The notes beneath the pieces were generated by a model. That model saw only the letters and a list, made by a program, of their open reading frames with translations. It was not told where the DNA came from and did no database searches. From Candidatus Zixiibacteriota bacterium (GTDB lineage Bacteria; Zixibacteria; MSB-5A5; GN15; FEB-12): a stretch of 33,025 bases of DNA. Position numbers and translations under genes: made by a program. Location: contig JAOUBJ010000014.1 in NCBI GenBank assembly GCA_029860345.1, forward strand, positions 117,731-150,755, in the 5' to 3' direction. Every line of letters begins with the position of its first letter. The first letter of the stretch is position 1. Shown here one piece after another: positions 1-33,025 of the stretch.

Positions 1-1
1 C

Positions 2-39
2 GGCGGGTAGAGACCGTCCGGTAGTACCGCCACATCTCT
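2..39 (+). promoter_or_regulatory. possible pseudoknotted leader of metK (riboswitch-like, truncated by the window edge)
   Basis: Bases 2-6 (GGCGG) can pair with 27-31 (CCGCC). Bases 9-13 (AGAGA) can pair with 35-39 (TCTCT). The two helices interleave, as in an H-type pseudoknot that ends 7 nt before the AAGGAG ribosome-binding site at 47-52. SAM- or SAH-sensing riboswitches commonly precede metK/ahcY operons, so such an element would fit. I cannot match it to a known consensus, and the 5' part lies outside the window. Two 5-bp helices can also occur by chance. Confidence 0.22.
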
Positions 40-60
40 CAACGATAAGGAGTGTTTTAT

Positions 61-1224
61 ATGTCCGGGGGAAATTTCCTATTTACATCTGAATCGGTCA
101 CGGAAGGCCATCCTGATAAACTGTGTGATCGCATATCCGATGCTGTACTCGATGAGGTCCTCAAGCAGGATCGTCGCGGACGAGTGGCCTGCGAGACATT
201 CGTTACCACCGGTCTGGTGATCGTGGGCGGCGAGATCACCACCAGCGCTTATGTCGACATCCACAACCTGGTGCGGGCAACCGTCAAGGATATCGGCTAC
301 ACCGACAGTCAGCACGGGTTCGCCTATAATTCCTGCGCTATCCTCAACGCTATCGGCAGCCAGTCGCCCGACATTGCCCAGGGTGTGGACACCGGCGGCG
401 CCGGGGATCAGGGCTTGATGTCGGGATATGCCTGTCGTGAGACAAAGGAACTTATGCCCATGCCTATAATGCTCGCCCATAGACTGACTGAGCAACTGGC
501 CAATGTGCGCAAGAAAAAGACGCTCGGCTATCTCGGTCCGGACGGCAAGTCGCAGGTAACGATTGAATACAAAAACGGCAAACCGGCGCGGGCCGATGCC
601 ATCGTGATCTCCACTCAGCATACCGAAGAGATTCTTGATCGGTCCGGCAAGAAAATCACCCGCAAAGCAGCCGACGAGATTATTGCCAAAGTCGTAAAGC
701 CGATCGTGCCGAAGCGGATGATTGACAAGCAAACCAAGTTCTACATCAACCCGACCGGTAAATTCGTGATCGGCGGCCCGCAATCCGACACCGGGATGAC
801 CGGACGTAAAATTATCGTGGATACCTACGGCGGGATGGCCAGCCACGGTGGTGGTGCTTTCTCGGGTAAGGACCCCACAAAGGTGGACCGCTCGGCCAGC
901 TACATGGCCCGTTATATTGCCAAGAACGTAGTGGCTTCCGGCCTGGCCGATAAATGTACGCTACAATTGGCTTACGCCATCGGTGTGGCGGAGCCGGTCT
1001 CGATGATGGTCTTCACCGATGAAACCTGCAAAGTGCCGGAAGAGCGCATCGTGCAACTGATTCGTAAACACTTCGACCTGACGCCGCGCGGGATTATCAA
1101 GGACTTGAAACTGCTGGCCCCGATCTATTCCAAGACGGCGGCTTACGGTCATTTTGGAAGGAATGATAAGGACTTTACCTGGGAGAAAACCGATAAAGCC
1201 AAAAGACTGGCGAGGGATGCATAG
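61..1224 (+). CDS. metK: S-adenosylmethionine synthase
   Basis: Makes S-adenosylmethionine from methionine and ATP in the cytoplasm. The 387-residue product has the usual family length. It shows the N-terminal GHPDK motif (about residues 17-21), the [15 protein letters not shown]-binding loop (about 113-124) and the [19 protein letters not shown] phosphate-binding region (about 261-279). The ATG at 61 is preferred over an in-frame GTG at 52, because AAGGAG at 47-52 lies 8 nt before the ATG and would overlap the GTG. It is followed after 3 nt by ahcY on the same strand, so SAM production and recycling of its by-product are probably co-transcribed. A possible structured leader precedes it. The call is firm. 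Confidence 0.98.
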
Positions 1225-2487
<1,263 letters not shown>

Positions 2488-2557
2488 GCAGACGAGTCTC
2501 ATGCCTATCTGAACCAAGACTATCTCAATGAGATTGTGACAAGCTCTATTCAACCGG

Positions 2558-2587
2558 CCCCGGTCTTGACAAACCGGGGTCTGTTGT
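2558..2587 (+). terminator. hairpin after ahcY, overlapping the next promoter
   Basis: CCCCGGT (2558-2564) and ACCGGGG (2573-2579) form a perfect 7-bp stem with an 8-nt loop, followed by a T-rich but interrupted stretch. It could end the metK-ahcY transcript. The -35 box of the next gene lies in the loop, so terminator and promoter appear to be overlaid. Confidence 0.4.
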
Positions 2588-2594
2588 CTATTAT
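2566..2594 (+). promoter_or_regulatory. sigma70-type promoter of the lipoprotein gene
   Basis: TTGACA at 2566-2571, a 17-nt spacer and TATTAT at 2589-2594 form a near-consensus promoter. It lies about 35 nt before the ATG at 2630, which suggests the lipoprotein gene is transcribed separately from ahcY. Confidence 0.6.
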
Positions 2595-2629
2595 ATCAAC
2601 ACAAAAGTACACCTAACGAACTGGTACCT

Positions 2630-3454
2630 ATGACTCGCTCACTTGTTTGGTATTCATTTGGAATACTGTTTGCACTCTTCACAGCTTGTGCAGATTTCGA
2701 AAAACCCACCACACCTTCGACCGACTTCGACATACAACTGGTAAACCCTGTCGATAGCAGCATTGTGGCCGATTCCCTGGCCCCGCCGGACCCGGCCATG
2801 TGGGTTGAATCACGCATTCAAGGGCTGCGGATTCGCTTCAATGGCCAGTTTTCTGAGACGACGCCGGATGCGATCAGCGGGGTGGTGGATTTTGAGGGAT
2901 ACCGTGTCTACCTGGCACGGGACAACGTCAGGAATCGGTATTCTATCATCGCCGGATATGACCTTCATGACTATCACAAATGGGTATGGGCTCAAGACTC
3001 GGGTCGATACGTGCTGTTCGACATTCCGTACACAATTGACAGCCTGCGCTGCTTGTATGCTGATTCGTGCGAGGATACCAATTTCTCTCCCCGATCTTAT
3101 ACACGCAGTAGCCCCTACGTTCACCCGGACTTTCCTGATTCATTTTACTGGTTCGAACCGCATGACTTCAATATGTCCGAACTTGGCTCTACCACGCCAA
3201 TTCGCAAGGCATATCCGGATGAACCCGACCCCTCCACCCTCACGCCCGGCGAGTTGACACCCGAGCGCTTTACCGACGAGGGCTTCTTGAAATACTACGA
3301 GTATGAGTTTGACGTCGACAATCTCTATCCCGGGATGATGCACTGGGTCAAGGTGACCGTTTTCGATTTCGGATATGCGCCCCTGGGAATCGATCCGTCG
3401 GAAACAGATTTCTGGTCGGGTGCTATCGGAGCGTACTCGCTCCCCCGTCCTTAG
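2630..3454 (+). CDS. hypothetical secreted lipoprotein
   Basis: I do not recognise a specific function. The 274-residue product begins with a signal peptide (hydrophobic stretch at about residues 5-18) followed by FTAC at about 17-20. That could be a lipobox, although Phe at -3 is not ideal. The mature part is rich in Tyr, Asp and Pro. Its segment FEGYRVYLARD and the late segment YEYEFDVDNLYPG followed by HWVKVTVFDFG look like strands of a fibronectin-III-like or similar beta-sandwich, as is common in secreted proteins of FCB bacteria. It has its own promoter (2566-2594) and converges with the methyltransferase gene, with only 34 nt between the two stop codons. Confidence 0.8.
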   Translation: MTRSLVWYSFGILFALFTACADFEKPTTPSTDFDIQLVNPVDSSIVADSLAPPDPAMWVESRIQGLRIRFNGQFSETTPDAISGVVDFEGYRVYLARDNVRNRYSIIAGYDLHDYHKWVWAQDSGRYVLFDIPYTIDSLRCLYADSCEDTNFSPRSYTRSSPYVHPDFPDSFYWFEPHDFNMSELGSTTPIRKAYPDEPDPSTLTPGELTPERFTDEGFLKYYEYEFDVDNLYPGMMHWVKVTVFDFGYAPLGIDPSETDFWSGAIGAYSLPRP

Positions 3455-3488
3455 AGTAATGCCACTTCTGTGTATATACTGGGAAGGC

Positions 3489-4271
3489 CTATCCAGGCTT
3501 GCGCGCTTTCAACGAGAACATAAGGGGATACATCGGTGGGCCGTCGGCTGGATACCAATAGCGATCTTTTTCGGTCCAGTCAGCTTCGATTGGATAGTAG
3601 CTATGATCGTATTCGTCCAAGTGTTCCAGTGTTAGCCCGGCTTTTATGATCGCGTTGACAATCTGTGACAACGGGTGCTGAAACTCGACTCGTTCATCTT
3701 TGATGATATACTCGCGGTCACAGTAATCGGGCTCATTGGCGTACCGAATAGGCTCTTTGTGCAGGTACGAGTTCGGCGGAGTTTCCCATAAGCATATTAT
3801 GGGGTGATCGTCAGCTATGAAGAACTGCCCGCCTGGCTTGAGATAGTGCGCCACAACTTGCGCCCACTTGTACATATCCGATATCCAGCACTGCGTCCCG
3901 TATGTCTGAATCACAATATCGAACTTGTCATCGATGACGCCCATGGCATCAAGAACATCGCTACGGAAAAAGCGTCCCCCGAGTCCCGCCAGTCTCTTGA
4001 GTTCCTCGGCCCGCTTTACCGACCGATCCGAAATGTCGATGCCCGTGACAATGGCGCCCCGACGCGCCCACGAGAGAGTGTCCAGACCAAACTGACACAT
4101 GAGATGCAGCAGTTTTTTGCCGGTAACATCGCCCAGCGCTTCAAGCTCCAGCGGCTTTAATGAACAACGCCCGCCAAGGAACTCTTTGCGCTTCTGCGCC
4201 GGATGGTCCCAGTGTACTTCGACCATATCGTTCCAGGCCACCCGGTTTTTCTCATGGTCTTTGTTCGGCAT
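3489..4271 (-). CDS. class I SAM-dependent methyltransferase
   Basis: A 260-residue protein with a Rossmann methyltransferase fold. Motif I appears as LLHLMCQFGLDTLSWARRGA, followed by VTGIDIS (acidic residue after strand 2), FDIVIQTYG and LKPGGQFFIAD. It belongs to the group in which motif I reads HLQCHFG-like rather than the common GxGxG. The substrate is not predictable. The start chosen is the ATG at 4271, whose first base is shared with the last base of the lptG stop (TAATG), with GAGGAAG just upstream. A longer open frame to 4499 exists but overlaps lptG and has no similarity to the family. It is translationally coupled to lptG and is the last gene of the lptF-lptG operon. Confidence 0.9.
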   Translation of the reverse strand: MPNKDHEKNRVAWNDMVEVHWDHPAQKRKEFLGGRCSLKPLELEALGDVTGKKLLHLMCQFGLDTLSWARRGAIVTGIDISDRSVKRAEELKRLAGLGGRFFRSDVLDAMGVIDDKFDIVIQTYGTQCWISDMYKWAQVVAHYLKPGGQFFIADDHPIICLWETPPNSYLHKEPIRYANEPDYCDREYIIKDERVEFQHPLSQIVNAIIKAGLTLEHLDEYDHSYYPIEADWTEKDRYWYPADGPPMYPLMFSLKARKPG

Positions 4272-5356
4272 TACTTCCTCGCTCTCCACATTGAGATGAT
4301 TCCTATCAAAAAGAACAAACCGTTGACGCCCCAAACGGCCAGTTCTTTCGGCACCTTCTCGTTGTAACCGGCCGACTGTAAACTGCGAAACATCACAAAG
4401 TACACCAGCGACACCAAAGTCCCCAAGGCGAACGATACCGCAATACCACCGCGTCGCGGATTCGATGCAAAGGGGATGCAGATCAATACCACGATACAAG
4501 ACGACAGCGGAAAGGCCAGTTTCAAATCGAGGTCGATCGATTCGCGCACATAGGGTCCACCGGTGCGTTTCATGAGTTCGATGTACCGTTTCAGTTCGTC
4601 GTAACCCATATCTTCAGGCTTGCCGATTCTCTTGGAAAAATCATCCGGGGTTTCCTGGATGTCTTTAAGCTCCAGGCTTGGGAACTCCCGAAAGGTCTCA
4701 CCGGTGGAATCGAAAGTTCTCACCACGCCGTCGGAAGCCAGCCAGATGGCATCAACATACTCTATGCGGTCGGCGGTCAGTATCTCTTTCAGTTGATTAC
4801 CTTCGGAGCGATAGACCCTCAGTTCATTCCCTTCGCGCCGTTCGACGTTGAAACTTCCGATAGTATAGAAATACCCTTTGGATATCTGACGGTAGACATT
4901 ATGCACACGGTCTAAAGACCGTTTGGATTTTTTTTCGATGGTAAACTCTTTTATCTCGAGCCGTTTCTGATTGGCCGGCGGGTACACATATTCGTTGTAC
5001 CAAAAGTGGGCTCCGGCCAACAGCAATGTCATCAGGAGAATCGGCGCGCTGATCCGGTACAGCGAGAGTCCGGTAGCTTTCATGGCCAGCAGTTCGCGCC
5101 GACGGGCCAGAATCGACACCGAAAACAGTACCGCCAACAGAATGAACATCGGGAAGAACGACTTTATGACCCATCCCCCGAAGTACACATAGTATTCCAG
5201 TATCTTCAAAAGCGGTACCTGGTGATCGACGAAGTCGCGCAATTCCTCAACGGCATTAATCGAGATGATGGTCAGCCCGATTGCCGCCGTAACCACGAAC
5301 AAGGCTGCGATGAAGTGCTTGAGAATGTAACGATCGATTCTTCTGACCACACCCAC
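4271..5356 (-). CDS. lptG: LptG-like permease of the lipopolysaccharide transporter
   Basis: Inner-membrane subunit of the LptB2FG ABC exporter, which extracts lipopolysaccharide and passes it to the periplasmic Lpt bridge. The 361-residue protein has the YjgP/YjgQ layout: three N-terminal membrane segments (about 13-33, 61-84, 102-121), a periplasmic beta-rich domain (about 125-275) and three C-terminal segments (about 279-299, 305-324, 338-357). The motif LARRRELLAMKATGLSLYRI after TM2 is the family coupling-helix region. Translation probably starts at GTG 5356, with AAGGAAG upstream, one base after the lptF stop. The F/G assignment rests on gene order and length; the two are paralogues and could be swapped. 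Confidence 0.92.
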   Translation of the reverse strand: MGVVRRIDRYILKHFIAALFVVTAAIGLTIISINAVEELRDFVDHQVPLLKILEYYVYFGGWVIKSFFPMFILLAVLFSVSILARRRELLAMKATGLSLYRISAPILLMTLLLAGAHFWYNEYVYPPANQKRLEIKEFTIEKKSKRSLDRVHNVYRQISKGYFYTIGSFNVERREGNELRVYRSEGNQLKEILTADRIEYVDAIWLASDGVVRTFDSTGETFREFPSLELKDIQETPDDFSKRIGKPEDMGYDELKRYIELMKRTGGPYVRESIDLDLKLAFPLSSCIVVLICIPFASNPRRGGIAVSFALGTLVSLVYFVMFRSLQSAGYNEKVPKELAVWGVNGLFFLIGIISMWRARK

Positions 5357-5357
5357 C

Positions 5358-6683
5358 TCACCGCTTCCTTCGGAAGAAAGCCAGCATCGGTTTCTCGGTC
5401 GCTACGATATAGATCAAGTAGATACCGAGTCCACCCATGAGAAAATTGGCAATCCACATCGCCCAAAATGGTGACATCAGGCCGCGGTCGGCCAGGTCTT
5501 CTCCACCGATCAGAAAAGCCCAATAGACAATGAAGAGCACAATGGATATCGCGATTGCGACACCCATGCCACCACGTCGAGTAAGGATACCCAGCGGGGC
5601 GCCCAAAAGCACGAAAGCCAGCGAAGCAGCCGGGATCGAGTATTTCTTGTAGATTTCGATCTGATATTTGTTGGCGATTTTCTGCTGCGATGCCAGTTGT
5701 TGATAGCCGCGGTCTGTCTGCCGTGCCAGAGCGGTAGCGTCACGCCGCACCTGGTCCATGGCCGCCGAATCGCTCAGTGGTTTGGTACTGTCTGAAGGCA
5801 AGGTATCGGAAAGCACTGTGCCAATACGTGCATCCAGGGCCGCACGCATCCTCTCTCTGAAGGGACCGGTCGCAGTTATCGCAGCATCTACTCTGGACTG
5901 CATGTCGGTGATGGACATTTCGCGATCATTGCGATAATCGGAATCTGTGCGTACTAATTCCGAGCTAACATCCGCCACGTTCTTGACATACCGTTCGAAA
6001 CTAACGCGGCGGTATTCGTTGGGGTCTTTGGTGTCCAGTGAATGAACCTCGCCATTGTATAGCGTAAAGCGCATGTTTTTTCCATAGTCGGTCATCTCGA
6101 GGTATCCGTATTCCGCAACAATTATCTGCGGCTTGGTTTTGTCCCGAGTATCGGTGATGTTGACGGTTTCGACGCGGGAGGTGCTGTGATCGATTTTGTC
6201 GATAAGAACCAGATAGCCTGGAATATCGGTTATGAAGACGCCCGACCGAAAAACCAGGGTTGGACGCATGGCGGAGATATCGGCCCAGAGCAGCCGCGAC
6301 CGTTTGTTCAGATCGGGCAGTATGCGGTCATTAAACTCAATCATGCCGAACATCAAAACAGCGCCGGCTGCCAAAAGCGGCACCAGGATCCGTAGCAAGT
6401 TGATACCGGACGCCTTGATAGCGGTTATCTCGAAATCCGAAGTCAGCCGTCCAAAGGCCATGAGAGTAGCCACCAGCACCGACATCGGCACCGACAGCGC
6501 CAGCATCCAGGCCAGATTGAGTCCGATGATTTCAAAAACCACCGCCACCGGCAGGTCCTTATCGATCACGTGATCGATAATCTTGGGGACCAGGTCTATG
6601 ATCAGCAGAAATGTAATCGTGAAGAAGGCCAGGAAAAATGGCGCGAAATGCTCTTTCAGAATGTAGCGTGTCAGTATCTTCAT
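5358..6683 (-). CDS. lptF: LptF-like permease of the lipopolysaccharide transporter
   Basis: Partner permease of the adjacent LptG. The product has 441 residues, somewhat longer than typical because of an extended, charged periplasmic region (about 230-345). Three hydrophobic segments lie at the N-terminus (about 12-32, 47-75, 94-113) and three at the C-terminus (about 350-370, 374-395, 405-428). FGRLTSDFEITAIKASGINLLRI is the conserved cytoplasmic coupling segment. An in-frame TTG at 6710 would add nine residues, but the ATG at 6683 begins the typical MKILTRYILKEHF. It is the first gene of the minus-strand operon and divergent from the YhaM-like gene. The separate LptB ATPase is not in this window. 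Confidence 0.92.
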   Translation of the reverse strand: MKILTRYILKEHFAPFFLAFFTITFLLIIDLVPKIIDHVIDKDLPVAVVFEIIGLNLAWMLALSVPMSVLVATLMAFGRLTSDFEITAIKASGINLLRILVPLLAAGAVLMFGMIEFNDRILPDLNKRSRLLWADISAMRPTLVFRSGVFITDIPGYLVLIDKIDHSTSRVETVNITDTRDKTKPQIIVAEYGYLEMTDYGKNMRFTLYNGEVHSLDTKDPNEYRRVSFERYVKNVADVSSELVRTDSDYRNDREMSITDMQSRVDAAITATGPFRERMRAALDARIGTVLSDTLPSDSTKPLSDSAAMDQVRRDATALARQTDRGYQQLASQQKIANKYQIEIYKKYSIPAASLAFVLLGAPLGILTRRGGMGVAIAISIVLFIVYWAFLIGGEDLADRGLMSPFWAMWIANFLMGGLGIYLIYIVATEKPMLAFFRRKR

Positions 6684-6846
6684 AGGCCAGCCAATATATC
6701 GGTTATACAACTCAAGGCAAAGTTTGAATTCCTATTGTGGCGGCCGGGCCGACTTCAGATTCTGGCCCGTCGAGCCCGGCGGCTTTTCCTGTGAGTACAA
6801 ATAAGAATCGTTTGGACTCGTTGGAGGGATACTGTTTATTGAGATT

Positions 6847-7791
6847 GTGAGCAGCAAACCGATTACAGAGATGGCCGTCAACGACACGGTGACAGGGTTC
6901 TTTGCCGTCCGCAAGAAAGCGGTGCGGGAGTCTGTCCGGGGCGACTTCGTGTCGTTGGAATTGGGCGACCATTCAGGACGTGTCAATGCCGTTTGCTGGG
7001 ACCCGGATCAGTTTTGTCTGATCGAACTCGAAGCAGGGATGGTGATAAAAGCAAAAGGGGTTGTCGGCGAGTACCGGGACAAGAAGCAGCTCGTATTGTC
7101 GCGAATACGCCTGGCCAAAGATGGTGAGTTTCAATTGGAGACCATCCTGCCTCATTCATCGAAGCCGTTGGAAGAACGTCGCGCCCGCATTCTGTCGTTG
7201 GCCGAACGCATCGAAAACAGCTATCTCAAAGCACTGGCCGACTCGTTTCTTCATGACGAGAAGTTCCTTGAGAGTTTTATGACATCCCCCGCCGGGAAAC
7301 TATGGCACCATGCTTTCATTGGTGGCTTGAGTGAACATTCGGCCAATGTTGCTCAGATGGCGATGGAGTTGGGATCGCACTATGGCTTTCTTGACAAGGA
7401 CCTCCTGCTGTTCGGTGGGCTTTTCCATGATGCCGGCAAGATGGCAAGCTACGCCACCGGCACAATGATCGACTACACCGATGACGGCCGACTGATCGGG
7501 CATATCGTTTTGATGGATCAATGGCTATGCGAACGGGCCAAACGCATTGAAGGATTCCCCGACCAACTGCTCACAAAAGTGCGACACATTCTGCTCTCGC
7601 ACCAGGGGGAGTTCGACACACCGGTGCAGCCGATGGTACCGGAGGCGTTCATCGTTTACTATTGCGACGAAATCGACAGCAAGATGGGTGCCATTGAACG
7701 CATACGTTCACGGCACAACGGCGTCGGCTGGTCCGGCTTTGTCAACCTGTTGAGCAGGTATCTTTACTTCGGCGAGAAATCTGAGGAGTGA
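6847..7791 (+). CDS. yhaM: YhaM-like 3'-5' exoribonuclease (OB-fold plus HD domain)
   Basis: YhaM-family enzymes degrade RNA (and single-stranded DNA) from the 3' end using a metal-dependent HD domain. The 314-residue protein has an N-terminal OB-fold nucleic-acid-binding domain (about 1-95) and an HD phosphohydrolase domain (about 145-290). The metal ligands are visible in LWHHAFIGGLSEHS, GGLFHDAGKM and HILLSHQGE. Length and domain order match the family. The GTG at 6847 is the first standard start in the frame, but the only good Shine-Dalgarno (GGAGGG, 6823-6828) lies 18 nt upstream. It would fit an ATT codon at 6838 (9-nt gap) better. The next gene follows immediately. Confidence 0.88.
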   Translation: MSSKPITEMAVNDTVTGFFAVRKKAVRESVRGDFVSLELGDHSGRVNAVCWDPDQFCLIELEAGMVIKAKGVVGEYRDKKQLVLSRIRLAKDGEFQLETILPHSSKPLEERRARILSLAERIENSYLKALADSFLHDEKFLESFMTSPAGKLWHHAFIGGLSEHSANVAQMAMELGSHYGFLDKDLLLFGGLFHDAGKMASYATGTMIDYTDDGRLIGHIVLMDQWLCERAKRIEGFPDQLLTKVRHILLSHQGEFDTPVQPMVPEAFIVYYCDEIDSKMGAIERIRSRHNGVGWSGFVNLLSRYLYFGEKSEE

Positions 7792-7795
7792 AGTC

Positions 7796-8527
7796 CTGGA
7801 TACCTCTCCCCCAATCCTGAGAACCAAGCACCTCTCGCGCGAAGTGGCTGATGCTCGTGGCAAGTGGCGGGTGGTGGAAGATGTGTCGTTCGCGTTCGAG
7901 GCCGGAAGACTCTACTCGATAATCGGTCCATCCGGATCGGGTAAGACATCGCTCTTAAGATTGCTGAATCGTCTGGACGAAGCCAGCGGCGGCAGTGTGG
8001 TTTTTGAGGGACGCAATATCCACGAGTGGGAACCCTGGACGTTGCGCCGACAGATCGGTTTCTTGTTTCAAACACCTCATCTTTTTGCGGGCACGGTTGG
8101 GGATAGCATTCGGTTTGCCGACGAGCAAATGAGCCCGGAACAGGTCAAGCTGTGCGCCGACCGGGTGCGTTTGCGGCATGATCTGATTGACGCCCCTGTC
8201 GACAATCTCTCTCTGGGTGAGCAGCAGCGGGTTGCGCTGGCTCGATTGCTGGCGACCGAACCCAAGGTTGCACTGCTTGACGAACCGACCTCGGCTCTGG
8301 ACCCGGCCAACACGGAGGCGATTGAGAGACTAATCAGCCACCTCGTATCCGAGCATGGGATCACCGTCATCATGGTCAGCCACTCCCCCCAACAGGTAAT
8401 GCGTCTGGGCGGCCAGGCGCTCCTGATGACCGAGGGACGCCTGGTGGAACATGGTCCGGCCGGCGATTTGATCAGCAACCCGCAGACCGAGGCGGGCCGA
8501 CGATATGTGAACGGAGAATTTGCCTGA
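7796..8527 (+). CDS. fetA: FetA-like ABC transporter ATP-binding protein
   Basis: ATPase subunit paired with the following FetB-like permease. In E. coli this pair is linked to iron export and oxidative-stress resistance. It has Walker A GPSGSGKTS, Q-loop FQTPHLF, signature LSLGEQQ, Walker B VALLDEPTSAL and switch His in VSHSPQQ. The first standard start, GTG 7844, would remove the first beta strand (ILRTKHLSREVAD), which reads as genuine ABC sequence in frame upstream. A CTG at 7796 sits 7 nt after GAGGAG (7783-7788), so CTG is probably the true start, giving 243 residues. The gene begins 5 nt after the yhaM stop and overlaps fetB by one base. Confidence 0.9.
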   Translation: MDTSPPILRTKHLSREVADARGKWRVVEDVSFAFEAGRLYSIIGPSGSGKTSLLRLLNRLDEASGGSVVFEGRNIHEWEPWTLRRQIGFLFQTPHLFAGTVGDSIRFADEQMSPEQVKLCADRVRLRHDLIDAPVDNLSLGEQQRVALARLLATEPKVALLDEPTSALDPANTEAIERLISHLVSEHGITVIMVSHSPQQVMRLGGQALLMTEGRLVEHGPAGDLISNPQTEAGRRYVNGEFA

Positions 8528-9285
8528 TGGTAACCGGACCCAAAGAAGTCGGCCTGGCGGTGATCATGGTGCTCATAGCCATCGCCGTGGGTCGCTACTG
8601 GAAACTCCCGGTATTGAAAGATATGGTTTGGGGGTCGCTACGTGCCTTCGTGCAATTGGTCGCGGTCGGCTATGCAATCAAGTTTATATTCGGCATGGAA
8701 TCCGTGTGGCTGATGTCGCTCGCTCTTTTGGTCATGACCGTGATCGGCGCGCACGCCGCGGCTGGTCGGGTACAGGGGGTGAAAGGTGCATTTGCAATTA
8801 ATCTGGTCTCAATTCTTTCCGGTTCCGTAATCACCTTGGCGACAATGTTGATATTCGATATAATCAGGCTGGAGGCGCGTTATGTAATCCCGCTGTCGGG
8901 GATGATTATAGGTAATTCTATGAACGCCTCCGCACTGACTATGGACCGGCTGGCCTCGGACATGAGGTCCAACAGATTAGCGGTGGAAACGGCCCTGGCG
9001 CTGGGTCGACGTTGGCGTGAAGCATCCCATAAGTACCAGCGGGATGCCGCCCGCACCGGAATGGTGGCAATCCTGAACTTCCTCAAGACGGTCGGGATTG
9101 TAGCTCTGCCCGGAGCCATGACCGGGATGATACTGGCCGGCGCCGATCCGGTGGAGGCAGTGTTGCTCCAGGTGATCGTTGCTTACATGCTGCTGGCCGC
9201 GACGACTATTACATCGATCATGGCAGTCGAATTGACCGTCCGGACTTTCTTTACCAGATTTCATCAACTGAAGTTGACTCCGTAG
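8527..9285 (+). CDS. fetB: FetB-like membrane permease (UPF0014 family)
   Basis: Polytopic inner-membrane protein of 252 residues with about seven hydrophobic segments. It carries the family-typical stretches WGSLRAFVQLVAVGYAI, IPLSGMIIGNSMNA, and the charged loop ALALGRRWREASHKYQRDAAR before KTVGIVALPGAMTGMILAG. These match FetB/YbbM. Its ATG overlaps the fetA stop as TGATG, so the two are translationally coupled and probably form one exporter. The substrate (iron in E. coli) is carried over from the family and not shown by the sequence. Confidence 0.93.
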   Translation: MVTGPKEVGLAVIMVLIAIAVGRYWKLPVLKDMVWGSLRAFVQLVAVGYAIKFIFGMESVWLMSLALLVMTVIGAHAAAGRVQGVKGAFAINLVSILSGSVITLATMLIFDIIRLEARYVIPLSGMIIGNSMNASALTMDRLASDMRSNRLAVETALALGRRWREASHKYQRDAARTGMVAILNFLKTVGIVALPGAMTGMILAGADPVEAVLLQVIVAYMLLAATTITSIMAVELTVRTFFTRFHQLKLTP

Positions 9286-9322
9286 CGTTTTACGGCCGGA
9301 ATAGCGTGCCGTCATATTAACC

Positions 9323-9350
9323 TTGTCTTTTACCGGAATTGGTGTAAATT
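9323..9350 (+). promoter_or_regulatory. candidate promoter of tRNA-Ser
   Basis: TTGTCT (9323-9328), a 16-nt spacer and TAAATT (9345-9350) lie about 47 nt before the mature tRNA 5' end. The match is moderate. Confidence 0.35.
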
Positions 9351-9396
9351 GGGCGCTGATCTGACCGAGCAATTCGGTGGGGTCTGAGTCTGCACC

Positions 9397-9482
9397 GGAG
9401 AGGTGGCCGAGTGGTCGAAGGCGCACGCCTGGAAAGTGTGTATAGGTAACCCCTATCCAGGGTTCGAATCCCTGCCTCTCCG
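9397..9482 (+). tRNA. tRNA-Ser, anticodon GGA
   Basis: The sequence folds as a class II tRNA. The acceptor stem pairs GGAGAGG (9397-9403) with CCTCTCC (9475-9481), with G9482 as discriminator. The D-arm is GCCGAGTGGTCGAAGGC. The anticodon stem pairs CACGC with GTGTG around a loop reading CTGGAAA (anticodon GGA). A long variable arm (ATAGGTAACCCCTAT) precedes the T-arm with loop TTCGAAT. It reads serine codons UCC and UCU. The CCA end is not encoded, so it must be added enzymatically. Confidence 0.96.
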
Positions 9483-9499
9483 CTTATTCTGAGATTCCA

Positions 9500-9525
9500 A
9501 CCCTTTGGCCAGTAGGTCAAAGGGT
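9500..9525 (+). terminator. hairpin downstream of tRNA-Ser
   Basis: ACCCTTTGGCC (9500-9510) pairs with GGTCAAAGGGT (9515-9525) as an 11-bp stem (one G-T pair) with the tetraloop AGTA. No strong T-tract follows. It probably terminates or protects the 3' end of the tRNA transcript. Confidence 0.5.
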
Positions 9526-9893
9526 CTGTGGTATGTAGGATACAGAGTTGTGCCGCTACTCTCGTGTCCGTAGCCCCGGCTGAGGGCGGTGATGTTTCAA
9601 GGCTGCGGCCTCTGCCTCTCCCCTCTTTGGCCTTAGCGTGTATTATCCGACTAATGTCTTAACGGCGGGGCGACCGTCTCAGCCCGAGTTCTTACCCGAA
9701 TTCTTAGGTGAGGTCTGTGACGAAGGGTACAGCTATCGCATGATACATGGATGCATCAAAGACACCGGCCACACGCTTTAGAGAACAATCCAGCAAAAAA
9801 CAGTTGACAACATCGTCACTGCCAGAGGATGGCGGTGAGCGACAGAAAAGCGGAGAATGCGGGTAAAATGGCCCATTTGACGACGTTTAGTGC
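9526..9893. other. non-coding stretch without recognisable gene
   Basis: Between the tRNA terminator and the promoter of RHS gene A I see no convincing coding frame, repeat array or RNA gene. The only detail worth noting is a 10-nt copy of the tRNA 3' end (CTGCCTCTCC) at 9612-9621. Confidence 0.6.
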
Positions 9894-9922
9894 TTGACAG
9901 ACTCTCAACGGGATCGTATGCT
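9894..9922 (+). promoter_or_regulatory. promoter of RHS gene A
   Basis: Consensus TTGACA (9894-9899), 17-nt spacer and TATGCT (9917-9922). The same arrangement and the flanking GTTTAGTGC occur before gene B. Transcription would start near 9929, giving a leader of about 200 nt. Confidence 0.7.
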
Positions 9923-9928
9923 ATTGTG

Positions 9929-10129
9929 TGCTTATCAAAATAAACTCCCCGGGAGGAGGTCCAATTTGATTCTTACCAAGACCTAGCTTGATGCAATCTG
10001 TATGTTGCCGGAGATGGTGGACACTCTTTGCCTAAATCGTAAAGAACCACGACGGCGTTTCTATGGAAGGACCATACCGGTTCATCGACACTCCGGCATC
10101 AGTAATGACAAACACATGTGGAGGACAAC
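9929..10129 (+). promoter_or_regulatory. conserved leader RNA of RHS gene A
   Basis: This untranslated leader is shared with genes B and C. In order it holds a GGGAGGAGG Shine-Dalgarno (9951-9959) with a 6-codon micro-ORF, then a second short frame. A hairpin follows, with CTTTGC 10026-10031 paired to GTAAAG 10039-10044 and an outer helix of 10017-10020 with 10047-10050. The 13-nt hairpin ATGG-AAGGA-CCAT (10063-10075) is invariant in all three leaders. A CCGG/CCGG pair and the GTGGAGG ribosome-binding site come last. The promoter position and the conservation support transcription. Function is unknown. Confidence 0.55.
9966..9986 (+). CDS. predicted leader micro-ORF of RHS gene A (MILTKT)
   Basis: TTG start 6 nt after GGAGGAGG (9952-9959), six sense codons, then TAG. 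The encoded peptide would be M-I-L-T-K-T. It is one of five related copies in the window, whose differences are mostly silent. It could be a translated leader peptide or only a ribosome landing site. No homology outside the window can be tested here. Confidence 0.35.
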   Translation: MILTKT

Positions 10130-13100
10130 ATGCGCGCATTACACATTGTAATTCTGGTGGTGGTGGGCTTGATCGCAGTGGGGGCTGGCTTTGCTGAAGA
10201 ATATGTGGGCAGAATCGGCGACGTAGTCAGCTACCGCACAGGAGCTCTCATTCTCACGGAAACAGACGTCACTCTTCCCGGACGCCGTGGATTGGGAGTT
10301 GAAATCACCCGACACTACAACTCCCAAAACTATTCCGACTCTATCGTTGCCGGGGCCGGTACCGCTGTTCGATATGAAGAATACGGTACATACCACGATT
10401 ATCTGGGCCAGGGATGGCACATTGAGTATCCGTGCCTGTGGGAAAACGATACTTTGGGCTACACCAAAGCAATCAGATACCGGGACGGTTCCACTGAAAT
10501 CCTGTTGGTCAACACCGACACGCTCACCGATACGAATTGGCCGCTCAGAACTCGGGCGGGAGCCTTGGCCACCGACAACTTCCCTGACACGGTCAATAAT
10601 GATGAATTACTGCTGACCGACGGCACAAAATGGGTTTTCGCTCTGAGAGTCGACGACCGGAGACTCTTGACCAACATTGTTAACAGGTTTGGGGACACCA
10701 CCCACGTTTCGTACTTTAGCGGTACGGATTGGATTGAAAAAGTGACAAGTCCCATCGGGCTGGAAGTACTCTTTCAATACGGTGCCGAGGACACTTTGTA
10801 TGTTGGTGCTCCGCCGGCTGACACGGTTCGCCTGTGTCGTCTCAAATACCTGAACCACGACAGTAATTATGTGGAAGTCAAATATGATTACGATTGGAGC
10901 GAACAGGGTGGTCTTCTCACAAAAGTGGTTCATCCCAACGGCGACACCACAGTGTATGGATACAGCCACTCAGTAAAGTACCAGGATGTTGCCGATTATT
11001 GGGACACCAGCGGGGCGTGGGCGGATACCATTGACTACGATAACGACAATAGCTACAGCGCCGACGACCTGTACTTCCTGAAGCAGATCGATGATGCGGC
11101 CGGCGCCACAGTCCAATACACTTACCGGTGTTTTACCGTGCCGATAATAAACAGCGGTGATACAGCATACGTGGACTCATGTGGATATCAGGGGCGCATC
11201 GGTGTCAACAGGAGGATAGCCGATAACGACACGGTGTTCATCAGGTATGAGATGAGCTACCCAGGCCTTCACACCGAAGATGGCAATTCGACGCCTGTCA
11301 CAAGGGTCACGACTGTCGATCTGCCGGGCGGCGGAAAAGAAGAGTACTGGTATTTTTCGGAGAAGGAAGATGATCCGGGTGGCGTGGACGCCGTTTTCGG
11401 TCCGATGTATGAAGCCGGCTACCATCCTGGCGCCTTGTTCCAAAGACATGCTATATATGACGGCGATACCACTTGCACGGGTTACGGCTATGCGCAAGAG
11501 GAGATCGGCGAGATCGTGAGCAAGCTGGGAGAGGATACCGCGAAGGTAATGGCGGTAGATGAGGTTTGGGCACACCGTGGCGTCGATTATTGGTGGCCCC
11601 AATATGGATGGGATGGGGATTCCACCAATTGTTTCCAGAAAACCTCATCAAAGGACTGGTGGTCGACATATAGCGCCTTAGACTGGAAAGCAGCAGGCTT
11701 ACTGTACTATAGCGTTGCAGGCGAAAGAGAGACTGATACGGTGTCCGTCCTCGGTGCCGGCGACTACGCGAGTTCGGACTGGATTCCGTCGCCGTTTCCC
11801 ACCGATGACGTTTCCTTCAGGGTAGACAGTGTCACCAGCTATCGCTACATTCCATCGCTCAACATCGCCGTTATCGATGAAGTGTGGGATTTCCAGCAGA
11901 ACGACACCATGCCCTTCGCCACCACAAACAACTACACCTATGACTCCGCCAATAGTTATGTGATGGAGAAAGCTGTCACCACGCTTGACCCCGACTACTC
12001 GACCGACACTCTTGTAAATAGAACCACCGAATTCCTGTACGATGATTCTCTCATGTTGGGCGGTACGATCACCCCCTACGGTGACACCACATACTATGAG
12101 TGGGACCCGACATACTATGCATTCTTGTGGAAACGAGTCGATTCCAGCCTTGGAACGCTGGTGACAAATGAATACTACATCAATGGCCTGATGAAGCGCT
12201 CCATAGGACTCAATAGTGACACCACCGAGATATACTACGACAGTATTGATCGAGCCGTGGGCTGTCGCTTACCCCTGGAGACTGATACCTCGGCCATAAA
12301 GACATTCGACAGCGACAGTAACAAAGTAACCCTGGCGGTAAAAATCGACTCCGGGCTTACTTCCATGACCCGAGTCTACCAGGACAACTACTATCGTCCG
12401 ATCATGACTGCCTTGGAAGTGAATGACAGCACCGACATCATTGACTCTATAGTTTATAACGATCTCGGTCTGATCGAAAAGACACACCGACCCAGGTACG
12501 CCGATAGCGGTACTTTCTACTGGACGCAATACTACTACGACCAGAGTTTACAGAAGGTCAAGACGCTGGCTGTGGACGGTACCTCCGACACTTCCGAGGT
12601 GATCGATGTCTACACCGGCAAGTACACCGACTTCAGGGGGAACGTAACTATACGTGTGAAGGACATTCTCGGTCTCACGCTTATCGACACGCTTATCACA
12701 CTCGATTCCTCCGACACGCTGGTTACGACTTACGGTTATGATAAACACAACAAGATCATAGCCAACACCGGTCGAAACGGCATGACTCGCTACCTCATCC
12801 GCGACGACTGGGGTCGTGTGAGGAAGATTCTGGACTCCACCGACGTCGGTACCTTTGAGACCTGGCGTGACAGTCTGGGCAATCTCAGGCTCGCTCGCCA
12901 CAATACTGATACACTTTACAATTACTTCAAGTATGACAGCGATAAACGGCTGCTCGAAGAGGGTACGGTGTACAACGCCGATACTTCGCAGATCGATACC
13001 CAGACCTACCCCAGTTCCGGGAACACGATTTCACTGTCGAATCGCTATGATACGTATTCAGACGGTGACATCTTCGCCGACACTGCCGGTGGTCTTGGGT

Positions 13101-15430
13101 GTAGATTAGGGCGATTGACCGAACAGAGGTGCTACCAGTATGGGGTCATGGTAGGATATGACTACCTTTACTACGATGCTCGTGGTCGGATCGGGCTGAA
13201 GACAACATGGGTTACCGGCATGACCGACCCACTGAAGCTAAGGTATGAGTATTACGCCAACAACGCCCTGAAGAAAGTGATCTATCCTGACACTACTGAG
13301 ACCGAATACAGCCTCAGCCAGAGCGGTCGTATCAAAGGGATTTCAGGTGTGATCGGCATCGATTCAATCGAGTACGAACCGTGGGGGCCGGTTAAGAAAG
13401 CCGATTTCGTCAACAGCCTGACCACCAGGAATGAGTTTGACAGCCTGAGTCGAATTACCAAGACACTCAATTATTCCACGTACATGAACCTGTTCAGCAG
13501 AGAATACCAGTATACCGACCAATACTTGACCAGCGAATACGACCTCGACAGTGACGGTGATACCACCAATCTGGGAGAGGTCAGAGCGTTCGCCTACGAT
13601 ACTCTCGGACGACTGGTGTCGGCTTTCATGGAGGACCCCAACGAGTCGGCTGATACCGGCACAATTACCTACGATTACGACATTAGCAACAATCTCAACA
13701 CACGGTACTTCTCCGATGACGATACTCTGACGTACACTCGATTTGACGGACGCAATTGCGACAGCCTAATCGAATTCTCGTCCGATTCTACCTGGGACTT
13801 TAGCCGAAACGACCTGGGGCAGTTGACTACCATCGAGAAGACCTCAAGCGGTCCCCTGTGGGATGAGAGAATCAATTATGCTTATGACCATCGCGGGCTG
13901 GTGACATCGTTCGAGTACGAGCCCCGTATCCTGCAATTCGGCGACGCTCCCGATAGTGTCGTCAATCTGTACAACGGCGCCGGTCAGAAAGTCAAACAGA
14001 CTCACATATACAGGTGGTTTGATGTAGAAGTCGAACCCAGAGGTGGGTGGGTACGAGTGGCCTCGGACCATTACTACATCTGGTCCGGCAGCCGGGTTGT
14101 TCTGGAGCTTGAGAATTCCGACAGTGTCACTTATGTCAACGTATATGGGCTGGGTCAACGTCTGATGCAAAAGAACCTTGACGATGCCAGCGCCGACAGC
14201 ACGAACCACTATGTTGCTGACTATCACGGATCAATACGTTCATTTGTCGACTCCCGAGGTATGCCGGGTGATAGAATGATTGAGTACTATCCATACGGCG
14301 AGCTATACTCACAAGGTGGATTAGGTCATACTACGAATTGGTTCATCGGCAAGGAGAAAGACCAAACCGAGGAACTTGACTTTGGACCGAGATACTATGG
14401 TCGCAATATCGGACGATTCCTGGCGCCTGATCCTATTCTGGCCGGCCCTTCGCCATACAGTTATGCCGAAGGTAATCCGGTCATGATGTCCGATCCATCA
14501 GGGTTGGCCCCTACTTGGGGGAACATGAATACGTCCCCATTCTTGCTGAAGGTCGCGGTAGCGGCGGCTCAGGCGGAGTTCTCCTCGTTTGAGCGTCGAC
14601 GACAGGCAGCAATCTATGTACACAGACGTATCGGGTTCGACGGAGGGTCTCTGCCCGTTTCAGACGATATAGGATTCGACCAGGGGTCTTATCCCTTTGG
14701 AGACGACGACATGGGATTAGACCAGGGGTCTTATCCGTTTGGAGACGAGATAGGAATGGACCAGGGGTCTTATCCCTTCGGAGACGATATAGGATTAGAC
14801 CAGGGTTCTTATCCGTTTGGAGACGAGATAGGAATGGACCAGGGGTCTTATCCTTTCGGAGACGACATAGGATTCGACCAGGGGTCATTGCCAGTTACAG
14901 ACGGTATAATAGGAGGATTGGACCAGGGGTCATTGCCCGTGACAGACGGTATAATAGGAGGCTTGGACCAGGGGTCTTTGCCCGTGACAGACGGTATTAT
15001 AGGAGGCTTGGACCAGGGGTCTTTGCCCGTTTCTGACGGTATAATAGGAGGCTTGGACCAGGGGTCTTTGCCCGTGACAGACGGTATAATAGGAGGCTTG
15101 GACCAGGGGTCTTTGCCCGTCTCAGACGGTATAATAGGAGGAATGGACCAGGGGTCTTATCCCTTTGGAGACGACATAGGATTCGACCAGGGGTCTTTGC
15201 CGGTTACAGACGGTATAATAGGAGGCTTGGACCAGGGGTCTTTGCCCATCTCAGACGAGTTTTTCCGGTCGTTACGCGCCGGCTCATCAGGCATACCGCG
15301 GCTATCACGCAGGTATGGTCGTGCAGGCCGTTGGTACGGTACCCGAAGAGGGTCGCACAGCTTAATCGTACCGAGAGGTGGCCTATCCTACGGCCGCTCA
15401 ATCGTCAATGCTATTAGGTTGATGCGATGA
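10130..15430 (+). CDS. RHS/YD-repeat secreted protein A with minisatellite C-terminus
   Basis: Product of 1766 residues. The Sec signal peptide (about residues 1-22, cut near GFA-EE) directs export. Residues about 30-1400 are a Tyr/Asp-rich shell of YD repeats (for example YDYDISNNLNTRYFSDDD, YAYDHRGLV). The RHS core end follows: WFIGKEKD, DFGPRYY, GRFLAPDP and DPSGL at about 1455-1459. RHS shells generally encapsulate or display a variable C-terminal part. Here that part (about 1459-1766) is dominated by 15 units of DQGSYPFGDxIGx or DQGSLPVTDGIIGGL and ends in a Arg/Gly-rich tail shared with gene B. No toxin domain is recognisable. The ATG at 10130 is chosen over GTG 10118 because GGAGG (10120-10124) lies 5 nt upstream of the ATG. 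Confidence 0.93.
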   Translation: MRALHIVILVVVGLIAVGAGFAEEYVGRIGDVVSYRTGALILTETDVTLPGRRGLGVEITRHYNSQNYSDSIVAGAGTAVRYEEYGTYHDYLGQGWHIEYPCLWENDTLGYTKAIRYRDGSTEILLVNTDTLTDTNWPLRTRAGALATDNFPDTVNNDELLLTDGTKWVFALRVDDRRLLTNIVNRFGDTTHVSYFSGTDWIEKVTSPIGLEVLFQYGAEDTLYVGAPPADTVRLCRLKYLNHDSNYVEVKYDYDWSEQGGLLTKVVHPNGDTTVYGYSHSVKYQDVADYWDTSGAWADTIDYDNDNSYSADDLYFLKQIDDAAGATVQYTYRCFTVPIINSGDTAYVDSCGYQGRIGVNRRIADNDTVFIRYEMSYPGLHTEDGNSTPVTRVTTVDLPGGGKEEYWYFSEKEDDPGGVDAVFGPMYEAGYHPGALFQRHAIYDGDTTCTGYGYAQEEIGEIVSKLGEDTAKVMAVDEVWAHRGVDYWWPQYGWDGDSTNCFQKTSSKDWWSTYSALDWKAAGLLYYSVAGERETDTVSVLGAGDYASSDWIPSPFPTDDVSFRVDSVTSYRYIPSLNIAVIDEVWDFQQNDTMPFATTNNYTYDSANSYVMEKAVTTLDPDYSTDTLVNRTTEFLYDDSLMLGGTITPYGDTTYYEWDPTYYAFLWKRVDSSLGTLVTNEYYINGLMKRSIGLNSDTTEIYYDSIDRAVGCRLPLETDTSAIKTFDSDSNKVTLAVKIDSGLTSMTRVYQDNYYRPIMTALEVNDSTDIIDSIVYNDLGLIEKTHRPRYADSGTFYWTQYYYDQSLQKVKTLAVDGTSDTSEVIDVYTGKYTDFRGNVTIRVKDILGLTLIDTLITLDSSDTLVTTYGYDKHNKIIANTGRNGMTRYLIRDDWGRVRKILDSTDVGTFETWRDSLGNLRLARHNTDTLYNYFKYDSDKRLLEEGTVYNADTSQIDTQTYPSSGNTISLSNRYDTYSDGDIFADTAGGLGCRLGRLTEQRCYQYGVMVGYDYLYYDARGRIGLKTTWVTGMTDPLKLRYEYYANNALKKVIYPDTTETEYSLSQSGRIKGISGVIGIDSIEYEPWGPVKKADFVNSLTTRNEFDSLSRITKTLNYSTYMNLFSREYQYTDQYLTSEYDLDSDGDTTNLGEVRAFAYDTLGRLVSAFMEDPNESADTGTITYDYDISNNLNTRYFSDDDTLTYTRFDGRNCDSLIEFSSDSTWDFSRNDLGQLTTIEKTSSGPLWDERINYAYDHRGLVTSFEYEPRILQFGDAPDSVVNLYNGAGQKVKQTHIYRWFDVEVEPRGGWVRVASDHYYIWSGSRVVLELENSDSVTYVNVYGLGQRLMQKNLDDASADSTNHYVADYHGSIRSFVDSRGMPGDRMIEYYPYGELYSQGGLGHTTNWFIGKEKDQTEELDFGPRYYGRNIGRFLAPDPILAGPSPYSYAEGNPVMMSDPSGLAPTWGNMNTSPFLLKVAVAAAQAEFSSFERRRQAAIYVHRRIGFDGGSLPVSDDIGFDQGSYPFGDDDMGLDQGSYPFGDEIGMDQGSYPFGDDIGLDQGSYPFGDEIGMDQGSYPFGDDIGFDQGSLPVTDGIIGGLDQGSLPVTDGIIGGLDQGSLPVTDGIIGGLDQGSLPVSDGIIGGLDQGSLPVTDGIIGGLDQGSLPVSDGIIGGMDQGSYPFGDDIGFDQGSLPVTDGIIGGLDQGSLPISDEFFRSLRAGSSGIPRLSRRYGRAGRWYGTRRGSHSLIVPRGGLSYGRSIVNAIRLMR
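14636..15259 (+). repeat. in-frame coding minisatellite in RHS gene A
   Basis: Fifteen contiguous units of 39, 42 or 45 nt, all multiples of three, encode two related motifs: DQGSYPFGDDIGF-type (13-14 residues) and DQGSLPVTDGIIGGL-type (15 residues). Units 2-6 and 13 are the first type, and units 7-12 and 14-15 the second. Unit 1 is degenerate. Several 45-nt units differ by only one or a few bases, which points to recent expansion by slippage or unequal recombination. The array is acidic and Gly-rich. Confidence 0.95.
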
Positions 15431-15530
15431 CGTGAGGTTTAGCACAGGTATCGGCGTCAGAATCTACTGCGCTTCTGGTGCCCCCTGAAATCTGATGCGA
15501 TGTCGACTGCTTTGATATCTGTTTAATAGA

Positions 15531-15563
15531 CCACGGACCTGGTAATTCGGGTCCGTGGCTTTT
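15531..15563 (+). terminator. terminator after RHS gene A
   Basis: CCACGGACC (15531-15539) pairs perfectly with GGTCCGTGG (15550-15558) and is followed by CTTTTCC. The same hairpin occurs after gene B. The rest of 15431-15634 shows no gene, only sequence homologous to the region after gene B. Confidence 0.75.
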
Positions 15564-15634
15564 CCGCGGGCACTGCACTTGGGATAATATCCTGTAAAAA
15601 ACGATAATTCGGCCCAGTTAGCTATGTTTAGTGC

Positions 15635-15663
15635 TTGACAAAGGCCTCTCGACCTAGTATGCT
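15635..15663 (+). promoter_or_regulatory. promoter of RHS gene B
   Basis: TTGACA (15635-15640), 17-nt spacer and TATGCT (15658-15663). It is preceded by GTTTAGTGC as in gene A. Transcription would start near 15670, giving a leader of about 345 nt. Confidence 0.7.
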
Positions 15664-15705
15664 ATTGCGTGTTGGTTGGAACATACCCTCGGGAGGAGGT
15701 CCAGT

Positions 15706-15726
15706 CTGATTCTTTACAAAACTTAG
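15706..15726 (+). CDS. predicted leader micro-ORF B1 (MILYKT)
   Basis: CTG start 6 nt after GGAGGAGG, six codons, TAG stop. The peptide would be M-I-L-Y-K-T if CTG is read as Met. It is the first of three copies in this leader. Confidence 0.3.
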   Translation: MILYKT

Positions 15727-15778
15727 CTTGATACAATCTGTGTACTGATCTAAACATGCCCTCGGGAGGAGGTCCAGT

Positions 15779-15799
15779 CTGATCCTTAACAAAACTTAG
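15779..15799 (+). CDS. predicted leader micro-ORF B2 (MILNKT)
   Basis: CTG start with the same Shine-Dalgarno spacing, ending in TAG. The peptide would be M-I-L-N-K-T. The Ile codon is ATC rather than ATT, a silent change from copy B1. Confidence 0.3.
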   Translation: MILNKT

Positions 15800-15851
15800 C
15801 TTGATGCAATCTGTGTACTGATCGAAATATGCCCTCGGGAGGAGGTCCAAT

Positions 15852-15872
15852 TTGATTCTTACGAAAACCTAG
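15852..15872 (+). CDS. predicted leader micro-ORF B3 (MILTKT)
   Basis: TTG start 6 nt after GGAGGAGG, ending in TAG. The peptide is the same as in leader A and leader C, although three codons differ silently from copy A (ACG for ACC, AAA for AAG) or copy C (ATT for ATA). Confidence 0.35.
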   Translation: MILTKT

Positions 15873-16015
15873 CTTGATGCTATCCGTGTGTTGCCGGAGA
15901 TGGTGGACAATCTTTGCCTGAAGAGCAAAGAACCACCGCAGCGTTTCTATGGAAGGACCATACCGGTTCATCGCCGCTCCGGCTTTAGTAATGACAAACA
16001 TCTGTGGAGGACAAC

Positions 16016-19000
16016 ATGCGCGCATTACACATTTTGATTCTGGTGGTGGTGGGCCTGATCGCCGTGGGGGTCGGTTTTGCCGAAGAGTATGTGGGCAGAA
16101 TTGGCGACCTTGTCAACTACCGTTCAGGAGCACTCACCCTCATGGAGACAGACGTCACCCTACCCGGGCGCCGTGGGCTGGGGGTCGAGATCACTCGATA
16201 CTATAGTTCCCAAAACTATTCCGACTCTATCGTTGCCGGCGCCAGTACGGCTATTCGATATGAAGAATATGGTTCTACCCACGACTATTTGGGCCAGGGA
16301 TGGCACATCGAATATCCGTATATGTGGGAGATGGATGCCTTTGGCTACAGAAAAGCACTCAGATACGAAGATGGTCGGGTAGAAGTCCTACTGGTCAACA
16401 CCGACCCAGTCACCAAAACCAATTGGCCCCTCAAAACTCGGGCCGGAGCCTTGGCCACAGACAACTTCCGTGACATGTACGATGATGATGAAATACTACT
16501 TACCGATGGCACAAAGTGGGTTTTCGCTCTGAGGCTCAACTCCAAGAGGCTCTTGACCAACATTGTCAACAAGTACGGGGACACCACCCACGTTTCCTAC
16601 TTTTCCGGCAGAACCTGGATCGAAAAGGTGACGAGTCCTATCGGCCTGGAGGTACTGTTCCAGTACGGCTGCGAAGATTCCTTGTATCCCGGTGTTCCGC
16701 CGGGTGACACAGCCCGCTTGTGTCGCCTCAAATATCTGAATCATGACAGCAACTATGTGGAAGTCCAGTATGATTACGATTGGAGTGAGCAGGACGGTCT
16801 TCTCACCAAGGTGATTCATCCCAACGGCGATTCCACATTGTATGGATACACCGATACCGTATACTACCAGGATGTGGCAGATTATTGGGATACCAGCGGG
16901 TCATGGGCGGACACTATTGACTACAACAATGACAACACATACACCGCCGACGATCTATACTTCCTGAATGAGATCACTGATGCCGCCGGCGCCCAGGTCA
17001 ATTTCACTTATCGATGTTTTGCCGTGCCAATCGTAGAGAGTGGTGATAGCCCTGACTTAGACAGTTGTGCATACCAGGGACGCATCGGTGTCACCAGAAG
17101 AATGGCCGACAACGACACGGTGTTCATCAGGTATGAACTGAGCTACCCCGGTCTTCACACCGAATATGATAATTCCACGCCGATCACCAGAGTCACAACT
17201 GTTGACCTGCCCGGCGGCGGAAAAGAAGAGTACTGGTATTTTTCGGATAAGGAAGATGTGCCTGGCGGGAGTGATGAGTTTTTCGGCATCACTTACGGGG
17301 CGGGCTACCACCCGGGCAATCTTTTTCAGAAACACGCCATATATGACGGCGATACCGTTTGCACTGGTTTCGGCTACAGACAAGGTGCGATCGGCGAGTT
17401 CGTGAGCGAGTCCGGTTCGGACACAGTGACAATTAAGGCGGTAGATGAGGTCTGGACACACCGCGGCGTTCGTTACTGGTGGCCCCAATATGGATGGGAG
17501 GCGGATTCCACGAATTGTTTCGTGGCTACCTCATCAAAGGACTGGTGGTCGACATATAGCGCCTTAGACCTGGACGTGGTAGGCTTGCCGTTCTATAACG
17601 TAGAAGCCGAGAGAGAGAGTGATTCGCTGTCGACTTATGGAGCAGGCGGCTACGCGAGCTCTGGTTGGATTCCATCGCCGTTTCCCACCGATGACGTTTC
17701 CTTCACTGTAGATAGCGCCACCGACTACAGCTACATTTCAGCTCATAATATTGCTCTCGTCGAAGAAGTATGGGATTTCCAGCAGAATGACACCATGCCG
17801 GAGGCCAAGTTTGTAAACTACGAGTATGACGCTAGTAATAAGTATGTGTTGGAGAAAGCTGTCACGAAGCTTGACGACGATTACCACAGCGACTCTCTGA
17901 AGAGAACTACTTCGTACTTGTACAACGGCTCTCTCATGTTGAGCGGCACGATAAACCCCAGCGGTGACACCACCTGCTATCAGTGGGACCCAACGTACAA
18001 CGCATTCTTGTGGAAGAAAGTCGACTCTACGCTCGGAACGCTTGTTACAAATGAGTACTACATCAATGGGCAGATGAAGCGTTCCATAGGACTCAACAAT
18101 GACACTACCGAAATATACTACGACAGTGTCGACCGAGTCGTGGCCTGTCGGTTACCCCTGGAAACTGATACATCGGCCATAAAGACCTTCTACAGCGACA
18201 GTAACATGGTTACCATGGCGGTGAAAATCGACACCGGACTCACCTCCATGACCCGAATCTACCAGGATAAATACTATCGCACAGTCAAAACGGCGCTGGA
18301 AGTAGATGCCAGTACCGACATAGTTGACTCCATAGTTTATAACGCAACCGGTCAGGTGGAAAAAACACACCGATCCAAGTATGCCGACAGTGGTACTACC
18401 TACTGGACGCAATACTACTACGACCAGAGCCTGCAGAGAGTTAAGACGCTGGCCGTGGACGGCACCACCGACACTTCCGAAGTGATTGACGTGTACACGA
18501 GTAAGTACACCGACTTCAGAGGCAACGTGACCATAAATGTTAAGGACATCCTCGGTAACAAACTTGTGGACACGCTTATCACGCTCGATTCCTCTGACAC
18601 GCTGGTTACGACTTACAATTATGACAAACACAACAACATCATATCCACTACCAATCCAAGCGGCAATACCCGCTACTATGAGTATGACGACTGGGGTCGA
18701 CCGAAGAAGATACTGGATTCGGTGGACGTCGGGTCCACGGAAGTGTGGCGCGACAGCTTGGGCAATCTCAGGCTCTTACGGCACAACAGTGAAGCAACCT
18801 ACACCTACTTCAAGTATGACAGCGATAAGCGCGTAATTGAAGAAGGGACGGTGCAATCCGCCGACACTACACAAATCGATACTCAGACCTACCCCAGTTC
18901 CGGGAACACGGTTTCGCTGACGAATCGATATGATTCCTATTCCTCCTCTGCCATCGCCTCCGACACAGCCGGTGGTCTTGGTTGCAGCAAGGACCGGTTG

Positions 19001-21118
19001 ACCGAACAAAGGTGTTTCCAGGGTGGCGACACCGTGGGGGTTGACTTTATCTACTATGATGCTCGCGGTCGGGTCGGGTTGAAGACAACCTGGATTCACG
19101 GTATGACCGACTCCCTGAAGCTCAAGTATGAGTATTACGCCAACAACGCCCTGAAGAAAGTGACCTATCCCGACAATACCGAGACCGAATACAGCCTCAG
19201 CCAGAGCGGTCGTATCAAGGGAATTTCAGGCGTGATCGGCATCGATTCATTGGAGTACGAACCCTGGGGGATTGCCAAGAACATCGACTTCGTGAACGGT
19301 CTGGCTATCAGGAATGAGTATGACAGCCTGAGTCGAGTAACCAAGACGCTCAATTATTCCTCGTACATGAACCTGTTCAGCAGAGAATACCAGTATACCG
19401 ACCAATACTTGACAAGCGAATACGATCTCGACAGTGACGGTGATACCACAAATCTGGGAGAGGTCAGAGCGTTCGCCTTCGACACTCTTGGTCGCTTGGT
19501 ATCGGTTTTCATGGAAGACCCCAATGAATCCGCCGATACCGGTACTCTTACCTATGATTACGACATAAGCAACAATCTCAACACTCGATACTTCTCTGAT
19601 GACGACACACTGACCTATACTCGTTTCGACGGTCGCAATTGCGACAGCTTGGTTGGTTTCTCCTCGGATTCAACCTGGGAATTCACCCGAAATGACCAAG
19701 GGCAGTTGACCAGAATCGAGAAGACCTCAGCCGGCCCCCTCTGGGATGACAGGATCAATTACGCTTATGACCATCGCGGACTGTTGACCTCGGTCGAATT
19801 CTATCCTCGTGTCCAACAATTCGGCGACAAACCTGATAGTGTCCAAAACCTATACAACGGCGCCGGACAAAAGGTCAAGCAGACCCATATATACAGGTAC
19901 TTTGATTCAGAAGTCGGTCCGCGAGGTTCGTGGGTGCGAATAGCATCTGACCAATACTACATTTGGTCCGGCAGCCGGGTCGCCCTGGGCCTTAACAACC
20001 CGGACAGTGTTAGTTACATTAACGTCTATGGCCTGGGTCAACGTCTGCTGCGCAAAGACCTCGACGACGCCAGCGCCGACAGCACCTGCCACTACGTCAA
20101 TGACTTTCAGAACTCGGTACGATCCTATGTCGACTCCCGAGGTCTGCCGGGCGATAGAATGATCGAATACTATCCCTACGGCGGGGTCTACTCACAAGGT
20201 GGCTTGGGCTATACCAAGCATTGGTTCATCGGCAAGGAGAAAGACAAGACTTTAGAGCTTGACTTCGGTCCGAGATACTACAATCGATCTGTCGGGCGGT
20301 TCCTGGCCCCTGATCCGATTATGGCAGGCCCCTCACCATATAGTTACTCCGAGGGCAATCCGATCATGATGTCCGACCCAACGGGGATGGCCCCCGAGGC
20401 GGGGTACCCGAATGCGTCTGATTTTCCGCTGGAGTGCGCAGCCGAGGCGGCACGCGCGGAGTTCGCAGCTTCGGAGCGATTCAAGTGCTGCGAGATGTAC
20501 ACTGACGAGCGGGCCAAGTGGATTATGGACCATATCTGTGAACCTCGCAGGCGGCTTCTCGAATCGCTTGAGGAATCGAAATGGGTCACGATCGATGGGC
20601 CACCCTTGTGGATGACTCTCTTCACGCCCCCTGGGCGTATCCGCATCAGGGTGCCAAGTAAGCCGAGATCGCTGTTCGGATGGTACGAACCCAATTTCGA
20701 TTGGTTGGACATCTTCGATGGCGGCTGGAAGAACTGTCGACATTTAAGCACGGAATGGACTACCGGAGTAGTGGATGGCGGTTCACCTTCGGAGTACGAT
20801 GGATTCAACGGGGGGCTTACCGCGCCGATTGACATTCCGCCGGTCCCACGCAAGTACAGGCTTTCAAGTACTTGGGATGCGCTGACCAATAGGGTCCTAA
20901 ACGAAGTACTGAATAACCCGGAAGCACTCTTGGGCGATCCTGATCTCAGCCAACCGGGACTGGCGGCTGAGTCGTTCCTCAATCAATACAACACATCGAT
21001 GCGGAGTAGTTACTACCTACACTACGGTACCGGCGATGGGTTGCACAGCTTGATCGCACCGGGAGGGGGCCGATCCTACGGTTACTCTATCGTCGATGCC
21101 ATAGGGCTACTACGATGA
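16016..21118 (+). CDS. RHS/YD-repeat secreted protein B with unrecognised C-terminal domain
   Basis: Product of 1700 residues, a close paralogue of A over the whole shell. It has a Sec signal peptide (about 1-22), YD repeats to about residue 1400, then WFIGKEKD, DFGPRYY, GRFLAPDP and DPTGM at about 1454-1458. The C-terminal region (about 1458-1700) is unlike that of A in its middle. It has a Cys-containing, charged stretch (residues near FKCCEMYTDERAKWIMD), a Trp/Pro-rich part and a helical part. It ends with about 30 residues homologous to the end of A (HSLIAPGGG, SYGYSIVDAI). I recognise no catalytic motif, so toxin activity is only a possibility. The ATG at 16016 follows GGAGG at 16006-16010. 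Confidence 0.93.
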   Translation: MRALHILILVVVGLIAVGVGFAEEYVGRIGDLVNYRSGALTLMETDVTLPGRRGLGVEITRYYSSQNYSDSIVAGASTAIRYEEYGSTHDYLGQGWHIEYPYMWEMDAFGYRKALRYEDGRVEVLLVNTDPVTKTNWPLKTRAGALATDNFRDMYDDDEILLTDGTKWVFALRLNSKRLLTNIVNKYGDTTHVSYFSGRTWIEKVTSPIGLEVLFQYGCEDSLYPGVPPGDTARLCRLKYLNHDSNYVEVQYDYDWSEQDGLLTKVIHPNGDSTLYGYTDTVYYQDVADYWDTSGSWADTIDYNNDNTYTADDLYFLNEITDAAGAQVNFTYRCFAVPIVESGDSPDLDSCAYQGRIGVTRRMADNDTVFIRYELSYPGLHTEYDNSTPITRVTTVDLPGGGKEEYWYFSDKEDVPGGSDEFFGITYGAGYHPGNLFQKHAIYDGDTVCTGFGYRQGAIGEFVSESGSDTVTIKAVDEVWTHRGVRYWWPQYGWEADSTNCFVATSSKDWWSTYSALDLDVVGLPFYNVEAERESDSLSTYGAGGYASSGWIPSPFPTDDVSFTVDSATDYSYISAHNIALVEEVWDFQQNDTMPEAKFVNYEYDASNKYVLEKAVTKLDDDYHSDSLKRTTSYLYNGSLMLSGTINPSGDTTCYQWDPTYNAFLWKKVDSTLGTLVTNEYYINGQMKRSIGLNNDTTEIYYDSVDRVVACRLPLETDTSAIKTFYSDSNMVTMAVKIDTGLTSMTRIYQDKYYRTVKTALEVDASTDIVDSIVYNATGQVEKTHRSKYADSGTTYWTQYYYDQSLQRVKTLAVDGTTDTSEVIDVYTSKYTDFRGNVTINVKDILGNKLVDTLITLDSSDTLVTTYNYDKHNNIISTTNPSGNTRYYEYDDWGRPKKILDSVDVGSTEVWRDSLGNLRLLRHNSEATYTYFKYDSDKRVIEEGTVQSADTTQIDTQTYPSSGNTVSLTNRYDSYSSSAIASDTAGGLGCSKDRLTEQRCFQGGDTVGVDFIYYDARGRVGLKTTWIHGMTDSLKLKYEYYANNALKKVTYPDNTETEYSLSQSGRIKGISGVIGIDSLEYEPWGIAKNIDFVNGLAIRNEYDSLSRVTKTLNYSSYMNLFSREYQYTDQYLTSEYDLDSDGDTTNLGEVRAFAFDTLGRLVSVFMEDPNESADTGTLTYDYDISNNLNTRYFSDDDTLTYTRFDGRNCDSLVGFSSDSTWEFTRNDQGQLTRIEKTSAGPLWDDRINYAYDHRGLLTSVEFYPRVQQFGDKPDSVQNLYNGAGQKVKQTHIYRYFDSEVGPRGSWVRIASDQYYIWSGSRVALGLNNPDSVSYINVYGLGQRLLRKDLDDASADSTCHYVNDFQNSVRSYVDSRGLPGDRMIEYYPYGGVYSQGGLGYTKHWFIGKEKDKTLELDFGPRYYNRSVGRFLAPDPIMAGPSPYSYSEGNPIMMSDPTGMAPEAGYPNASDFPLECAAEAARAEFAASERFKCCEMYTDERAKWIMDHICEPRRRLLESLEESKWVTIDGPPLWMTLFTPPGRIRIRVPSKPRSLFGWYEPNFDWLDIFDGGWKNCRHLSTEWTTGVVDGGSPSEYDGFNGGLTAPIDIPPVPRKYRLSSTWDALTNRVLNEVLNNPEALLGDPDLSQPGLAAESFLNQYNTSMRSSYYLHYGTGDGLHSLIAPGGGRSYGYSIVDAIGLLR

Positions 21119-21141
21119 CGAAGGACCTCGCACAAGTCTCA

Positions 21142-21169
21142 GCACCAGATGCTACTAAGCATCTGGTGC
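21142..21169 (+). terminator. hairpin after RHS gene B
   Basis: GCACCAGATGC (21142-21152) pairs perfectly with GCATCTGGTGC (21159-21169) around a 6-nt loop. It has no T-tract. A degenerate version exists after gene A. It is possibly a 3'-end stabiliser or part of a two-hairpin terminator. Confidence 0.5.
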
Positions 21170-21215
21170 CCTGCGATCTGATGCGATGTCGACCGCTTTG
21201 AGAAACATACAGAAA

Positions 21216-21245
21216 GCCACGGACCTGGTGATTCGGGTCCGTGGC
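21216..21245 (+). terminator. terminator after RHS gene B
   Basis: GCCACGGACC (21216-21225) pairs with GGTCCGTGGC (21236-21245), the same hairpin as after gene A, though with a poorer T-tract. The remainder of 21119-21320 carries no gene. Confidence 0.65.
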
Positions 21246-21320
21246 TCATCCGCGGACACTGGACACCAGTCAGTATTGTGTAACCGCCGATAACCCGGCC
21301 CAGTTAGCGACGTATGGTGA

Positions 21321-21349
21321 TTGACAAACACTCGTCGCGTTCATAAAAC
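21321..21349 (+). promoter_or_regulatory. promoter of RHS gene C
   Basis: TTGACA (21321-21326), 17-nt spacer, then TAAAAC (21344-21349). It lies in the same context (CGGCCCAGTTAGC upstream) as the promoter of gene B, but with a weaker -10 box. Confidence 0.55.
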
Positions 21350-21355
21350 ACCGCG

Positions 21356-21555
21356 TGTTGATCGAAACATACCCTCGGGAGGAGGTCCACCTTGATACTT
21401 ACCAAAACCTAGCTTGCCGCAGTCCGTGTGTTGCCGGAGTGCGTGGACGATCTTTGCCAAGGAGGTAAAGAACCACGACAGCGTTTCTATGGAAGGACCA
21501 TACCGGTTCATCGACGCTCCGGTATTAGTAATGTCAAACATCTGTGGAGGACAAC
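21356..21555 (+). promoter_or_regulatory. conserved leader RNA of RHS gene C
   Basis: Single-module version of the leader. In the hairpin, TCTTTGCC (21451-21458) pairs with GGTAAAGA (21464-21471). The outer helix CGTGG (21442-21446) with CCACG (21473-21477) has its first pair as C-G where leader B has G-C. ATACCGG and CCGGTAT near the 3' end form a perfect 7-bp stem here. The GTGGAGG ribosome-binding site is unchanged. Confidence 0.55.
21392..21412 (+). CDS. predicted leader micro-ORF of RHS gene C (MILTKT)
   Basis: TTG start 6 nt after GGAGGAGG (ending at 21385), six codons and TAG. The peptide is identical to copies A and B3, with Ile encoded by ATA. Confidence 0.35.
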   Translation: MILTKT

Positions 21556-24500
21556 ATGAGAGTGAAACACATTATCACAGGCCTACTGATCATTGTCGCG
21601 ATTCTCGCGGTCCACGGCAGTGTCATTGCCGAAGGATTCATAGGTCCTATCGGGGACCGCATCGATTATTCTTCCGGCGCGTTAACATTAAGCGAAACCG
21701 ACGTCACGATTCCCGGTAGGCGTGGCTTGGACGTAAATATCGTCCGCTCTTACACAACTGCGAACTATTTGCCGGACGTTGATATTATCGACAACCCTGA
21801 TACTCACTGCGTGTATCAGCGACCATTCGACTCTTCGTCAAACAAATACATGGGGCTCGGTTGGCATATCGAGTTCCCTTATCTGACATACAATGACAGC
21901 GCGACCACCTTAACAAATCAGAATGGAAGTTCTGAGGCATTACTGGTGAATCTGGATACGTTGACCAACATGACCTATCCGCGGAAGACTCGCGATCTGT
22001 CGATCCTCACCAATTATACATACCCCAGTGCGACGACCGAGGTGATGCTGTGCCCCGATGGTACCAAGCTGGAGTTTGGAAAGAAACTGGGCCACAGGAA
22101 ACTCATGACCAAGATGTACAATCGCTATGGTGACTATATAGAAGTGACCTATTGGACCAATGAGTACATCAAATATGTCACAAGTCCGATCGGCCTCAAA
22201 GTACATTTTCAGTATTGCGATGAGGATTCGGTCTATTCTCTCACTTCATCGCCTACGGACGATGTTCGTCTCAGCAGCCTGCTTTGGTTGAATCACGAGG
22301 GAGACACGCTTAGGGTGAGCTATGAGTATAACTGGAGTAAGGCTGGGCTGCTGCATAAAGTCATACATGCCAATGGTGATAGCACCATGTATGACTACAC
22401 TACCGACGTCTTCTATAACGACGTGGCCGACTATTGGGACACGGCAGCCACCTGGGCTGATACCCTCAGTTACGATGACACCCTGCACTATCACTCCAAC
22501 CAACTCCATTACATGGGAAAGATCACCGATCCTGGCGGCGCTCAGGCCGAATACCGGTATAGGGCGTTTATGATCCCGACCTATAGCGGATGTGATCATA
22601 ACACATTCGATGACCCTGTCGATGAATTCAAGAACTATATCGGTGTCAATCGAAGGATTGCCGATGGCGACACGCTGCTGATCAAATACGAATTAAGCTA
22701 TCCCGGATTGGAAGTCATTGAGCCCGAGATGGAGTTCGCAGGGATGGTCAGCCGGGTGACGACTGTCTTGCACCCATCCGGTGGAGAGCAGGAGTTTTGG
22801 TACTTCCTGGACAAGGAGTGCGGATATGTGCTCAATGAGAACTTAATGCCGTGGGTCTTCTCTGCCGGCTACTATCCCGGCATGCTGTATCAGAAGCATT
22901 CCATCTTTGATGGGGATACCGTGTGTACCGGTTATAGTTATGGCAATTCGCTCGGCAGCGGTATCGTCACGATCGGAGACGTGATTGACTCAACTGGAGC
23001 CACTGGGTATTATAAGGCCCCGGCTACCTTCCTGATTCACGTGGGCGTAGCTTATTATCATCCGGACCTGCACTTCGACTCCTTATCGTTCACGGCGACC
23101 TCGTCCAAAGAGTGGCGTTCGACTATTCTGGAAAAGGATATGGATGCCGCCGGGATTGTGACTCGGAAGATCGAAAGTGAAAGGCTTTCCCAGTGGGTAG
23201 CTACTGATACTTCATATACGAACAAGAACGGCCTGTATGATGCTACCGGTTGGATTCCATCACCCTACCCCAGCGATACCTTGTGGTTTACGATGGACAG
23301 TGTTACTGCCTACACATATGTGCCATCGAGGAACCTCACTTTAGCCGATACAGTTTGGAGTCTGTTCCAAAACGACTCTCTGGTTTACGCCACGTACACC
23401 GCCTACTATTATAATTCCAGCAATAACTATGTAGTTGACTCGGTGGTGGCCACCCTTGATCCCGATTACTCCGATGACACCCTCTCCCGTCGAAAGACCA
23501 CCTACGAATACTACTCTAGTAACGGCATGGTGAAGTGTGAGACAGACTATCGAGGAGACAAGACCTGGTGGGAGTATGACACCCTTTACAATGCCTTTAC
23601 CTGGAAGGAAACGGACTCGGCCCTGGGAGATCTTGTCACTTACGACTACTATCCCAACGGTCAGATGAAAACGGAAACCGGGCTGAATGGTGCGGTAACG
23701 GAATACTATTACGACAGCCTGGGGCGTGACCTGGGTATCAAAATGCCTCTGGAAGATGCCGACGACACCACGATCATCAACATCTACGCTTCCGGGAACG
23801 TATCAGGTAATTCGGCAAAAATAGATGACAGCACTCGCATCGTTACCAAATCGGTACACGATACCCACTTCAGAAAGGTCAAGACGATTCTGGAAGTAGA
23901 TGCGACCGCGACAATCGTGGATTCTATCGTCATGAATGAAGCCGGATTGATCGCAAAACAAAGTCGGGCCAAGTATGCAGATTCCGGCAGCACTTATTGG
24001 ACCGAGTACTATTACGACCAGAGTACGCGAAAGGTCAAGACGGTCCTGGCCGACGGCTCGAAAGATTCGGTCAGGTATGTTGATGAATTCACGACTTTGT
24101 ATGACAGTCGTCGTGGCCAGCGGTCGATTAGCGTTATCGACTTAGCCGGCAACAAACTATGTGATTCCATTTTTGAAGTCGGCGACACAACCAGTCTCAT
24201 GGGCGTTATTACCTATTCCTATGACAAGCTGGGCAATGTGATTGCAGTCACTGACCTTGAAGGTATAACCCGCCAATGGGAATACGATGACTGGGGTCGA
24301 ATCAAGAAAGTGACGGATGCCGATATCGGTACGATTGAGTGCTGGTACGATGAGTGGAGTGATCTGCGATTGGTCCGACACAACACCGAGACCGACTACA
24401 CTTATTTCATCTACGACACTATCTCACACAGATTATTGGAGTCAGGCACCGTTTCAAGCCCGAGCACCGATTCACTCGTCAACCGCACCTACCCTTCATC

Positions 24501-26856
24501 CGGTACTACCGTGGCCGTAATGAATCGCTACGACTCATATTCTACAGCCTCAATAGCCACAGATACGGCCGGCGGACTCGGCAATTGTTTGGGCCAACTG
24601 ACCGAACAGATATCATTTCAGGGCGGAAGTGCAGTCGACTCCACCTTCTTCTACTATGACGCCAGAGGGCGCATCGGTCAGCAGACCACCTGGATCACCG
24701 GGCTTCCCGATCGTCAAAAGCTCAAGTTTGAGTACTTTGCCAACGACGGTCTCAAGAAGATCACTTATCCCGATAACTCCACCAACGAGTATGAATACTT
24801 CCAGACTGGTCGACTGAGCGGCATCACAGGTATCATTGGTGAGGACTCGGTCGAGTACGAGGCTTGGGGCGCCGTTCGAGAGGCCAAGTTTGTAAACAGC
24901 GTGGTAACCACGAATTCGTATGACAGCCTCAGTCGCCTGATAAAGACCATCAACCGTTCTGCCTATATGAAGCTGTTTTGTCGCGAATATGGTTATGACA
25001 ATCACTTCATAGACAAAGAGTACGACCTGGATTCGTCCGGAACCAGAACGGCGCTGGGTGAAATCAGGACTTACGGCTATGACTCTCTCAGTCGACTTGT
25101 CTCGGCGTTCATGGAAGACCCCAACGAGTCGGCCGACACGATCACCATGGCCTATGATTACGACCTCAATGGTAATCTAAACACTCGATGGACTTCCGAT
25201 GACGATTCACTGATGTACACTCGTTTCAACGGCAGCAATTGCGACAGTGTCATTGACTTTTCCGCCGATTCAACCTGGGACTTCACCCGAAATGACCGAG
25301 GGCTGTTGACCAGAATCGAGAAGACCTCAGCCGGCCCCCTCTGGGATGACCGAGTCAATTATGCTTATGATCATCGCGGTCTGGTGACATCAGTAGAATT
25401 CGAGCCCCGTGTCATGCAATTCGGTGACAAACCGGACACTGTTCTCAATCAGTACAACGCCGCCAGTCAGAAGGTCAAACAGACCCATATATACAGATAC
25501 TTTGACTCAGAAGTCGGTCCTCGAGGTTCGTGGGTACGGATTGAATCGGACCGATACTATGTCTGGGTCGGCGATAATGTCATCCTGGAGTATGACAACA
25601 CCGACAGTCTGGCCAACATCAACGTGTATGGTTTGGGTCAACGTCTGCAGCGAAAGGACCTCAACGATGTCAGCGCCGACAGTACCTGCCACTACATCAA
25701 TGACTATCAGGGCTCGGTGCGTTCTTTTGTCGACTCCCGAGGTATCCCGGGCGACAGAATGATCGACTACTATCCCTACGGCGAGTTATACTCACAGGGT
25801 GGTTTGGGTCATACACCGCACTGGTTCATCGGCAAAGAGAAAGACAAGACTGAGGAGCTTGACTTTGGACCGAGGTACTACAATCGTGCGGTCGGACGAT
25901 TCATGGCGCCTGACCCAGCTCTGGCCGGCCCGTCACCATATAGTTATGCCGATGGTAATCCAGTAATGGGGTCCGATCCATCCGGGTTGATAACTGTAAA
26001 CCACATGACGCCGGAACAGATTCGAGCCGCGATAGATGCCTGTGTTGCGAACGACAGGGCCGACGCCCAGGCCTATGCCAATTTTGCTGCCGAGTCAAGC
26101 GTCAAAGGGGAATGGGCCGGCTATTACCACCCAAATACGCACCAACTAACTGGCATTATTGCTCCTCCAGGTCCCCAGGAGATCGGCTTTTTGGTTGCTG
26201 GCACCAGTCAGTCGGAAGCCATCAGAGGGACAAAGTGGCTACAAGATCAGAGACGCCTAATGAGAGGTTTGCCAGCTATTAACACGGAGTGGTATAGCGA
26301 CCACGTGCAGACAAGGACCGGCCGCTGGCAGATTGGAGGTCTGCGCGGGGGATACACCAGGACAACGCTCCAAGTTGGGCAGTATACTCTCTCGTCGGTC
26401 AACTACACGGTTACCTCTTACACTCCGTCAGTTTCCAGGATGCTGGCCAGCGCGGATCCTTTCCCTGCCTATCAGGCCATGGGCGACCTGGCAAAGGTTG
26501 AAAAGGCAGGGAAATTGATGACGGGAGGAATCATTGGCAATCTCGTCGGGCTAGCCGCTGAACTTATCGCCGGGGGATTGGATCAACGTTCGCCTGAGTA
26601 TAAGTGGCTTATGAGAATCGCGGCAGTTGGTCACGCAACGGACGCGATATTCCTTACCTCCAGGGGAATCACCTTGATTACCGCTGGATTAGGCACAACC
26701 CACACTGGAATCGGTCCCGTGGTAGGTTTGGGTGTCGGGATTCCCTTGACCTTGTTGGGACTCTTCGAGGGATACCAAGCCTGGGATTGCTGGCAAAGGA
26801 GCATCGAGTACCCTGAGGACTTTATTGGACCGATACCGCCGGATCGGTATAGATGA
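21556..26856 (+). CDS. RHS/YD-repeat secreted protein C with hydrophobic C-terminal domain
   Basis: Product of 1766 residues, a more diverged paralogue of A and B. The signal peptide spans about residues 1-27. The N-terminal motif SSGALTLSETDVTIPGRRGLDV corresponds to that of A and B. The YD shell runs to about 1400, and the core end WFIGKEKD, DFGPRYY, GRFMAPDP and DPSGL lies at about 1474-1478. The 289-residue C-terminal region begins with a helical segment (MTPEQIRAAIDACVAND). It ends with two Gly-rich hydrophobic stretches (GGIIGNLVGLAAELIAGGL and the ITLITAGLG...GVGIPLTLLGLF region), which could insert into a membrane. No known toxin family is recognised. ATG 21556 follows GGAGG. Two small genes follow at short distance on the same strand. 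Confidence 0.92.
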   Translation: MRVKHIITGLLIIVAILAVHGSVIAEGFIGPIGDRIDYSSGALTLSETDVTIPGRRGLDVNIVRSYTTANYLPDVDIIDNPDTHCVYQRPFDSSSNKYMGLGWHIEFPYLTYNDSATTLTNQNGSSEALLVNLDTLTNMTYPRKTRDLSILTNYTYPSATTEVMLCPDGTKLEFGKKLGHRKLMTKMYNRYGDYIEVTYWTNEYIKYVTSPIGLKVHFQYCDEDSVYSLTSSPTDDVRLSSLLWLNHEGDTLRVSYEYNWSKAGLLHKVIHANGDSTMYDYTTDVFYNDVADYWDTAATWADTLSYDDTLHYHSNQLHYMGKITDPGGAQAEYRYRAFMIPTYSGCDHNTFDDPVDEFKNYIGVNRRIADGDTLLIKYELSYPGLEVIEPEMEFAGMVSRVTTVLHPSGGEQEFWYFLDKECGYVLNENLMPWVFSAGYYPGMLYQKHSIFDGDTVCTGYSYGNSLGSGIVTIGDVIDSTGATGYYKAPATFLIHVGVAYYHPDLHFDSLSFTATSSKEWRSTILEKDMDAAGIVTRKIESERLSQWVATDTSYTNKNGLYDATGWIPSPYPSDTLWFTMDSVTAYTYVPSRNLTLADTVWSLFQNDSLVYATYTAYYYNSSNNYVVDSVVATLDPDYSDDTLSRRKTTYEYYSSNGMVKCETDYRGDKTWWEYDTLYNAFTWKETDSALGDLVTYDYYPNGQMKTETGLNGAVTEYYYDSLGRDLGIKMPLEDADDTTIINIYASGNVSGNSAKIDDSTRIVTKSVHDTHFRKVKTILEVDATATIVDSIVMNEAGLIAKQSRAKYADSGSTYWTEYYYDQSTRKVKTVLADGSKDSVRYVDEFTTLYDSRRGQRSISVIDLAGNKLCDSIFEVGDTTSLMGVITYSYDKLGNVIAVTDLEGITRQWEYDDWGRIKKVTDADIGTIECWYDEWSDLRLVRHNTETDYTYFIYDTISHRLLESGTVSSPSTDSLVNRTYPSSGTTVAVMNRYDSYSTASIATDTAGGLGNCLGQLTEQISFQGGSAVDSTFFYYDARGRIGQQTTWITGLPDRQKLKFEYFANDGLKKITYPDNSTNEYEYFQTGRLSGITGIIGEDSVEYEAWGAVREAKFVNSVVTTNSYDSLSRLIKTINRSAYMKLFCREYGYDNHFIDKEYDLDSSGTRTALGEIRTYGYDSLSRLVSAFMEDPNESADTITMAYDYDLNGNLNTRWTSDDDSLMYTRFNGSNCDSVIDFSADSTWDFTRNDRGLLTRIEKTSAGPLWDDRVNYAYDHRGLVTSVEFEPRVMQFGDKPDTVLNQYNAASQKVKQTHIYRYFDSEVGPRGSWVRIESDRYYVWVGDNVILEYDNTDSLANINVYGLGQRLQRKDLNDVSADSTCHYINDYQGSVRSFVDSRGIPGDRMIDYYPYGELYSQGGLGHTPHWFIGKEKDKTEELDFGPRYYNRAVGRFMAPDPALAGPSPYSYADGNPVMGSDPSGLITVNHMTPEQIRAAIDACVANDRADAQAYANFAAESSVKGEWAGYYHPNTHQLTGIIAPPGPQEIGFLVAGTSQSEAIRGTKWLQDQRRLMRGLPAINTEWYSDHVQTRTGRWQIGGLRGGYTRTTLQVGQYTLSSVNYTVTSYTPSVSRMLASADPFPAYQAMGDLAKVEKAGKLMTGGIIGNLVGLAAELIAGGLDQRSPEYKWLMRIAAVGHATDAIFLTSRGITLITAGLGTTHTGIGPVVGLGVGIPLTLLGLFEGYQAWDCWQRSIEYPEDFIGPIPPDRYR

Positions 26857-26888
26857 GGATAATAATACGAGCTCATGGAAGTGATTAG

Positions 26889-27299
26889 ATGCCGAATCCA
26901 CTTACTAAAAGAGAGATAGTTGTCATCTGTGCCGTCGGTGCGGTCGGTATCCTTCTGACACTGCTCAGCCACTTCCTGAACTGGCCGGTGGCTTTGCAGT
27001 TGCTCTTTCCGGCCGCCATGCTGCCGGGTGTCCATTGGATAATGCGCCGGTTGGGTCTGACGGGCCAGAGTCCGGCCAAGTCTCAGCCTGACGGCATCGA
27101 CTTGCCCACCGAAGCAGTCAAAAAGCGCAGGGCATTAGGTGCGCTGCTCACCGGCTTACAGGTGCTGGGAATGGTGGCGATCTTCGCCATTTGTTCGACA
27201 GTCTTTCAATGTAATGGGATCACAGTTGCTGGTTCGTGCGTAGTTGTGGTCGCGGCACTTCAGGTGCTAAAGATTTACGTGAAGCAAGGGCGGCTGTAG
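26889..27299 (+). CDS. small membrane protein, candidate immunity or accessory factor of RHS C
   Basis: I do not recognise the family. The 136-residue protein has about four hydrophobic segments: two near the N-terminus (about 10-28 and 31-48) and two near the C-terminus (about 85-103 and 107-124). A polar linker (TGQSPAKSQPDGIDLPTEAVKKRR) separates the pairs. It starts 32 nt after gene C with no terminator visible between, so co-transcription is likely. Small membrane proteins in this position often protect against a membrane-acting effector. Given the hydrophobic tail of protein C this is a reasonable inference, but only that. Confidence 0.75.
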   Translation: MPNPLTKREIVVICAVGAVGILLTLLSHFLNWPVALQLLFPAAMLPGVHWIMRRLGLTGQSPAKSQPDGIDLPTEAVKKRRALGALLTGLQVLGMVAIFAICSTVFQCNGITVAGSCVVVVAALQVLKIYVKQGRL

Positions 27300-27320
27300 A
27301 TCGGTGCGCAACGGATAACC

Positions 27321-27854
27321 ATGAACTTTACAGAAGCAGCATGTGAGAAATTGGAGCGGTATCTTGTTAGCGGTGATGCCAAGCGAGCCGAGGTTCTCGG
27401 CAAGAAGCTGAAGACAGCAGCCGGCGATAGCCATTGGAATCTGGCTCGCCTCAGCACTGCCTACTATGAGGCCCGCAAGTACAAGATGGCTCTAAGAATC
27501 GTGGAAAGAGCGCGGAAGCTCGATCCTCGATGCCCTTATGTGCTTTGGAGCTATGCGGGGACACTGAGTATGATCGAGCGTGAGCAAGAGGCCATTGATG
27601 TTTACCAAGGTCTCTTGCGAAGAGGTACTCAGAACATAGCGTTCGGCGAGTGTGGCGAGGGGGCACGCTGGGCCGAGTCGTTGCTGAACGACTGTCGGTA
27701 CAGGATTGCCGATTGCTACTACTTGCAAAGTAAGAAGAGTCTGGCGGCAAGGTGGCTGAAGACGCACCTGGATCACCGAAGACCCGGGTTGCGCAGTCTT
27801 TACAGTCTGAAAGATGTGAAAGAACTGCAAGCCGAATTGACTGCCAAAAAGTAA
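27321..27854 (+). CDS. TPR-repeat protein
   Basis: A 177-residue, mostly helical soluble protein without signal peptide. It has tetratricopeptide-like units: SHWNLARLSTAYYEARKYKMALRIVERARKLDP (about 37-70) and CPYVLWSYAGTLSMIEREQEAIDVYQGLL (about 71-99). A later part contains FGECGEGARWAESLLNDCRYRIADCYYLQ (about 111-139). The ending LYSLKDVKELQAEL looks like a capping helix. It starts 21 nt after the membrane-protein gene and precedes a strong terminator hairpin, so it closes the RHS C operon. TPR proteins usually bind other proteins, and here it could be an immunity protein or chaperone. I know of similar stand-alone TPR proteins but cannot assign a role. Confidence 0.82.
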   Translation: MNFTEAACEKLERYLVSGDAKRAEVLGKKLKTAAGDSHWNLARLSTAYYEARKYKMALRIVERARKLDPRCPYVLWSYAGTLSMIEREQEAIDVYQGLLRRGTQNIAFGECGEGARWAESLLNDCRYRIADCYYLQSKKSLAARWLKTHLDHRRPGLRSLYSLKDVKELQAELTAKK

Positions 27855-27868
27855 GGAACTTGATGTCT

Positions 27869-27903
27869 TCCGGCGATCCCGAATCATCCTCGGGGTCGCC
27901 GGA
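27869..27903 (+). terminator. terminator after the TPR gene
   Basis: TCCGGCGATCCCGA (27869-27882) pairs with TCGGGGTCGCCGGA (27890-27903), a 14-bp stem with one T-G pair and a 7-nt loop, followed by CATTCTT. It separates the RHS C operon from ppa. Confidence 0.7.
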
Positions 27904-28000
27904 CATTCTTGGCCGAAGGCTCCTGGAAAGAGCCTGCACGGTCGTCGTCCAGTCCACGCTTCCGGGTTCCATTTTGGTCCGGGGTAGTCCATAATTCAGG

Positions 28001-28029
28001 TTGCTCATCGATCGGGATTTGTCTATTAT
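28001..28029 (+). promoter_or_regulatory. candidate promoter of ppa
   Basis: TTGCTC (28001-28006), 17-nt spacer, TATTAT (28024-28029), about 26 nt before the ATG. The -10 box and spacing are good and the -35 box is moderate. Confidence 0.5.
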
Positions 28030-28055
28030 CAGAGAAATGTCTAACAGGAGGCCAG

Positions 28056-28595
28056 ATGTCAAACCCGTGGCACGATGTGGACCCCGGTGATAAAGTCGGA
28101 GAACTCTTCAAGAGTATTATCGAAATCCCCAAAGGATGCAAGAACAAGTACGAGCTGGACAAAGAGACCGGCCTGCTGATAGCTGATCGCGTGTTGTACA
28201 GTTCGGTACATTATCCGGCCAACTACGGCTTTATCCCCCGGACCTATTGCGATGACGGCGACCCGCTGGATGTTCTGGTGCTCTGTCAGGAACCGATCAC
28301 GCCGCTTTGTATTGTCGCCTGCAAACCTATCGGGATGATTACGATGAGCGACGAAAAAGGGGGCGATGACAAGATTATCGCTGTGCACGCCTACGACCCC
28401 GCCTACAACGAATACAACGACATCTCTGCCCTGCCTGCGCACGTCGCCGAGGAGTTGAAACGGTTCTTTCAGGATTACAAGATTCTCGAGGAGAAGGAAG
28501 TTATCATCGATAACTTGCGCGGCCGCATCGATGCGATCAATTGTATCAACGACGCCATAGCGCTATACCAAAAGACGTTCGGCGGGAAAGCATAG
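28056..28595 (+). CDS. ppa: inorganic pyrophosphatase
   Basis: Soluble family I pyrophosphatase that hydrolyses pyrophosphate to two phosphates, pulling biosynthetic reactions forward. The 179-residue length is typical. It shows NKYELDKETG, the substrate region HYPANYGFIPRT, and the metal-binding signature DDGDPLDVLV (about residues 66-75). VHAYDPAYNEYNDI and a late FFQDYKILEEK helix follow. The ATG at 28056 follows AGGAGG at 28046-28051. A longer open frame upstream (from 27909) lacks family similarity and crosses the promoter. It converges with the PhoD-like gene. Confidence 0.97.
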   Translation: MSNPWHDVDPGDKVGELFKSIIEIPKGCKNKYELDKETGLLIADRVLYSSVHYPANYGFIPRTYCDDGDPLDVLVLCQEPITPLCIVACKPIGMITMSDEKGGDDKIIAVHAYDPAYNEYNDISALPAHVAEELKRFFQDYKILEEKEVIIDNLRGRIDAINCINDAIALYQKTFGGKA

Positions 28596-28605
28596 ACCGA
28601 CGCCA

Positions 28606-28622
28606 GTCGCGATCAAAGCGAC
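28606..28622. terminator. hairpin between convergent ppa and phoD-like genes
   Basis: GTCGC (28606-28610) pairs with GCGAC (28618-28622). CGCCA and TGGCG can extend the stem across a bulge. It may serve both strands. The evidence is modest. Confidence 0.35.
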
Positions 28623-28659
28623 CGGTTGGCGCTGGAGAAGTTGCCCACTACCCTCTCCC

Positions 28660-30987
28660 CTATTTGAAGATCAACTCGATCAGGGCCACCAGGTCTTCGA
28701 TGGCTACTACTGTGCTGTCGTCAAGGTCAGCCAGATGCATGTTCGACGGAGGCGGACCAGACTGGAACATGAACGAAATCATCAAGATCAGATCACTGAT
28801 GTCGACCTGCCCGTCCTGGTTGAGATCACCCCTAACATGACCGATCAACGTGACCTTTCCCTTGATCGAAAACTCCGCGCCATCCACAAACTGTCCGGAT
28901 ACAGAGTAATCGTGGGAGACAGTATCATAGATTGGTGCATAATATTGCAGCAGGATCGGCGCCCGGAACGACAGCTCCATAACGGCGCCATCGAAGGCCG
29001 GATGCGATGGCATGATCGACCAATCCGACGGAGCGAATGAATCGTTGATAATCAGCGAACTCGGATCGATCTGCTCAGCCGTGTAATCACTGCCGAAGTT
29101 TCCAATGGTAATCTGTGCCCTTTCGGGATCGAGCGCCGTCTGCCAAAAGGCGTACATTGGATCGGGCGTGATCTCAGCCTTGGCCAGATCGACCGGATAG
29201 GCAAACCGGTAGCCGACGATTTCCTGGTTTAGATAGTTGCGTCCGCTCCACTCTACCCTGATGGTGTCACCCTGATCGAGAACTGTCATCAGGCCAAACT
29301 GGCCTATCCCCGGATACGCACCGTGGCTGTATGGCCCTCCCTTGACGCCCGGCGTGCGATGCAGCGAAGCGGCGTGAAACACCGGAAAGGCCGCCCCCCC
29401 ACCGGTAGCGTAGTCTGAGTTACTGCCGTCGTCGATAGCCAGCATGTGAGCGTCACCTGAGACCATGCATAGGTTGGTGATGGCGTTTTCCTTGATGAAA
29501 TTCGCCAACTCCGTTCGTTCGTGCGTGTAAACATACCAGCCGTCATCGCCGGTAAGCCCTATCCAGGGTAGCGTATTGACCCACACGATCAGAGCATGAT
29601 CTGCTTTTGCGTTCAGCAGTTCCTGTTTGAACCATGCCTTCTGCGAAACACCCAACATCGTTTTTTCGCTGTCGTCAAAGGACCGCCAGGGGCTTCGGGC
29701 CGAACGGGAGTCGCAAACGATGAACCGCACCCGTCCCACACTGAATGCGTGGTAGATAGCCACGTCACCGTTTCCTTCGACCAGCGGGTAATGCGGTACG
29801 TACTCCTGATAGGTCATCCGCGAGGCCCAACGTCCGGGTGCGGTCGAATCGGAATTGTTCGGACCATAATCGTGATCATCCCACACGTAGACAATGGGCA
29901 CCTGGCGGTAAAGGGCCGATTGCGTCAACGAGGCCAGCACTTCGTCGTAGGTCTGCCGGAAGACATCGCGATTGTTCACAGCGATGTTTTCATAGTGCAT
30001 GTCACCCATGTGCAAGAAAAATAGCGGATCGAGAGATCGGATCGTCTCAAAAACGGTGTGACTGCTACCGGTCCAGGCACAAGAGCCCAGCGCAATACTA
30101 TACGAAGTTATATTCTCAGGTAGGGTCCTTAATCTGCCAATGGAGTCAGACATGATCGAACCGTTGATCTCAATAGCATAGTAATATTGCCGGTCGGCGG
30201 TGAGACCATCGACCGAGAGAGAAACCACGTTGTTGTTTTCGCTGTGCTCGGCAGTATCGGGTTGCGAGTACAGCGGCGCCGACAGGTTAGGATTGGTACC
30301 GGCCACCAACCGAGCGACAGCGCCCGACGTTGTCAGCCTGGCTTTGACCAGCGCCGATTGCGAGGTGACAGCCCCCGACCACATGAAGATAACGCCGGGG
30401 CTAACCACCGACAACTCAGCATCCCACACCAGATCGCTGGAAGAGCCGTTACGCTGGTGCAGTTCGACCGCAACAGTGTTTGGACCTGCAACCAAGAGGC
30501 CGACATAGGCGGAGATGTCGATTGATTCGTAGATACCACCCTCGTGCGACGAGGCAAGAGTGGAGTGGGTCAAGGTGCCTGACGGTAGAGAACGCCGAGC
30601 AACTTCCTGACCATTTAAGTAGATAGCAAAGCCGTCATCATAATTGGCGCCGAGCAGCAGACCGGAGACTGTCGACGGGTCCACCGTGAGCTCAAACGTG
30701 TGACGGAAACAACTGGTGACGTGCTTGTCTGACGGGTCGGACCCATAGGGAAGAACAGTTGTGATGTATCCCTCACCATAGCCAAGTACACCCGGACCGG
30801 CAGGCCAGGCGGTGTCATCATACGACGGTTGGTACCAATCGCCTGGCGGATACGCGCTGCCGACATAGTAACTCCAGACCGCGTTGCGGGGTATTAGCTC
30901 CGATGCGGCGGCGGAAGCCACCACAACCTGGGCCATGGACAGCAACAGAAATATTAAGACGGTTACAGAAGTTCTTCTCATATACAT
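28660..30987 (-). CDS. secreted PhoD-like metallophosphatase with dockerin-like C-terminus
   Basis: 775 residues with an N-terminal signal peptide (hydrophobic about 8-25). A beta-sandwich, galactose-binding-like region comes next (about 30-190, including LLLGANYDDGFAIYLNGQEV), then a PhoD/purple-acid-phosphatase-type Fn3 domain (about 195-285). The metallophosphoesterase core follows, with GSCAW, HMGDMHYEN, WDDHDYGPNN and VSGDAHM, all the expected metal-ligand motifs. It probably acts outside the cytoplasm on phosphodiesters or phosphomonoesters. The last 60 residues hold two dockerin-type segments. The first, GDLNQDGQVDISDLILMI, is a good EF-hand-like loop, and the second (ADLDDSTVVAIEDL) is degenerate. 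The ATG at 30987 (alternatively 30981) starts the signal peptide. The longer frame to 31212 crosses the promoter. Confidence 0.92.
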   Translation of the reverse strand: MYMRRTSVTVLIFLLLSMAQVVVASAAASELIPRNAVWSYYVGSAYPPGDWYQPSYDDTAWPAGPGVLGYGEGYITTVLPYGSDPSDKHVTSCFRHTFELTVDPSTVSGLLLGANYDDGFAIYLNGQEVARRSLPSGTLTHSTLASSHEGGIYESIDISAYVGLLVAGPNTVAVELHQRNGSSSDLVWDAELSVVSPGVIFMWSGAVTSQSALVKARLTTSGAVARLVAGTNPNLSAPLYSQPDTAEHSENNNVVSLSVDGLTADRQYYYAIEINGSIMSDSIGRLRTLPENITSYSIALGSCAWTGSSHTVFETIRSLDPLFFLHMGDMHYENIAVNNRDVFRQTYDEVLASLTQSALYRQVPIVYVWDDHDYGPNNSDSTAPGRWASRMTYQEYVPHYPLVEGNGDVAIYHAFSVGRVRFIVCDSRSARSPWRSFDDSEKTMLGVSQKAWFKQELLNAKADHALIVWVNTLPWIGLTGDDGWYVYTHERTELANFIKENAITNLCMVSGDAHMLAIDDGSNSDYATGGGAAFPVFHAASLHRTPGVKGGPYSHGAYPGIGQFGLMTVLDQGDTIRVEWSGRNYLNQEIVGYRFAYPVDLAKAEITPDPMYAFWQTALDPERAQITIGNFGSDYTAEQIDPSSLIINDSFAPSDWSIMPSHPAFDGAVMELSFRAPILLQYYAPIYDTVSHDYSVSGQFVDGAEFSIKGKVTLIGHVRGDLNQDGQVDISDLILMISFMFQSGPPPSNMHLADLDDSTVVAIEDLVALIELIFK

Positions 30988-31018
30988 AAATTGTAAGAGG
31001 CCGGTACCTGTACGTTCA

Positions 31019-31046
31019 AATATACTAAAACAGTCCTTTTTTGCAA
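31019..31046 (-). promoter_or_regulatory. promoter of the PhoD-like gene
   Basis: On the minus strand, TTGCAA (31046-31041), a 16-nt spacer and TATATT (31024-31019) lie about 32 nt before the start codon. It sits in the divergent region shared with the nitrilase-family gene. Confidence 0.5.
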
Positions 31047-31103
31047 CAGGAACCGACTTATTGTACTGGACGCGGCAGACGGAACACTGTTTCTTCAGAC
31101 CAG

Positions 31104-31868
31104 ATGAAGTCGCGTCCACGAAAAATCGTTTTAGCCGCAGCGCAGTCGAATTCGCTGGCCGGGGGGATCGACTCCAATGTTCGGACCCACACAAAATTCG
31201 TGCAAGCCGCAATCGAATTTGATTGTGACCTGATACTCTTCCCCGAACTGTCGCTGACCGGATACGAGAAGGAACTGGCGGGTGAGCTGGCTATGACTCC
31301 AGACGACGTCCGCCTATCCCCTCTCAGAGAGCAGGCCCAACGGTCGGCAATCACGATAGTGGCCGGCGCTCCCATTGCACATGCCGACGGCAAGCCATAC
31401 GTTGGGGCGATTGTGTTCTATTCGGACAGGTCATTCGTGTACACCAAGCAGCACCTTCACCATAGTGAGGATGAGTTTTTCTCGGCGGGAGACTGCGCCG
31501 GCGTCGTTGACCTAAACGGTGAGTTTGCCGGACTGGCTATTTGTGCCGACATCGCAAACCCGGCCCATGCCGATGAAGCCGCCGCCCTTGGTGCTTCAAT
31601 CTATGCCGCCTCGGTTTTTGTCACGCCGGAAGGCTACCCAGCCGATGCCGCCCTGTTGCGACAATATGCAGCGCAGCATCAGATGGCTGTCATACTGTCC
31701 AACTTCGCCGGTCCGACGGGCGGCTTATCGTCGGCGGGCAAGAGCGCATTATGGGATGAAACCGGACACTTAGTAGTGGCGGCTCCTGAGTCGGGTGAGT
31801 ACCTGGTCGTCGCGGAACGAACCGATGCGGGCTGGAACGGTAGGGTGCATGAGCTGCCGCTTTCGTAG
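31104..31868 (+). CDS. nitrilase-family carbon-nitrogen hydrolase
   Basis: A 254-residue cytosolic amidase-like enzyme. The catalytic Glu-Lys-Cys triad is visible: Glu in LFPELSLTGYE, Lys in VYTKQHLHH and Cys in GLAICADIANP. FVTPEGYPADAALLRQYAAQHQMAVILSN matches the conserved region after the Cys. It most resembles the broad amidohydrolase branch (omega-amidase, carbamoylputrescine-amidase types). The substrate cannot be assigned. The ATG at 31104 precedes the first beta strand (KIVLAAAQS). An in-frame start at 31041 would add 21 residues with no family character. Confidence 0.93.
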   Translation: MKSRPRKIVLAAAQSNSLAGGIDSNVRTHTKFVQAAIEFDCDLILFPELSLTGYEKELAGELAMTPDDVRLSPLREQAQRSAITIVAGAPIAHADGKPYVGAIVFYSDRSFVYTKQHLHHSEDEFFSAGDCAGVVDLNGEFAGLAICADIANPAHADEAAALGASIYAASVFVTPEGYPADAALLRQYAAQHQMAVILSNFAGPTGGLSSAGKSALWDETGHLVVAAPESGEYLVVAERTDAGWNGRVHELPLS

Positions 31869-31940
31869 ATCGAAACCGCAGTGGTTTGGACAAGTGATCC
31901 CACAACACTGGGATTGTTGACAAAGGTCTGCTTCGCGCGT

Positions 31941-31966
31941 GGTGTTGGGCGACCTCGCCCGACACC
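31941..31966. terminator. hairpin downstream of the nitrilase gene
   Basis: GGTGTTGGGCG pairs with CGCCCGACACC (one T-G pair) around a short loop. It lies between two convergent genes and has no T-tract. The remaining intergenic sequence 31869-32101 shows nothing recognisable. Confidence 0.4.
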
Positions 31967-32101
31967 TGTAGTCCAATCCAATCTCTGTCAGGCGAGTAGC
32001 CTGATAGCACCGACACCGCGACGCACGTCACCTGGCGGCTTCAGGGATTCATCAACAAGCTCAAAGCTGTCGTCCAACTGATGACTGAACGCCGCTAGCC
32101 T

Positions 32102-32710
32102 TTAGTAGGCGAGAAAGCTCAGCATCAATGACAGATTCCAAAAGCTCTCTTTTTCCCCCGAGCCCAGGAGAGAGGCGCGAGAGTATAGGCCTATGCACTC
32201 AACGTTAACATATTGGGTAAACTCGTAACCTGCTACTCCATGAAACGCTGCGCCGCCGGAGAGACCAAAGGTGCCCATGTTTGAATTCCGCATGATTGAC
32301 ATACCAACGCCGCCACCCAAAAACAGTGATTTTGAATTCTGCGACAGATAGTAACGAATCCCAGCCGAAGGGATTAGAACAAGCTGGATATCGCCTCGCT
32401 GGAGTAGCCCATCACGACGACCAAAGAATATCGGCCCCCAGAACTGAAGGCCCGTATAGTAGACCATGTATTTCTCGGAGAACCCATGACCGATGACGAG
32501 GTTCGTTTGCAGCCCGAACTCATCTAAATCGTCAAGGTCCTCATAGTCGGCCTTCGCAAAACCTGGCCCAGCTCCGAATCCGAGGACGAAACCGTTACGC
32601 TCTCTATCAAAGGCACTGCACGGTTGCGCTGAGGCAAGTACAATTCCCACTGTCACCAAAACTGCTGCTACTGCATACGCTATGCTGGATACCCTGCGAG
32701 TAAGATTCAT
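32102..32710 (-). CDS. predicted outer-membrane beta-barrel protein
   Basis: 202 residues with a signal peptide (about 1-33, cut near CSA-FD). A glycine-rich mature part of alternating hydrophobic residues follows: FVLGFGAGPGFA, YYTGLQFWGPIFF, LVLIPSAGIRYYL, SLFLGGGVGMSIM and AAFHGVAGYEF. It ends in LSLMLSFLAY with a terminal aromatic residue. This fits a small 8-strand OmpA/OmpW-like barrel in the outer membrane, although no named family is certain. A strong Shine-Dalgarno (GGAGGTGAAGG) precedes the ATG. It looks monocistronic. Confidence 0.87.
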   Translation of the reverse strand: MNLTRRVSSIAYAVAAVLVTVGIVLASAQPCSAFDRERNGFVLGFGAGPGFAKADYEDLDDLDEFGLQTNLVIGHGFSEKYMVYYTGLQFWGPIFFGRRDGLLQRGDIQLVLIPSAGIRYYLSQNSKSLFLGGGVGMSIMRNSNMGTFGLSGGAAFHGVAGYEFTQYVNVECIGLYSRASLLGSGEKESFWNLSLMLSFLAY

Positions 32711-32739
32711 CCTTCACCTCCGAATAAAGAAGTTTCTCG

Positions 32740-32769
32740 AATATAGGGACCTGAATAGTCCATTGTCAA
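32740..32769 (-). promoter_or_regulatory. promoter of the beta-barrel gene
   Basis: On the minus strand, TTGACA (32769-32764), an 18-nt spacer and TATATT (32745-32740) lie about 30 nt before the start codon. Confidence 0.55.
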
Positions 32770-32808
32770 GTTCGCCGTCAAAGCGGTTTCCCAGCCGACA
32801 CCGAAAGC

Positions 32809-32827
32809 GACACAGCCAAGCTGTGTC
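32809..32827. repeat. short perfect hairpin
   Basis: GACACAGC (32809-32816) and GCTGTGTC (32820-32827) form an 8-bp stem around a 3-nt loop, next to the palindrome that follows. Function is unknown. Confidence 0.4.
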
Positions 32828-32829
32828 AT

Positions 32830-32855
32830 TCACCCTTCGACTCCGCTCAGGGTGA
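32830..32855. repeat. REP-like intergenic palindrome
   Basis: TCACCCT (32830-32836) pairs with AGGGTGA (32849-32855) around TCGACTCCGCTC. From memory, this palindrome with its TTCGACTCCGCTCAGG core recurs between genes in many unrelated bacterial genomes. I cannot test its copy number here. Confidence 0.6.
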
Positions 32856-32912
32856 GGACGGGGAGCTCTGGGTGAGGTGGGTTGTGCTACAAAGTAGAGA
32901 AGATGGATTCCC

Positions 32913-33025
32913 TGATTTCACAAACGAAGTGCAACATCTGTATAAGGTGTTGTTATGGGAAAAAAATACAATCAACTCAATCTTGAAGAACGGTGTGAAA
33001 TATCCAGACTTCATACCGCGGGCTG
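32913..33025 (+). mobile_element. left part of an IS30-family insertion sequence (cut by the window edge)
   Basis: The transposase start at 32955 is preceded by TGATTTCACAAACGAAGTGC (32913-32932), which resembles the terminal inverted repeats of IS30-type elements. The exact left boundary is uncertain, and the right end lies outside the window. Confidence 0.55.
32955..33025 (+). CDS. IS30-family transposase, N-terminal fragment
   Basis: The visible 23 codons read MGKKYNQLNLEERCEISRL and then HTAG. This is the characteristic N-terminus of IS30 transposases, the start of the helix-turn-helix that binds the element ends (pattern L-x-x-E-E-R-x-x-I). AAGGTG at 32944-32949 lies 5 nt before the ATG. 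The catalytic DDE domain would lie beyond the window, so whether the gene is intact is unknown. Confidence 0.85.
   Translation, partial: MGKKYNQLNLEERCEISRLHTAG

What the first reader, a model, noticed from the sequence alone, without database searches (positions are those of the whole stretch)
14636..15259. Coding minisatellite as the whole middle of the C-terminal region of RHS protein A
Fifteen acidic, Gly-rich units of two interleaved types replace what would normally be the effector domain. All unit lengths are multiples of three and neighbours are nearly identical, so the array can expand and contract in frame. The type order (six SYPF or related, six SLPV, then SYPF, SLPV, SLPI) shows block rearrangement. 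It may form an extended or ligand-binding tail on a surface protein.
Basis: seen in the sequence. Interest (0 to 1): 0.5.

Follow-up and report, generated by a model that had tools for sequence, protein, structure and literature searches.

The report
Repeat array inside RHS protein tail
In one bacterium, the variable tip of a large shell-forming RHS protein, usually a toxin in relatives, consists mostly of fifteen near-identical acidic repeats kept in reading frame, and what this tip does is not known.

Summary
The array is real: 15 in-frame units of 39, 42 or 45 nt at window 14633-15265. It makes up 211 of the 307 residues after the PxxxxDPxGL motif of RHS protein A. Within unit types 14 of 18 distinct changes are synonymous, so the encoded protein is selected. 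The array has 39 Asp/Glu and no Lys, Arg or His. Its arm (42 aa) and tail (54 aa) resemble paralogue B but are shifted to basic (aligned parts: 0 of 20,000 draws). Of 99 RHS tip stretches examined in the phylum, only A has such an array. No convincing array homologue was found elsewhere. AlphaFold2 gives a low-confidence beta-solenoid, a known artefact class. Unit order fits nested tandem duplications. Length variation could not be tested. Best reading: a non-enzymatic, polyanionic repeat cargo of an RHS shell, paired with basic arms. A new variant of a known kind; function unproven.

The parts
10118..15430 (+). RHS/YD-repeat protein A, 1770 aa; N-terminal hydrophobic segment read by eye as a Sec signal peptide, DUF6531, RHS-associated core
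   Evidence: ORF; DUF6531; TIGR03696 at aa 1390-1463; signal peptide by inspection only
14429..14506 (+). End of RHS core: two DP motifs 16 residues apart and NPVMMSDPSGL (PxxxxDPxGL), predicted self-cleavage site
   Evidence: motif definition in passages of PMC8636562 and PMC8765631
14507..14632 (+). N-side arm of the C-terminal region (42 aa, 1464-1505); resembles RHS B, net +4 in A and -5 in B over 42 aligned residues
14633..14671 (+). Unit 1, hybrid type (GFDGGSLPVSDDI)
14672..14869 (+). Units 2-6, SYPF type (42 nt, then 4 x 39 nt), with a 78-bp higher-order duplication (units 3-4 and 5-6)
14870..15139 (+). Units 7-12, SLPV type (6 x 45 nt)
15140..15178 (+). Unit 13, SYPF type
15179..15265 (+). 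Units 14 (SLPV) and 15 (SLPI, degenerate end)
15266..15430 (+). C-terminal tail, 54 aa plus stop, 13 Lys/Arg and no Asp/Glu; its last 31 aa are 21/31 identical to the end of RHS B
16004..21118 (+). Paralogue RHS B: core 79% identical to A (1147 of 1461 aligned residues), no array, similar C-terminal end
21544..26856 (+). Paralogue RHS C, different C-terminal tip

Best explanation
RHS A is an exported RHS-shell protein whose polymorphic C-terminal cargo has been rebuilt as an in-frame coding minisatellite. The array grew by nested tandem duplication of 39-45-nt units (supported by unit distances). Its amino-acid sequence has been kept by purifying selection within each unit type (shown). The cargo is most likely a non-enzymatic, polyanionic, Gly-rich, extended or beta-rich repeat. 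The basic arm and basic tail on either side pair with the acidic repeats while the cargo sits in the shell (the charge difference from B is shown, the pairing is inferred). Self-cleavage at DPSGL then frees or exposes it as a surface, adhesive or ligand-binding polymer (inferred; export is inferred from a signal peptide read by eye).
For: In-frame array, 15 units. pS/pN 0.247/0.028 in seven SLPV units and 0.290/0.048 in five SYPF units; random change from the consensus gives as many synonymous changes in 0 of 5,000 and in 0.44% of draws. Distinct changes 8 synonymous to 2 and 6 to 2, P 0.0007 and 0.0015. Core and PxxxxDPxGL intact. Array 39 D/E, 0 K/R/H. Arm and tail more basic than in B by 9 and 6 charges, reached by 0 of 1,420 and 0 of 1,431 core windows and, matched for number of differing sites, by 4, 17 and 0 of 20,000 draws for arm, tail and both. 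No coding-strand ORF that looks like an immunity gene behind A, whereas C, D and two G019 tips are followed by open frames of 136 to 191 aa. No NCBIfam domain in the tip; one Pfam hit, judged spurious.
Against: No structure, ligand, export or cleavage was tested. The first DP motif is DPILA, not DPLGL, and the spacing is 16 rather than 17 residues. B also lacks an immunity-like ORF although its tip has no array, so that absence is not specific to the array. Between the two unit types amino-acid change is common (pS 0.33, pN 0.15 over both types together). Which of A and B changed charge is unknown; the comparison rests on one pair of genes and on hand-picked ungapped aligned stretches. A repeat spacer in front of a small basic effector would give the same sequence pattern.
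Confidence: 0.42

Rival explanations
1. Polymorphic-toxin reading: the 54-aa basic tail, shared in part with B, is the small effector, and the acidic array is a spacer, shield or delivery polymer.
For: Tail end conserved between A and B (21/31) while no clear similarity is seen in the region before it; tail strongly basic in A; self-cleavage motif intact; other bacterial RHS tips are toxins (passages, section).
Against: B's tail is not basic (3 K/R, 3 D/E in its last 54 aa); no immunity-like coding-strand ORF behind A, and behind B only 43- and 101-aa frames that run into the start of C; no T6SS sheath gene (VipB) in the genome.
Confidence: 0.25
2. By-product reading: slippage expanded a dispensable part of a dead or redundant RHS tip, and the array has no role of its own.
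For: Array seen in one gene of one genome only; strongly skewed codon use, as expected from recent amplification of a founder unit (ATA for 19 of 21 Ile in the array, 12 of 72 in the core); A, B and C are tandem paralogues.
Against: Excess of synonymous change in both unit types, intact 1,770-aa frame, and the matching charge difference in the flanks.
Confidence: 0.22
3. Folded beta-solenoid adhesin: the 15-aa units each make one coil of a solenoid, giving a rigid rod on the surface.
Against: Single-sequence models, mean pLDDT 45.3 and 48.8; SYPF units of the first block stay unstructured; AF2 models of random perfect-repeat sequences were classed as beta-solenoids in 32 of 78 cases (PMC11795689); Z below about 13 for repeats may mean only a common arrangement (note).
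Confidence: 0.08
4. Assembly artefact: the true unit number differs or the array is chimeric.
For: Near-identical units; a collapse in unit number is possible.
Against: In-frame junctions, graded unit divergence, distinct end units; longest exact repeat only 53 bp.
Confidence: 0.03

Closest known systems
RHS/YD-repeat polymorphic toxins (T6SS Rhs, TcC, bacterial teneurin-like proteins; WapA recalled)
   Same: RHS-associated core, PxxxxDPxGL border, variable tip, tandem paralogues; in relative G019, displaced core-plus-tip modules
   Different: Most of the tip is a tandem minisatellite with no recognised enzyme domain, no immunity-like coding-strand ORF behind it, no PAAR found in the protein and no VipB in the genome
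Intragenic tandem repeats of bacterial proteins and adhesins (e.g. Legionella repeats PMC2639597, L. reuteri cmbA PMC13339910; search listing with abstract starts only)
   Same: Tandem repeats inside a coding region, in cmbA of a surface protein
   Different: Not in a known anchored adhesin; sits in the cargo position of an RHS shell; length variation not shown here
C-terminal displacement in rhs genes (PMC2935791, search listing with abstract start only)
   Same: Conserved core with exchanged ends
   Different: In A the differing part lies between two stretches that resemble B, and it is a repeat array

Membership tests
RHS/YD-repeat protein | RHS-associated core domain | tested here: met
   TIGR03696 55.8 bits over cut-off 32.5, aa 1390-1463
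RHS/YD-repeat protein | PxxxxDPxGL border motif with a second aspartate motif upstream | tested here: met
   NPVMMSDPSGL present; upstream motif is DPILA with 16 residues between; the published case has two DPLGL motifs 17 apart
RHS polymorphic toxin | Recognisable toxin domain in the tip | tested here: inconclusive
   No NCBIfam match in the tip at E up to 1; Pfam gave only PF11092, over its cut-off by 2.6 bits but with no stretch passing on its own; a tip without a model can still be a toxin
RHS polymorphic toxin | Immunity gene directly downstream | tested here: not met
   Coding-strand ORFs of 25 aa or more that start in 15431-16003 are 49 and 85 aa and both run into the start of B; the other strand has frames of 43-79 aa there, some overlapping B or the leader repeats
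T6SS Rhs effector | PAAR N-terminus; T6SS in genome | tested here: not met
   No PAAR in the Pfam scan at E up to 0.001; no VipB in the genome
Length-variable coding minisatellite | Unit number varies between strains | not testable with these tools
   One genome of the species held; no match to the core-end-plus-tip query in six same-genus genomes at E up to 1e-8
Beta-solenoid repeat protein | Regular solenoid fold | tested here: inconclusive
   Low-confidence AF2 models; VIA-align Z up to 9.8

The most novel reading that the evidence does not exclude
RHS shells can carry a non-enzymatic cargo: a polyanionic repeat polymer of tunable length, packed with the help of two basic arms that co-evolved with it, and released or displayed by the same self-cleavage that other RHS proteins use for toxins.
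Probability: 0.2. Interest if true: 0.65.

Novelty: new variant of a known kind. Interest (0 to 1): 0.4.

Why it matters
The bacterial RHS tips described in the paper passages seen here are toxins. A selected repeat array in that position, with compensating charge in its flanks, would mean that the RHS shell also serves as a container for structural or binding polymers whose length can change by tandem duplication, and it offers a simple test of what an RHS shell can hold.

Tried and rejected
PDB sequence search with the tip: no match at E up to 10. Pfam PF11092 (neuronal P311) on the array: E 3.1e-6, 27.6 bits over a cut-off of 25, but no stretch passing on its own; treated as low-complexity chance. 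Viral contigs: 17 stretches matched a pattern, none a relative; phages: no match at E up to 0.1. Plasmids: 8 records; the two I translated, a Lactobacillus Ser/Thr-rich LysM protein and a Desulfoscipio frame that contains a stop, match by composition only, and the other six were not read. Named genome contigs: 2 loci, matching the RHS core end only. A G003 hit at E 0.0075 has five stops in frame and is not taken as a relative. A unit profile against RHS B, C and D found no relic unit; C gave one row at score -3.9. BFVD fold search with the second model: 0 of 150 matches at E up to 0.001. The first alignment of the leader had D on the wrong strand, redone. Literature: no paper on minisatellites in RHS tips in three searches of an open library; one of the three required the word Zixibacteria, my guess from memory. 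The phylum of the genome was not identified. Ice-binding 3ult and trimeric-adhesin heads (3ntn, 7o23) appear with rmsd above 8 and were not taken as relatives.

Full report
The array. The finding is correct in substance. RHS protein A (window 10118-15430, 1770 aa) carries 15 head-to-tail units at 14633-15265. Unit lengths are 39, 42 or 45 nt, all multiples of three. Lag-45 DNA identity is 0.58 against at most 0.32 in 1,000 shuffles. Two unit types occur: G[LMF]DQGSYPFGD[DE]I, mostly 13 aa, and G[LF]DQGSLPV[TS]DGIIG, 15 aa. Unit 1 is a hybrid and unit 15 a degenerate end. Only the protein A frame is free of stops.

How it grew. Units 3-4 and 5-6 differ by 1 and 2 nt, a 78-bp duplication. Units 13, 14 and 15 are closest, in order, to units 6 or 4, 7 and 12, with 2, 2 and 1 differences (full distance table). 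Nested tandem duplications explain the order; no transposition or inversion is needed. The longest exact internal repeat is 53 bp.

Selection on the protein. Within seven SLPV units pS is 0.247 and pN 0.028; within five SYPF units 0.290 and 0.048. Counting each distinct change once per codon column, 8 of 10 and 6 of 8 are synonymous, against expected fractions of 0.267 and 0.207 (P 0.0007 and 0.0015). The units are copies of one another, so these P values are approximate. Units 1, 2 and 15 were left out of these counts. Between the two types amino-acid change is common (pS 0.33, pN 0.15 over both types together). For comparison, the A and B cores have pN/pS 0.27.

Anatomy of the tip. The RHS-associated core is over its cut-off. 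It ends in NPVMMSDPSGL, which fits the PxxxxDPxGL border quoted in passages of PMC8636562 and PMC8765631. After it come 307 residues: a 42-aa arm that resembles protein B, the 211-aa array, and a 54-aa tail. The last 31 residues of the tail are 21/31 identical to the end of B. The middle of B's tip shows no clear similarity in the alignment, and a unit profile finds no relic there.

Charge. The array has 39 Asp/Glu and no Lys, Arg or His. The arm is net +4 in A and -5 in B over 42 aligned residues; the tail is +6 in A and 0 in B over 31. No core window of the same length shows such a shift (0 of 1,420 and 0 of 1,431; windows overlap). As the flanks are more diverged than the core, I also drew equal numbers of differing core sites at random: 4, 17 and 0 of 20,000 draws reach the shift for the arm, the tail and both. 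This is one pair of genes, the aligned stretches were picked by hand from the alignment, and which of the two genes changed is unknown.

Context. The genome (G000, 4.76 Mb, 35 contigs) has four RHS cores: A, B and C in tandem and D on contig 7. C is followed by a 136-aa ORF and D by a 191-aa ORF. In relative G019 the main gene, interrupted by one in-frame stop, and the first of two displaced core-plus-tip modules are followed by open frames of 167 and 153 aa (stop to stop) with lipoprotein-like starts, judged by eye. Behind A the coding-strand ORFs are 49 and 85 aa and run into B; behind B they are 43 and 101 aa and run into C. VipB of T6SS is absent from the genome, and protein A has no PAAR in the Pfam scan. 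The N-terminus looks like a Sec signal peptide by eye; no predictor was available.

How rare. With the tip as query, 1 of 132 genomes of the phylum has a match at E up to 0.001, and that is the genome itself. The RHS core occurs in 44 of 132 genomes, with 110 matches. I examined 99 tip stretches (95 ending at a stop; some overlap, and the shortest are 35-81 aa fragments), from 41 of the 44 genomes. Left out were 5 loci in which my motif found no core and 6 rows not taken (five partial or contig-edge rows and G019:C27). Protein A matches itself at lag 15 in 30 of 30 positions; the next best stretch reaches 11 of 30 at any lag from 5 to 60. TRF rows outside A were two short two-copy repeats and one 11-bp repeat of 4.3 copies. 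No phage record or viral contig gave a relative; eight plasmid records gave weak matches, two of which I translated and found compositional.

Structure. Two single-sequence AlphaFold2 runs (mean pLDDT 45.3 and 48.8) model the 45-nt units as a beta-solenoid with block pLDDT up to 74 and 72 and leave the 39-nt units of the first block unstructured. AF2 models of random perfect-repeat sequences were classed as beta-solenoids in 32 of 78 cases (PMC11795689, abstract and section 3.2.1 read). I therefore do not rely on the models.

Reading. The best reading is a non-enzymatic, polyanionic repeat cargo of an RHS shell, with basic arms pairing to it. Shown: frame, selection within types, charge pattern, rarity in the phylum. 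Inferred: export, cleavage, packing, surface or binding role. The closest rival is a small basic effector behind a repeat spacer; the next is a by-product of slippage. Bacterial RHS tips in the papers seen here are toxins (PMC13018210, abstract and one section read), so a selected repeat tip would be a new variant. No statement that it is unknown in print goes beyond the three searches.

Noticed in passing
window 9940-10012, 15680-15898 (three copies), 21366-21438; G000:C7 6283-6362 (in L020): A 73-nt leader element with an invariant CGGGAGGAGGTCCA core stands before each of the four RHS genes (1, 3, 1 and 1 copies), and a search of the whole genome found these four places only at E up to 0.01. 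Upstream of A and B lies a TTGACA/TATGCT promoter-like sequence read by eye. It may be a shared regulatory leader.
   Followed up: partly
G019:C23:140766-148848 (in L021): Relative G019 has an RHS gene interrupted by one in-frame stop, followed by two displaced core-plus-tip modules, with small lipoprotein-like open frames behind the main gene and the first module, as in orphan rhs tips with immunity genes.
   Followed up: partly
window 14870-15223: Most 45-nt SLPV units contain TATAATAGGAGG, a -10-like box next to a Shine-Dalgarno-like run (seen by eye); probably chance amplified by the repeat.
   Followed up: no
window 14633-15265: Codon use in the array is skewed against the core of the same gene: ATA for 19 of 21 Ile (core 12 of 72), TCT for 14 of 19 Ser (core 4 of 106), as expected from amplification of one founder unit.
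   Followed up: yes
window 9397-9482: A tRNA gene (Rfam RF00005) lies upstream of the RHS cluster.
   Followed up: no
window 26889-27299: A 136-aa hydrophobic ORF right after RHS C, a candidate immunity gene; no Pfam family over its cut-off.
   Followed up: partly
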